A stretch of DNA of 55,073 nt from Sphingomonas sp. CCH10-B3 (GTDB taxonomy: Bacteria > Pseudomonadota > Alphaproteobacteria > Sphingomonadales > Sphingomonadaceae). Below are positions 1-55,073 of this stretch, one piece after another. The translations under genes were made by a program, and so were the position numbers. The notes beneath the pieces are model-generated. The model ran no database searches. It had not been told where the DNA came from and was given only the letters and a program-made list of their open reading frames with translations. How positions within the stretch are numbered: the stretch's first letter is position 1; each line of letters begins with the position of its first letter. The DNA lies in contig NZ_LSIJ01000046.1 in assembly GCF_001556185.1 (NCBI RefSeq), forward strand, positions 1-55,073, given 5' to 3'.

Positions 1-422
1 ATGTCGGCGGCGCGCAAAGCGGCGGCGAGTTCGTCTTCCTCGGGCGGCAAATCGACGCAGATCACGCCGTCGACGCCCGCTGCCGCGCAGGCGCTCGCGA
101 ACCACTCAGGGCCACGCCGCAGCATCGGGTTGGCATAGCCCATCAGCACGAGCGGGATGCTTGGGTGGCGCGTCCGGAAGTCAGCAGCGATCTGGAGGAT
201 GTCGGCAGTGGTCGTCCCTGCGGCAAGGCTGCGGAGGTTCGCCGCCTGGATTGCGGGGCCATCGGCCATCGGATCGGTGAACGGCATGCCGAGCTCGATC
301 ACATCGGCGCCGCCCTCGACGAGCGCGTCGAGGATGGCGGGCGTAGGGCCGTCGCCCGCCGTCACGAATGTGACGAGCGCAGCGCGATCGGCGGGGAAGG
401 CGGCGGCGAGGCGGCTAGTCAT
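1..422 (-). CDS. trpA: Tryptophan synthase alpha subunit, N-terminal part (cut by window edge)
   Basis: TrpA cleaves indole-3-glycerol phosphate to indole and glyceraldehyde 3-phosphate and passes indole to TrpB in the cytoplasmic alpha2beta2 complex. Reading leftwards from the ATG at 422, the protein begins MTSRLAAAFPADRAALVTFV and continues into TAGDGPTPA, the first barrel strand typical of TrpA. The frame is open to base 1, so about 140 residues are visible and the C-terminus lies outside the window. The start codon overlaps the stop of the small gene 415-636 by 8 bases, suggesting translational coupling. It belongs with trpB and trpF just upstream. Confidence 0.93.
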   Translation of the reverse strand, partial: MTSRLAAAFPADRAALVTFVTAGDGPTPAILDALVEGGADVIELGMPFTDPMADGPAIQAANLRSLAAGTTTADILQIAADFRTRHPSIPLVLMGYANPMLRRGPEWFASACAAAGVDGVICVDLPPEEDELAAALRAAD

Positions 423-636
423 TGGCAACTTCACTTTGCTGCGGGAGTTTTGCTCCGCACCAGGGACAAAATGCGATCGCAATGACCGAGCTCCCACCGT
501 CGTGGACGATCAGCCCATAGGTGTCGCTTTGGGGCCAATAATCGACCAAGCAATCCGGACACTCTCGTCGGTCAGGATGTTGATCGCAGTTATTCTCAAC
601 ATTCAACCGCATCATGTCACAGCAATGGGTCGTCAT
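415..636 (-). CDS. Small cysteine-rich zinc-ribbon-like protein (DUF6980-like) inside the trp operon
   Basis: A 73-residue protein with cysteines at 5, 6, 17, 26, 29, 57 and 60. The last pair is in the knuckle FCPWCGAKLP, which suggests metal binding. The pattern HCCDMM...CPD...YGLIVHDGGSS...CPWCG matches my memory of the small DUF6980 family, whose function is unknown. It lies between trpB and trpA in the same direction. Its ATG forms an ATGA overlap with the stop of a second trpB tail (633-686), and its own stop overlaps the trpA start. That coupling on both sides supports real translation. I do not know its role; nothing in it suggests an enzyme. Confidence 0.75.
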   Translation of the reverse strand: MTTHCCDMMRLNVENNCDQHPDRRECPDCLVDYWPQSDTYGLIVHDGGSSVIAIAFCPWCGAKLPQQSEVAND

Positions 637-686
637 ATCGCCGTCCCCAGCGCTTCGGCGACGGTGAAGATGTCCTTGTCGCCGCG
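633..686 (-). pseudogene. Detached second copy of the trpB 3' end
   Basis: Eighteen codons reading [17 protein letters not shown] plus TGA repeat the exact C-terminus of TrpB (native copy at 821-874). The two copies differ at five bases, all in third codon positions, so this copy evolved as part of a functional trpB and not as decaying DNA. It has no start of its own. Its TGA overlaps the ATG of the next gene. It looks like the remaining tail of a different trpB allele. Confidence 0.85.
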
Positions 687-702
687 TCGATAACCAATCC
701 TT

Positions 703-796
703 GCGTCACCCTGAACTTGGTTCAGGGTCCATTTCGCCGCCTGCGACGACAGCCATTGTGGCGCGGTGGATGCTGAAACGAGTTCAGCATGACGGT
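703..796. repeat. REP-like doublet: two palindromes in a short intergenic element
   Basis: Two hairpins stand about 42 bases apart: CCCTGAAC/GTTCAGGG (709-716 and 720-727) and ATGCTGAA/TTCAGCAT (770-777 and 783-790). The outer motifs GTCACCCTGAAC and TTCAGCATGAC are of a kind I recall as dispersed intergenic repeats in sphingomonad genomes. The element sits between the native trpB end and the second trpB tail. It could act as a transcript-stabilising or weak terminator structure, but that is inference. Confidence 0.75.
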
Positions 797-820
797 GGGG
801 TGTAGGGGGAAGGGCGCGCG

Positions 821-2046
<1,226 letters not shown>

Positions 2047-2050
<4 letters not shown>

Positions 2051-2685
2051 AAGTGCGACAAGGCTTTAAGGAACGCGGCGATCTTGTCCACATCCTTGAT
2101 GCCGGGTGCCGTCTCCAGCCCCGAGGAGGCGTCGACCAGCTCGGCGCCGGTGATCCGCACAGCTTCGGCGACATTGTCCGCCGTCAGCCCGCCCGACAGC
2201 GCCCAGGGCAGCGAGTGGCAATGATCGCGCAGCAGCGTCCAGTCGAAGCGCACGCCCATCCCACCCGGGAGCAGCGCGCCATCGGGCGTCTTCGCGTCAT
2301 AGAGAATGCGATCGGTAGCACTCAAATAGTTGGCGGCTGCATTCAGGTCGCTGCGTTCGCGGACGGCAACCGCACTCCAGATGTCGAGCCCGGTTCGCGC
2401 CTTCAGCCGCGCCGTGCGGCCGGGCGCGGTCTTGTGAAGCTGCAGCGCTGTCAGCGCCCCCGCCGCGATCGCCCGATCGACAAGCTCGTCGTCGGGATCG
2501 ACGAAGACGCCCACGCGCCCGACATGGCCGGGCACGCGCGGCGCCAGCGCCGATGCACGCTCAAAGCTGAGATGACGCGGCGAGGGGGCATAGAACATGA
2601 AACCGATGTGGCTCACGCCGCCCGCAATCGCGGCATCGATGGTTTCGGGCGTGGAAAGGCCGCAGATTTTGGCACGGACGGGCAT
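2047..2685 (-). CDS. trpF: Phosphoribosylanthranilate isomerase
   Basis: TrpF converts N-(5-phosphoribosyl)anthranilate to the ribulose form, the step before indole-glycerol phosphate synthesis. The 212-residue protein begins [19 protein letters not shown], with the typical KICGL strand carrying the catalytic cysteine. It has [13 protein letters not shown] and ends with the phosphate-binding [11 protein letters not shown] and VDASSGLE motifs. It overlaps trpB by an ATGA, so the two are probably translationally coupled. The order trpF-trpB-trpA is common in Alphaproteobacteria. Confidence 0.97.
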
Positions 2686-2723
2686 CGCCGCGATGTAGTC
2701 GCCGTTGCCTGCCCCGTCACCTG

Positions 2724-3320
2724 CTAGATGATGCCGGGCACGAAACGCGCCACCCGCCGCGCATAGGCATCATAAGCAGCGCCAAACTGCGCGCGCAGTA
2801 CCTTCTCCTCGCTCGCGACGCGCATCCAGGTTGCAAAGGCATAGACGGGGAAGGCGACAACCAGATTGGCCGCACGGCCATAGGCAATCGCCATCGCCAC
2901 CATGAACATCGCCAGCGCGACATAGATGGGATTGCGCACCAAGGCGAACGGGCCGGTAGTGACAAGCGTCGCATCCTCGCGCGTACGGGCAACCAGCGCC
3001 CAGTTGCGGCCCATCGTCCGCGACGACCGGTCGAACAGGCCCGCCGCGCCAAGCATCAGTGCAAGCACGACTGCGCCTTGGCTGAATGCCAGTGGCGCAT
3101 CAGGCGCGATGTCGATCCGGACTGGGCCGGCACCTGCCAGGCCAATACCCACGGCTTGCAACGCGATCCAGATAATCGAACGCCGGTCCCGCTGCCCATC
3201 GCCGACCTTGGGTGCCTGTCGCCCGCGTTGCCACGCAGCGAACAGTGCGCCGAAGAACAGCAGCCCACCGATACCGAAAGCGATCAGACCGGGGAGGCCG
3301 ACGGGATAACGCATGAACAT
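2724..3320 (-). CDS. Membrane methyltransferase of the isoprenylcysteine carboxyl methyltransferase (ICMT) type
   Basis: A 198-residue membrane protein with about four or five hydrophobic segments. The first (GLIAFGIGGLLFFGALFAAW) is near residue 10, with others around 50-70, 80-95 and 130-160. The C-terminal part has the hallmark TTGPFALVRNPIYVALAMF, followed by EEKVLRAQFGAAYDAYARRVARFVPG, as in ICMT/PEMT-like methyltransferases. The substrate is unknown; bacterial members often act on small lipids or phenols. A second ATG lies two codons inside. It ends 38 bases upstream of trpF in the same direction and may share its transcript, though no pathway link is evident. Confidence 0.8.
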   Translation of the reverse strand: MFMRYPVGLPGLIAFGIGGLLFFGALFAAWQRGRQAPKVGDGQRDRRSIIWIALQAVGIGLAGAGPVRIDIAPDAPLAFSQGAVVLALMLGAAGLFDRSSRTMGRNWALVARTREDATLVTTGPFALVRNPIYVALAMFMVAMAIAYGRAANLVVAFPVYAFATWMRVASEEKVLRAQFGAAYDAYARRVARFVPGII

Positions 3321-3372
3321 CGGGGGGACCTCACGGCTGTATTCTGCGCCTCAAGCATCAGGCCGACAAGCG

Positions 3373-5094
3373 TCAGCGTCGCGCTTGCCGCTGCCAAGCC
3401 TGCATTTCCTCAACCGCAACCGATCGCTTCAGGATGCGTGCAGCCGGATCGAGCACGATGTGTGCGCTTTCGGGCGCCTCAATCTCACCCGCGCCACCGG
3501 GCATGTCGACACGAACGATACGGTCGTCGATCTGCACTTCGACCGGCATCGGGAAGGGGATCGGATTTTTCCAGGCGAGCGCGAGCCGGTCGCCGCGCCG
3601 GGTCGCGACCAGTTCGGGCAGCGCGGCCTGTCGCAGATAGGTGTCGAAAAACCAGCGCAGGTCGCGCCCGCTTTCCTCGGCGACAATGCGCTCGAACTCG
3701 GCGGTCGAGCCATAGCGCGGCGTGAAATTGCCCGGGCGCGGGTCGGGGCGACCATAGACCAGCCGCCGAACGCTATCGTAAAAGGCCTTGTCGCCGATCA
3801 GCCAGCGCAGCGTGTGCAGGGTCCACGCGCCTTTGTAGTAAATGTCGCTAGCCGGGCCGCCCTTGGCACTTTCGTACACTTCTTCCTCGGTCAGCACGCG
3901 ACCGGAGACGAGCGGCGCGCCATTCTCGATCCGGTTGCGCTGCGCGTCGAGCATCGTCGCATAGCGGGCCTCGCCTTCGCGCCAGCGCCCGTACAGCGGC
4001 TGCATATATTGGCCAAAGCCCTCGTGCAGCCAGTAATCGTCCCAATTGGCGGCGGTCATCTGGTTGCCGAACCATTCGTGGCTCAGCTCGTGGTGAAACA
4101 GCCAGTCGAAGCCTTCGGCTGCCTTGGCATAACGATTGCCATAGGCGTTGATCGTCTGGTGCTCCATCCCGAGATGCGGCGTCTCGACCACGCCGAGTTT
4201 CTCATCACCGAAGGGGTAGGGGCCGATCACGCGTTCGAAGAAATCGAGCGTGGGAGCGAATTCGGCAAACAGACCCTCGGCCTTTGCCTTTTCGTCGGGC
4301 AGATACCAGTAAGACATCGGGATGGTGTTGCCGAAGCGGCTCTTGTAACTACCCGAAATCGCCTCGTAGGGGCCGATGTTGAGCGCGATTGCATAGCTGT
4401 TGGGGTGCTTGACGCGCCAATGCCACGTCGAGCGGCCACCCGGCAGCCGATCGGTGCCGATCAGCACGCCGTTCGATGGCGCCGAAAGTCCCTTGGGCAC
4501 CGTGATGTGAAGATCGACGCGCCCCGGCTCGCCGGTCGGGAAATCGAGACAAGGCCAGAACAAGTCGCAGCCATATCCCTCCGCCGTCGAGGCGATCCAT
4601 GGTTTGCCGTCCTTGGTCTTGGACCAGACGAAGCCGTCATCCCAAGGCGCATTGACCGCGACATGCGGGGTGCCGCCATAGCGGATTTCGGCGGTGAACC
4701 GATCACCCGCCGCCACCGCGCGCGGCAGCGTGATCGCGAGCTTGCCTTCGGGATTGCGCCAGGCGGCGGGTGCGAGCGTTGTGCCGTCGATGCGGATGCG
4801 CTCGACCGGCAGGTTGCGATCGAGGTCGAGCAAGAGCCGGGCGAGCGGCGCCCGCGCCGTGAAGACAAGGGTAGCGGTCGCGGCGATGCCTTGCCGCTCT
4901 GGGAAGACTTCGATCGCGAGGTCGGCGCTGTCGAAGCTCAGCGCCGCCTGTTCGGGGTCGACCGGACCGCCCGACCTTTGTGTCTGCGCGGTCAGCGGCG
5001 GCTGGCCCTTTTCGGGTGCAGGTGCGCCTGCGAGCAGCAGCGGCGAGAGCGCGGCGACCGCCAAGCTGGCGCACCAATTGCCGCGCTGACCCAA
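3373..5094 (-). CDS. Exported M1 family metallo-aminopeptidase
   Basis: A zinc aminopeptidase removing N-terminal residues from peptides, probably in the periplasm. It contains the zinc site HHELSHEWFGN, and the exopeptidase signature GAMEN is replaced by LGMEHQTINAYG, as in many bacterial M1 enzymes. The start is uncertain. A TTG at 5094 gives a compact signal peptide (hydrophobic LAVAALSPLLLAG then APA) and 573 residues. The in-frame ATG at 5172 would place the start opposite the lon start codon. I chose 5094 because the longer versions put a non-signal sequence in front. The gene is divergent from lon. Confidence 0.85.
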   Translation of the reverse strand: MGQRGNWCASLAVAALSPLLLAGAPAPEKGQPPLTAQTQRSGGPVDPEQAALSFDSADLAIEVFPERQGIAATATLVFTARAPLARLLLDLDRNLPVERIRIDGTTLAPAAWRNPEGKLAITLPRAVAAGDRFTAEIRYGGTPHVAVNAPWDDGFVWSKTKDGKPWIASTAEGYGCDLFWPCLDFPTGEPGRVDLHITVPKGLSAPSNGVLIGTDRLPGGRSTWHWRVKHPNSYAIALNIGPYEAISGSYKSRFGNTIPMSYWYLPDEKAKAEGLFAEFAPTLDFFERVIGPYPFGDEKLGVVETPHLGMEHQTINAYGNRYAKAAEGFDWLFHHELSHEWFGNQMTAANWDDYWLHEGFGQYMQPLYGRWREGEARYATMLDAQRNRIENGAPLVSGRVLTEEEVYESAKGGPASDIYYKGAWTLHTLRWLIGDKAFYDSVRRLVYGRPDPRPGNFTPRYGSTAEFERIVAEESGRDLRWFFDTYLRQAALPELVATRRGDRLALAWKNPIPFPMPVEVQIDDRIVRVDMPGGAGEIEAPESAHIVLDPAARILKRSVAVEEMQAWQRQARR

Positions 5095-5101
5095 ACAGCG
5101 A

Positions 5102-5131
5102 TTGATGGCGCAAGCAAGCTTCCCATATAAA
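5102..5131 (+). promoter_or_regulatory. Candidate promoter for lon
   Basis: TTGATG at 5102-5107 and TATAAA at 5126-5131, with an 18-base spacer, fit a sigma70-type promoter and leave a leader of about 33 bases before the lon ATG. The bases CCCATATA around the -10 also resemble a heat-shock -10 box, but no convincing CTTGAA stands upstream. This is a visual match only. Confidence 0.45.
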
Positions 5132-5170
5132 GCGGGATTGGTGCCGCGATCGGGCGCCGCCGGAGACTCC

Positions 5171-7585
<2,415 letters not shown>

Positions 7586-7635
7586 GTATTTGGCGGTTTT
7601 TTTCGACCGCGCGGGAGAAATGTGACGGATTTGTT

Positions 7636-7665
7636 TTGACAGTCCAAGGCTGAATCGCGTTACTA
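7636..7665 (+). promoter_or_regulatory. Candidate promoter for the HU gene
   Basis: A perfect TTGACA at 7636-7641, an 18-base spacer and TTACTA at 7660-7665 lie 68 bases before the HU start, in the 147-base lon-hup gap. The -35 match is strong and the -10 is weak, so the start point is uncertain. No convincing lon terminator lies before it, so some read-through from lon is possible. Confidence 0.5.
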
Positions 7666-7732
7666 CGCCTCCGGCTACGGTCGCGACTCAAGCGAATAAC
7701 AGTCGTCATAATCGTTAAGGGGGTCCCCAGGG

Positions 7733-8005
7733 ATGAATAAGCAGGAATTGATCGGGGAGGTCGCCGACGCGTCGGGCCTCAGCAAGGGCGATGCAAGCAA
7801 GGCCGTCGAGGCCGTGTTCGGCGCCATTTCGGCCGCGCTGACGAAGGGCGACGAAGTGCGCCTCGTCGGCTTCGGCACCTTCTCGGTGAGCAAGCGCAAG
7901 GCATCGACCGGTCGCAACCCGCGCACCGGCGAGCCGATGACGATCAAGGCTTCCTCGCAGCCCAAGTTCAAGGCGGGCAAGGTGCTGAAGGACGCCGTCA
8001 ACTAA
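7733..8005 (+). CDS. hup: DNA-binding protein HU
   Basis: A 90-residue histone-like protein that bends and compacts DNA as a dimer. The whole family pattern is visible: MNKQELIGEVADASGLSKG, the hydrophobic dimer core, GFGTFSVSKRKASTGRNPRT (the start of the DNA-binding arm, with the intercalating-proline region RNPRTGE) and the closing PKFKAGKVLKDAVN. A GGGGG stretch just upstream serves as ribosome-binding site. It has its own promoter candidate behind lon. Confidence 0.97.
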   Translation: MNKQELIGEVADASGLSKGDASKAVEAVFGAISAALTKGDEVRLVGFGTFSVSKRKASTGRNPRTGEPMTIKASSQPKFKAGKVLKDAVN

Positions 8006-8061
8006 GCGTCAGGCCGCACGGGGCTGGACAAGCGACGCGCGGCTGTTAAAGGAATCACAAG

Positions 8062-8094
8062 CGGGCGGCGGGTAACTGTCGCCCGATTTGTTTC
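8062..8094 (+). terminator. Weak candidate terminator after hup
   Basis: CGGGCGGC (8062-8069) can pair with GTCGCCCG (8078-8085), with one G-T wobble and an 8-base loop, followed by ATTTGTTTC. The uridine run is broken, so termination may be partial. Confidence 0.45.
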
Positions 8095-8108
8095 CCGAAC
8101 CATGTTTC

Positions 8109-8183
8109 GGGCGCGTAGCTCAGTGGTAGAGCACTGTGTTCACACCGCAGGGGTCGCAAGTTCAATCCTTGCCGCGCCCACCA
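8109..8183 (+). tRNA. tRNA-Val (CAC)
   Basis: A complete cloverleaf can be drawn. The acceptor GGGCGCG pairs with CGCGCCC, the D arm is GCTCAGTGGTAGAGC, the anticodon loop TTCACAC gives anticodon CAC, the T arm contains GTTCAATCC, and the gene encodes its 3' CCA (8181-8183). Confidence 0.95.
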
Positions 8184-8190
8184 TCGATCA

Positions 8191-8220
8191 GGCCCCGGAC
8201 ATTGCTCCGGGGCCTTTTTC
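8191..8220 (+). terminator. Strong rho-independent terminator after tRNA-Val
   Basis: GGCCCCGGA (8191-8199) pairs perfectly with TCCGGGGCC (8206-8214), leaving a 6-base loop, and is followed directly by TTTTTC. It lies 7 bases after the tRNA and should end its transcript. Confidence 0.92.
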
Positions 8221-8318
8221 GTTGCACTTACTCTGAAATCGAGGGTTGGGCTTGCATGGTTGATCGGGGCTTGCGGCTGGGGCAAGGGGAGCGTCTCCAT
8301 CAGCAAGCGAGGTTTTGC

Positions 8319-8834
8319 GTGCGACCGATCCTTTTCCTTCTGCTCATGGGACTTGCTGCCTGCGCGCCGCAAGAAGGCGACGGCAACGATGCTGCTGCGG
8401 CGTCCAGCAATCTAGCACAGCCAGCGCCGGGGCAGCGTGGCGACGAACCCGCCGATTCAGCAAGCGCAAAGGCCGCGCGCGAGACGGTCGAGCGCTATTT
8501 CGCGGCGATCGAGAAGAAGGACTATGCCGCCGCCTATCGGCTGTGGGGCAACGACGGCAAAGACAGCGGCGGTTCGGTCGACGCCTTCGCCGTGACTTTT
8601 GCGCCTTATTCGAAGTTCGAGCCCGAAGCCGGTGCACCAAGCGAAATTCGGGCGCGCGGGGGTGTGCAGTACATCATCGTTGCGGCGCGCGCGCATGTCG
8701 AAAACCGCAAGACTCGCAAGACAGCCGAGCGCAAGGGCAGTGTCGCGCTGCGCCGCTCGACCGATCCGAACGATCCCGTCGAGCATAAGCGCGATTGGCG
8801 GATCTGGAGCGTCGATTTGCGCGCGTCGAACTGA
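8319..8834 (+). CDS. Small lipoprotein of unknown function
   Basis: From the GTG at 8319 the protein begins MRPILFLLLMGLAACAPQEG, a short lipoprotein signal with lipobox LAAC and the modified cysteine at residue 15. A purine-rich AGCGAGG stands 6 bases before the GTG, and earlier in-frame starts fall in the terminator or tRNA. The mature part has an Ala/Gln-rich linker, then a fold of about 110 residues (ARETVERYFAAIEKKDYAAAYRLWG...) resembling NTF2-like or DUF4864-like domains in which a helix with YAAAYRLW precedes a curved sheet. No catalytic residues are recognisable. Total 171 residues. Confidence 0.8.
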   Translation: MRPILFLLLMGLAACAPQEGDGNDAAAASSNLAQPAPGQRGDEPADSASAKAARETVERYFAAIEKKDYAAAYRLWGNDGKDSGGSVDAFAVTFAPYSKFEPEAGAPSEIRARGGVQYIIVAARAHVENRKTRKTAERKGSVALRRSTDPNDPVEHKRDWRIWSVDLRASN

Positions 8835-8877
8835 TTATGACGGTGGTGCTGCCGCGATCACCATGGGAGCGAAGGGG

Positions 8878-10161
8878 ATGATCCGGCGACGCGATTTGCT
8901 GGCGATGCTGTCGGGCGGGCTCGCCATGACGATGCCCGCGCTCGGCTGGGCCGCAACCCCGCGACGATCGCTGCTGCTGGTGCCCGATGCGGTCTTCGAC
9001 GGCCGTGATGGTCTCCGCCACGCCGGTTGGCGCGTGCTTGTCCGCGGTGAGACGATCGTGGCCGTCGGCCCCGAGGTCACGGCGCCCGCGGATGCCGAGA
9101 CGATCGTGCTGCCCGGGGCGACGTTGATGCCCGGATTGATTGACGCGCACGTCCATCTGTTTCTGCATCCCTATAACGAAGCGCCTTGGAATGATCAGGT
9201 TCTGAAGGAGCCGCTCGCGCTGCGCACGGTGCGGGCAGCCGCCAATGGACGTGCGACACTGATCGCCGGCTTTACGACCGTGCGCGATCTCGGCACCGAA
9301 GGTGCGGGCTATGCCGATGTCGGGCTGAAGGCAGCAATCGCTCAAGGAATCGTGCCCGGCCCGCGCATGTTGGTGGCGACGCGCGCCTTGGTCGCCAGCG
9401 GCAGCTATGGACCAAAGGGGTTCGACCCCGGGTTCGACGTACCGCAGGGCGCCGAGGAAGCTGACGGTCCGTCCCTCGTGGCCGCAGCGCGGCGCCAGAT
9501 TGGTCGCGGCGCCGATGTCGTGAAGCTCTACGCTGATTATCGCTGGGGTCCGGGCGAACCGAGCCGGCCGACCTTCTCCGCTGAGGAAATCCGCGCGGTC
9601 GTGGAGGCAGCCCATGCTGCCGGTCGTAAGGTGGCGGCACATGCCAGCAGTGTCGAAGGGATGCGGCGGGCAGTGCTTGCCGGGGTCGATACGATCGAGC
9701 ACGGCGATGGCGGCACCGCTGAAATCTTTGCGATGATGAAGGCGCGCGGCGTGGCCCTATGTCCCACGCTTGCAGCGGGTGACGCGATCGAGCGCTATCG
9801 CGGCTGGAATGGCGAGTCGCCCGAGCCGGCGTCGATCGTGGCGAAGCGGGCAAGCTTTGCGGCTGCCCGGGCTTCCGGCGTGACGCTGTGCGTCGGCGGC
9901 GATACGGGCGTGTTCAGCCATGGCGCCAATGCCCGCGAGCTCGAACTGATGGTGGCATGGGGCATGGCGCCTGCCGATGTGTTGGTCGCGGCGACGTCCG
10001 GCAATGCGGCGGTGCTGGGAGTGAATGATCGGCTCGGCGTGATCAGGCCGACGATGGTTGCCGATCTCGTTGCAGTGCACGGCGATCCTACGCGCGACAT
10101 TGGCGCGATCCGAACCGTTGATCTGGTGATGAAGGGCGGCGAGATCGTCCACCGCCGCTGA
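8878..10161 (+). CDS. Exported metal-dependent amidohydrolase (imidazolonepropionase-like, possible Xaa-Pro dipeptidase group)
   Basis: The 427-residue enzyme opens with MIRRRDLLAMLSGGLAMTMP, an apparent twin-arginine signal ending near GWAA, so it is probably folded in the cytoplasm and exported. Metal ligands appear in order: PGLIDAHVHLFLH, the lysine of DVVKLYADYRW, AHASS, TIEHGDGG and CVGGDTGVFSHG. This is the pattern of the amidohydrolase superfamily group that includes exported prolidase-like enzymes acting on dipeptides or cyclic amides. The start at 8878 is favoured over the ATG at 8863 because GGGAG precedes it at 8865-8869. The substrate cannot be named. Confidence 0.85.
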   Translation: MIRRRDLLAMLSGGLAMTMPALGWAATPRRSLLLVPDAVFDGRDGLRHAGWRVLVRGETIVAVGPEVTAPADAETIVLPGATLMPGLIDAHVHLFLHPYNEAPWNDQVLKEPLALRTVRAAANGRATLIAGFTTVRDLGTEGAGYADVGLKAAIAQGIVPGPRMLVATRALVASGSYGPKGFDPGFDVPQGAEEADGPSLVAAARRQIGRGADVVKLYADYRWGPGEPSRPTFSAEEIRAVVEAAHAAGRKVAAHASSVEGMRRAVLAGVDTIEHGDGGTAEIFAMMKARGVALCPTLAAGDAIERYRGWNGESPEPASIVAKRASFAAARASGVTLCVGGDTGVFSHGANARELELMVAWGMAPADVLVAATSGNAAVLGVNDRLGVIRPTMVADLVAVHGDPTRDIGAIRTVDLVMKGGEIVHRR

Positions 10162-10175
10162 AGATTGGGCCAGTG

Positions 10176-10204
10176 CGCCGCCGGACCGCAAGGATCCGGC
10201 GGCG
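10176..10204. terminator. Bidirectional hairpin between convergent genes
   Basis: CGCCGCCGGA (10176-10185) pairs perfectly with TCCGGCGGCG (10195-10204) over a 9-base loop, in the gap between the convergent amidohydrolase and TonB receptor genes. There is no uridine tract on either side, so it may act with Rho or only as an mRNA end protector. Confidence 0.55.
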
Positions 10205-10212
10205 ACGGACGA

Positions 10213-12951
10213 TCAGAAGTTCACGCTCAGCCCGAGCGTGGCGGTTGTGCCGAGATTGTAAAGGTTGTAGAAGATCCGGTTCGGGCCGCTTTCCTGGAAT
10301 TCCTGGAAACGCGTACCGGTGATGTTGCGGACTTCGAGCTTCAGCTCGGTATTGACGCCGCCGATCTTGACCCCCTGACGCGCGACGAAATCGAGGCGGA
10401 AGCCAGGATATTCGTAGATGTCAGGCTGGCCCGAACCGCCGCGAATGGTTGCCCAGCGGCTGGCGTAGTTCAGCAGGAACGTCTGCTGCGACAGGCTGCT
10501 CTGATCCTCGAAACCAATCTCAAGGTTGGCGAGATGGTCCGACTGCCCGGTCAGCGGCACGCCATTGCGGAACAGCTGGTTGGCAAGAGTGATGCCCGAA
10601 AGGCCGAACACGCGGGCCGGATCATTGGCACCGACTTCGATCGAGGATTGCGAGAAGGTGTAATTGGCAATCACCACTGCGCGGCGCGACGACCAGAACT
10701 TGCCATCCCCGAAAATATTGTCGAGCTTGAAGTATTTCTGCGCTTCGATTTCGGCACCATAGAGCGTTGCGCGCGGTGCGTTGGCAAAGCTTGTCGTGAC
10801 GGCGTTGTCGCTGAAGCTGGCGAAGGTTTCGATCGGATTTTCGATCCGCTTATAGAAACCCGCGACCGTCAGACGCTGGTCGCGCGCAAAATACCATTCC
10901 CAGCGCGCTTCCGCATTATAGAGCTGGGTATCGACCAGGAACGGATTGCCGCGATACTGGCGGTTATCATCCGGATCGAAATAGTTCTGGAAGATGAGTT
11001 CGCGGAACTGCGGGCGCGCGACCGTCTTTGCGCCGCTGATGCGGAACTGCATCTCGGGGTTGAGCTTGAAGGTGAGCGTGATCGCCGGCAGGAAATAATC
11101 CCGGTTGAGCGAGGTCCGAGCCAGCGAGACCGACGGCGTATTGAATACCTGGATCGCATCGACGCGCTGCTGGGCCGTTTCGAAACGCACACCGGTATCG
11201 AGGTTGAGGCGATCGTTGATGTCCCATTGCAGGCGTGCATAGCCGGCATGGACGACGAGGCTGGCGCCGAACACCGGATTGCCTTCGTTGGTATCGACCA
11301 GCGAAATGCCAAAGGCACGGATAACCGATGGCTGGAGCAGCAGATCGGGCCGGAAAAGTCCGACTTCAGGCGGGAAGTTGCCGCCTGCGGTGAACAGGAA
11401 TTCGCGCCGTTCGGTCCGGCGGAACGTATCCTGATAGGCATAGCCCAGCGTCGCGGTGATTTCCGGCGTGAACTTGTAGGACAAGTCGAAGCCGCCTGAA
11501 TACAGCGTTTCGCGCAGATTCGAGAACGCGGTCGAGGCCGTGCCGCGCGTGCCGTTGTTCAGCTGGTTGACGAAATACGGCCCCAGCGGATCCGACGCTG
11601 CGTTGCTGCGGAAATATTCGAAGCTGAGCTCATTGGGGGCTTCGCGCCGCGAATTGGCATAGGCTGCACGCACATCGAGCCGGAGCTGATCGGTCAGCCG
11701 GAACTCGCCCACAAGCTGCGTATCGATCAACTGACGCTCGAACCACGCAGTGTCCTGCTGCTGGAGCGTTGCGGTGACCGAGGTCGTGGTGCGGGTACCC
11801 TGTCCAAGGCGCGCCTGCTTAAGCGTGTCGCGGATGTAGACCGTCGTCCAGCGCACCTTATTGGGACCGAAATCATAGGTGAGGCCGACGAGACCATCGA
11901 CGACGAGACGATTGTCGGTGATGACGCGCTGGAAGTCGAGTTCGCGCCGCGACAGATCGAGCGAGGCGGCCGTCTGCTGCGTCGTCGAGCGCGTGCGCCA
12001 CTTGTTGCTATAGCCAAAAGTCGCGATCAGGCCGAGCGTGTCGTCGCCGATGTCCCACGACTTGCCGCCTTCGAGCGTCAGCGACCAATTCGGCGGCAGC
12101 GCGGTGTTCCGCTGCAGGATTGCATTGCTGCCGGTGACAAGTTGCGACGCAATCGCCTGGGTATTGACGGTGCCCTGGCTGATGCGCTGGCCGCTGGCGA
12201 GGTAGCTGGCGAGCGCCGGCGGAATGTCACGAGCCCCGTTGTCGAAGCCGGTCCAGTCACTGGAGCTGCCGAAATAGGTGTAGCCGAGCTGGCCGGTGGT
12301 CACCGAGTCGGCGCCAATGCTGGCGCTGACCGTGAGGAACGGCTGCTTGGGTGCGGTTTTGGTCGTCAGGTTGATGACGCCGCCGCCATATTCGCCGGGG
12401 AAGTTGACCGAATAGCTCTTCTGAACCAGCGTCGAACCGATGATGCTGGTCGGAAAAATGTCGAGCGGGACGACGCGGCGCAGCGGTTCGGGGCTGGGCA
12501 GCGGCGAGCCGTTGAGCAGTGCCAGCGAATAGCGATCACCAAGGCCACGGACATAAACGAAGCCGTTGCCGACGACGCTGAGGCCGGTCACGCGGGCGAG
12601 GGCGCCGGCGATGTCGCCTTCACCGGTGCGCGCGATATCGGCGCTGGAAAGGATCGACAGCGACTGGGTGCTGGTCTTGGCGATGTTCGATGACCCGCGG
12701 CGCGCAGTCACGACCACTTCGGTGCCGCCGGGAACCGAGACTTCGGGTGCCTCTTCCTGCGGTACTTCGCCTGCCGTGGGATCAACTGGCGCCGCCGGAT
12801 CGGTCGGTGCCGTCTGATCGCTCGTGGTCTGGGGAGGTGCCGACGGCGTCGGAGCGGACGGGGCCGGAGCCGACTGGGCGCGGGCGACCGAAGGGGCCAC
12901 CAATGCGGTTGAAATTAGCAACAGGCTCGCAAGCTCGAACGGCCTCGACAT
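10213..12951 (-). CDS. TonB-dependent outer-membrane receptor
   Basis: A 912-residue outer-membrane transporter driven by TonB. A signal peptide (MSRPFELASLLLISTALVAP, ending at ARAQ) is followed by an unusual Pro/Ala/Thr-rich stretch at about residues 27-72. Then come a TonB-box-like EVVVTARR and the plug domain (LARVTGLSVVGNGFVYVRGLGDRYS...PLDIFPTSIIGSTLVQKSYS, GEYGGGVINLTTK). The rest is a beta-barrel ending in the terminal aromatic SVNF. It lies downstream of a large lipoprotein gene on the same strand, separated by a strong hairpin. A good ribosome site AAGGGGG precedes the ATG. The ligand is unknown; the paired lipoprotein suggests they work together. Confidence 0.93.
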   Translation of the reverse strand: MSRPFELASLLLISTALVAPSVARAQSAPAPSAPTPSAPPQTTSDQTAPTDPAAPVDPTAGEVPQEEAPEVSVPGGTEVVVTARRGSSNIAKTSTQSLSILSSADIARTGEGDIAGALARVTGLSVVGNGFVYVRGLGDRYSLALLNGSPLPSPEPLRRVVPLDIFPTSIIGSTLVQKSYSVNFPGEYGGGVINLTTKTAPKQPFLTVSASIGADSVTTGQLGYTYFGSSSDWTGFDNGARDIPPALASYLASGQRISQGTVNTQAIASQLVTGSNAILQRNTALPPNWSLTLEGGKSWDIGDDTLGLIATFGYSNKWRTRSTTQQTAASLDLSRRELDFQRVITDNRLVVDGLVGLTYDFGPNKVRWTTVYIRDTLKQARLGQGTRTTTSVTATLQQQDTAWFERQLIDTQLVGEFRLTDQLRLDVRAAYANSRREAPNELSFEYFRSNAASDPLGPYFVNQLNNGTRGTASTAFSNLRETLYSGGFDLSYKFTPEITATLGYAYQDTFRRTERREFLFTAGGNFPPEVGLFRPDLLLQPSVIRAFGISLVDTNEGNPVFGASLVVHAGYARLQWDINDRLNLDTGVRFETAQQRVDAIQVFNTPSVSLARTSLNRDYFLPAITLTFKLNPEMQFRISGAKTVARPQFRELIFQNYFDPDDNRQYRGNPFLVDTQLYNAEARWEWYFARDQRLTVAGFYKRIENPIETFASFSDNAVTTSFANAPRATLYGAEIEAQKYFKLDNIFGDGKFWSSRRAVVIANYTFSQSSIEVGANDPARVFGLSGITLANQLFRNGVPLTGQSDHLANLEIGFEDQSSLSQQTFLLNYASRWATIRGGSGQPDIYEYPGFRLDFVARQGVKIGGVNTELKLEVRNITGTRFQEFQESGPNRIFYNLYNLGTTATLGLSVNF

Positions 12952-12978
12952 CGTCTACCCCCTTGTTCAAATCCGAAT

Positions 12979-13014
12979 GGGGCGGGGCGCTGCCAACAGG
13001 CGACGCCCCGCCCC
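12979..13014 (-). promoter_or_regulatory. Strong intercistronic hairpin between lipoprotein and receptor genes
   Basis: GGGGCGGGGCG (12979-12989) pairs perfectly with CGCCCCGCCCC (13004-13014) across a 14-base loop, in the 82-base gap. It lacks a uridine tract, so it is more likely an attenuator or an mRNA-protecting structure than a full terminator. It would favour more lipoprotein than receptor. Confidence 0.6.
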
Positions 13015-13033
13015 CAAGTCTTCAGTCCCGCGA

Positions 13034-14719
13034 TCAGAACGTCGGGAGCGAGGTGCAGAGGCCCGTGTTGCCGGTGCCGAGGTTCAGCGTGCTGCTGTTG
13101 CAGGTCCACTGAGTGTACCAGGTGTCGGCCGCGTTGCGGACGGCACCCGCGTAGGTGACGGCGTCGAAGAAGGCAGGCTGGCCGCCCAGCCCACCGGTGC
13201 CCGACGGGATGCCCGACGCGGCGTGGAGGTTGCTGGGGTTGAAGGCCGGAACCGCCGATTCGGTCGTGCCGTTGATGAACGTGCTGGTGAAGCTCGGCGT
13301 GTAGGTCGCGCTGTTGCCAGCGAAGCCCGCACCGAAGGCGTCCGACACCTGCTGATTGGTCACGCCGTTGACGCCGAGGAACGGAGCAGCACCGCACTGC
13401 ATCTGCACCGAACGGAACACGGGCGCGCCCAGTTCGTCGATTGCAGCGCTGACCGCCTGCTGGATCGTCTGCGGGCGGCTGATGCTCAGGCACGACGGCG
13501 AGTTGGGCGCGACAACGAAGCCGTTGAGCAGCGTGTAGTCAGTGCCGCCGCGCAGCAGAATGGCGGTACGACCAGACTGGTTGTTCACGCGGTGCAGGAA
13601 AGTGAAGTTCGACAGAATGACGTTCTGGCGCGGCGTGTTGCCGTCCACAGCGTTGTCCGAGTCCGCTTCGATGATCGTGTCGGTGCCGCGCGAATCGCTG
13701 CCGGCGCGCTGGGCGACCAGCACATACTGGAAGTTGCCCTTCAGGCCCGTGTCGGTGTCGAGGTTGTCGTCTTCGGCGCCGACCGAGATGAAGTAGCGCA
13801 GATTGACGCGACCACCGAAGAATTCGGCGCCGTCGTCCGAGCTGTTGAACGACATGATGTTGTTGAGGACCGTGCCGCTGCCGACGCCACCGGTGGTGAG
13901 CGACTGAAGCTCGTTGTTGCCCGACAGGATGAAGCCCGAATAGCGGATCTGGACGAAGCTCATCCGGCCGCTGCTTTCGGTGTTGTTCGCGCCGCCATAA
14001 ACGGCCGGGTCGATCGCGCCTTCGGTCTGGCGTTCGCACCCGGTGGTGCCGGGGGTGGCTGCCGATGCGGCGCAGTCAGTGATCTGGGCGCGGCCGAGCA
14101 GCACGACGCCGCCCCACTGGCCGGTCGACGCGTCGGTGTTCAGACCCTGAACGTTGTCGCGGCTGGTGAAGATGATCGGCTGGGTCGCCGTACCGACGGC
14201 CTGGATCGAGTTACCACGATTGACGGCGAGCCACGAAACACCGGTGCCAGCGAAAAGGATGACGCCGGGTTCGATCGTCAGGACGACGTTGGTAGTGCCG
14301 GTGGTGGTCGCACCGCGATCGGTGCCGACGTCGACGCGACCGTTCATCTGATACAGCACGCCGGCCAGACGCGGCAGCGTCACGTTCGCCGTGATGACCG
14401 ACGGCAGGGTGCAGACGCGGTACGTGCCGGTCGGGCCGCTGATCGTGCCGCCGTCGGTGAGCAGCGTGCCTGGGCTGGCGGTGTTCGAAATCGTCGGGCA
14501 ACCGGCAGCCGGGGTCACCAGGGCAACGGTCGGCGTCGGGGTGGGGGTCGGCGTCGGCGTGGGCGACGGCGCGGGGGTCGTGGTGTTGTTGGTGGTGTTG
14601 TTGTTGATCGTGACGTTGCCGCCGGTGCCCGGCGAAGCAATGTCGTTGGCACCGCAGCCGCTCAGCGCAACGAGCGAGGTTGTCGCAATGAGCATGCGAC
14701 GGAAGTTGGAATTCATCAT
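13034..14719 (-). CDS. Large surface-type lipoprotein with Pro-Thr linker, partner of the TonB receptor
   Basis: A 561-residue lipoprotein: MMNSNFRRMLIATTSLVALSG followed by the lipobox cysteine (LSGC). An Asn/Thr-rich tract and a (PT)n linker at about residues 50-65 precede a long Gly/Asn/Thr-rich domain with repeating strands (GVVLLGRAQI, IRYSGFILSGNNELQ, GFVVAPNS) that looks like a right-handed beta helix. It is upstream of and co-directional with the TonB receptor, and the type II secretion operon is close by. Family knowledge: in Caulobacter a phosphate-starvation lipoprotein (ElpS) encoded near such genes is released by type II secretion. I recall this from memory and have not aligned the two. 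No catalytic residues are recognised. Confidence 0.8.
   Translation of the reverse strand: MMNSNFRRMLIATTSLVALSGCGANDIASPGTGGNVTINNNTTNNTTTPAPSPTPTPTPTPTPTVALVTPAAGCPTISNTASPGTLLTDGGTISGPTGTYRVCTLPSVITANVTLPRLAGVLYQMNGRVDVGTDRGATTTGTTNVVLTIEPGVILFAGTGVSWLAVNRGNSIQAVGTATQPIIFTSRDNVQGLNTDASTGQWGGVVLLGRAQITDCAASAATPGTTGCERQTEGAIDPAVYGGANNTESSGRMSFVQIRYSGFILSGNNELQSLTTGGVGSGTVLNNIMSFNSSDDGAEFFGGRVNLRYFISVGAEDDNLDTDTGLKGNFQYVLVAQRAGSDSRGTDTIIEADSDNAVDGNTPRQNVILSNFTFLHRVNNQSGRTAILLRGGTDYTLLNGFVVAPNSPSCLSISRPQTIQQAVSAAIDELGAPVFRSVQMQCGAAPFLGVNGVTNQQVSDAFGAGFAGNSATYTPSFTSTFINGTTESAVPAFNPSNLHAASGIPSGTGGLGGQPAFFDAVTYAGAVRNAADTWYTQWTCNSSTLNLGTGNTGLCTSLPTF
14531..14573 (-). repeat. Short in-frame tandem repeat coding the Pro-Thr linker
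   Basis: A GC-rich 6-base-period tract (variants of GGCGTC and GGGGTC on the plus strand) encodes alternating Pro-Thr in the lipoprotein linker. Six-base units keep the frame, so linker length could vary between strains by slippage. Confidence 0.7.
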
Positions 14720-14854
14720 TTCCCTGTCTCCAGCGTGTTTTCTGACCGACTTATGGTCGTTGCCACGACGATGCCGCCGCGAGTCGGATCGCCCCCTCGC
14801 GCCTTCGTCCGGGGCTGCTGTAGAAACGCTAAGTTACACGCGGATAGGATATTG

Positions 14855-14883
14855 ATGACAGTTAAGGGTCATTAAAATGACTA
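14855..14883 (-). promoter_or_regulatory. Candidate PhoB-type direct repeat upstream of the lipoprotein gene
   Basis: On the minus strand TAGTCAT (14883-14877) and CTGTCAT (14861-14855) are 22 bases apart, each followed by an AT-rich four (TTTA, CAAT). The consensus Pho box is CTGTCAT units at 11-base spacing; the middle 11-base unit is poor (ATGACCC) and reads as the inverted motif. The embedded GTCATTAAAATGAC has inverted arms, so a dimeric regulator of another kind is also possible. A TAACTT -10-like sequence lies about 18 bases downstream. The site is about 136 bases before the gene. Confidence 0.4.
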
Positions 14884-14968
14884 AAATGTTTCAGTGGGCA
14901 ACGCTTCGATCGCTGGTGCGCGGTAGGTCAATCGCGCGCGCCGCTGGGCGGGGGTGCCGGGCGCCGCG

Positions 14969-15661
14969 CTACCCCCAGCGGCGCATCCTGAACCATTTGG
15001 TGAGCACATATTTGGTGCCCGAGCGCACCTTCATGCCATGGTGAATGGTCGAAGGGTTGCCGCTGCCGTCGGGGCGGAGATTATTCCACATCAGCAGCTT
15101 GCCGGTTTCGGGCTGAACCAGCTTGTCGATCGCCTTGAAGCGCGTGGCGCCGCCCGCGCCGGGTTCGTTCAGATAAATCATCGCGGTCCAGGTTCGCTGG
15201 CCCGCGACACTGCAAAAGCGGTCGAAATCGATTCCTTGCGGATCGAAGTAATCGGTGTGCGCCTTGAATTCCTGCCCGACGTCATAGCGTTGCCCCTGCA
15301 GCGGCTCACCATGCGCCTGATCGAGGTGCATGAAATCGGCGATCCGGCTGTTGATGAGCTGCGACAACGGCTCTTCGAACCGGAAATCACAAGTCTCGCT
15401 GGTGCGAAAGGCAGCGTCGCCGTTGAAGTCCGACACGGTCGACGGGCGGCGCTCGGCGTCGATCCGCGTGATCAGCTCGGCGCAAAGCGCCGCGTCGATG
15501 AAGCCACGCTTTAGGAACAGTGTCAGCTTTGGACTTGGCACCTTCTGCACGCCGGGCTGGGCGGAGACATGCGCAATGACCGGTTCGGCGGGAAATCCCG
15601 AACCCGGCGGAGGGAGCGCGAGCGAAGAAGCGGAGCTGGCCATAGGCAATGAATCTGCCAA
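14969..15661 (-). CDS. 2-oxoglutarate/Fe(II) dioxygenase, prolyl 4-hydroxylase alpha-subunit type
   Basis: A 230-residue enzyme expected to hydroxylate a peptidyl proline or a small molecule using Fe(II), 2-oxoglutarate and oxygen. The iron triad is visible: H135 and D137 in KAHTDYFD and H207 or H208 in PSTIHHGMKV, with the 2-oxoglutarate lysine K217 in TKYVLTKWF. The sequence RYDVGQEFKAHTDYF is characteristic of the P4H group. No signal peptide is evident, so it is probably cytoplasmic. It is divergent from gspC (120-base gap) and lies upstream of the lipoprotein and receptor genes. Proline-rich segments in those two proteins make them possible substrates, which is speculation. A second ATG lies at 15643. 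Confidence 0.88.
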   Translation of the reverse strand: MADSLPMASSASSLALPPPGSGFPAEPVIAHVSAQPGVQKVPSPKLTLFLKRGFIDAALCAELITRIDAERRPSTVSDFNGDAAFRTSETCDFRFEEPLSQLINSRIADFMHLDQAHGEPLQGQRYDVGQEFKAHTDYFDPQGIDFDRFCSVAGQRTWTAMIYLNEPGAGGATRFKAIDKLVQPETGKLLMWNNLRPDGSGNPSTIHHGMKVRSGTKYVLTKWFRMRRWG

Positions 15662-15781
15662 AGCTGCGCACCGATCGCCAGCCCCTTCGCGTGGCTGCGC
15701 ACGTGCCGCAAAAGCTTCACATAAAAGACATCTAATCGTAACACGGCTTCCCTAGCAGGGCCCTGGCGGGAGTTCTTCGAC

Positions 15782-16636
15782 ATGCAGCTAGAAATCGATG
15801 CGCGTGTGCGCCGCCTGCTGCGGCTGGTTCCGCTGACGCGCGTCTACAGCGTCGTCGAACTCGTGCTGATGGCGCTGCTGGCATGGCAGGGAGCGCGGCT
15901 GGTCTGGACGCTGGTGACGCCGGTCGATCCGGTCGGCTCCTGGCGGCTGCCAGCGCCAAGCGCGGGAGCCGGTGCGGGCGAAATGCTGCACGGCTTCGAT
16001 CCCTTTTTTCGGCTCGATGCCGCAGCGCCTGCGCAGGCGCAGGCCGATGTGGTCACAAGCCTGCAGCTGACGCTTTTCGGCACCCGGATCAACGAAGCGA
16101 CCGGGCGCGGCGGCGCCATTATCGCCGGCCCCGACGGCGAACAGAAAAGCTATGCCGTAGGCGAGGAAGTCCAGCCGGGTGTAACGCTGAAGGAGGTCGC
16201 GTTCGACCACGTCGTGCTCACCCGCAGCGGGCGCGACGAGACTCTCTACCTCGACCAGTCGGGCCGGACCGGGTCGCCCGATGCAATGCCCGGACCGGGC
16301 GCGCAGCCGGGCGCAACGGGCGCCCCCGGGTCACCACCCGCCGACGGCGCAGGCGTGACATTGGCGCAGGTCCGCTCGGACGTTGGTTTCATTCCGCGCA
16401 TCGACGGCGGCAAGGTGACCGGGCTGGTCGTCCGGCCGCAGGGATCGGGCGCGACATTCAGAAAAATCGGATTGAAAGAGGGGGATATCGTGACTCAGAT
16501 CGGGGGACGTCCCGTCACCGGGCCGGGCGACATCGAAGCATTGTCAGGCCAATTCGCCAAGGGCGGCAGCATCTCGATCACGGTCGAGCGCGGGGCCGAA
16601 GTGCTGCCGCTCGTGATCACGGTCAGCGGCCAGTGA
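15782..16636 (+). CDS. gspC: Type II secretion inner-membrane protein GspC
   Basis: GspC links the inner-membrane platform to the secretin and helps choose substrates. The 284-residue protein has a short cytoplasmic N-terminus and one membrane helix (VVELVLMALLAWQGARLVWT, residues about 23-43). A periplasmic homology region follows (SLQLTLFGTRINEATGRGGAIIAGPDGEQ...AVGEEVQPGVTLKEV), then a Pro/Gly-rich linker and a C-terminal PDZ domain (GLVVRPQGSGATFRKIGLKEGDIVTQIGG). It opens the gsp operon. Its stop overlaps the gspD GTG start. Confidence 0.94.
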   Translation: MQLEIDARVRRLLRLVPLTRVYSVVELVLMALLAWQGARLVWTLVTPVDPVGSWRLPAPSAGAGAGEMLHGFDPFFRLDAAAPAQAQADVVTSLQLTLFGTRINEATGRGGAIIAGPDGEQKSYAVGEEVQPGVTLKEVAFDHVVLTRSGRDETLYLDQSGRTGSPDAMPGPGAQPGATGAPGSPPADGAGVTLAQVRSDVGFIPRIDGGKVTGLVVRPQGSGATFRKIGLKEGDIVTQIGGRPVTGPGDIEALSGQFAKGGSISITVERGAEVLPLVITVSGQ

Positions 16637-18846
16637 AGCGCCTTGCTCCCCGCGTCGCCGCGCTGATCGCGCTCGCGGTCGCCGCGCCGGTGGTCGCGCA
16701 GACCACGCTCAACGTGCGTGATGCCGACATTCGCGCCTTTATCGGTGACGCGGCGAAAGTCACGGGTCGCACCTTCATCATCGACAGCCGCGTGCAGGGC
16801 AAAGTGACGGTCGTGACCGACCGCGCGCTGTCGCGGTCCGAATATTTCGAGATTTTCCTGTCGACCCTGCGCGCCAACGGGCTGGTTGCGGTGCCGACCG
16901 CCAACGGCGCCTTCCGCATCCAGCCGATCGACGGTGCCGCGGCGCAGCCGAACCGGGTCGGCGGCAGCGCGACCGCGAACCGCAACAGCTATGTCACCGA
17001 GATCATCCGGCTGCGCGCGATTGATGCGACCAGCGCGCTCGACACGATTCGGCCGCTGATCAGCCCGCAGGGGTCGCTGAGCGCCAACCGTGCCGGCAAT
17101 GCCATTGTGATCGTCGATTTCGCCGACAATGTTCGTCGCATCCGTGAAGTGCTGTCGCGCATCGACGCCGATAGCGCCTCGACGCGGATCGTCGCCCTGA
17201 AAAATGCCGGCGCGCGCGAGATTGCGACGGCGCTGACGGCGCTTGCAGGAAATGGCCAGGCCGGCGGCGGCGTGCAGGGCGTGTCGGTGGTCGCGGTCAA
17301 CAGCTCGAACGCAGTGGCGCTGCGCGGCGATGCCGCCACCGTCGCCCGCCTTGCCGAAGTCGCCGCCGATCTCGACCGCCGGGCCTCGGCGGGCACCGAG
17401 ATCAAGGTCGTGTTCCTGCAGAATGCCGATGCCGAGCAATTGCTACCGGTGCTGCAGGAACTCGTCGGCCAGCAACCGACCCAGGCGCCGCAGCAGACCC
17501 AGCTGTCCCAGCAGACATCGGCGTTCGGCGGCAATAATCAGGGCAGTGCCAACGCGCGCAACATCGTGCCGCCGCAGAATGCCGCGCCAATATCCTCGGG
17601 CAGCGGCGTCAATCCTAATGCCCAGCCGGCGATCGTGGCCGAAGGTGGCCGGACGGCCGCCGTCGTCACGCGCTTTTCCGGCGCGAATGCGATCGTGATC
17701 GCGGGGCCTGCCGAGGTGCAGCGCCAGCTTTCCGAAGTGATCCGCCAGCTCGATACGCGCCGCGAGCAAGTGCTGGTCGAAGCGATTGTCGCCGAAGTGT
17801 CGGACGCAACCGCCAACCGGCTCGGTGTGCAGCTGCTGCTCGGCAGTCTGGGCGGCAATGTGCCGATCGTCTCGTCGAGCTTTTCGAACACAGCCCCCAA
17901 TCTGCTGACCATTGCCGGTGCCGTCGCCGCGCGTCAGCTGAATACTGCGACCACGACAATCAACGGCAACACGACGACGACGACCACCAACAGCGCGGTC
18001 AGCGACCAGCTAGCGCAATCGGCAATCAGCTCGATCCTGGGGACGACGGGCGGGCTCGGCGGCTTCGGCACCACGATCGGCAAGGACGGCGTGTTTGCGG
18101 GCATCATCAATGCCGTGAAGAGTGATTCGACGTCGAACCTGCTTCAGGCGCCCAATGTCACCACGCTCGACAACCAGCCTGCGCGTATTCTGGTCGGTCA
18201 AGAAATCCCGATCACCACCGGGCAGGCGCTGAGCAACAACTTCGACAATGCCTTCCGCACCGTCCAGCGCGAGAATGTCGGCATCCAGCTCGAAGTGCGG
18301 CCGCAGGTGAATTCGAGCGGCACGATCAAGCTGTTCCTTCGCCAGCAGGTAAGCTCGATTTCGGGGCCGGTTTCGAGCGACAACAGCGACCTCATCCTCA
18401 ACAAGCGCGAAGTCGAAACGACGATGACGGTCGACGACGGGCAGATCGCCGTGATCGGTGGGCTGCTGTCGGACGAGGAGCGCAACACGATCGAGAAAAT
18501 CCCGCTGCTCGGCGATATTCCGGCGCTCGGCCAGTTGTTCCGGTCGAAGGCGAAGCAGCGCAACAAGACCAATCTGATGATCTTCATCCGCCCGACCATC
18601 CTGCGCACGGCGGAGGATTCGCGGCGGGTTACCGAACAGCGTTACGGCTATCTGCGTCTCCAGCAGGGGCTGCAGAACCCCAACGCCGAGCCCAGCATCG
18701 ACCAGCTCGTGCGTGACTATATGGGCGCCGAGCCGCCGCTGCCGGCGGCGCCCAAGGCGGGCAGTATCGAAGATCCGCGGATTGCCGTGCCAATGATGCC
18801 GAGCGCGACCGACCCGCTGTCGCGCAAGAATGGAGCTCCCAAGTGA
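16633..18846 (+). CDS. gspD: Type II secretion outer-membrane secretin GspD
   Basis: GspD forms the outer-membrane channel. The GTG at 16633 sits in a GTGA overlap with gspC and gives 737 residues with a clean signal peptide (VKRLAPRVAALIALAVAAPV, cleavage after VAQ). The N0 domain begins TTLNVRDADIRAFIGDAAK. Repeated N1-N3 domains follow, one holding a Gln/Asn-rich loop (QQPTQAPQQTQLSQQ). The secretin core has VLVEAIVAEVSD, NAVKSDSTSNLLQAPNVTTL, VGQEIPITTGQ and IGGLLSDEERN. The C-terminal tail reads RTAEDSRRVTEQRYGYLR. Longer readings in another frame are not the gene. Confidence 0.97.
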   Translation: MKRLAPRVAALIALAVAAPVVAQTTLNVRDADIRAFIGDAAKVTGRTFIIDSRVQGKVTVVTDRALSRSEYFEIFLSTLRANGLVAVPTANGAFRIQPIDGAAAQPNRVGGSATANRNSYVTEIIRLRAIDATSALDTIRPLISPQGSLSANRAGNAIVIVDFADNVRRIREVLSRIDADSASTRIVALKNAGAREIATALTALAGNGQAGGGVQGVSVVAVNSSNAVALRGDAATVARLAEVAADLDRRASAGTEIKVVFLQNADAEQLLPVLQELVGQQPTQAPQQTQLSQQTSAFGGNNQGSANARNIVPPQNAAPISSGSGVNPNAQPAIVAEGGRTAAVVTRFSGANAIVIAGPAEVQRQLSEVIRQLDTRREQVLVEAIVAEVSDATANRLGVQLLLGSLGGNVPIVSSSFSNTAPNLLTIAGAVAARQLNTATTTINGNTTTTTTNSAVSDQLAQSAISSILGTTGGLGGFGTTIGKDGVFAGIINAVKSDSTSNLLQAPNVTTLDNQPARILVGQEIPITTGQALSNNFDNAFRTVQRENVGIQLEVRPQVNSSGTIKLFLRQQVSSISGPVSSDNSDLILNKREVETTMTVDDGQIAVIGGLLSDEERNTIEKIPLLGDIPALGQLFRSKAKQRNKTNLMIFIRPTILRTAEDSRRVTEQRYGYLRLQQGLQNPNAEPSIDQLVRDYMGAEPPLPAAPKAGSIEDPRIAVPMMPSATDPLSRKNGAPK

Positions 18847-20396
18847 CACTGCGGCCGGGAACTGCATCAGACGCGCAAGGGCCGGTGATCTCGCTTGCCG
18901 ACGCGGCTGCCGTCAGCGAGCCGATGGTCGGCATTCCCTATGCCTTTGCCCGCCGCTTCGGGGTGGTGCTCGAACCCGGCGCGGCCGGGCATTTCTCGGT
19001 CGCCTTGCGCGAAGGTGCCGACCCCAAGGTGCTGCTCGAACTGCGCCGTCATCTCGCGCGGCCGTTCGACGTCACTTTCGCAAGTCCGGAGGATTTCGAC
19101 CGGATGCTCTCCGATCGCTATGCGATGGACGGGCAGGCAGCCGCAGCAGCAGCGGGCTCCCTCGGGCTGGGCGACGAGCTCGATCTGCTTGCCGGCAATC
19201 TGCCGACAGCGGAGGATCTGCTCGACACCGCCGACGATGCGCCGGCGATCCGGCTAATCAACGGCATCATCGCCGATGCCGCGCGCAACGGCGTGTCGGA
19301 CATCCATATCGAGCCCTATGAAAGCGGCCTCGTCGTGCGTATGCGAATCGACGGCGTGCTGCGCGAGACGCTGCGGATGCCGCCGCATGTCGCGCCCGTC
19401 GTCGTCAGCCGCATCAAGGTGATGGCGCGCCTCGACATCGCCGAACGTCGCGTGCCGCAGGACGGGCGCATGGGGCTGTCGCTCGGCGGCAAGCTGCTCG
19501 ACGTGCGCGTGTCGACCTTGCCGAGCCGCGCAGGCGAACGCGTGGTGCTGCGTATCCTCGACAAGGACAATGCCGGCATCAATCTCGACGTGCTCGGCAT
19601 GAGCCCGGCGATCAACACGATGCTGCGCACCGCCATTTCGGAGCCGAACGGCATCGTGCTGGTGACCGGGCCGACCGGCAGCGGCAAGACGACGACGCTC
19701 TATGCGGCGCTACGGCTGCTGAATGATGGCACGCGCAATATCCTGACGGTCGAGGACCCGGTCGAATATGCGATCGACGGGGTGGGACAAACGCAGGTTA
19801 ACCCCAAGGTAGGGCTGACCTTTGCTGCCGGGCTGCGCGCGATCCTGCGCCAGGATCCCGATGTCGTGATGGTCGGCGAAATCCGCGACCGCGAGACGGC
19901 GGAAATCGCCGTGCAGGCGTCGCTGACCGGCCACCTCGTGCTGTCGACGGTCCACACCAACGACGCGATTGGTGCGATCACCCGCATGCGCGACATGAAG
20001 GTCGAACCGTTCCTGCTCGCCTCCACCTTGCGCGGCGTGATCGCGCAGCGGCTGGTCCGGCGGCTGTGTCCGTCGTGCCGGCGGCCAGTGCAGGCGCAAG
20101 GCTCGGTGTCTTCGCTGCTCGGCTTCGATCCGGGGGCGATCGTCTATGAACCGGTCGGCTGCGACGAGTGCGGCGGCACCGGCTTCAAGGGTCGAATTGG
20201 CGTGTTCGAGGCGATCCGCATCGACGAGACGATCCGCCGCCTGATCAACGACGGCGGCGACGAAGCGATCATCGCCCGCCACGCCTTCATCAACGCGCCC
20301 AATCTGGGATCGGCGGCGCGGCAGATGGTCCGCGACGGCCTGACCACGCCCGAGGAAGCCGTGCGCGTGTCGCGCAGCGACATGGCCGAGGCGTAA
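18843..20396 (+). CDS. gspE: Type II secretion ATPase GspE
   Basis: Cytoplasmic hexameric ATPase that powers pseudopilus assembly. The 517-residue product starts at a GTG overlapping the gspD stop. Features in order: N-terminal GspL-binding domain, HIEPYESGLVVRMRIDG, Walker A GPTGSGKTTTLYAALR, Asp box, Walker B LRQDPDVVMVGEIRD, His box LSTVHTNDAIGAITR, and the zinc tetracysteine CPSC...CDECGGTG. All catalytic parts are present. Confidence 0.98.
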   Translation: MTLRPGTASDAQGPVISLADAAAVSEPMVGIPYAFARRFGVVLEPGAAGHFSVALREGADPKVLLELRRHLARPFDVTFASPEDFDRMLSDRYAMDGQAAAAAAGSLGLGDELDLLAGNLPTAEDLLDTADDAPAIRLINGIIADAARNGVSDIHIEPYESGLVVRMRIDGVLRETLRMPPHVAPVVVSRIKVMARLDIAERRVPQDGRMGLSLGGKLLDVRVSTLPSRAGERVVLRILDKDNAGINLDVLGMSPAINTMLRTAISEPNGIVLVTGPTGSGKTTTLYAALRLLNDGTRNILTVEDPVEYAIDGVGQTQVNPKVGLTFAAGLRAILRQDPDVVMVGEIRDRETAEIAVQASLTGHLVLSTVHTNDAIGAITRMRDMKVEPFLLASTLRGVIAQRLVRRLCPSCRRPVQAQGSVSSLLGFDPGAIVYEPVGCDECGGTGFKGRIGVFEAIRIDETIRRLINDGGDEAIIARHAFINAPNLGSAARQMVRDGLTTPEEAVRVSRSDMAEA

Positions 20397-20404
20397 GCAC
20401 CCCC

Positions 20405-21634
20405 GTGGCCGACTTTGATTACATCGCCATCGACACCGGCGGGCGTGAGAAGCGCGGCGCGGTGAAGGCCGATACGATCGAACGCGCCCAAGCCGCACTC
20501 GACGCCCGCAAACTCTATGTCGTGCGGATCGATCCGGCGAGCACCGCCGACAAGCCCGCCGCTTCGCCGTCGATCATGGCGCAGCTCGGCCGCACCCCCC
20601 GAATGTCGACCAAGCACCTGACGTTGTTTACGCGCCAGCTGGCAACGCTCAACCGGGTCAGTCCGCTCGAAGAATCGCTGCGGACGATCGTCCGCCAGAC
20701 CGAGCAGCCGCATGTCCGCGACATTGTCGGGCGCGTCCATCTCGGCGTGGTCGAGGGAAGGCGACTCGCCGAGTCGATGGCGCGCGAACCCAAGAGTTTT
20801 CCGGCGCTTTATTGCGCGATGGTTTCGGCAGGCGAGAGCTCGGGCGCGCTGCCGACAATCCTCGAACGCTTGTCGGTGCTGCTCGAGCGGCAGGCAGAAA
20901 TTCGCGGCAAGATGATCACGACGCTGGCCTATCCCGCCGTGCTCGCGGTGGTGGCAATGGCCGTTGTCGCGGCCCTGATGATCTTCGTGGTGCCGCAGGT
21001 GGTCGAGCAGTTCGACACGGTTGGCCAGCAATTGCCGCTGCTGACGCGCATCGTCATCGCGCTGTCGGCATTCCTGGCGAGCTATTGGTGGGCGATCATC
21101 CTGTTCGCAATCGTCGCGGCATTGGGGTTCCGCCAGGCGCTGCGCGAGCCGCAGATCAAGCTCGCCTTCGACAGCTGGCTGCTGCGGCTGCCGCTGCTCG
21201 GGCGCTTGCTGCGCGATCTCCACGCTGCGCGGATGGCGCGGACGCTGTCGACGATGGTCGCGAGCCGCTTGCCGCTGCTCGAAGGCCTCGCGCTTACCTC
21301 GGGCACGATCCACAATGCGCGGCTGCGGCAGGCGTCGGACGAGATCACCGATTCGATCCGCCAGGGCGGCAGCCTGTCGGCGGCGATGCGCCGCTCGAAC
21401 GTGTTTCCGCCGCTGTTGACCTATCTGGCTGCGTCGGGCGAGGCTGCGGGGCGGCTCGACGAGATGTTGGAGCGCGCGGCCGATTATCTCGAACGTGAAT
21501 TCGACCGCTTTACCGCCACGGCTTTGTCGATGCTCGAACCCGCGATCATCATCATCATGGGCGGCATTGTGGCGACGATTGTGCTATCGATCCTGCTGCC
21601 GATCCTGCAGCTCAACACTTTGGCCGGGCAATGA
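20405..21634 (+). CDS. gspF: Type II secretion inner-membrane platform protein GspF
   Basis: Polytopic platform protein contacting GspE and GspL. The GTG at 20405, eight bases after gspE, gives 409 residues, the normal length, beginning VADFDYIAIDTGGREKRG. Two copies of the T2SSF domain are visible (LTLFTRQLATLNRVSPLEESLR... and ARMARTLSTMVASRLPLLEGL...), with membrane helices around VLAVVAMAVVAALMIFVVPQ, YWWAIILFAIVAALGF and, near the end, IIIIMGGIVATIVLSILLPI. Extending the frame upstream would run inside gspE, so this start is preferred. Confidence 0.96.
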   Translation: MADFDYIAIDTGGREKRGAVKADTIERAQAALDARKLYVVRIDPASTADKPAASPSIMAQLGRTPRMSTKHLTLFTRQLATLNRVSPLEESLRTIVRQTEQPHVRDIVGRVHLGVVEGRRLAESMAREPKSFPALYCAMVSAGESSGALPTILERLSVLLERQAEIRGKMITTLAYPAVLAVVAMAVVAALMIFVVPQVVEQFDTVGQQLPLLTRIVIALSAFLASYWWAIILFAIVAALGFRQALREPQIKLAFDSWLLRLPLLGRLLRDLHAARMARTLSTMVASRLPLLEGLALTSGTIHNARLRQASDEITDSIRQGGSLSAAMRRSNVFPPLLTYLAASGEAAGRLDEMLERAADYLEREFDRFTATALSMLEPAIIIIMGGIVATIVLSILLPILQLNTLAGQ

Positions 21635-21642
21635 GGAGTATC

Positions 21643-22104
21643 ATGGTACAGCGCCCCAATCCCAACTGCCGCCGAACGGGCCGGCGTTCCCGAGAACAGG
21701 GCTTTTCGCTCGTCGAACTGATGGTAGTGATCGTCATTCTCGGCTTGCTCGCGACCATCGTCGCGCTCAACGTCATCCCGCTCGGCGATCAGGGCAAGGT
21801 CCAGAAGGCGAAGTCGGACATCGCCACGATCGAGCAGGCGCTCGAAGTCTACAAGCTCCAGCAGTTTACCTATCCGACCACGTCGGACGGGTTGCAGGCT
21901 TTGGTGTCGCCCCCGGCGTCGCTGACCGATCCGTCGCGTTACCAGAAGGGCGGCTATATCAAGAAGCTGCCCAAGGACCCCTGGGGCCGCGACTATCTCT
22001 ATTCGTCGCCGGGCACCCACGGGCAGATCGATATCTGGAGCTATGGCGCCGATGGCCGCGAAGGGGGCGAGGGCGTCGATGCCGATATTGGCAGCTGGCA
22101 ATAA
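21643..22104 (+). CDS. gspG: Major pseudopilin GspG
   Basis: Main subunit of the periplasmic pseudopilus. The class III leader ends at EQG, with cleavage before FSLVELMVVIVILGLLATIV (Glu at +5). The mature part carries the calcium-site tail ...YGADGREGGEGVDADIGSW, typical of GspG. The ATG at 21643 has AGGAG 5 bases upstream; the ATG at 21631 overlapping the gspF stop is the alternative and would add four residues. Its leader RRSREQGF is a single unit of the motif that is repeated in gspH, gspI and gspJ. Confidence 0.96.
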   Translation: MVQRPNPNCRRTGRRSREQGFSLVELMVVIVILGLLATIVALNVIPLGDQGKVQKAKSDIATIEQALEVYKLQQFTYPTTSDGLQALVSPPASLTDPSRYQKGGYIKKLPKDPWGRDYLYSSPGTHGQIDIWSYGADGREGGEGVDADIGSWQ

Positions 22105-22627
22105 CGCGTCACGGCATCGCGGCGAGGGGGGCACGCCACTTCGGCGTTCCGCCGAACACGACTTTACGCCCCGTCGGCGTTCCGCCGAACACGGCTTCAC
22201 GCTGGTCGAGCTGATGATCGTCATCGCGTTGATCGGGCTGGTGTCGGCGGCAGTGGTGCTGTCGCTGCCCGATCCGCGCGGGCGGCTGCGCGACGATGCC
22301 GAACGCTTTGCCGCGCGGGTGCGTGCCGCGCATGATCTGGCGATCGTCGAGGGGCGGTCGGTCAGCGTGTGGGTCAGCGATGGCGGCTATGGCTTTGACC
22401 AGCGGGCGGCGGGCGCATGGACGCCGGTGAGCGAAAAGCCGTTCCAGGTGACGCGCTGGGGTGACGGCATCCGCCCCCAGATTACGGCGCCATCGGGGCG
22501 CGACCGCGTGATCTTTGATTCAACCGGGCTCGGCAGCACGCCGATGACGATCCGGCTCCAGCGCGGGCGCGACGCGACGACCACCGTCAAGATCGGCATC
22601 GACGGAGCGGTGGCGATCGATGGCTGA
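22079..22627 (+). CDS. gspH: Minor pseudopilin GspH with duplicated leader motif
   Basis: Minor pseudopilin. The recognisable processing site is AEHG with cleavage before FTLVELMIVIALIGLVSAA, with Glu at +5. The leader is unusually long because an 11-residue unit (RRSAEHDFTPR, then RRSAEHGFTLV) occurs twice. The ATG at 22079 overlaps gspG by 26 bases; an ATG at 22043 would lie further inside gspG. The remaining part (DDAERFAARVRAAHDLAIVEGRSV...) is the GspH fold. Length 182 residues from this start. Confidence 0.88.
   Translation: MPILAAGNNASRHRGEGGTPLRRSAEHDFTPRRRSAEHGFTLVELMIVIALIGLVSAAVVLSLPDPRGRLRDDAERFAARVRAAHDLAIVEGRSVSVWVSDGGYGFDQRAAGAWTPVSEKPFQVTRWGDGIRPQITAPSGRDRVIFDSTGLGSTPMTIRLQRGRDATTTVKIGIDGAVAIDG
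22142..22207 (+). repeat. Two 33-bp leader repeats in gspH
   Basis: Units at 22142-22174 and 22175-22207, both starting CGGCGTTCCGCCGAACACG, differ at only a few bases. They are in frame, encoding an 11-residue unit ending in the prepilin cleavage motif. Only the second copy has the Leu-Val-Glu that a real pseudopilin needs. Confidence 0.9.
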
Positions 22628-23084
22628 GCGCCGCCCCGCCGAACCCGGCTTCACGCCCTTTTGGCGTTCCGCCGTAGACGGCTTCACGCTAATCGAAATG
22701 ATGGTGGCGCTGGCAGTGTTCAGCCTTGCGGGGCTTGCCCTGATCCGGCTGGAAGGGGCGACGATTCGCAGCGCGGCGATCCTCGATAATACGCTGATGG
22801 CGCAGATCGTCGCGCGTAACGTCGCTGTTGAGGCGCTCACCGATCTACGCCCGCCGACGCGCGGGACGATTGCGGGCACCGAAACCAACGGCGGGCGGGT
22901 ATGGCGCTGGCAGCGGCTGGCGGCACCGATCGGTGATCAGGGCGCCATGCGGATCGACGTGACCGTCACAGATCCAGATGGCAGCGCCGCAGGGCGCCTC
23001 ACCGTGATCCGCCCGCCTGCGACGGCGCCCCGCAAGCCGCGCCTGCCCCCCGGGCAGCAGCCGCCACCGGGAGGGCGGACGTGA
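22620..23084 (+). CDS. gspI: Minor pseudopilin GspI with duplicated leader motif
   Basis: Minor pseudopilin of 154 residues starting at an ATG that overlaps gspH by 8 bases. The leader runs ERRPAEPGFTPFWRSAVDG, and cleavage is expected before FTLIEMMVALAVFSLAGLAL. The leader contains an earlier, degenerate copy of the same cleavage motif (EPGFTP), which lacks the +5 Glu and the hydrophobic stretch. The mature part NTLMAQIVARNVAVEAL...WRWQRL is typical of GspI, ending in a proline-rich tail (PRLPPGQQPPPGGRT in part). Confidence 0.9.
   Translation: MAERRPAEPGFTPFWRSAVDGFTLIEMMVALAVFSLAGLALIRLEGATIRSAAILDNTLMAQIVARNVAVEALTDLRPPTRGTIAGTETNGGRVWRWQRLAAPIGDQGAMRIDVTVTDPDGSAAGRLTVIRPPATAPRKPRLPPGQQPPPGGRT
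22629..22694 (+). repeat. Two 33-bp leader repeats in gspI
   Basis: Units at 22629-22661 (diverged) and 22662-22694. The core TTCCGCCG and GACGGCTTCACGCT of the second unit match those in gspH and gspJ, and the 33-base period keeps the frame. Confidence 0.8.
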
Positions 23085-23773
23085 CCCGTCGCGCCTCCGA
23101 ACACGGCTTCACGCCCGTTCGGCGTTCCGCCGAACACGGCTTCAAGTCTCTGCGGCGTTCCGCCGAAAACGGCTTCACGCTAGTCGAAGTCATGATCTCG
23201 CTGCTGATCTTCGGCCTGCTCGCGGCGGCCGGGGTTGCCGTGCTGTCGTTCAGCGTCCGCGCGCAGGGGGTCACTCAAGCGAAGTTCGACGACATCGCCG
23301 CCTTCAGCCGCCTCAACGCCATCCTCACTGCCGATCTTGCCCAGGCATTGCCGCGCGCCACCCGTAATCCGCAAGGGGGCCCGCAGCTGCCGTTTGAAGG
23401 CGGCGTGGGGGATCCGGTGCTGGCGGTGGTGCGCGGCGGCTGGACCAATCTCGACGAAGCGCCGCGGCCCGATGTGCAGAAGGTCGAATATCGGCTGCGC
23501 GGTGGTGCGATCGAGCGGGTTGCCTATCCCATGCTCGACGGTGCCGATCCACTGCCGCCTGCCGTCTTGCTCGGTGGCGTCGATCAGGTCGCGCTTCGCT
23601 TCCGCATCAATGGTGCTTGGAGTGATCGTTGGCAGTCGAAGCCCGAGGCGCCACTGCCCGAAGCGCTCGAAATGCAGATCGGCCGGCGCGACGGGCGTCG
23701 CTACCGGCTCGTGATGCTGGTCGGCACCGGCTATGCGCCGCCGCTACCCGAAGGACCGGGCAGTGGCCAATAG
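23081..23773 (+). CDS. gspJ: Minor pseudopilin GspJ with triplicated leader motif
   Basis: Minor pseudopilin of 230 residues from a GTG that overlaps the gspI stop (GTGA). Its leader carries three 11-residue units: RRASEHGFTPV, then RRSAEHGFKSL, then RRSAENGFTLV. The processing site is AENG before FTLVEVMISLLIFGLLAAA. The mature part (FDDIAAFSRLNAILTADLAQALPRA..., VEYRLRGGAIERV) fits GspJ, which caps the pseudopilus with GspI and GspK. Confidence 0.92.
   Translation: MTRRASEHGFTPVRRSAEHGFKSLRRSAENGFTLVEVMISLLIFGLLAAAGVAVLSFSVRAQGVTQAKFDDIAAFSRLNAILTADLAQALPRATRNPQGGPQLPFEGGVGDPVLAVVRGGWTNLDEAPRPDVQKVEYRLRGGAIERVAYPMLDGADPLPPAVLLGGVDQVALRFRINGAWSDRWQSKPEAPLPEALEMQIGRRDGRRYRLVMLVGTGYAPPLPEGPGSGQ
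23087..23185 (+). repeat. Three 33-bp leader repeats in gspJ
   Basis: Units at 23087-23119, 23120-23152 and 23153-23185; the last two begin with CGGCGTTCCGCCGAA. The same DNA unit occurs in gspH and gspI, so the sequence has spread between neighbouring genes, probably by recombination or slippage, since each copy remains in frame. Confidence 0.92.
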
Positions 23774-24752
23774 GACGCCCCCGCATGAACGCGGCGCCGC
23801 GCTGCTGACGGTGTTGCTGCTCGTTGCTGTGATCGCGGTGTTGGCCGGACATGCGCTGGAGCGGATGCGGCTGGCGACTCGCCTCGGCGCGAACAGCGTG
23901 GCGATTGATCAGGCGCGCGCCTTTGCGATGGCCGCTGAAACCGCGGCGATGGTGCGGATCAATTCGGTGCTCGCCCGCGATGCGGCGCGCGTGACGCTGC
24001 AAGGCGATTGGGCGGGCAAGCCCTATCCGCTGCCGGTGCCCGGCGGCATCGCCACTGCGACGGCGACCGATGGCGGCAATTGCTTCAACCTCAACGGCCT
24101 TGTCCAGCAGAGCGATGTCGACACATTGGTGACGCGGCCGGCGTCGGTCGACCAGTTCGGTCGGCTGATGCGCTTGATCGGCATCCCTGATCAGCAGTCG
24201 CGTGAGATTGCCGCCGCAGCCGCCGACTGGATCGACACCGACAATATCCGCCAGACCGATGGCGGCGAGGACTCCGATTATTCGGGCTTCATCCCGCGCT
24301 ATCTGCCAGCGAATGCGATGATGGCCGACCCCAGCGAATTGCGCGCCGTGAAAGGAATGAGCCCGGCGATCTATGCCAAGCTGCGGCCGTGGGTCTGTGC
24401 GCTGCCGGTCGCCAAGCCGACGCGGATCAACGTCAACACATTGCTGCCCGAACAGGCGCCATTGCTCGCCATGCTGCTGCCCGATACGCTCGATATCGGG
24501 CGGGCGCGTGCGGTTTTGCTTGAACGGCCGCCGCAGGGCTTTACCAGCACGGTTGCCTTCTGGCAGGGGGCGGCGCTGAAGGGGACGACGGCAGGCCCCG
24601 AAGTGCAGCAGCAGACGGCAGTAACCACGCAGTGGTTCGGCTTGAAGATCGACGTGGCATTGGGGGGCACGCAGTTGACGCAAACCGCGCTCATCGACGC
24701 GACCGAGCCGCCGGTTCGGCTGGTCTCGCGCGCGTGGAGCGATCCGTCGTGA
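23763..24752 (+). CDS. gspK: Minor pseudopilin GspK
   Basis: The largest minor pseudopilin, at the pseudopilus tip. The GTG at 23763 overlaps gspJ by 11 bases and gives 329 residues. The leader ends HERG, followed by AALLTVLLLVAVIAVLAG, without the +5 Glu, as is normal for GspK. The insert domain has AADWIDTDN (the calcium-binding and helical region), LRAVKGMSPAIYAKLRPWVCALP and NVNTLLPEQAPLLAML. Unlike gspH, gspI and gspJ, its leader has no tandem repeat. An ATG at 23733 is a possible longer start. Confidence 0.92.
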   Translation: MANRTPPHERGAALLTVLLLVAVIAVLAGHALERMRLATRLGANSVAIDQARAFAMAAETAAMVRINSVLARDAARVTLQGDWAGKPYPLPVPGGIATATATDGGNCFNLNGLVQQSDVDTLVTRPASVDQFGRLMRLIGIPDQQSREIAAAAADWIDTDNIRQTDGGEDSDYSGFIPRYLPANAMMADPSELRAVKGMSPAIYAKLRPWVCALPVAKPTRINVNTLLPEQAPLLAMLLPDTLDIGRARAVLLERPPQGFTSTVAFWQGAALKGTTAGPEVQQQTAVTTQWFGLKIDVALGGTQLTQTALIDATEPPVRLVSRAWSDPS

Positions 24753-25831
24753 TGGCGCGCGCGCTGTTCCTGCCGAGCTCGTCCGAAGCCTCGCACCGCT
24801 GGATCGCGATCGATGGCGACACCATTGTCGCGCGCGGGGAGGGGGTGCCGGAGGCTGACGATGTACCGCTGACGGTGATCGTGCCCGCCGAAGACGTAAC
24901 GCTGCACTGGGCCGACGTGCCGGCGCGATCGACCGCGCAAGCGGTGGCGGCGGCGCGACTGCTCGTCACCGATGCGAGTGCGACGCCCATCACCGACCTG
25001 CATGTCGCGGTCGGCGACGAAGGGACCGATGACAAACCGATTGGCGTCGTGGCGTCGCAGCGGATGCGCGACTGGCTGGCGGGCCTCGCCGAGCGAGGGC
25101 TCGACCCGCAGGCCATGATCCCGGCGCCAATGCTGTTGCCGCGCCCGACCGAAGGCTATGTCCGTGCCGATTTCGGCGGTGACGGGGTCGTGCGCGGCCC
25201 GGCGAGCGGCTTTGCCGACGAACCCGGCCTGACCAAGATCGTCACCGGCGGTGTCGCGCCCAGCGTGATCGATCGTGACGCGCTCGAAAAGGCCGTGGTC
25301 GCGGCAATCGCGCGACCCGCGCTCGATCTGCGCCAGGGTGCCTTTGCCCGGCGCGAAGCGATTTCGTTCGACTGGGGTGTGGCGCGTCGCGCCGGTTGGC
25401 TGGTTGCGGCGATCCTGCTGGTCACGCTTGCAATCGCGCTGGTCGAAATCGCGCGCTACAGCTTTGCCGCCGACGAACTCACCCGCAAGAGCGACCTGAT
25501 CGCGCGCGGCGGCTTGCCGCGTGGCGAGACGGTCAACGATGCCGGCCGCCAGCTCGATGCCCGGCTCGTGCGGCTGCGCGGCGGCGGGATCGGTTTCAGC
25601 GCAACAGCGGCAATCGTTTTCGACGCAATCCGCAGTGTCCCGGGCAGCGAACTTCGCGCGCTGTCGTTCGATGCGGCAGGCAAGATGCGCGCATCGCTGG
25701 TGACGCAGAATGAGGGGCAAGTGACCGATCTGATCAACCGCATCCGCGCGCGCGGGCTGGTGGTGACGCCGAGCACTTTTTCGGGTGGCAATGGTCGCGT
25801 GTCGGGTGACCTGACGGTGACCCCGCGATGA
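24752..25831 (+). CDS. gspL: Type II secretion protein GspL
   Basis: Inner-membrane protein that anchors GspE. The ATG at 24752 overlaps the gspK stop by one base and yields 359 residues. The N-terminal cytoplasmic actin-like domain (RWIAIDGDTIVARGEGVPEADD...VIVPAEDVTLHWADVP) is followed by one membrane helix (AGWLVAAILLVTLAIALVEI, near residue 212) and a small periplasmic ferredoxin-like domain (IRSVPGSELRALSFDAAGKM). It is slightly shorter than enterobacterial GspL. Confidence 0.9.
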   Translation: MARALFLPSSSEASHRWIAIDGDTIVARGEGVPEADDVPLTVIVPAEDVTLHWADVPARSTAQAVAAARLLVTDASATPITDLHVAVGDEGTDDKPIGVVASQRMRDWLAGLAERGLDPQAMIPAPMLLPRPTEGYVRADFGGDGVVRGPASGFADEPGLTKIVTGGVAPSVIDRDALEKAVVAAIARPALDLRQGAFARREAISFDWGVARRAGWLVAAILLVTLAIALVEIARYSFAADELTRKSDLIARGGLPRGETVNDAGRQLDARLVRLRGGGIGFSATAAIVFDAIRSVPGSELRALSFDAAGKMRASLVTQNEGQVTDLINRIRARGLVVTPSTFSGGNGRVSGDLTVTPR

Positions 25832-26307
25832 CGGCCAGCCAGCGCCAATGGTTTGCAGGGCTGAGCCCGCGCGAAAAATGGCTGGTACTGACGGCCGCCG
25901 TGCTGGCCGTGCTGACGTTCATTTGGTTTGCGGTGATCCGCCCGGTGAACGACGCCCTTGCTGGCGCCAAATCGCGCCACACCACCGCCGTGCTGCGGCT
26001 GGCCGCGACCGAAAGCCAGATGGCGGCGCTCAAGCCGCTGCTCCAGGCCGGCGCGCCGGCAATGACCGGGACGCTTGAGGCAACCGTGCGTGACCGTGCG
26101 ACCCAGGCCGGCTTCGTGCTGACGACGGTGTCGCCGCAGACCAACAATGCGCTGCTGATCGGCATTGCCTCTGCCAAGCCGGCGGCGCTGTTCGGCTGGA
26201 TCGCCGACATGGAGCGCGACGGCTTCATCGTCGATTCGCTGTCGACGACCGACAATGGCGACCACACGATCTCGGCGCAGATCACCTGGAAGCTGCGGGG
26301 CATCTGA
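25828..26307 (+). CDS. gspM: Type II secretion protein GspM
   Basis: A 159-residue partner of GspL. It begins MTASQRQWFAGLSPREKWL, has one membrane helix (VLTAAVLAVLTFIWFAVIRP) and then a periplasmic coiled and ferredoxin-like part. SPREKWLV just before the helix is a common GspM feature. It overlaps gspL by ATGA and gspN by one base. Confidence 0.9.
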   Translation: MTASQRQWFAGLSPREKWLVLTAAVLAVLTFIWFAVIRPVNDALAGAKSRHTTAVLRLAATESQMAALKPLLQAGAPAMTGTLEATVRDRATQAGFVLTTVSPQTNNALLIGIASAKPAALFGWIADMERDGFIVDSLSTTDNGDHTISAQITWKLRGI

Positions 26308-27029
26308 TGCGGATCCGGCTGACCACCAAGCCGCTGGTGCTGTTCGGGGCGATGCTCGTCGTGGCACTGATCGCGACCTTTCCGATGCGCTTGGCGCTTG
26401 CCTTGACGGGGCTCGGCAATGCCGGGCTTTCGGCACGGTCTTCAGTCGGACCGGTATGGTTCGCGACGCTGCGCGAAGTGCATTTCGGCAACGTCGAGCT
26501 CGGCGATGTCCACGCCTTTCTGTCGCCATGGCAATTGTTCGTCGGGCGCGCGCGGGTCGATCTTACCGGGCCGCCGCCGGTTGCGGGCGAAGCGCTGCGC
26601 GCCGGGATCAGCGTGTCGCGGCACAGCATCGGCGTTGATGACGTCACCGCCAGCGTCGCGCCCGGCGATGTCTTCGCGCCGTTGCCGGTGACCAAGCTCG
26701 ATCTTGGCGACGTGACCGTTCGCTTCGAAAATGGCGCCTGCCAGCAAGCCGACGGTCGCGTGAAGGCCGAGCTGGGCGGTGGTCTGGCCGGGCTCGCGCT
26801 GGCGCAGGGGATGAGCGGCAATGCGCGCTGCGAGGGCGGGGCGCTGCTGGTGCCGCTCGCCAGCGCCTCTGGCAATGAGCGGGTGCGGCTGCTGGTGCAG
26901 GGGGACGGGCGCTACCGCGCCGAACTGCTCGTCGCGCCAACCGATGCGGCCGTGACCGAGCGGCTGGTCGCGAGTGGATTTCGGGCCGACAACGACGGCT
27001 ACCGGCTTTCGGTCGAAGGGCGTTTTTGA
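26307..27029 (+). CDS. gspN: Type II secretion protein GspN
   Basis: A 240-residue accessory inner-membrane protein with one N-terminal helix (PLVLFGAMLVVALIATFPMR) and a periplasmic domain reading TGLGNAGLSARSSVGPVWF, LGDVHAFLSPWQL and LPVTKLDLGDVTVRFENGACQ, as in GspN. It closes the operon. No gspO prepilin peptidase follows, so the peptidase must be encoded elsewhere. Confidence 0.9.
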   Translation: MRIRLTTKPLVLFGAMLVVALIATFPMRLALALTGLGNAGLSARSSVGPVWFATLREVHFGNVELGDVHAFLSPWQLFVGRARVDLTGPPPVAGEALRAGISVSRHSIGVDDVTASVAPGDVFAPLPVTKLDLGDVTVRFENGACQQADGRVKAELGGGLAGLALAQGMSGNARCEGGALLVPLASASGNERVRLLVQGDGRYRAELLVAPTDAAVTERLVASGFRADNDGYRLSVEGRF

Positions 27030-27076
27030 TAGGGTTGACGCTGCCCCGTTGGGACCGCTAGTGGCGCGGCCTTCAT

Positions 27077-27154
27077 GGCGACCGTAGTTCAATTGGTTAG
27101 AGCGCCGGCTTGTGATGCCGGAAGTTGCGGGTTCAAGTCCCGTCGGTCGCCCCA
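27077..27154 (+). tRNA. tRNA-His (GTG)
   Basis: The acceptor GCGACCG pairs with CGGTCGC, with the extra 5' G (27077) opposite C73 that is the identity mark of tRNA-His. The anticodon loop CTTGTGATG carries GTG, the T arm is GCGGGTTCAAGTCCCGT, and the CCA end (27152-27154) is encoded. Confidence 0.96.
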
Positions 27155-27180
27155 CTTTCCGCACCCTTGGGGGGTCACGC

Positions 27181-28230
27181 GTGCCTAACCGCTGGGGTTT
27201 CCCCGATTTCGACGCGCACGAAGGCGTGCATTTGGTCACTGATCCGGCATCGGGGCTGCAGGCCGTGATCGCCATTCACTCGACCAAACTCGGGCCGGCG
27301 GGCGGCGGCGTGCGCTTCTGGCACTATGCCGACAGCAACGAAGCGATCACCGATGCGCTGCGGCTGTCGCGTGGGATGAGCTTCAAAAACGCGATGGCGG
27401 GGCTGCCAATGGGTGGCGGCAAGGCTGTGGTGCTCGCCGACGCCAATCGCACCAAGACCGATGCGCTTCTGAAGGCCTTTGGTCGCGCGATCGATTCACT
27501 CGGCGGGCGTTATGTCACGGCCGAAGACGTCGGCATGTCCGATAAGGACATGGTCACGATTTCGAGCGAGACCAAGTACGTCACTGGCCTGCCGGTCGCG
27601 TCGGGGCGTGCGGGCGGCAATCCGGGGCCGTCGACGGCGCTTGGTGTCTATCTCGGCGTCAAGGCAGCGGCGTTGCGCGGGCTTGGCGCTGACCGCATGC
27701 AGGATGTCCACGTCGCGATCCAGGGCGTCGGCTCGGTCGGGGGCGGGCTTGCCGAGCTGTTGGCGCAGGATGGCGCGCGGCTGACGCTGGCGGATGTCGA
27801 TGCTGAGCGCGCGCAGGCGCTCGCGGCGCGACTGGGGGCGGCGGTCGTGCCCGCCGAAGAGATTCTGGGAATCGAGGCGGATATCGTCAGCCCCAACGCG
27901 CTCGGTGCCATCCTGACCGAAACGTCGATCGCGGCGCTGCAAACCAAGGTAATCGCAGGCGGCGCCAACAACCAGCTTGCGACGCCCGAGGATGGCTGGC
28001 GGCTGCACGCACGCGGCATCACCTATGCCCCCGATTACGTCATCAACGCGGGCGGGATCATCAACGTCTGCCTGGAGTATATGGGGCAGGGCGACCGCGC
28101 CGAAGTCGAAGCGCGCATCCACAAGATCCCCGACCGGCTCAACGAAGTTTGGGACGAAAGCGACCGCAGCGGCGAGCCCGCAGCGGCCGTGGCGGACATG
28201 ATCGCCAAGCGGCTGATCGGCCGCGGCTGA
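27181..28230 (+). CDS. Leucine dehydrogenase-like amino acid dehydrogenase
   Basis: NAD-dependent oxidative deaminase of the Glu/Leu/Phe/Val dehydrogenase family, probably acting on branched-chain amino acids. The GTG at 27181, with a GGGGGG tract a few bases upstream, gives 349 residues; an earlier ATG lies inside tRNA-His and is rejected. The substrate lysine K69 and catalytic K81 stand in GMSFKNAMAGLPMGGGKAVV, the glycine-rich P-A-G-G-G-V-R site is near residue 40, and the Rossmann motif AIQGVGSVGGGLAELL is near 180. The product has the usual length of leucine dehydrogenase (about 350). Confidence 0.9.
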   Translation: MPNRWGFPDFDAHEGVHLVTDPASGLQAVIAIHSTKLGPAGGGVRFWHYADSNEAITDALRLSRGMSFKNAMAGLPMGGGKAVVLADANRTKTDALLKAFGRAIDSLGGRYVTAEDVGMSDKDMVTISSETKYVTGLPVASGRAGGNPGPSTALGVYLGVKAAALRGLGADRMQDVHVAIQGVGSVGGGLAELLAQDGARLTLADVDAERAQALAARLGAAVVPAEEILGIEADIVSPNALGAILTETSIAALQTKVIAGGANNQLATPEDGWRLHARGITYAPDYVINAGGIINVCLEYMGQGDRAEVEARIHKIPDRLNEVWDESDRSGEPAAAVADMIAKRLIGRG

Positions 28231-28241
28231 GCGCGCGCGGC

Positions 28242-29018
28242 GTGGAACTGCCATCGTCGCTCGCGGAAATTGTTGCGGGCTATCGTGCGAATCCCAGTTT
28301 GGTAGGCGAATCTGGCGCCGTGATCCACCAGCTCGATGCTGTTGGACGTCCGGTGCTCTTCCTGAAGCAAGGCGGTAGCCGGGTCGCCACCGACATCGTC
28401 GACGAATATGCCCGGCTGCGCTGGCTTCAGGGGCGCTGGCAGGTATCCGCGATCGTCGGCTATGCCGAGACCGAAGCTGGCGCGTGGCTGCTGACGACCG
28501 CGCTGCCCGGCCGTGCGGCCTATGGCTGGCTCGAGGACCATCCCGACCGTCGCGAAACTGCGATGCGCTCAATCGCAGCGTTCCTGCGTCTGATGCACGC
28601 AGAGCCAATTGCGACCTGCCCGTTCGACGCGAGCCTCGACCTGCGCAGCGCCGATGCAGCCGCGAATGTCGTCGCGGGCCGGGTTGATCTCGATGACCTC
28701 GATCCCGAGCGCGAAGGCTGGTCCGCAGAGCAGTTGTGGGACCATTTTCAGCGCCTGTTGCTGCTCGATGCCGATCCGGTGGTTACGCACGGCGACTTCT
28801 CGCTCGACAATATCTTCCTCGACGATGACGGCACGGTCACCGGATGCCTCGATGTGGGCCGCGTCGGGGTCGCGGACCGCTATCAAGACCTGGCGATCCT
28901 GTGGAACAGTCTGCGCGAGTTCGATCTCGGTCTCGCCGAGGCCATGTTCGAGGCTTATGGCGTGGCGCCCGATCGCGAGAAGATCGAGCTCCACCTCCTG
29001 TTCGACGAATTCTTCTAG
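28242..29018 (+). CDS. APH(3')-like aminoglycoside phosphotransferase
   Basis: A 258-residue kinase of the aminoglycoside 3'-phosphotransferase type. The ATP lysine is K42 (LFLKQGG), the catalytic loop VVTHGDFSLDNIFLDDDG holds D185, and the metal site D204 is in GCLDVGRVGVADRYQDLA. The C-terminus HLLFDEFF is the closing motif of APH(3') enzymes. The GTG start at 28242 lies 11 bases after the previous stop, so it may be co-transcribed with the dehydrogenase. Resistance activity is not proven; chromosomal homologues may phosphorylate other molecules. Its stop TAG overlaps the stop of the alanine dehydrogenase remnant on the other strand. Confidence 0.85.
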   Translation: MELPSSLAEIVAGYRANPSLVGESGAVIHQLDAVGRPVLFLKQGGSRVATDIVDEYARLRWLQGRWQVSAIVGYAETEAGAWLLTTALPGRAAYGWLEDHPDRRETAMRSIAAFLRLMHAEPIATCPFDASLDLRSADAAANVVAGRVDLDDLDPEREGWSAEQLWDHFQRLLLLDADPVVTHGDFSLDNIFLDDDGTVTGCLDVGRVGVADRYQDLAILWNSLREFDLGLAEAMFEAYGVAPDREKIELHLLFDEFF

Positions 29019-29113
29019 TTCATCGGCAAATCAAGCGCTTCCGCGACGCACTGAGACCGGATTTTGCGGCCCGACACATGCGACCCGCTCGCCAGATCCG
29101 GATTGGCCGCAGC
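29015..29113 (-). pseudogene. Detached, diverged copy of the alanine dehydrogenase 3' end
   Basis: Read on the minus strand, 32 codons plus TAG match the last 32 residues of the intact Ald at 29951 at 22 positions, including VSG, KIR and the closing ALDLPMN. The copy begins at the aac(3) stop codon and has no start of its own. Several differences are conservative (N/D, S/N, E/D), which suggests the tail of a different, once functional ald gene and not a recent duplicate. Confidence 0.85.
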
Positions 29114-29949
29114 TAGGCCGAGGCGGAGCCGGTCGCGGCCTCCATCCAATCGACCGCAAAGCGAACCAGCAGCGGCGCCTCCATCAACAGCGACGGCGCA
29201 GCGCCAATGGTCCCGCGTGAACCGTTACCGCGCTCGACAAAGGCCGAGACAATCGCGTGAATGTGATTCGCAGGCAACGCATCGCTCACCGGATCATCGG
29301 TTTCAAACTCCTCGACGAAGCGCCACTGCGTCCCAGCAGGTGTGGCGAGCGGGACTTCAAAACGCACCACTATCTTGGCGGGCAGGCGGGCGAGGTGTTC
29401 AGCATAGTGAATTGCCGTGCATTTGCTCCACGGTGCGCCGACCATCAGGATTCGTCCGCCGGCCTCAACCAGCTTGGCAAGTGGCGATCCGGGACCATAG
29501 CCATAGTCCATCGGGTGATCCGCGGTCAGCCAGTCGGCCCGCGCGCCGATTGCCGCCATCGAGGCGCTCGGGTTAGAACTGCGGCATGCGCCTGGGGTTG
29601 TCCTGAGGCATTCGGCGATCGCGCCATTGATTCGGATGGCCCGCGCGGTTGCCGGATCAAAGGGCGGGACATGATCGCGCCATTCGGGCAGCACGCATCC
29701 CTCCTCGTCGAGCAGATACTCATGGCGGCTCTCCCAACTGGTATAGACCATGATCGTGCCGGTGGGACCGACGACGTCCAGCATCGCGTGTGTCAGAGTA
29801 TCTGGCCCATTGAGGATCGGCCCCACCCGGCGCATCGCCGCATGGACCAGCACGGTATCGCCCCCGCGCAGGCCGATGCGGTGCAAATCCTCACGCAGCG
29901 ACGCACGTGTGCGATACTCGGGAAGCTCATCCACCCCGGCTCGTCCCAC
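29113..29949 (-). CDS. AAC(3)-like aminoglycoside 3-N-acetyltransferase
   Basis: A 278-residue member of the Antibiotic_NAT family, which transfers acetyl from acetyl-CoA to an amino group. Hallmarks are LREDLHRIGLRGGDTVLVHAAMRRVG near the N-terminus, HPMDYGYGPGSPLAKLVEAGGRILMVG and the active-site region KCTAIHYAEHLARLP. The GTG at 29949 follows the ald stop by one base, so it reads as an ald-aac(3) operon; another GTG at 29934 is possible. It is enclosed between the intact ald end and a second ald tail. Substrate specificity cannot be read from the sequence. Confidence 0.88.
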   Translation of the reverse strand: MGRAGVDELPEYRTRASLREDLHRIGLRGGDTVLVHAAMRRVGPILNGPDTLTHAMLDVVGPTGTIMVYTSWESRHEYLLDEEGCVLPEWRDHVPPFDPATARAIRINGAIAECLRTTPGACRSSNPSASMAAIGARADWLTADHPMDYGYGPGSPLAKLVEAGGRILMVGAPWSKCTAIHYAEHLARLPAKIVVRFEVPLATPAGTQWRFVEEFETDDPVSDALPANHIHAIVSAFVERGNGSRGTIGAAPSLLMEAPLLVRFAVDWMEAATGSASA

Positions 29950-29950
29950 C

Positions 29951-31045
29951 TCAGTTCATCGGCAAGTCGAGCGCATCAGCCACGGCCTGGTGCCGAATCT
30001 TGCCGCCCGAGACATTCAAGCCGTTCGCCAGATGCGGGTCGGCGGCCATTGCGGCCTCGGCGCCCAGATTGGCGAGTTTCAGCGCGAACGGCAGCGTCGC
30101 GTTGTTGAGCGCGAACGCCGAGGTGCGGGCGACGGCGCCTGGCATGTTGGCGACGCAGTAATGGATCACGCCATCGACTTCGAACACCGGGTCCTCGTGC
30201 GTCGTCGCGTGGCTGGTCTCGAAGCAGCCGCCCTGGTCGATCGCGATATCGACCATCACCGACCCGCGCTTCATCGTCTTGACCATCTCGCGCGTGACGA
30301 GCTTGGGCGCAGCCGCTCCCGGCACCAGCACCGCGCCGATCACCAGATGTGCGTTACGCACCGCCGCTGCGATCGCCGCCGACGATGCATAGGCGGTCTT
30401 GATCTGGCTTGAGAAAAACATGTCGAGTTCGGCAAGGCGGGCGTTGTTGATGTCATAGATCGTTACGTCGGCACGCATGCCGACTGCCATCTGCGCGGCA
30501 TTCACACCCGAGACACCGCCGCCGAGGATAGCGACGCGCGCCGGCGCCACGCCGGGGACGCCACCGAGCAGGACACCGCGGCCGCCCTGTTCCTTTTCCA
30601 GATAATGCGCGCCGACCTGCACCGACATGCGGCCTGCCACTTCGCTCATCGGTTTGAGCAGGGGCAGCGAGCGATCGGGCGCGGTCACCGTTTCATAGGC
30701 GATGCAGGTCGCGCCCGATTTCATCAACCCTTCGGCCTGCGGCTTGTCGGCCGCGAGGTGGAGATAGGTGAACAGCGTATGGCGTGCTTCGAGCAGCGCG
30801 ATCTCGACCGGCTGCGGCTCCTTGACCTTCACGATCATGTCCGAGTCGGCGAAGACTTGCGCTGCGGTGCCGACGATGCGGGCGCCGGCCTCGACATAGT
30901 CGGCATCTTCGAAGTCGATGCCCATGCCGGCGCGCGTTTCGACCACGACTTCGTGCCCGGCACGCACAAGTTCGGCGACCGACGGCGGGGTAAGCCCCAC
31001 GCGATATTCGTGATTCTTGATTTCCTTGGGGACACCGACTCGCAT
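29951..31045 (-). CDS. ald: Alanine dehydrogenase
   Basis: NAD-dependent conversion of L-alanine to pyruvate and ammonia. The protein begins MRVGVPKEIKNHEYRVGLTP, the standard family opening, from the ATG at 31045, which has GGAG nine bases upstream; ATGs at 31051 and 31060 are alternatives. Motifs are KVKEPQ, TYLHLAADK, the NAD site VAILGGGVSGVNAAQMAVG, VMVDIAIDQGGCFE and the C-terminal VANMPGAVARTSAFALNNAT. Length 364, close to the usual 370. It is divergent from kup. Confidence 0.96.
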   Translation of the reverse strand: MRVGVPKEIKNHEYRVGLTPPSVAELVRAGHEVVVETRAGMGIDFEDADYVEAGARIVGTAAQVFADSDMIVKVKEPQPVEIALLEARHTLFTYLHLAADKPQAEGLMKSGATCIAYETVTAPDRSLPLLKPMSEVAGRMSVQVGAHYLEKEQGGRGVLLGGVPGVAPARVAILGGGVSGVNAAQMAVGMRADVTIYDINNARLAELDMFFSSQIKTAYASSAAIAAAVRNAHLVIGAVLVPGAAAPKLVTREMVKTMKRGSVMVDIAIDQGGCFETSHATTHEDPVFEVDGVIHYCVANMPGAVARTSAFALNNATLPFALKLANLGAEAAMAADPHLANGLNVSGGKIRHQAVADALDLPMN

Positions 31046-31212
31046 TGTCATCCACTCCAACTGCAGACTCGCGCACGGTCCAGCGCCGCGCTTGGCCCCA
31101 ATGTCCCGTTGCGGGGGGCAAGCGCAAGTGCTAGGCGCGCCGCCAGTGACCTTGGGGCTCGCAACGCACCGTCAATGACCGATTTTGCTTCCTCGGCCGG
31201 ACCGATCCACCG

Positions 31213-33120
31213 GTGACCACCACCCCCGACAGCGCGACGGTGGCCCCGCCGAAGGCCGGCGGCAAACGCGGTGCGGCTGCACTCGCGATCAGCGCGATGG
31301 GCGTCGTGTTCGGCGACATCGGCACGAGCCCGCTCTATGCGCTCCGCGAGACTTTCGCCGGCCATCATCCGCTGACGCCCGATTTCTTCCATGTGATGAG
31401 CGTCGTCAGCCTGATCTTCTGGTCGATGATGATCGTGGTGACCTTCAAATATGTCGGCGTCATCATGCGGGTCGACAATCGCGGAGCAGGCGGCAGCCTT
31501 GCGCTGCTCGCGCTGGTTTCGGGCCGCACCAAGACCAAGCGCTGGTCGACCGGCATCGTGCTGCTCGGCGTGCTGGCAACCGCGCTTTTCTATGGCGACG
31601 CGATGATTACCCCGGCCGTGTCGGTGCTGAGCGCAGTCGAGGGCATCACCGTCGCCGCACCCGGCTTTTCAGGCTGGGTCCTGCCGCTCGCGGTGGCGAT
31701 CCTTGTCCTGCTGTTTTCGATCCAGCGGAGCGGCAGCGCGCGCGTGGGCATGTTGTTTGGCCCCGTCATGCTCGTCTATTTCGTAGTGATCGGCACGCTC
31801 GGTGCGGCCAGCATCGTCCAGACCCCGACGATCCTCTGGGCACTGTCGCCGCATTATGCGCTGGCCTTTTTCGCCAGCGAGCCGGTTCGGGCGTTTCTGG
31901 GGCTCGGCTCGGTCGTGCTGGCGGTGACCGGCGCCGAGGCGCTGTACGCCGACATGGGGCATTTCGGGCGCAATCCGATCAAGGTGTCGTGGCTGTTCTT
32001 CGTGCTGCCGGCGCTGCTGCTCAATTACATGGGGCAGGGGGCGCTGCTGATGCGCGAGGGGGCGCCCGCGCTCCACAACCCCTTTTTCCTGCTCGCGCCC
32101 GACTGGCTTCAATTGCCGCTGGTGGTGCTCGCCGTTCTGGCCGCGACGATCGCGAGCCAAGCGGTGATTTCGGGGACCTTCTCGGTCACGCAGCAGGCGA
32201 TCCAGCTTGGCTTCATGCCGCGGCTGCGGATCGATCACACCAATGCCGACACCTTCGGCCAGATTTATGTGCCGCTGATCAACTGGGCGATGCTGACGAT
32301 GGTGATCCTGCTGGTGCTGCTGTTCCGCAGCGTGTCGCAGCTGACGTCGGCCTATGGCGTCGCGGTAACCGGCGCGATGCTGATCGACACCTGCCTGCTG
32401 GCCGTGGTGCTGACGCGGCTGTGGAACTGGCCGATGGTGCGCGCGGTGCCGCTGCTCGGGCTGTTCTTCATTGTCGACGGTGCCTATTTCACTGCGAACC
32501 TGACCAAAATTCCCGCGGGTGGCTGGTTCCCGCTCACCGTCAGCCTTTCGATCTTCGTGGTGCTGACGACGTGGTCGAAGGGGCGCAAGCTGATGGTCGA
32601 GCGGATGCGCGAGACGGCGATGCCGATGAGCGTCTTCATCCGGTCTGCTGCAACCGCCGCGACCCGGGTGCCGGGGACGGCTGTCTTCATGACGTCAAGC
32701 CCGGTTGGCGTGCCGCACGCGCTGCTCCACAATCTGAAGCACAACCGGGTGCTGCACGACCGCATCATCCTGCTGACGGTCAAGATCGCCGATGTGCCGA
32801 CCGTGCCCGCCGATGAGCGGTGCAGCATCGAGGATCTCGGCCACGGCTTCCACCGGATGATCCTGCAATATGGCTTTGTCGAGGAGCCCGATGTCCCGGC
32901 AGCGCTTGCCAACGTGCACCGCTGCGGCGCCGATTTCCGGATGATGGACACCAGCTTCTTCCTCGCGCGCCAGACCCTGCTGCCGTCGGCAAAGCCGGGG
33001 ATGAGCATCTGGCGCGAAAAGCTGTTCGCGTGGATGCTGCGCAACGCCGAAAGCGCGATGGAGTTTTTCCGCCTGCCGACCAACCGCGTGATCGAACTCG
33101 GCAGCCAGGTCGAGATTTGA
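31213..33120 (+). CDS. kup: Kup-type low-affinity potassium uptake transporter
   Basis: A 635-residue inner-membrane K+/H+ symporter. The GTG at 31213 is followed by a short cytoplasmic tail and [20 protein letters not shown], the signature first helix. About twelve membrane helices follow (for example [39 protein letters not shown]), ending in a cytoplasmic C-terminal domain ([28 protein letters not shown]). Length matches the family. No regulatory RNA is apparent in the 167-base gap before it, which also holds the divergent ald promoter. Confidence 0.96.
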
Positions 33121-33632
33121 CCGAGGGCAGGGCGCCGATCATCGTCTCGGCGCTGTTCGGTGCCCCAGACTTCGCCTGGTTGGACGGGCTTCGGCGTACG
33201 CATTTCCCACCCGAACGCAATGTGATCGCGGCACATCTTACGATGTTCCATCATCTTGCGCCCGATCTTGCCGCCGAACTCAAACAGCGGCTGGCGGCGG
33301 AAACGCGCGGTGTTCCGGCACCCCGCGCACGCATCGCGGGGCTGATCAATCTCGGGCAGGGTGTCGCCTTCCGCATCGAATCGCCCGAGCTGGAGGCTGT
33401 TCGCGCCCGACTCGCTGATGCCTTCGTCACCATGCTGACGCCGCAGGACCGCGCGGGCTGGCGACCGCATGTGACGATCCAGAATAAAGTGACACCGGCC
33501 GAAGCGAAGGCGCTTCTCGCCAAGCTCTCGGCGGAATTTGCGCCGCGCCCGCTTGCCATCACGGGGCTGGCGAGCTGGTGGTATCGCGGCGGGCCATGGG
33601 AGCCGCTGTCGCGCCACATGTTCGCGTCTTGA
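33117..33632 (+). CDS. 2'-5' RNA ligase / cyclic phosphodiesterase superfamily protein
   Basis: A 171-residue protein with the paired H-x-T motifs of the 2H phosphoesterase fold: HLTMFHHL near residue 41 and HVTIQNKV near residue 120. Family members open or form 2',5' links or hydrolyse cyclic phosphates on RNA ends. The TTG at 33117 sits in a TTGA overlap with the kup stop and is the only sensible start, because upstream in-frame sequence lies inside kup. The in vivo substrate is unknown. Confidence 0.85.
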
Positions 33633-33687
33633 CCCGCCGCGCGCCAGCCCTTATGCGGCCCGCTCGCCTTCGCGGCGAGCCGATTGG

Positions 33688-33764
33688 GGCGAAGTAGCTC
33701 AGCTGGTTAGAGCACGGGAATCATAATCCTGGGGTCGGGGGTTCAAGTCCCTCCTTCGCTACCA
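33688..33764 (+). tRNA. tRNA-Met (CAT), elongator type
   Basis: Acceptor GGCGAAG/CTTCGCT (one G-T pair), D arm GCTCAGCTGGTTAGAGC, anticodon stem-loop CGGGAATCATAATCCTG with CAT, T arm GGGGGTTCAAGTCCCTC, CCA end encoded. The GGAATCATAATCC anticodon arm and the paired first acceptor base fit elongator Met and not the initiator; tRNA-Ile2 is less likely. Confidence 0.93.
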
Positions 33765-33910
33765 CCTCGATTGACCATCAGAGCGCCCGGTCGACTGCCA
33801 CTGCAATCGGTGCGCTTGTAACGATTGCGCGTCCTGTCGCGAACATGATGTTGCCAGCGAGCCACCGGCATCCCTACATCCGGTTGCCAACGCGCCAACA
33901 GGACACCGTA

Positions 33911-34882
33911 ATGCCGACCACTCATTCGACTCGCATGCTCATCATCGGCTCCGGCCCGGCCGGACTGTCGGCTGCTATCTATGGCGCGCGCGCAGGGATG
34001 CAGCCGATCCTCGTTCAGGGCATCCAGCCGGGCGGCCAGTTGATGACGACCACCGATGTCGAGAATTACCCCGGGTTTCGCAACGTCATCCAAGGCCCAT
34101 GGCTGATGGACGAGATGTCGGCGCAGGCCGAACATGTCGGGACCCGGCTGATGTACGATACGATCGTCGAGGTCGATCTGTCGCGGCGTCCCTTCCGGCT
34201 GATCGGCGACGGCGGCGACATCTATGAAGGCGACGTCCTGATCATTGCGACCGGTGCGCAGGCGAAGTGGCTGGGCCTCGACAGCGAGGAGCTGATGAAG
34301 GGCAAGGGCGTCAGCGCCTGCGCGACCTGCGACGGCTTTTTCTATCGCGGCAAGAAGGTCGCGGTGATCGGCGGCGGCAACACCGCTGTCGAGGAAGCGC
34401 TGTACCTGACCAACCACAGCGACGATGTAACGCTGATCCATCGCCGCGATTCGCTGCGCGCCGAAAAGATCCTGCAGGACCGGCTATTCGCCAATCCCAA
34501 GATCAAGGTGTTGTGGAACAAGGAGGTCCGGAGCTTCGTCGGCGGCGGGACGCCGGAGGGGCTGGTCGGGATCGACCTGCTCGACCGTGTGACCGGCGAG
34601 GCATCGCGGCTCGATGTCGAGGGCGGGTTCGTCGCGATCGGCCATCATCCGGCGACCGAATTGTTCCGCGGCCATGTCGCGCTCGACGATGACGGCTATA
34701 TCGAGGTCGAGAAGGGCACCACGCGCACCAGCGTGGCCGGTGTATTCGCCTGCGGCGACGTGATGGACAAAATCTATCGCCAGGCAATTACGGCGGCAGG
34801 CACCGGCTGCATGGCGGCGCTCGATGCCGAACGATTCCTTGCCGAGGCGGACTTCGAAGAGCTTGCAGCAGCGGCCGAATAA
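33911..34882 (+). CDS. trxB: Thioredoxin-disulfide reductase
   Basis: NADPH-dependent flavoprotein that reduces thioredoxin. From the ATG at 33911 (AGGA a few bases upstream) the 323-residue protein shows the FAD site LIIGSGPAGLSAAIY, the redox pair C137/C140 in VSACATCDGFFYR, the NADPH site VAVIGGGNTAVEEAL with HRRDSLRAEKI, and the closing FAD motif VFACGDVMDKIYRQAITAAGTGC. An ATG at 33845 would add an unsupported tail. Its stop directly abuts that of the next, convergent gene. Confidence 0.97.
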   Translation: MPTTHSTRMLIIGSGPAGLSAAIYGARAGMQPILVQGIQPGGQLMTTTDVENYPGFRNVIQGPWLMDEMSAQAEHVGTRLMYDTIVEVDLSRRPFRLIGDGGDIYEGDVLIIATGAQAKWLGLDSEELMKGKGVSACATCDGFFYRGKKVAVIGGGNTAVEEALYLTNHSDDVTLIHRRDSLRAEKILQDRLFANPKIKVLWNKEVRSFVGGGTPEGLVGIDLLDRVTGEASRLDVEGGFVAIGHHPATELFRGHVALDDDGYIEVEKGTTRTSVAGVFACGDVMDKIYRQAITAAGTGCMAALDAERFLAEADFEELAAAAE

Positions 34883-35668
34883 TCAGTTCAGCGCCGAACG
34901 GATAGCGTCGTACAACGCGGCCTTGTCGGCGCTGCCGGCAAAACTGTGCGATGCGGTGTCGATCGTAACGATCGCACCTGCATAGCGCCGCCGCCGTGCC
35001 GCTGCGCGAAAGGCGATTGCGGTGGCATCGCGTTCGGCGAGGATGATGGTTGTGTCGTGGATCGCGAGGCCTGCGAAAACGGCTTGCTCAAGCGCGCTGG
35101 ATTCTTTCGAGCCTGTTTGAAAAATCTTGCGCAAGCCACTCGCAAGCTTGCCGAAATCGACGCCGCCACGCAGCAGGCTCAGCCACGCGCCCGGATCGCG
35201 CAACCGATCGGCATAGCGCGCCCGAATGGCGGCCGCGGGCGGCAGATCATCGGTTGCCTCGATGATCCAGGGATTGGCAAGGATCAGCCGGTCGAGCCCG
35301 GCGTCACGCCCGAACATGGCCAGCGCGCTCGCTGCATCGCAATTGCCGAAGCCGACCAGCCGATTCAGCGCGGGGCAGTGCTCGCGGAAGGTCGCCACTG
35401 CCGCCGCAATATCCTCGGCCGAGCCTTCGAAGCCGCCATTCTCTCCCGTCGAATCACCGATCCCGCGCCGGTCGAACCGGAACACGGGCACGCCGTCGGC
35501 CGCCAGTCGAGCCGCCAGCGCCGCCATGCCGCGATGCGCGCCGCAGCGGATCTCGTTGCCGCCCGACACGATCAGCAATCCTGTCGACTCTGCCGCTTCA
35601 TCAAGCGAGCCGACCAACGTCTCGCCGCCGCAAGGGAAGGCAATCAATCGGCGCACTGGCGCACCCAT
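34883..35668 (-). CDS. Exosortase A system-associated hydrolase 1
   Basis: An alpha/beta hydrolase of 261 residues of the type that accompanies XrtA loci. It begins MGAPVRRLIAFPCGGETLVG, and FRFDRRGIGDSTGE follows an oxyanion-like GGNEIRCGAHRG. The nucleophile elbow appears as GFGNCDAASAL, where the usual serine is replaced by Cys or Asp. The ATG at 35668 overlaps the next hydrolase by 25 bases; longer in-frame readings run over that gene. Its exact reaction is unknown. Confidence 0.88.
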   Translation of the reverse strand: MGAPVRRLIAFPCGGETLVGSLDEAAESTGLLIVSGGNEIRCGAHRGMAALAARLAADGVPVFRFDRRGIGDSTGENGGFEGSAEDIAAAVATFREHCPALNRLVGFGNCDAASALAMFGRDAGLDRLILANPWIIEATDDLPPAAAIRARYADRLRDPGAWLSLLRGGVDFGKLASGLRKIFQTGSKESSALEQAVFAGLAIHDTTIILAERDATAIAFRAAARRRRYAGAIVTIDTASHSFAGSADKAALYDAIRSALN

Positions 35669-36339
35669 TCTGCAAGGTCCTGCGCCAGTCGGAGCGCGAG
35701 CGCAGGATCGTGGCTTGGCTCGGCGCGACGCCAGAGCGGGGGTCCGGGAACTTTCAGGTTGGCGACTGCGGGATCGCTTTCGAGCCTGACGGTGCGCAAC
35801 GGTACGTCGCGTGGCTCCAGCGCCGTGTGCGCGTCGAGCGCAGCGTAGAGTGGCCAGCCCAATTCGTTGCCGACCAGATTGGCGGGTGGACTGTCGAGCC
35901 CGAAACCCGACCAATCCTTGCGCCCGCTCACCGCCTCGGCTCGGCGCAGATCGTTGAGCATGGCGCGACCCGGGATCGGCGCGAACCGCCAGACGCTGCT
36001 GACGCCCAAGGCGCTGTCCAGCACTGCCGCTCCGCGCATCACCGCCAGATCGGGTTGCCGGACAGCGCCCTGCGCCGCCACGATCGCCTGCAGGGCCTCT
36101 TGCCACGCTTCCAGCGTAGCATGCTCGGTCGGCACGTCGCTTTCGCCCTGACCCGGCAGGTCGGGCAGCACCGTAGTGATCCCGGCCTCGGCAAGGGCGC
36201 GCGCGATTGCCACGCCAAAAGTGCGGGTGCGGTTATGCTCGTCGAACAGCGGCAACAGCAGGATGACGACCGGGCCTGCAACGGGACCGAAGCGGAGCAT
36301 CGCCTCGCGTCCGCCGCGCCAGTCATAATGCTCGATCAA
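35644..36339 (-). CDS. Exosortase A system-associated hydrolase 2
   Basis: A 231-residue alpha/beta hydrolase-like protein of XrtA loci, with LLLPLFDEHNRTRTFGVAIARAL near residue 28 and VLPDLPGQGESD near 58. The latter is the conserved strand-loop after which related proteins place the nucleophile. It starts with a TTG in a TTGA overlap with the acyl carrier protein stop (an inner ATG at 36300 is the alternative). It reads with hydrolase 1 and ACP as one operon. Substrate unknown. Confidence 0.85.
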   Translation of the reverse strand: MIEHYDWRGGREAMLRFGPVAGPVVILLLPLFDEHNRTRTFGVAIARALAEAGITTVLPDLPGQGESDVPTEHATLEAWQEALQAIVAAQGAVRQPDLAVMRGAAVLDSALGVSSVWRFAPIPGRAMLNDLRRAEAVSGRKDWSGFGLDSPPANLVGNELGWPLYAALDAHTALEPRDVPLRTVRLESDPAVANLKVPGPPLWRRAEPSHDPALALRLAQDLAEWVRQCAD

Positions 36340-36602
36340 CGCGACTGCTTGGCGGCGACGAAGGCGGTCAGCCCGCCAAAGGTCGCGAGCATCTCGCCAT
36401 CGACCTCGTCATCCTCGATCAAAATTCCCAGCCGGTCCTCGATCTCGGTCAGGACCGACATGACCGCCATCGAATCAAATTCGGGCAGCGCGCCGAACAG
36501 GCCGGTGTCGGCGTTGAATGCGGCCGCACGGCTGGCACTGATCCCGAGCACATCGCTCAGCACGTTGCGCACTACCGTTTCCACCTGCACAATCGTTTCC
36601 AA
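36336..36602 (-). CDS. Acyl carrier protein of the exosortase A locus
   Basis: An 88-residue carrier protein. The phosphopantetheine serine lies in PEFDSMAVMSVLTEIEDRLG, with the helix IEDDEVDGEMLATFGGLTAF behind it. The start is a TTG at 36602 after a GGGGGGCAGGG ribosome site; no ATG is available in frame nearby. It is divergent from the acyl-CoA ligase, which is the likely enzyme loading it. Confidence 0.88.
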   Translation of the reverse strand: METIVQVETVVRNVLSDVLGISASRAAAFNADTGLFGALPEFDSMAVMSVLTEIEDRLGILIEDDEVDGEMLATFGGLTAFVAAKQSR

Positions 36603-36741
36603 ACCCTGCCCCCCGACGCCACATGACGGTTGCGTGACCTAATCACTCGGTGGCCTGCTGCCAACCCGCCGCATTGCGCTGGCTGGTGCGGCATTGTGTC
36701 AAGACTCTTCCCTTGGCGGGCAGGCCGACTATCAAGGCGTC
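36603..36741. promoter_or_regulatory. Divergent control region between the two exosortase-locus operons
   Basis: The 139-base gap must contain promoters for ACP (minus) and the acyl ligase (plus). It holds the small palindrome GTGACCTAATCAC (36634-36646), a possible operator. I see no convincing -24/-12 or -35/-10 pair. That a promoter is here follows from gene direction. Confidence 0.4.
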
Positions 36742-38250
36742 ATGATTTTGCTCGATCCCGTGCCGCGACCAATCGATACGTTGCCGGCTCACGGCATGCC
36801 CGATGCCGTCGCAATCGAGGATCGCGACGGCACGCTCAATTTCGGCGGACTGGAAGCGCGGGTCGGACAGACGGCGGCGTGGCTCGCCTCATTGGGCATG
36901 CCGCCGGGCAGCCGCATCGCAAGCTGGCTCCCCAAGACGCGCACGGCCTGCATCCTTCCGCTGGCGGTGCCGCGCGCGGGGTTGGTGCATGTGCCGATCA
37001 ACCCCGTCCTCAAGCGAGCGCAGGTGGCGCATATCTTGGACGACAGCGGCGCGGCGATGCTGGTTACGCAGTCGGCGCGTGCCGCGACGCTGGAGGCAGG
37101 CGATGTGCCCGCAGATTGCCACCTTGTCGATGAAGGCGATATCGCAGGCGATGACGTCATGCCGCCGTCGAACGCTGCCCCCGACAGCCTTGCCGCGATC
37201 CTCTATACGTCGGGATCGACCGGGCGGCCGAAGGGGGTGATGCTCAGCCACGCAAATCTGTGGCTCGGCGCAATCAGCGTCGCGCACTATCTCGGCCTGA
37301 TGCCAGCAGATCGGACGCTGTGCGTGCTGCCGCTCAGCTTCGATTATGGCCAAAACCAGCTGTTTTCGACCTGGGCAGCGGGTGGGTGCATCATTCCGCT
37401 TGATTTCCTGACCGCGCGTGATGTCATCAAGGCGGTTGAGCGGCACGACATCACGACGCTGGCGGGCGTGCCGCCGCTCTGGGTCCAGTTGCTCGAGGCA
37501 GCGTGGCCCGATGATGTTGCGGCGCGGCTGCGGCGGCTGACCAATTCGGGTGGCGCCTTGACGCCAAGTTTGATCAGCGGCTTGCGCGCCCGGTTCGCGG
37601 CGGCTGATCTCTATCCGATGTACGGGCTGACGGAAGCGTTCCGCTCGACCTATTTGCCGCCGTCGCTGGTCGACACGCACCCGGAGTCGATCGGTCGTGC
37701 CATTCCTTTCGCCGAAGTCATGGCGGTCCGACCCGACGGCACGCAGGCCACGGCGGGGGAAGCCGGCGAGCTTGTCCACGCCGGTCCGCTGGTCGCGCAA
37801 GGCTATTGGCGCGATCCGGCGCGGACGGCCGAGCGGTTTCGCCCCGCGCCGGCGTGGAGCCGCTATGGCGGCACAGCGGTGTGGTCGGGCGATACTGTTG
37901 TTTGCGATGCTGAAGGGTTGTTCCGCTTCGTCGGCCGCGATGACGAGATGATCAAGAGTGCGGGCAACCGCATCAGCCCGACCGAGATCGAAGAGGCGGT
38001 GTTGCGCGGCGGTGAAGCGGCTGAAGCGGTCGCCGTCGGCGTGCCCGACCCGCGCCTGGGGCAAGCGATCGTGGTGGTCGCGCGTGCGGCAGGTGATGCC
38101 ACGGCGGCCGAAACCGCAATCCGGGCACGGCTGCGCGCCGAACTGCCCAACTTCATGCAGCCGAGCCGTTATGACTGGCGCGACGCCTTGCCGCACAACG
38201 CCAATGGCAAGCTCGATCGCGCGGCGATCCGGCAGGAGATTGCGCCATGA
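36742..38250 (+). CDS. Acyl-CoA ligase (AMP-forming), exosortase A system-associated
   Basis: A 502-residue member of the acyl-adenylate-forming family. The ATP loop ILYTSGSTGRPKGVMLSH, the middle motif YPMYGLTEAFRSTYLPP and FRFVGRDDEMIKSAGNRISPTEIE are all visible, and the C-terminal catalytic lysine is in NANGKLDRAAI. It begins at ATG 36742 (MILLDPVPRPID); an earlier ATG at 36694 is less likely. It probably activates a fatty acid or short acid for the adjacent ACP, as in other XrtA loci. It overlaps the decarboxylase by ATGA. Confidence 0.93.
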   Translation: MILLDPVPRPIDTLPAHGMPDAVAIEDRDGTLNFGGLEARVGQTAAWLASLGMPPGSRIASWLPKTRTACILPLAVPRAGLVHVPINPVLKRAQVAHILDDSGAAMLVTQSARAATLEAGDVPADCHLVDEGDIAGDDVMPPSNAAPDSLAAILYTSGSTGRPKGVMLSHANLWLGAISVAHYLGLMPADRTLCVLPLSFDYGQNQLFSTWAAGGCIIPLDFLTARDVIKAVERHDITTLAGVPPLWVQLLEAAWPDDVAARLRRLTNSGGALTPSLISGLRARFAAADLYPMYGLTEAFRSTYLPPSLVDTHPESIGRAIPFAEVMAVRPDGTQATAGEAGELVHAGPLVAQGYWRDPARTAERFRPAPAWSRYGGTAVWSGDTVVCDAEGLFRFVGRDDEMIKSAGNRISPTEIEEAVLRGGEAAEAVAVGVPDPRLGQAIVVVARAAGDATAAETAIRARLRAELPNFMQPSRYDWRDALPHNANGKLDRAAIRQEIAP

Positions 38251-39500
38251 AGCCGATGGGACCGATCCCGCCCGAATTCGCTGAGCAACGGGGTGAGTTA
38301 CGAATTGCCGGGAAGAGTGCTGCTGAATGGATTGAGATTGCTGGCGATACGCCGCTGTTCGTTTATGATTCTGCGATCGTCGCTGCCCGTGTCGCGCGGC
38401 TGCGCGCCGCGTTGCCGTCGGGCGTTGCGATCCATTATGCGGTCAAGGCCAATCCCGCGCTGATTGGGACGGTCGCGCCGCTGGTTGACGGTCTCGACAT
38501 TGCCTCGGCGGGCGAGCTGGCGATGGTGCAGGCGGCCGCGCCCGGCAAGCCGGTGAGTTTCGCGGGTCCCGGGAAACGTGATGACGAACTCCGCGCAGCG
38601 ATCGCGGCGGGTGTCACGATCAATCTGGAATCCAGCGGCGAAGCCAGACGCGCGATCGCGATCGGTGCCGATATCGGCGTGCAGCCGCGGCTCGCCGTTC
38701 GGGTCAATCCCGATGTCGAGCTGCGCGGCTCGGGCATGAAGATGGGCGGGCGCGCCTCGCCCTTCGGCGTCGAGCCGGAGGAAGTGCCCGCACTGGTACG
38801 CGCCATCCTCGACAGTGGTGCCGATTGGCGCGGCTTCCACATTTTCGCTGGCTCGCAGGCGCTCGACACTCAGGCGCTGATCGACACCCAGGCGGCAACG
38901 CTTGCGCTCGCCGTGCGATTGGCTGAGGCGATCGGCGTCGTGCCGCCGCTGGTCAATATCGGCGGCGGTTTCGGTGTGCCCTATTTCCCCGGCGATCGCC
39001 CGGTCGATGTCGAAGCAATTGGCGCGGCGCTGGGCGACGCCATGACGTCACTGCCCGCCTGCCTGCAAGGCGCGCGGTTTGCGATCGAACTCGGGCGCTG
39101 GCTGGTCGCTGAGGCAGGCGTCTATCTGACGCGTATCGTCGATCGCAAAGTCAGCCGGGGCGAGACCTTCCTGATCGTCGACGGCGGGCTGCATCACCAA
39201 CTCGCCGCCAGTGGCAACTTCGGTACGGTAGTGCGCCGTAACTATCCGATTGCGCTGGCAAATCACCTCGGCGAGCTACCGGCCGAAACGGTCAGCATCG
39301 TCGGCTGCCTGTGCACACCGCTCGACCGGCTGGGCGATCAGATCGCGCTGCCGAAAGCCGAAATCGGCGATGTCGTGGCGATTTTCCTCGCTGGTGCCTA
39401 TGGCCGCTCGGCGAGCCCGACGGCGTTTCTGGGGCACCCCGCCCCAGCCGAGATTGTGGCCGGTTCTTCAGACAATCCTAACGCTATCTTCACCTCTTGA
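38247..39500 (+). CDS. PLP-dependent decarboxylase, exosortase A system-associated
   Basis: A 417-residue fold-III decarboxylase related to diaminopimelate and ornithine decarboxylases. The cofactor lysine is in AIHYAVKANP near residue 70, GGGFGVPYFPG is the phosphate-binding loop, and the second active-site region is GCLCTPLDRLGD. It is coupled to the ligase by ATGA. In XrtA loci it is thought to make an amine or amino-acid building block, but the substrate is unknown. Confidence 0.92.
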   Translation: MKPMGPIPPEFAEQRGELRIAGKSAAEWIEIAGDTPLFVYDSAIVAARVARLRAALPSGVAIHYAVKANPALIGTVAPLVDGLDIASAGELAMVQAAAPGKPVSFAGPGKRDDELRAAIAAGVTINLESSGEARRAIAIGADIGVQPRLAVRVNPDVELRGSGMKMGGRASPFGVEPEEVPALVRAILDSGADWRGFHIFAGSQALDTQALIDTQAATLALAVRLAEAIGVVPPLVNIGGGFGVPYFPGDRPVDVEAIGAALGDAMTSLPACLQGARFAIELGRWLVAEAGVYLTRIVDRKVSRGETFLIVDGGLHHQLAASGNFGTVVRRNYPIALANHLGELPAETVSIVGCLCTPLDRLGDQIALPKAEIGDVVAIFLAGAYGRSASPTAFLGHPAPAEIVAGSSDNPNAIFTS

Positions 39501-39579
39501 TCGCATAGCCGAGCCTGTAGCTGCACGCCCGATCGGATGACGTCACCGGTCGCGCGCGCAGACAGGAGGTTTTGCAGTG

Positions 39580-40224
39580 ATGCAGATGCGTTTGCTTGCC
39601 AAGTTCGGCGCCGCTCCGGCGCTGTCGCTCACCCTGCTGTCGAGCTGCGTCGGTGGTGGCGGGCGGCCCGAACTGCCGCCGGCATCTTATGTCGCGACGC
39701 AGGAGGCACCGGGCGAGGAGTATATCATCGGGCCACTCGATCAGCTCAACGTCTTTGTTTGGCGCAATCCCGAATTGTCCGCGAAGGTGCAGGTTCGTCC
39801 CGACGGTCGCATCACCACGCCGCTGATCAACGACATGCCCGCGGTCGGCAAGACGCCGGCGATGCTGGCCGACGACCTGAAGCTCGCGCTCGGCGAGTAT
39901 ATCAAGGATCCGATCGTCTCGGTCATCGTCGAGAATTTCTCGGGGACCTTCAGCCAGCAGGTGCGCATCGTCGGCGCGACCGGCAAGCCTGCCTCGATTC
40001 CCTATCGCGCCAACATGACGCTGCTCGACGCAATGATCGCGGTGGGCGGCCTGAGCGAGTTCGCCGCCGGCAACCGCGCCAAGCTGATCCGTTATGACCG
40101 CACGACCGGCAAGCAGAAGGAATATGCGCTGCGCCTGTCGAGCCTGCTCAAGAACGGCGATTCGCGCGCGAATGTGAAACTGCAACCCGGGGACGTGATC
40201 ATCATCCCGGAAAGCATGTTCTGA
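39580..40224 (+). CDS. XrtA/PEP-CTERM system exopolysaccharide export protein
   Basis: A 214-residue outer-membrane lipoprotein of the Wza/polysaccharide-export kind. The signal reads ALSLTLLSSC with lipobox cysteine, then EEYIIGPLDQLNVFVWRNPELSAKVQVRPDGRI, the polysaccharide export (SLBB-preceding) domain, and VRIVGATGKPASIPYRANMTL. AGGAGG at 39564-39569 supports either the ATG at 39580 or a GTG three bases earlier. A 79-base gap before it suggests an internal promoter. It exports the polysaccharide made by this locus. Confidence 0.92.
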   Translation: MQMRLLAKFGAAPALSLTLLSSCVGGGGRPELPPASYVATQEAPGEEYIIGPLDQLNVFVWRNPELSAKVQVRPDGRITTPLINDMPAVGKTPAMLADDLKLALGEYIKDPIVSVIVENFSGTFSQQVRIVGATGKPASIPYRANMTLLDAMIAVGGLSEFAAGNRAKLIRYDRTTGKQKEYALRLSSLLKNGDSRANVKLQPGDVIIIPESMF

Positions 40225-40239
40225 TTGGGGCCTGATGAA

Positions 40240-41751
40240 ATGAACGGCCTTTACGACGAAATCCGGATCGTCCTTCACGGCATCTGGCTGCGGCGCTGGC
40301 TGGCGCTCGCGGTTGCGTGGGGGGTGTGCGTGCTCGGCTGGTTCGCGGTCGCCCAGATCCCGGCGACCTATACCGCCAAGGCGCGCGTTTCGATCCAGGT
40401 CCAGTCGCTGCTCCCGGGCAAGATCGGCATTTCGCCCGACGAACAGGCCAAGGACCTCGACCGGGTCCGCCAGACGCTGACCTCGGCAATCAACCTCGCC
40501 AAGGTGGTGCGTGGCACCGACATGGCCAACAGCGTCGCAACCGATCGCGACGTCGCCGACCGCGTCGCCGCGCTGCAAGCGGCGATCAAGGTCGTCGCGC
40601 AGCAAGACAATCTCGTCGAGATTTCGGCAACCGCGCCGAGCCCAAAGCTCGCCAAGCAGATCGTCCAGAAGCTGATCGATATCTTCGTCGAGGAAAATCT
40701 GACGGGCGATCGTGACGAGACAAGCTCGACGCTGCAGTTCCTCGACGGTCAGCTAGCCCAGCGCCAGAAACAGTTGCAGGATTCGGAAGCCAAGCGCGCC
40801 GATTTCCAGAACCGCTATCTCGGGTCGCTGCCGGGTACCGGCTCGCTCAACGATCGCATCGCGACCGCGCGCAGCCAGATGGCGCAGGTCGAAACCGATC
40901 TTGCCGCAGCGCAAAGCAGCCTCGCGGCGTTGACCAGCCAGATGGCAGGGCAGTCGGCCAACACGCCGGGCGCGGCGGGCGGTGCGGCCGGGCCGGCGCG
41001 CGCGCGGGTCAACGCCATCCTTGGCCAGCTGGCCGAGGCACGCGGACGGGGCTGGACCGACCAGCATCCCGATGTGGTCGCGCTCAAGAGCCAACTTGCC
41101 GTGGCGCAGGCAGCCGCCCGCAACGAGCCGCTGAGCGCGGGCGGAGCAGGGACACCCAATCCGATCTATGCATCGCTGCGGTCGCTGCAGGCGGACAAGC
41201 AGGCGCAGGTCGCCGCGCTCAGCGCACGCAAGGCGCAGATCCAGAACGACCTCAACCAGCTTCAGTCGAAGCTCGCTGGCGACCCCACGGCAGCCGCCGA
41301 GCAAGCGCAGCTCGAGCGCGACTATCAGGTGCTGAAGGACCAATACGACAAGCTGCTCGCCGACCGCGAGGAGATCAAGTTGCGCGGCCAGGTCCAAAAC
41401 CAGACCAATGCCGTCAAGTTCAGCGTCATCGATCCGCCAGCGGCGCCGCGTGCGCCGTCGGCGCCCAATCGCCCGCTGCTGCTGACCGGTGTGCTGATCG
41501 CCGGCATCGGCGCCGGTGTCGGCGCGGCCTTTGCGCTTGGCCAGCTCAAGACAACTTTTTCGACGGCTTCCCGGCTCGAACGCGCGACCGGCCTGCCGGT
41601 GATTGGCGCGATCAGCGAAATGGTGACCAGCGCCGAGCGCGTCGTGCGGCGCCAGCGGCTGCTGTATTTCGCCAGCGGCACGGCCGGGCTCGTCGTTGCC
41701 TTTGTCGGCTTGATCGGGGTCGAATTCATTCAGCGGGGATTGACGGCATGA
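40240..41751 (+). CDS. XrtA system polysaccharide chain-length determinant (Wzz family)
   Basis: A 503-residue inner-membrane protein with a membrane helix at about 20-40 (LALAVAWGVCVLGWFAVAQI) and another near residue 415 (LLLTGVLIAGIGAGVGAAFA). Between them lies a long periplasmic coiled-coil stretch rich in Gln and Ala (LDGQLAQRQKQLQDSEAKRADFQ, LSARKAQIQNDLNQLQSKL). A final hydrophobic segment (FASGTAGLVVAFVGLIGVEF) is at the end. The pattern fits chain-length regulators that pair with the tyrosine kinase next door. The ATG at 40240 is preferred over an earlier TTG. Confidence 0.92.
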   Translation: MNGLYDEIRIVLHGIWLRRWLALAVAWGVCVLGWFAVAQIPATYTAKARVSIQVQSLLPGKIGISPDEQAKDLDRVRQTLTSAINLAKVVRGTDMANSVATDRDVADRVAALQAAIKVVAQQDNLVEISATAPSPKLAKQIVQKLIDIFVEENLTGDRDETSSTLQFLDGQLAQRQKQLQDSEAKRADFQNRYLGSLPGTGSLNDRIATARSQMAQVETDLAAAQSSLAALTSQMAGQSANTPGAAGGAAGPARARVNAILGQLAEARGRGWTDQHPDVVALKSQLAVAQAAARNEPLSAGGAGTPNPIYASLRSLQADKQAQVAALSARKAQIQNDLNQLQSKLAGDPTAAAEQAQLERDYQVLKDQYDKLLADREEIKLRGQVQNQTNAVKFSVIDPPAAPRAPSAPNRPLLLTGVLIAGIGAGVGAAFALGQLKTTFSTASRLERATGLPVIGAISEMVTSAERVVRRQRLLYFASGTAGLVVAFVGLIGVEFIQRGLTA

Positions 41752-42698
41752 GCGATCCGGCCACTCAGCGTCGCCCGTCGCTGCTCGAACGCGCGGCGAA
41801 CGTGTATGATTTCGACGCCGCTTTCCGCACGCGCGATGTTGGACCGCGACCGATCCCGGCCGATGCCGTGAGCGAAGCCGAGCTGCGTGCAGTCACCGAG
41901 CCGGCCACCCCGGTGACACCGCCCGCTGATCCGCGGGCAGCGCCGCGCTTTGCCAGCGCTGCCAAGCCGGTTGTAACCATCGACCCCGCACGGTTCGCCG
42001 AGCAGGGGCTGCTGGTCCCCGGTGCGCCGGTCAATGCGCTCGCCGAGGAATTCCGGCTGGTCAAGCGCCAGCTGTTGCTGACCGCACGCGCGGTGGCGGC
42101 CTCGCACGGCACGCGCGCGCGTGCGGTCCTCGTGTCATCCGCCAATGCGCATGAGGGCAAGACCTATTGCGCGATCAACCTTGCGCTCAGCCTTGCTGCC
42201 GAACGCGAGATCGAAGTGGTGCTGGTCGATGCCGATGTCGCCAAGCCCGATGTGCTGGCGCGGCTCGGTCTTGAGGATCGCCCGGGGCTGCTCGATGTGC
42301 TCGCCGACCCGACTGCCGAGGTCGAGGACTATATCGTCCGCACCAATGTGCCGCAGCTCAGCTTGCTGCCCGCGGGGACGCGATCGAACCAGGATACCGA
42401 ACTGCTGGCGAGCGCGCGCACACCGCAGCTGCTCGACGCCATTCTGGCGGCCGATCCGCGCCGCATCATCGTGTTCGATTCGCCGCCCGCGCTCGCTGCA
42501 TCGCCCGCGGCCACGCTCGCGCTGCATGTCGGACAGATCATGCTGGTCGTCCGCGCCGACCGCACCAGCGAAAGCGACCTGCGCGAAGCGGTCGCCCTGC
42601 TCGACGGGTGCGAACAAATTCAACTGGTGCTCAACGCCGTCGCCCATGCCCCCGGCGGGCGCCGCTTCGGCAGCTATTACGGGATGGAGGACGCATGA
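41748..42698 (+). CDS. XrtA system tyrosine-kinase-type ATPase (CpsD/Wzc-like)
   Basis: A 316-residue P-loop protein acting with the preceding chain-length determinant. The Walker A-like loop is VSSANAHEGKTYCAINLALS, the A' motif is VVLVDADVAKPD, and a final Tyr pair (FGSYYGMEDA) may be the autophosphorylation site. The N-terminal 90 residues are a Pro-rich linker. The ATGA overlap with the gene before it suggests fixed stoichiometry. Confidence 0.91.
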   Translation: MSDPATQRRPSLLERAANVYDFDAAFRTRDVGPRPIPADAVSEAELRAVTEPATPVTPPADPRAAPRFASAAKPVVTIDPARFAEQGLLVPGAPVNALAEEFRLVKRQLLLTARAVAASHGTRARAVLVSSANAHEGKTYCAINLALSLAAEREIEVVLVDADVAKPDVLARLGLEDRPGLLDVLADPTAEVEDYIVRTNVPQLSLLPAGTRSNQDTELLASARTPQLLDAILAADPRRIIVFDSPPALAASPAATLALHVGQIMLVVRADRTSESDLREAVALLDGCEQIQLVLNAVAHAPGGRRFGSYYGMEDA

Positions 42699-44290
42699 TG
42701 CGCAAGCTCATGATCGGGGCGGCAGTGGGGACGGCGATGCTCGCCGTGCCTGCCGCTGCGCGCGAAAGGCAGATCACGCCCTATATCGAGGCGTCGCAGA
42801 TCGTGACGGCTGATCTCACCAATGACGATGTGCTGACCTACACCACGCTCGCCGCGGGCATCGACGCGACGGTGCAGACACGGCGTGTGCAGGTGCAGGC
42901 TAGCTATCGCTACGAACATCGCTTTGCCTATGACGACCGGCTGGCCGACACCGATATCCACAGCGGCCTGCTGCGTGCCGCCGTCCGGGTCGCCAAACCG
43001 CTGACGATCGAAGGCGGTGCGCTCGCGACCCGCACCCGCTCGGACATTCGCGGCGCGGCGCCCGGCGTCCTGCAGGGCAATGTCGCCAATATCAGCCAGC
43101 TTTATGCCGTCTATGCCGGGCCGACGTTCGGCTCGCACATCGGCGAACTCGGCGTCAGCGGCGGTTATCGCTTCGGCTATACCAAGGTACAGGCGCCGAG
43201 CATCGTCAGCCCAGTTAATGGCCAGCGGCTCGACGTTTTCGACGATTCGCGCAGCCAGCAGGCCCAGGCCAGCCTGAACCTGAAGTCGGGCAGCGTGCTG
43301 CCGGTCGGGATCACCCTGAGCGGCGCTTGGTCGCGCGACGATGCGAGCCAGCTCGATCAGGTCTATGAAGGCAAATTCGGTCGGCTCGACGTGCTCTATC
43401 CGGTCAGCCGCACGCTCGCGCTGACGGCGGGCGTCGGCTATGAGAACATCAACATCTCGCACCGCGACGCGCTGTTCGATGCCGCCGGTCAGCCGGTGGT
43501 CGACAATCGCGGTCGCTTCCAGATCGATCCCAATGGCCAGCGCCGGATCGATTATGATTTCGACGGGCTCTATTACGACGCGGGCGTGGTCTGGCGGCCC
43601 AATCAGCGCACCCAGCTCGAAGTCCATGCCGGCGAACGCTATGGCAGCTTCAGCGCGGTCGGCAGCCTGACCTATCAGGCGTCCAAAACGGTCGCCGTGC
43701 GCGTGTCGGGCTATGACGGTATCCAGACCTTCGGTCGCCAACTCCAGAGCAGCCTGAGCGACATCCCGACCAGCTTCAATCCGGGCAGCAACACGATCGG
43801 CCAAGGTTTCAACGGTTGCGTGTTCGGCGCGCAAGGCGGCGCGGCCGGAAATTGCCTGAACAGCGCGCTGCAATCGGTGTCGACCTCGGCTTTCCGGTCG
43901 CGTGGCGTTGATGCAGTGGTGTCGGTCACGCGCGGTCGCACCAATTTCGGCGTCGGTGCGGGTTATGCGAACCGCGATTACCTGGCGTCAAACGCCGGGC
44001 CGGGCTTCACGATCGACGGCTTTGAAGACGAAAGCTATTACGTTCAGGCGTATATCAACCATCAGCTCGATACGCGGACGTCGATCGACGGCAACATCTT
44101 CGCCAATTACTACAAGAGCGGGATCGGCACGCAGATTGGCGTCTATAATGTCGGTGCGACGGGCACGATCAACCGGCAGTTCGGGCGGTTCAATGCCTTT
44201 GGTTCGGTCGGCATCTATAATTTCGGGCAGGATCAGGCACCGTCGATCACGTCGATTCAGGCGCTGATCGGTGGCCGCTATTCCTTCTGA
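42695..44290 (+). CDS. XrtA-locus outer-membrane beta-barrel protein
   Basis: A 531-residue outer-membrane protein of the family found in XrtA loci. It starts MMRKLMIGAAVGTAMLAVPA with a cleavage site after AAA. Many alternating short strands follow, rich in Tyr and Gly and ending in ...IQALIGGRYSF, with the terminal Phe of outer-membrane barrels. Its ATG overlaps the kinase stop (ATGA). The role is unknown; perhaps it serves as a polysaccharide outlet. Confidence 0.85.
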   Translation: MMRKLMIGAAVGTAMLAVPAAARERQITPYIEASQIVTADLTNDDVLTYTTLAAGIDATVQTRRVQVQASYRYEHRFAYDDRLADTDIHSGLLRAAVRVAKPLTIEGGALATRTRSDIRGAAPGVLQGNVANISQLYAVYAGPTFGSHIGELGVSGGYRFGYTKVQAPSIVSPVNGQRLDVFDDSRSQQAQASLNLKSGSVLPVGITLSGAWSRDDASQLDQVYEGKFGRLDVLYPVSRTLALTAGVGYENINISHRDALFDAAGQPVVDNRGRFQIDPNGQRRIDYDFDGLYYDAGVVWRPNQRTQLEVHAGERYGSFSAVGSLTYQASKTVAVRVSGYDGIQTFGRQLQSSLSDIPTSFNPGSNTIGQGFNGCVFGAQGGAAGNCLNSALQSVSTSAFRSRGVDAVVSVTRGRTNFGVGAGYANRDYLASNAGPGFTIDGFEDESYYVQAYINHQLDTRTSIDGNIFANYYKSGIGTQIGVYNVGATGTINRQFGRFNAFGSVGIYNFGQDQAPSITSIQALIGGRYSF

Positions 44291-44322
44291 CGACCCGGCG
44301 TATCCGGGACGGGACGGTAACG

Positions 44323-45582
44323 ATGTACGATGAGCATTATGGATTGAGCGGCCGGCCGTTCCAGCTGACGCCCGATCCCAAATTCTGGTTCGAATCGGCC
44401 ACGCACAAGAAGGCGATGGCCTATCTTGGCTATGGGCTGAGCCAGGGTGAAGGCTTCATCGTCGTGACCGGCGATATCGGCGCGGGTAAGACTACGCTGG
44501 TCGGGCATCTGATGGCGACGATCGATCGCGAGCGGTTGCATGCGATCCGGATTGTGTCGACCCAGATCGAGGCCGACGACTTGCTCCGCATGGTGGCAAG
44601 CGGGCTCGACATCGATCCGACCGATATGGTCAAGGCGCAACTGCTGAGTGCGATCGAGCGCGGGTTGCACGCGGTCGCCCGCGGCGGGCGCCGCACCTTG
44701 CTGATCGTCGACGAGGCGCAGGCGCTGCACACCAATGCGCTCGAAGAACTGCGCATGCTGTCCAATTTTCAGGCGGGCGGCCATGCGCTGCTCCAGATTT
44801 TCCTGCTCGGCCAGCCTGAGTTTCGCGAGCGGTTGCAGGGTTCGGCACGGCTCGAGCAGTTGCGCCAGCGCGTGATCGCGACGCATCATCTCGACCCGAT
44901 GGGCGCAAGCGAAGTCGCTGCCTATATCCAGCACCGGCTCCGGATTGTCGGGTGGCATGGCCGGCCAAGCTTTACCGAGGATGCCTATGCCGCGCTTTAT
45001 GCCGGGTCGGACGGTGTGCCGCGGCGGTTGAACCAGCTAGCCGGGCGCGTGATGCTCTACGGTGCAATCGAACAGCTCGACCTGATCGATGGCGCCACAG
45101 TCGACCTCGTGGTTGCCGACATGAATGGCGATGCGGCGATCAAGGCCGCCGCCGAGGCGCCGGTGCCTGCTGCACCTGCCGCCAATGAGCCTGCTCCTGC
45201 CGAGGTTGAACCGGAAGCGGCGCCCCCGCTGCCGCTGCCCATTGTCCGTGCGGTCGTGCGCGACTCCGAGGCACCGCGCCCCGACCTCGCGGCCGCCCCG
45301 GGTTCGTCCGTCAGCGATGCGGAAATCGCCCGGCTGGCAGACCAGATCGCGAGTCTGGACGAACTCGTTGCGCTGCAAGGACACCGGATCACCGCCGTCG
45401 CGGATGACGCGCGACGGGATCGCGATGCGCAAACCGCAACCGATGCCCGCATCGCCGCGCTTGAAGCGCGCATCGAGGAGCAGGAGGCCGCGCTCCGGCG
45501 TATCCTGACGCTGCTGATCGACTGGATCGAGAGCGACAGCCACCGGCCTGATCTGGCGGCGTATCGCGGCCTCGCTGGTTAA
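44323..45582 (+). CDS. XrtA-locus ATPase (ExeA/GspA-like AAA protein)
   Basis: A 419-residue AAA ATPase beginning MYDEHYGLSGRPFQLTPDPKFWF, the usual opening of ExeA-like proteins. Walker A is VVTGDIGAGKTTLVGH, Walker B is TLLIVDEAQAL, and sensor residues follow in RRLNQLAGRV. The C-terminal 140 residues are Pro/Ala-rich and then coiled-coil (DARIAALEARIEEQEAALRR). It lacks the membrane segment and peptidoglycan-binding domain of ExeA. Confidence 0.9.
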   Translation: MYDEHYGLSGRPFQLTPDPKFWFESATHKKAMAYLGYGLSQGEGFIVVTGDIGAGKTTLVGHLMATIDRERLHAIRIVSTQIEADDLLRMVASGLDIDPTDMVKAQLLSAIERGLHAVARGGRRTLLIVDEAQALHTNALEELRMLSNFQAGGHALLQIFLLGQPEFRERLQGSARLEQLRQRVIATHHLDPMGASEVAAYIQHRLRIVGWHGRPSFTEDAYAALYAGSDGVPRRLNQLAGRVMLYGAIEQLDLIDGATVDLVVADMNGDAAIKAAAEAPVPAAPAANEPAPAEVEPEAAPPLPLPIVRAVVRDSEAPRPDLAAAPGSSVSDAEIARLADQIASLDELVALQGHRITAVADDARRDRDAQTATDARIAALEARIEEQEAALRRILTLLIDWIESDSHRPDLAAYRGLAG

Positions 45583-45592
45583 GGAGGTGGCA

Positions 45593-46429
45593 ATGCTCAA
45601 CGGGTTGTCAGTCGATGTCGAGGACTGGTTCCAGGTCGGCGCCTTCGAAAAGGTGATCGACAAGGCCGACTGGGACCGGCTGACGCCGCGCGTTGAGCGC
45701 AACACCGATGCCGTACTCGCGCTGTTTGCCGAAAGCGACGTGCGGGCAACCTTCTTCACGCTTGGCTGGGTGGCCGAACGCTACCCGGCGTTGATCCGCC
45801 GCATCGTCGACGGCGGGCATGAGATTGCGAGCCATGGCTGGGATCATCAGCGCGTCTTCACGATGACGCCTGACCAGTTCCGCGCCGATCTTGCCCGCGC
45901 GCGCGCGGTGATCGAGGATGCGGGCGGCACCGAAGTCACCGGCTACCGCGCGCCGAGCTTTTCGATCGATCACCGCACGCCCTGGGCGCACCCGATCCTC
46001 GCCGAGGCGGGGTATCGCTACTCGTCGAGTGTCGCGCCGCTGGCGCATGATCATTATGGCTGGCCTGATGCGCCGCGCTTTGCCTTTCGCCCGCTCGGCG
46101 ACAGCGACCTTATCGAATTGCCGGTCACGGTCGCCGAAGTCGGCAGCAAGCGGATCGCAACCGGCGGCGGCTTTTTCCGGCTGTTCCCCGGCGCCTTTTC
46201 GAGCTGGGCCGTGCGTCAGGTCAACGCCGCCGCGCGCCCGGCGGTCTTCTATTTTCACCCTTGGGAAATCGATCCGGGCCAGCCGCGCGTGGCCAAGGCG
46301 CCGCTGAAGTCGCGGCTGCGCCATTACAGTCGGCTCGGCGCGATGGCGGGCAAGCTGCGCACGCTAATCAAGCAACATGAATGGGGACGCGTCGATCAAG
46401 TCGTCGCCGCCGAAGCGGCGCGCGCATGA
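45593..46429 (+). CDS. XrtA-locus polysaccharide deacetylase (NodB family)
   Basis: A 278-residue carbohydrate esterase-4 type enzyme that likely deacetylates the polysaccharide. Metal and catalytic residues are D in SVDVEDWFQ, TFFTLGWVAERYPALIRRI, the H-x3-H of HEIASHGWDHQ, RAPSFSI and YFHPWEIDP. The ATG at 45593 has AGGAGG five bases upstream; the GTG at 45587 overlaps that ribosome site and is rejected. It overlaps the FemAB-like gene by ATGA. Confidence 0.92.
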   Translation: MLNGLSVDVEDWFQVGAFEKVIDKADWDRLTPRVERNTDAVLALFAESDVRATFFTLGWVAERYPALIRRIVDGGHEIASHGWDHQRVFTMTPDQFRADLARARAVIEDAGGTEVTGYRAPSFSIDHRTPWAHPILAEAGYRYSSSVAPLAHDHYGWPDAPRFAFRPLGDSDLIELPVTVAEVGSKRIATGGGFFRLFPGAFSSWAVRQVNAAARPAVFYFHPWEIDPGQPRVAKAPLKSRLRHYSRLGAMAGKLRTLIKQHEWGRVDQVVAAEAARA

Positions 46430-47499
46430 CGCTGCCGCTGCTCGCGACGCCGCTCGGCCTTCGCATGGCCGATTTGGGCGACCCGCGCGAGTGTGGGCAG
46501 ATCGATGATTTCGTGCGCGCTCATTCTGGGGCGACTCCCTTTCACCTGACGGCATGGCAGCGCGCGGTCGCGATCGGCTGCGGCCAGCGCGCGCATTGCC
46601 TGATCGCCGAGCGCGCGAATGGCGCAATCGCTGGCATCCTGCCGCTGACCGAAATTCGCTCGATGCTGTTCGGGCGCGCGCTGGTGTCTTCGGGCTTTGG
46701 GGTCGGCGGAGGTATTCTTGCCGACACCGACGACGCGATTGCGCCGCTTGCCCGAGCGGGTTGGTCGCTCGCGCAAAAGCTTGGCTGCCCGACGATGGAA
46801 ATGCGCGGCGGGCCGCATCCGGGGGACGACTGGCAGGTCGACGACACCACCTATCTCAATTTCGCGCGGCCGCTGGCTGCCGACGACGAGGCAGAGCTTG
46901 CCGCCATCCCGCGCAAGCACCGCGCGGAGGTGCGCAAGGGGCTCGCTGCCGACCTCGAAGTCGTGTTCGCGCGCGACGACCGGGCACAGTCGCAGCACTT
47001 CGCCGTCTATGCCGAATCGGTCCGAAATCTGGGTACGCCTGTTTTTCCACGGAAATTGTTTCGTGAAGCGCTCATTCATTTTGGCGCAGACTCTGATATA
47101 GCCGTCGTGCTGCAGCAGGGGGTGCCGGTGGCAAGCGTCTTAACGCTCTATTTTGGCGGAACGGCCTATCCCTATTGGGGCGGGGGCACCTTTGCCGCGC
47201 GTGCGCTGCGCGCAAATGAGCGGATGTATTTCGCGCTGATGAGCCATGCCCGCGCGCGCGGTTGCACGCGGTTCGACTTTGGCCGGTCGAAAACCGGCAC
47301 TGGCCCTGCCGCCTACAAACATCACTGGGGTTTTGAGGGCGTGCCGCTGCGCTATTTCAAGCGCAGCGCAGACGGACAGGTCGCGCGCGACGTCAATCCG
47401 CTCAATCCGCGCTACCAGGCCAAGATCGCGCGCTGGAAAAAGCTGCCATTGTGGATCGCGAACCGCGCGGGACCGATGATCGCTGCCGGGCTCGGCTGA
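46426..47499 (+). CDS. XrtA-locus FemAB-like acyltransferase
   Basis: A 357-residue protein with the GNAT-like fold of peptidoglycan FemAB enzymes. It shows FHLTAWQRAVAIGCGQRAH, the YLNFARPL strand, RKHRAEVRKGLAADLEV, ALMSHARARGCTRFDFGRSK and GPAAYKHHWGFEGVPLRY. Such proteins in XrtA loci are thought to modify a polysaccharide or peptide; the substrate is unknown. It starts at an ATG overlapping the deacetylase stop. Confidence 0.89.
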   Translation: MTLPLLATPLGLRMADLGDPRECGQIDDFVRAHSGATPFHLTAWQRAVAIGCGQRAHCLIAERANGAIAGILPLTEIRSMLFGRALVSSGFGVGGGILADTDDAIAPLARAGWSLAQKLGCPTMEMRGGPHPGDDWQVDDTTYLNFARPLAADDEAELAAIPRKHRAEVRKGLAADLEVVFARDDRAQSQHFAVYAESVRNLGTPVFPRKLFREALIHFGADSDIAVVLQQGVPVASVLTLYFGGTAYPYWGGGTFAARALRANERMYFALMSHARARGCTRFDFGRSKTGTGPAAYKHHWGFEGVPLRYFKRSADGQVARDVNPLNPRYQAKIARWKKLPLWIANRAGPMIAAGLG

Positions 47500-48717
47500 A
47501 TGGGCGACGTCCTTTTCCTTGCGCACCGCATTCCCTTTCCGCCCGACCGTGGCGACAAGATTCGCGGCTTCCACATGCTCAGGCATCTCGCGCGGGGTAG
47601 CCGCGTTCACCTGATTGCCTTTGCCGACACATCCAATGACCTAAAGCGCAAGGGCGGGCTGGTGCCGTTTACGGCAAGCCGGTCAATCATCTTCCGATCA
47701 AAGCCGCAGTGGATCGCCGCACTTCAGGCACTGCTGTGGCGGCGTCCGGTGTCGCTGGCTGCGTTCGAAAGCCGGGTCTTTGCCGAAGCCGTGCAGAACG
47801 TGATCTCGCGTCATTCGATCGACACCATCTTCGTTTTTTCGAGCCAGATGGCGCAATATCTGCCGTCTTCAGGCCGGTTCCGGGTCGTCATGGACTTTTG
47901 CGACATGGATTCGGCGAAATTTGCGGCCTATGCCCAGAATGCACGCGGCCCGATGCGCTGGATGATGCAGCGCGAGGCCAATCTGCTGTTGCAACATGAT
48001 CGCGGTGTTGCCGCCCGTGCCGCCGCCAGCCTGTTCGTCAGCGAAGCCGAAGCCGCGCTGTTCCGCGAACGGACCAAGGCCGAGCGCGTCCATGTCGTCG
48101 AAAACGGGATCGACACGGCCTTTTTTGACCCCGGCGCGCACTTCAAGCGCATTGAAACGGTTGCCGGGTCGCTGATCGTCTTTACCGGCCAGATGGACTA
48201 TCGGCCCAATGTCGATGCCGTGCGCTGGTTCGCCGAGACGGTGCTGCCGCATATTCAGGTGAAGCATCCGGCCGCGCGTTTCGTGATTGTCGGCCGCAAC
48301 CCCAATGAGGCGGTCCGCGCGCTCGCCAGACTGCCCGGTGTCATCGTCACTGGCGAAGTTCCCGATGTGCGCGGCTGGCTGGCGGCGGCGCATGTCGTCG
48401 TCGCACCGCTGCTGCTCGCGCGCGGCGTGCAGAACAAGGTGCTGGAGGCAATGGCAATGGCGCGGCCGCTGGTCGCATCGGCGGCAGCGGCTGAGGGCAT
48501 CGACCATGGCGACACGATCCGCATCGGCACGACCGTAGGCGAGATGGCCGACCAGATCACGGCGCTGATCGAAGATCCGGCCAAGGCCCATGCGCTCGGC
48601 AAGGCGGCCCGCGCGCAGGTGTTGAAGCGTTATGGCTGGCCGGCACGGCTGGCGGCGCTCGATCCGATCCTGGGACGGTCCTTCGGCCCGGTCAGGGAAC
48701 GCATGGGCGCGGTATGA
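47500..48717 (+). CDS. XrtA-locus glycosyltransferase (GT4-like)
   Basis: A 405-residue GT-B glycosyltransferase, beginning MGDVLFLAHRIPFPPDRGDK. The donor-site half has FTGQMDYRPNVDAVRWF, the GVIVTGEVPDVRGWLAAA strand and the conserved Glu pair region LLARGVQNKVLEAMAMARPLV. Its ATG follows the preceding stop with no gap. It probably adds a sugar to the polysaccharide or to a PEP-CTERM protein glycan. Confidence 0.92.
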   Translation: MGDVLFLAHRIPFPPDRGDKIRGFHMLRHLARGSRVHLIAFADTSNDLKRKGGLVPFTASRSIIFRSKPQWIAALQALLWRRPVSLAAFESRVFAEAVQNVISRHSIDTIFVFSSQMAQYLPSSGRFRVVMDFCDMDSAKFAAYAQNARGPMRWMMQREANLLLQHDRGVAARAAASLFVSEAEAALFRERTKAERVHVVENGIDTAFFDPGAHFKRIETVAGSLIVFTGQMDYRPNVDAVRWFAETVLPHIQVKHPAARFVIVGRNPNEAVRALARLPGVIVTGEVPDVRGWLAAAHVVVAPLLLARGVQNKVLEAMAMARPLVASAAAAEGIDHGDTIRIGTTVGEMADQITALIEDPAKAHALGKAARAQVLKRYGWPARLAALDPILGRSFGPVRERMGAV

Positions 48718-50228
48718 CCATTGCGTTGAGGGCGGACGATTTTGCGCCCGCGCCACAGGCGTGGCGGCGGCAACTGTCGATGTTGCTCGGCACTTTTGCC
48801 TTGCTCATCGGGCTGTTCGCTCGCGATGCCGCCGATCTCATCCGGATCTGGTGGACAAGCACGACCTTTGGCCACTGCCTGTTCATTGGCCCCGTCGTCG
48901 GCTGGCTGGTGTGGCAGCGGCGCCGCGAGCTTGCGGCGCTAACGCCTGTCGCATGGGCGCCGGGCCTCACGATCGTCGCGGCCGGCGGGCTGGCGTGGCT
49001 GGCGGGCGAGGCGGGTGGAGTCGCGCTTGCACGGCATTTCGGGCTGGTCACGATGCTGCAAGGCGCGGTGGTGACGCTGCTGGGGCCACAGATTGCGCGC
49101 GGGCTGCTGTTCCCGCTGCTCTATGCCTATTTCTGCGTGCCGTTCGGCGAGGGGCTGGAGCGACCATTGCAACAAGTCACGGTCGCGATGACGCTGCCGC
49201 TGCTGCATCTGGCGGGCGTGCCCGCGCAGGTCGATGGCGTGCTGATCACCATTCCCAATGGCTATTTCGAAGTCGCGGAGGCCTGTTCCGGCGCCAAATT
49301 TGTGATCGCGATGCTGGCTTATGGCGTGCTTGTCGCCAATGTCTGCTACATGAGCTGGGCGCGACGCGCAGCGTTTTTGGCAATGGCGCTGGTGGTGCCG
49401 GTGATCGCCAACGGGCTGCGCGCGTTCGGCACGATCTATGCCGCGCACCTGACATCGGTCGAGGCGGCGACCGGGTTTGACCATATCGTTTATGGTTGGG
49501 TGTTCTTCGGGATCGTGATGGCGGCGGTGCTCGCGATCGGCTGGCGCTGGTTCGATCGTGACCCCGATGCGGCGTGGATCGATGTAACGCAGTTGCCCGC
49601 GCCCCGCCGTGGCCTTGACCCCTGGCTCGCTACGGCTCTGGTCGTGACGATTGCGGCAGCATTTCCAGCGTGGAGCAGCTTGACGGCGGGGCGCGTCGAT
49701 ACGCTTCCCACGCGCGTGGCTTTGCCTGAAATACCCGGCTGGCGGCACATGCCGCCCAGCACGCGCGCGGCTTGGTCGCCCAATTACCCGGGCGCTGACC
49801 ATTTCCTGATCGGTCGCTACGCCGATCCGCAGGGGCATCAGGTCGATCTTGCCATTGCCGTCTATGGAGCGCAGCGCGAAGGGCATGAAGTGATTGCGTT
49901 CGGCGTCGGCCCGCTTCGCGAAGAGGATCGTTGGGTGCGCGTATCGGCCTTGCCGTCGATTGCTGGCGGCGCGGCGATGCGGATCACGGCGCCCGGGCCG
50001 ATCGAACGCATCGTTGCCAGCTGGTACCGCGTCGGCGGCACGCTGACGGCAAGTCCGGTGGCGGTGAAGCTGGCAACGCTGCGCGCGCGGCTGCTCGGTG
50101 GGCGGCAAGCGGCGGTCGCGGTCCATGTATCAGCCGAGGAGCCGGGTGGCGAAGCGGCGATCGCGCGCTTCCTTGCGGCGCTGGGCCCCGTCGACCGCGT
50201 CGCGGACCGCAGCGCGGGCATCCACTGA
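48714..50228 (+). CDS. xrtA: Exosortase A fused to an EpsI domain
   Basis: A 504-residue inner-membrane protein. The N-terminal 290 residues carry about eight membrane segments and the exosortase triad: C191 in VAEACSGAKF, R236 in IANGLRAFGT and H257 in GFDHIVYGW. A second part (residues about 300-504) begins with a membrane helix (LATALVVTIAAAFPAW) and continues as an EpsI-like domain (PGWRHMPPSTRAAWSPNYPGADH). Exosortases cleave PEP-CTERM tails and move the protein onward. No PEP-CTERM substrate is encoded in this window. Confidence 0.95.
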   Translation: MTIALRADDFAPAPQAWRRQLSMLLGTFALLIGLFARDAADLIRIWWTSTTFGHCLFIGPVVGWLVWQRRRELAALTPVAWAPGLTIVAAGGLAWLAGEAGGVALARHFGLVTMLQGAVVTLLGPQIARGLLFPLLYAYFCVPFGEGLERPLQQVTVAMTLPLLHLAGVPAQVDGVLITIPNGYFEVAEACSGAKFVIAMLAYGVLVANVCYMSWARRAAFLAMALVVPVIANGLRAFGTIYAAHLTSVEAATGFDHIVYGWVFFGIVMAAVLAIGWRWFDRDPDAAWIDVTQLPAPRRGLDPWLATALVVTIAAAFPAWSSLTAGRVDTLPTRVALPEIPGWRHMPPSTRAAWSPNYPGADHFLIGRYADPQGHQVDLAIAVYGAQREGHEVIAFGVGPLREEDRWVRVSALPSIAGGAAMRITAPGPIERIVASWYRVGGTLTASPVAVKLATLRARLLGGRQAAVAVHVSAEEPGGEAAIARFLAALGPVDRVADRSAGIH

Positions 50229-52120
50229 TGTGCGGCATTGCGGGGTTGTTTTACCCCGGCACTCCCAAGCCGATCGACCCGGCGCGGATCGCTGCGATGA
50301 CCGACGCGCAGGCGCATCGCGGACCGGATGGGGCAGGGGTATGGACCGCCCCCGGGATCGGGCTGGGACACCGGCGGCTCGCCATCATCGATCTCGGCGG
50401 CGGCGCGCAGCCGATGCACAGCGCCGACGGGACGCTGACCGTCAGCTTTAATGGCGAAATCTACAACTTCGCCGAAGTGCGCGCCGCGCTGGAAGCGAAA
50501 GGCGCGCAGTTTCGCACCGACAGCGATACCGAAGTGCTGCTGCATGGCTGGGCGGCCTGGGGGCCGGCGATGCTCGATCGGCTGAACGGCATGTTCGCCG
50601 TCGCGCTTTACGACGATCGCGACAAGCGGCTGTTCCTCGCGCGCGACCGGATGGGCGTGAAGCCGCTCCATTACGTCATGCTGTCGGATGGCGGGCTCGC
50701 TTTCGCGTCTGAGTTGAAAGGCCTGCTCGCGCATCCCCTTGTCCGCCGCACGCCCGATGTCCGCGCGGTCGAGGATTATATGGCGTTCGGCTATGTCCCC
50801 GACGACATGTGCCTCGTCGCGGGCGTGCGCAAGCTCGCCGCGGGGCATTTCCTGCTCGTCGAGCGTGGCAAGCCGGTGCCGGCAGAGCGCCAGTGGTGGG
50901 ACCTCGATTTTTCCAACCGCACGCGGGCATCGGCGGCGGCGGTCGAGGAGGAACTGCTCGCCCATATGCGTGAAGCCGTGCGCTTGCGGATGGTCGCCGA
51001 TGTGCCGCTGGGCGCGTTCCTGTCGGGCGGCGTCGACAGCTCTGCCGTCGTCGCGCTGATGGCGGAGCTATCGCGCCGCGCGGTAAAGACCTGCACGATT
51101 GGGTTCGATGCTGCTGACCATGACGAGCGTAGCTACGCGAGCCAGATCGCCGCGCGCTTTGCGACCGATCATCGCGAGCGCGTGGTCGCCGCCGATGATT
51201 TCGCGCTCATCGATACGTTGGCGGCCGCATTCGACGAACCTTTTGCCGATGCCTCGGCGCTTGCGACCTATCGGGTATGCGAGCTCGCCCGAGAGACTGT
51301 CACGGTCGCGCTGTCGGGCGACGGCGCCGATGAAGCCTTTGCCGGCTATCGCCGCTATCGCTTTCAGGTCGCCGAGGAACGGCTGCGCGGCTTAATTCCA
51401 GCCACTTTGCGCGCGCAGCTGTTCGGGACGCTGGGACGCTATTACCCCAAGGCTGATTGGGCGCCGCGACCGTTTCGCGCCAAGACGACCTTCCTCGGCC
51501 TCGCTGACGACGGCGCGACGGCCTATGCGCGCTCGGTCGGCGTTACGCCACCCGTCCTGCGCGATCTGCTGTTCAGCGACACGGCGCGGACCGCGCTCGG
51601 TGGGCACCGGGCCGAGCACCGCTATATCGAGACGATGCGCCATGCCCCGGCGCGTGAACCGCTCGACGCTGCCCAATATGCCGATTTCAAGCATTGGTTG
51701 CCGGGTGACATTCTCACCAAGGTCGACCGTACCAGCATGGCCGTCAGCCTGGAAGCGCGCGAGCCATTGCTTGACTACAAGCTGATCGAATTCGCAGCGA
51801 CTTTGCCCGTGTCGATGCGGATCAAGCGCGGGCAGGGCAAGTGGGTGATGAAACACGCGCTCGAACGCCATTTGCCGCAGGACATTCTCTATCGCCCGAA
51901 AATGGGCTTTGTGACGCCGATCAGCGACTGGTTCCGCGGACCGCTGGCTGCCGAAGCAGCGGCGCTGGCGCAGTCATCGGTGCTGGCCGGGACCGGCTGG
52001 TTTGCCTTGCCCGCGATCGAGCGGCTCGCCGCCGACCACCGCGCGGGCCGCGCCGAGCACGGCCGCACGCTGTGGCAATTGATGATGCTCGAAAAGAGCC
52101 TGTCGCGGCTGTTCGGCTAA
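50228..52120 (+). CDS. XrtA-locus amidotransferase (asparagine synthetase-like)
   Basis: A 630-residue glutamine-dependent amidotransferase beginning MCGIAGLFYPG, so Cys2 is the nucleophile. The glutaminase part contains AHRGPDGAGVW and SFNGEIYNF. The synthetase part has the ATP loop FLSGGVDSSAVVALMAE, ALSGDGADEAFAGYRRY and VDRTSMAVSLEAREPLLD. It overlaps the xrtA stop by one base. XrtA loci commonly carry such an enzyme, presumably amidating a sugar or amino acid of the exported polymer. Confidence 0.94.
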   Translation: MCGIAGLFYPGTPKPIDPARIAAMTDAQAHRGPDGAGVWTAPGIGLGHRRLAIIDLGGGAQPMHSADGTLTVSFNGEIYNFAEVRAALEAKGAQFRTDSDTEVLLHGWAAWGPAMLDRLNGMFAVALYDDRDKRLFLARDRMGVKPLHYVMLSDGGLAFASELKGLLAHPLVRRTPDVRAVEDYMAFGYVPDDMCLVAGVRKLAAGHFLLVERGKPVPAERQWWDLDFSNRTRASAAAVEEELLAHMREAVRLRMVADVPLGAFLSGGVDSSAVVALMAELSRRAVKTCTIGFDAADHDERSYASQIAARFATDHRERVVAADDFALIDTLAAAFDEPFADASALATYRVCELARETVTVALSGDGADEAFAGYRRYRFQVAEERLRGLIPATLRAQLFGTLGRYYPKADWAPRPFRAKTTFLGLADDGATAYARSVGVTPPVLRDLLFSDTARTALGGHRAEHRYIETMRHAPAREPLDAAQYADFKHWLPGDILTKVDRTSMAVSLEAREPLLDYKLIEFAATLPVSMRIKRGQGKWVMKHALERHLPQDILYRPKMGFVTPISDWFRGPLAAEAAALAQSSVLAGTGWFALPAIERLAADHRAGRAEHGRTLWQLMMLEKSLSRLFG

Positions 52121-52121
52121 G

Positions 52122-53252
52122 TCAGGCTGGCTTCTTGGGCCGCAACGTCGGGTCGATGATGTTATCGAGCACGGCCTTGAGCTGAGCTTCGAGCTTTTTC
52201 GCCTCTTCGCTTTCGGCATCCAGGCCGCTCAGGCGCTTCTGCAATGCCTCGGCGTCCTGCCGATACTTCACATCGGACGCGACCTTGATGATCCCGAGTA
52301 AATCGTCAAAGGCGCCGCCGATCCCCGAATTTGCCTGATAAAAGCGTTGTGCCAGCTCGGCTGACATTACCGATGGCGTAAATGACTCGAGTTCGGGCAT
52401 CGACCCGCCATAGATCGCGATCACGATATAGGGCTCGGAGCCGGTGTAGGGCCTGCCGCTCGCGTCGACCATGCCCTTGCCGTCTTCATAGCGGTATCCG
52501 GCAAGCGCCTGCTTGTTCTTGACCACGGCCTGAAATTCAGCGCGCGTCGGTCGGGTGCCGGGCAACCCGAAGTTGATATCGACATTCGACGACCAGGGTG
52601 AGGGGCGCGACAATTGCTCGATCAGGTCGCCCACAAACGGCAAAATCTGGCCTGCTGCAAGCAGTGCGCCAGCATAGGGCAGGAACAGCGGCACGCCGGC
52701 CGAGGCCTTGAACGCCGAGCCCAATTGCTCCAGCACCGAGGGACTCGATCCGGGCGCGGCGACAAGTTCGAATCCGACATTGATCTGCCGGGCGACCACG
52801 GCCTTTTGATAGGCCACAATGCGGCTGCCGTCGTCGAGCGCCGAAGGGCCGGTCAGATTGGCGAATTGCCCCGTGCGCGGCGCAACGAAATTGAGCGCCC
52901 GCGCAGAAGCCTTGAACGTACTCCAGTCCTTCACCCCTGAGACGACGGCGATGTCGCCCGTCGGCCCCAGAAACTCCTTGTAGCCGATCCGGCCCGAGTA
53001 AACGTGGCGGATATCGACGGTCAGCGGCTGGCCGAAGGCAATCGGAGGCAGCGGCGTGATGTCGTCGCTCGCCGTCGGCATGGGTGATGGCGTTGCCGTG
53101 GCTCCATCGGCGGGCGCTACTGCAAACGGCGATGGCGCCGTCAGCCGCGTGCGGCTCTCATGATCGTCGAACTGCAGCTTTTCGGCATAGCCGCCGGATT
53201 CAAACTCTTCCTGATCGAGCAGTTCGTTACCGATGATGCGCAGTGCGGGCAT
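52122..53252 (-). CDS. Unrecognised protein with Pro-rich segment and C-terminal helical region
   Basis: I do not recognise this 376-residue protein. It starts MPALRIIGNELLDQEEFESG and has a Pro/Ala/Thr linker at about residues 39-75. A mixed domain follows (IRHVYSGRIGYKEFLGPTGDIAVVSGVKDWSTF, FVAPRTGQFANLTGPSALDDGSRIVAYQKAVV) with a repeated strand-like texture, then a hydrophobic patch (LFLPYAGALLAAGQILPFV), a region with EPYIVIAIYGG and a final coiled coil (LQKRLSGLDAESEEAKKLEAQ). No signal peptide, PEP-CTERM tail or catalytic motif is visible. Its stop is one base from the amidotransferase stop. Confidence 0.7.
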   Translation of the reverse strand: MPALRIIGNELLDQEEFESGGYAEKLQFDDHESRTRLTAPSPFAVAPADGATATPSPMPTASDDITPLPPIAFGQPLTVDIRHVYSGRIGYKEFLGPTGDIAVVSGVKDWSTFKASARALNFVAPRTGQFANLTGPSALDDGSRIVAYQKAVVARQINVGFELVAAPGSSPSVLEQLGSAFKASAGVPLFLPYAGALLAAGQILPFVGDLIEQLSRPSPWSSNVDINFGLPGTRPTRAEFQAVVKNKQALAGYRYEDGKGMVDASGRPYTGSEPYIVIAIYGGSMPELESFTPSVMSAELAQRFYQANSGIGGAFDDLLGIIKVASDVKYRQDAEALQKRLSGLDAESEEAKKLEAQLKAVLDNIIDPTLRPKKPA

Positions 53253-53394
53253 GATGCTCTATCCTCTCCGGCAAAAAGGGGGACGCCAACAACGCGAAGC
53301 TACGCCACAATCATGACAGATCATGGCGTTACCCTTTGGTCTTGCAAGATCAAATTGGTCCGGGGCGGTGGCTTCTGCTCGCTTCGCGACTGTG

Positions 53395-53841
53395 TCAGTG
53401 GTGCCCGAAGAGTGCCATCGCCGCATGGAGCGTCAGCGCAATCACGCACAGCGACGCGAGCACGAAAATCGAAAACCGTATCAGCACCCGATTGATGCTG
53501 TTCTGCACCAGGCTGTGAACGACGCGCAGCCCCACATAAGCCCAGGCGATCTGGAGATTAAGGCCGTCGCCGGTCCCGATCAGCGCATGGACGAACGCGA
53601 TCGCGTAGAAGATGGTCGGTTGCTCATGCAAATGGTTGTAATTGTCCGCGACCCAGCTCGCGCGCTCCTCGCCACCGGCAACGAGATCGGCGCGCAGGCC
53701 CGCACCGGTCGTGCCGACGATCTTGGTCCCATCGATTCGGGCGCGATTCATCGCCGGGATGCGGGTGGCATACATCCACGCCCACACCACCAGCGTCCAC
53801 GCCACGAGCGCCACGATCGGCGCCAGAATCGGACTGTGCAT
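53395..53841 (-). CDS. MAPEG family membrane protein
   Basis: A 148-residue four-helix membrane protein. It has LAPIVALVAWTLVVWAWMYA, NRARIDGTKIVGTTGAGLRADL, then the family core DNYNHLHEQPTIFYAIAFVHALIGTG, with a last helix RFSIFVLASLCVIALTLH. MAPEG proteins include glutathione-dependent membrane enzymes; bacterial members of this size are mostly uncharacterised. The ribosome site lies inside the hairpin at 53847-53875. Confidence 0.88.
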   Translation of the reverse strand: MHSPILAPIVALVAWTLVVWAWMYATRIPAMNRARIDGTKIVGTTGAGLRADLVAGGEERASWVADNYNHLHEQPTIFYAIAFVHALIGTGDGLNLQIAWAYVGLRVVHSLVQNSINRVLIRFSIFVLASLCVIALTLHAAMALFGHH

Positions 53842-53846
53842 ATTTT

Positions 53847-53875
53847 CTCCCCCGAGAATGTCTATTCCGGGGGAG
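53847..53875 (-). promoter_or_regulatory. Hairpin that sequesters the MAPEG gene ribosome-binding site
   Basis: CTCCCCCG (53847-53854) pairs perfectly with CGGGGGAG (53868-53875). On the minus strand the last arm, CGGGGGAG, is also the ribosome-binding site, ending five bases before the ATG. A folded leader would hide it, so translation could be regulated. It may alternatively be the 3' end structure of the upstream deoxyhypusine-synthase-family gene, though no uridine tract follows. Confidence 0.5.
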
Positions 53876-53905
53876 AGGCTAGTTGCTATCGAGGCAAAGG
53901 CAAGA

Positions 53906-54955
53906 TCAGGCGAAAAGCTTGCCCCAGGCGCGCTTGGCGCGGGTCTTCCAATGGCCGCGGTGATAGGCGTCCGACGCCAGCAGCGGCATCACCGATCCGG
54001 CTTCGGCAAACACCATCTGCTCGATCCCGGTGTTGACCTTCCCCCAGCTCGCCGCTTCCTGCAGCGTCGACGACGAGCAGGCGCCGTCGCGCACGTCGGC
54101 GACGGTGATCTGCACGGCATATTTGTGCACCTCGACATCCTCATGGCCGAGGATCTCGGCGCAGACGACGGTGTCCTGGATGAAGTTCTTGGGCACGCCG
54201 CCGCCGATCATCAGCAGGCCGGTGGTGCCTGCCTTGATCTTGATGTCGGTCAGCTCGCGGAAATCGGCGATCGCGTCGATCATCATATAGGGCTTGCCCG
54301 CCTTCATCGCATCGACCTGATGCTTGACGAGGCCGAAGCCGGCCGAGCTGTCGACGAACGCCGGGCAGAAGATCGGCACGTCATGCTCGTACGCCAGCTT
54401 GACGAGGCTGTTGTCCTTCTTGCCATGCTCGGCGAGATATTTGCCCATTTCGCGGATGAAGGCGCGGCTAGAGTAAGCCTTGGGCTCGAGCTCGTTGGCG
54501 ATCTTGTTGATCGTGAAGTCGCAGTCCTGCAGCTGCTCTTCGTCGATATAAGTGTCGTAGATGCGGTCGATGTAGAGCGAGCGCAGCGTGTCGTCGTCGG
54601 GCACTTCGAGCGCCTGATAGTGCTTGTGGCCGAGCCCTTCGAAGAAATCCATGTCGACGATTGTCGCACCCGTGGCGATCACGCAATCGACCATGTTCGA
54701 GCGAACCAGCTCGGCATAAAGGTCCATGCAGCCGCCCGCCGACGTCGAACCCGCAATCACCAGGCAAATGGTGCAGTCGGGATCGGCGAGCATCTGGTTG
54801 TAGATGCCCGTCGCCCGCGCAAGGTCGCGGCTGGTAAAGCTCATCTTGCCCATCGAATCGATGATCGGGCGCGCATCGAAGCTGGTAATGTCGATATGCT
54901 CGACCTTGGTCGAAAGCAGCTCGGCCTTGCGGTTGGTGAGGGCGGTGTCGGTCAT
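53906..54955 (-). CDS. Deoxyhypusine-synthase-family enzyme (bacterial polyamine synthase type)
   Basis: A 349-residue NAD-dependent aminobutyl transferase. The start at 54955 gives MTDTALTNRKAELLSTKVEH; the longer reading begins inside the repeat and is rejected. Family motifs are SFTSRDLARATGIYNQML, IAGSTSAGGCMDLYAELVRSN (NAD region), VDMDFFEGLGHKHY and the catalytic Lys306 in EAASWGKVNTG. Bacteria lack eIF5A, and characterised bacterial relatives make homospermidine or related polyamines. This is family knowledge; the product here cannot be read from the sequence. It reads away from the REP-like repeat. Confidence 0.9.
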   Translation of the reverse strand: MTDTALTNRKAELLSTKVEHIDITSFDARPIIDSMGKMSFTSRDLARATGIYNQMLADPDCTICLVIAGSTSAGGCMDLYAELVRSNMVDCVIATGATIVDMDFFEGLGHKHYQALEVPDDDTLRSLYIDRIYDTYIDEEQLQDCDFTINKIANELEPKAYSSRAFIREMGKYLAEHGKKDNSLVKLAYEHDVPIFCPAFVDSSAGFGLVKHQVDAMKAGKPYMMIDAIADFRELTDIKIKAGTTGLLMIGGGVPKNFIQDTVVCAEILGHEDVEVHKYAVQITVADVRDGACSSSTLQEAASWGKVNTGIEQMVFAEAGSVMPLLASDAYHRGHWKTRAKRAWGKLFA

Positions 54956-54966
54956 TTCTCTTCGTC

Positions 54967-55073
54967 TCCCCCCTCCCGCTTGCGGGAGGGGTTGGGGGTG
55001 GGGGCGCATATTGCCGCGCACGGAATCGCTGGAGGTGAGCAACGGCCCACCCCCGGCCCCTCCCGCAAGCGGG
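54967..55073. repeat. Inverted pair of REP-like palindromes (second cut by window end)
   Basis: The first copy has CCCCTCCCGC (54970-54979) and GCGGGAGGGG (54982-54991) followed by TTGGGGGTGGG. A second copy starting at 55046 (CCCACCCCCGGCCCC then CCCGCAAGCGGG) is the same element inverted, with its palindrome cut at base 55073. The two face each other across about 40 bases, a common form for mobile palindromic pairs in sphingomonads. Confidence 0.8.

Follow-up and report, generated by a model that had tools for sequence, protein, structure and literature searches.

A 33-bp repeat unit in the pseudopilin leaders of sphingomonad type II secretion operons and its probable movement between paralogous genes

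The pseudopilin genes of a type II secretion operon in Sphingomonas sp. CCH10-B3 carry 33-bp units, repeated in tandem, in the leaders that precede their prepilin sites. Based on comparison with related operons, we propose a minisatellite confined to leaders, which passes from one paralogous gene to another by short-tract copying, expands in tandem and is tolerated as the leader is removed; we give this reading a probability of roughly 0.6. The aligned sequences show confinement to the leaders in the genomes searched, a fixed register and frame, insertion beside unrelated native leaders, changes just downstream of the insertion, fast turnover and a frozen core.

The window, meaning the whole stretch of DNA analysed, is the 55,073-nt contig NZ_LSIJ01000046.1. 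ORF reading and domain profiles place gspG, gspH, gspI, gspJ and gspK consecutively in it (Table 1). All five products score above the Pfam cut-off, with N_methyl plus T2SSG, GspH, T2SSI and T2SSJ among the carriers of the unit. The NCBIfam profiles for GspG, GspI, GspJ and GspK are also above cut-off, while the one for GspH falls short (76.4, with the cut-off at 80). The carriers combine the prepilin N-terminal motif with the family domain, as type II secretion pseudopilins do. Both candidate starts of gspH (window 22043-22104) overlap the end of gspG, and the resulting leader would be unusually long.

The units lie in frame and in register with the prepilin Gly-Phe, two in gspH, two in gspI and three in gspJ. 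The translated leaders read ...TPLRRSAEHDF-TPRRRSAEHGF-TLVE in gspH, MAERRPAEPGF-TPFWRSAVDGF-TLIE in gspI and VTRRASEHGF-TPVRRSAEHGF-KSLRRSAENGF-TLVE in gspJ. The gspG leader has one diverged unit (RSREQGF), and neither window translation nor the core pattern search revealed a unit in gspK. Tandem Repeats Finder reported period 33 at 22132-22202 (score 114) and 23097-23180 (score 126), and the repeat alignment puts the window copies in register. Sequence, translation and repeat detection therefore agree with the sequence-only reading, which had counted these units, a single related one in gspG and none in gspK. That reading had also described 11-residue units all ending in the cleavage motif. 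The register and frame hold, but the first gspH copy ends in Asp-Phe. Because of this ending it is no Gly-Phe decoy, and the idea that extra copies act as decoy sites is weak in the window. The same DNA had been seen in all three genes, which fits the added units; the first copies of gspI (RPAEPGF) and gspJ (RASEHGF) look more like their own genes' leaders than like the common unit.

Table 1. Genes and 33-bp leader units of the gsp operon in the window
Feature	Position	Strand	Remarks and basis
gspG, major pseudopilin	21643..22104	+	start ATG 21643 or 21631; ORF, Pfam, NCBIfam
gspH, minor pseudopilin	22079..22627	+	start ATG 22079 or 22043; Pfam, NCBIfam below cut-off
gspI, minor pseudopilin	22620..23084	+	ORF, Pfam, NCBIfam
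gspJ, minor pseudopilin	23081..23773	+	GTG start; ORF, Pfam, NCBIfam
gspK, unit-free	23763..24752	+	ORF, Pfam, NCBIfam, core pattern search
gspG single diverged unit	21673..21705	+	ends at mature Gly-Phe (GGC TTT)
gspH upstream unit TPLRRSAEHDF	22133..22165	+	Gly-Phe lost to Asp-Phe
gspH terminal unit TPRRRSAEHGF	22166..22198	+	end is the prepilin site
gspI first unit MAERRPAEPGF	22620..22652	+	begins at gspI ATG; probably native leader (comparison with L001)
gspI terminal unit TPFWRSAVDGF	22653..22685	+	sequence and translation
gspJ first unit VTRRASEHGF	23078..23110	+	overlaps GTG start; probably native leader (present alone in P0001, 96% identity)
gspJ middle unit TPVRRSAEHGF	23111..23143	+	core is the exact consensus
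gspJ terminal unit KSLRRSAENGF	23144..23176	+	end is the prepilin site

A 14-nt piece of the core, GGCGTTCCGCCGAA, has six matches in the window at up to 2 mismatches, five of them in these leaders with 0-1 mismatch and the sixth at position 47152 with 2 mismatches. This count alone is modest evidence, since 2 of 100 shuffles also reached six matches; the strong evidence within the window is the tandem register rather than the 14-mer count. At 14528-14618 of the window, Tandem Repeats Finder found densely packed short tandem repeats in overlapping rows, with units such as GTCGGC and GTGGTGTTGTTG.

Searches of related genomes indicate that the unit is not a genome-wide repeat and is confined to gsp leaders in the genomes searched. 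All 29 core matches in eight whole genomes, spread over six of them, fall inside the gsp operon by coordinates. A contig scan for GspG relatives gave 22 loci, 15 of them titled Sphingomonas. The genus scan covered the 295 genomes of the genus of Sphingomonas sp. ERG5 (G005, the genome of locus L012), allowing up to two mismatches to the core. It found matches in 87 genomes and none in 208. Fetched loci confirmed 78 of the 87 in gsp leaders and five had off-target matches only, while the remaining four (G135, G204, G215 and G237) had off-target-looking matches outside the nine that were read. Each of these nine is single, has 2 mismatches and lies away from prepilin motifs, and two of them are one stretch in two genomes. 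The reversed pattern produced 16 matches in the same 295 genomes, and the off-target level (9 read plus 4 unread) is no higher. L152, L153, L155-L157 and L159-L161 represent off-target matches with no parsed gspG. With at most one mismatch, the family scan found matches in 29 of 397 genomes including G005, and 19 of the other 28 were fetched and read. In the class scan of 142 genomes, matches occurred only in G005 and in one other genome, in the latter away from any prepilin.

A protein search with GspJ returned 909 relatives, and the N-termini of the best 120 were read. Of these best 120, 71 have a Gly-Phe placed precisely 11 residues ahead of the prepilin site, in a sample chosen by protein rather than DNA and weighted toward the nearest relatives of the window. 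The closest of them, P0001 (96% identity), has the first leader segment of the window gene and neither added unit. One relative, P0065, carries three upstream copies of the unit DNA in a different reading frame (VPPNTAS), the sole case among the best 120. The record titled Arthrobacter sp. TPD3018 (L018) has a gsp locus nearly equal to that of Sphingomonas aquatilis (L019) and is probably misnamed. Other repeat-like stretches also occur in open frames upstream of the pseudopilin sites of relatives, such as HPRESGDP, VIPAQAGIH, RHPGLVPGS and SVRTERSRS (L052, L060, L074, L077, L078, L177, L193, L200-L204, L210 and L224-L227). Such stretches resemble dispersed proteobacterial repeats. Repeats may land in pseudopilin leaders quite generally, or the actual starts may be located further downstream.

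The leader survey comprised 546 pseudopilin leaders from 140 loci, mostly picked through core match: 102 loci were taken by core match or as GspG relatives and 38 came from genomes with no match. GspG was present in 77 of 80 no-match genomes; 40 were fetched, mostly those with the closest GspG, and L230 and L231 (distant GspG type) were excluded to leave 38. Removed before counting were L018, L122 and L135 (duplicates of other records) and L173 (a second contig of G433). Also omitted were L015, L124, L136, L149 and L150 (short, truncated or partial) and L186 (unparsed). A GGNTTY upstream of the mature Gly-Phe, scored without use of the core, lies at -33 in 151 leaders, at -66 in 69, at -99 in 25 and at -132 in 8, and at any other offset from 6 to 159 in at most 7 of the 546. 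At least one extra unit is carried by 156 leaders in 95 loci, and 390 leaders have none. Arrays are found in two or more genes at 44 loci and in three or more at 14, with a step of 36 bp instead of 33 in four loci. In the 140 gsp loci, every one of the 356 core matches found with up to 3 mismatches lies upstream of a prepilin motif and in frame. Glu occupies +5 in 8 of 208 distinct spacers, a raw count that bears on selection against a decoy signal. Compared with the mature start TLVE, spacers are identical at 4.59 of 12 positions versus 3.29 for shuffled codons, and at 2.53 of 9 versus 2.14 when the Thr codon is left out, both above all 500 shuffles. The spacer may have arisen by copying of the mature start and later decay, which we take as a lead rather than an established point.

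Comparison of array-bearing ("filled") and unit-free ("empty") leaders indicates that the unit was inserted rather than merely duplicated in place. The added units have one common core, CGTTCCGCCGAAMACGGCTTC, and the first Gly-Phe in the arrays is often preceded by sequence that resembles a leader native to the gene (HRREE, KRPAN or MRAER, for instance). Differences from the core at 5 or more of 15 nt are seen in 87 of the 156 first sites, versus 3 of 260 added units. Between gspG of L203 and L095 there is a clean 33-bp insertion with both flanks near identical, and three changes fall within 15 nt after the site, with none in the remainder of the 90 nt shown. In L224 versus L146, the local GGCTTT is common to both and the added unit ends in GGCTTC. 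Filled genes and their nearest empty relatives (45 pairs) differ at 0.140 over the first 18 nt past the site and at 0.064 further on, compared with 0.077 and 0.058 in empty/empty pairs (199) and 0.060 and 0.059 in filled/filled pairs (48). The excess change after the site in filled/empty pairs was reached by 0 of 10000 permutations, although the pairs have partners in common. ACC encodes the Thr that follows the site in 3 of 156 filled genes, versus 152 of 390 empty ones. GGCTTC(ACG) flanks the insertions on both sides, but the added units carry their own version of it. Compared with transposable elements, the 33-bp unit is too small to contain a gene. A phage or plasmid source for the 121-bp gspJ stretch was considered and rejected, with no phage match and three weak matches in a plasmid collection (E 0.3), all confined to the prepilin end.

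The core of the unit is kept at synonymous sites against the codon preference of the operon. In 102 pairs of adjacent added units, the RSAEH codons differ at 5.6% per site and the spacer at 22.3%, a ratio of 3.98 (bootstrap 2.90-5.67), with core conservation inflated by the picking of loci through core match. The codons CGT, TCC, GCC, GAA and CAC account for 87, 96, 98, 92 and 100% (rounded) of their residues in the added units, and for 9, 22, 34, 37 and 43% (rounded) elsewhere in those operons. Counted over identical-residue codons in both cases, the core differs at 0.086 between loci whose gspG differs at 0.42. The core difference is 0.028 at a gspG synonymous distance of 0.1-0.2 (55 unit pairs), then about 0.08 and flat beyond 0.2, and over that range the 12-nt spacers drift, their difference climbing from 0.20 to about 0.5. 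Internal units are about as conserved as terminal ones. In the no-match loci, a site at -33 occurs in only 6 of 149 leaders, with 3 to 8 core mismatches; therefore no large class of diverged arrays appears to have been missed in this sample, which is biased to close GspG relatives. Neutral copying alone would not account for the frozen core, nor would peptide selection alone account for its silent sites. The core may be held by selection for being copied or by a role of the DNA or RNA, and we keep both readings. A variant, GCCCAACAGGGCTTC (AQQGF), stands in place of GCCGAACACGGCTTC in L011, L019, L184, L208, L224 and L227, with both sides of a possible base pair changed.

Sharing between genes of one genome was found at the level of spacers. 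The closest cross-gene spacers within a genome differ at 3.92 of 12 positions versus 5.43 after permutation of the genomes (none of 1000 permutations came as low), and an identical spacer occurs in 7 of 80 gene pairs versus a permutation mean of 1.85 (7 reached in 4 of 1000). In L185, gspH and gspJ have two whole units in common plus much of the preceding stretch. Judged by the tract that follows the site, filled genes are not clearly nearer than empty ones to another gene of their own genome, and this tract names no donor. In several genomes there is just one matching unit, so that no intragenomic donor is visible in them now. Exact 33-mers are seldom common to different loci (11 of 191), and arrays inside one gene are often homogeneous. 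The suggestion of the sequence-only reading that the unit may be a spreading sequence, tolerated in a leader that is cut off, agrees well with the common core of the added units, the clean 33-bp insertions between sisters, the likeness of spacers within genomes and the case of L185. It had named independent origin of each leader without common nucleotide units as a finding that would speak against it, and this is not what the comparison gave. Its alternative, a tuning of processing and translation, gains no direct support, as folding of the window leaders does not exceed that of synonymous versions, although an idealised unit does exceed it. The retention of the core at synonymous positions had not been anticipated in that reading.

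The turnover of the unit is fast. On a tree of 128 loci built from mature proteins, the minimum numbers of presence changes are 24, 25, 16 and 22 for gspG, gspH, gspI and gspJ, with 28, 45, 29 and 38 presences, against 25.8, 37.1, 26.4 and 32.9 changes under shuffled labels. Presence therefore appears partly inherited in gspH, gspI and gspJ and near random in gspG. Copy number differs in some gene in 26 of 39 sister pairs, and L105 and L106 are one copy apart with near identical flanks. With a fixed head-to-tail period and a copy number that varies between close relatives, the arrays classify as minisatellites (VNTR). The two G433 contigs, L172 and L173, are identical over 1380 nt between arrays and hold 4 versus at least 7 units in gspG and 9 versus 5 exact units in gspJ, which may be polymorphism or an assembly artefact.

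We propose the following course for the unit. The module would be 33 bp long and consist of a freely varying spacer and a conserved core; the core, about 21 nt in length, ends in GGCTTC, usually then ACG. Its target would be the Gly-Phe/Thr junction in gspG, gspH, gspI or gspJ, and its probable template another pseudopilin leader that already bears the module. The likeliest route of copying is short-tract gene conversion or template switching through the common GGCTTCAC. After insertion, slippage or unequal exchange would let the array grow and shrink in tandem, with frequent loss. As predicted from the family, the prepilin peptidase would cut at the last Gly-Phe adjoining the hydrophobic helix and discard the units. 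Removal after the last Gly is expected from the activity of this enzyme as described in the available text of PMC10191384, and the copies would be tolerated because the leader is removed.

The frozen core invites two further readings at the nucleotide level. The unit might be a site-restricted selfish replicator without a transposase, whose core promotes its own copying into prepilin Gly-Phe junctions while the host tolerates copies in a discarded peptide; the core would therefore be held by nucleotide-level selection for copying. We regard this as possible and advance it tentatively. It is rather doubtful, though conceivable, that the core is instead a DNA or RNA element, such as a binding site, a hairpin or a translation control, placed in four cistrons and spread and conserved by its function. 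Its retention at synonymous sites against codon usage, flat with distance, would fit such a signal, and one second-stem pair covaries among the 260 added units (G-C in 248, C-G in 6, G-T in 3, non-standard in 3), with the C-G form found in 6 loci. None of 500 synonymous versions folds as well as the idealised unit with its GTTCGG flank (z -2.5), and the 33-bp unit reaches z -1.8, whereas the 21-nt core alone gives z -1.0 and the window leaders fold no better than their synonymous versions (gspJ z 0.78, gspH z 0.03). Moreover, the outer pairs of the first stem pair no more often than column make-up predicts, the loop positions are likewise far from codon usage, and Rfam gave no match at the gathering threshold in window 21000-24800. 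A signal needed for function also sits poorly with its unstable presence and with the 208 genus genomes that have no match. As the folding and covariation results are mixed and Rfam has no match, an RNA hairpin was not adopted as the main cause.

Selection on the peptide, by which a positively charged RRSAEHG leader suits the prepilin peptidase or targeting and extra copies help processing, would agree with the units remaining in frame, with arginine ending the spacer more often than any other residue (128 of 208) and with the added unit taking the cleavage-proximal position. It is unlikely, however, given that synonymous sites are held against codon preference, that conservation is about equal in terminal units and in internal ones away from the cleavage site, and that most leaders have no extra unit. 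We consider it very improbable that tandem duplication of each gene's own leader, with no exchange between genes, was the only process. The homogeneous arrays and the rarity of exact 33-mers common between loci are in its favour, but the added units often bear no relation to the first site, they stand beside native leaders that sister genomes retain without units, and gspH and gspJ of L185 have units in common. The empty/filled pairs already contradict it as the sole process, and it may be right for later expansion. The unit is also short, partly palindromic, in frame and present in several genes, and other repeat-like stretches lie in the pseudopilin leaders of some relatives, so a dispersed mobile repeat of the REP, MITE or Rickettsia palindromic element type could sit in these genes by chance. 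Copies at many genomic places were not found in the genomes searched, where the off-target matches read were single, with 2 mismatches, and not above the reversed-pattern control; the one further match among 142 class genomes is not at a prepilin. A dispersed element is thereby all but ruled out for these genomes, and we consider it extremely improbable.

Minisatellites (VNTR) and gene conversion between paralogues are characterised by period-locked tandem copies, rapid change in copy number and sharing between paralogues. The sphingomonad unit likewise has a locked period, rapid copy-number change and paralogue sharing; unlike minisatellites, its core is held at synonymous positions while the spacer drifts, and it is inserted beside an unrelated native leader. 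Rickettsia palindromic elements (RPE) and PARCELs are the nearest known kinds found. RPEs are short in-frame repeats within protein-coding genes, viewed as selfish DNA in the available text of PMC10969869. The sphingomonad unit is similarly short and held in frame inside coding genes, whereas RPEs are about 150 bp long and occupy many unrelated genes; the sphingomonad unit is 33 bp, tandem and limited to one site type in at most four genes of one operon. PARCELs, in the part of PMC2996958 available, are tandem coding repeats of variable number with DNA dyad symmetry and shuffling within genomes, all of which the sphingomonad unit resembles. Their motif has 25 residues and lies in ORFs without assigned function in distant clades, whereas the present unit has 11 residues and belongs to the cleaved-off leader of one defined family of proteins, in one bacterial family in the searches made. 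Class III signal peptides with long leaders, as in T4b pilins and S. sanguinis pilins, are of variable length, cytoplasmic, end in Gly/Ala and are cut by the prepilin peptidase, as given in the available text of PMC10191384. By analogy, the variable-length pseudopilin leaders are predicted to be cleaved by the prepilin peptidase; unlike T4b and S. sanguinis leaders, they repeat the cleavage motif in tandem, a feature that this text does not mention. No description of pseudopilin-leader repeats in Sphingomonas or of the peptide string was found in open-licence papers.

The gsp leaders of sphingomonads thus offer a natural system in which single events of short DNA copying between paralogous genes can be followed, since close relatives include both empty and filled sites. 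The large repeated insertions carried by these prepilin leaders bear on how the prepilin peptidase chooses one site among several. In addition, the frozen core raises the testable question of what maintains 21 nt against codon preference in a peptide that is expected to be discarded.
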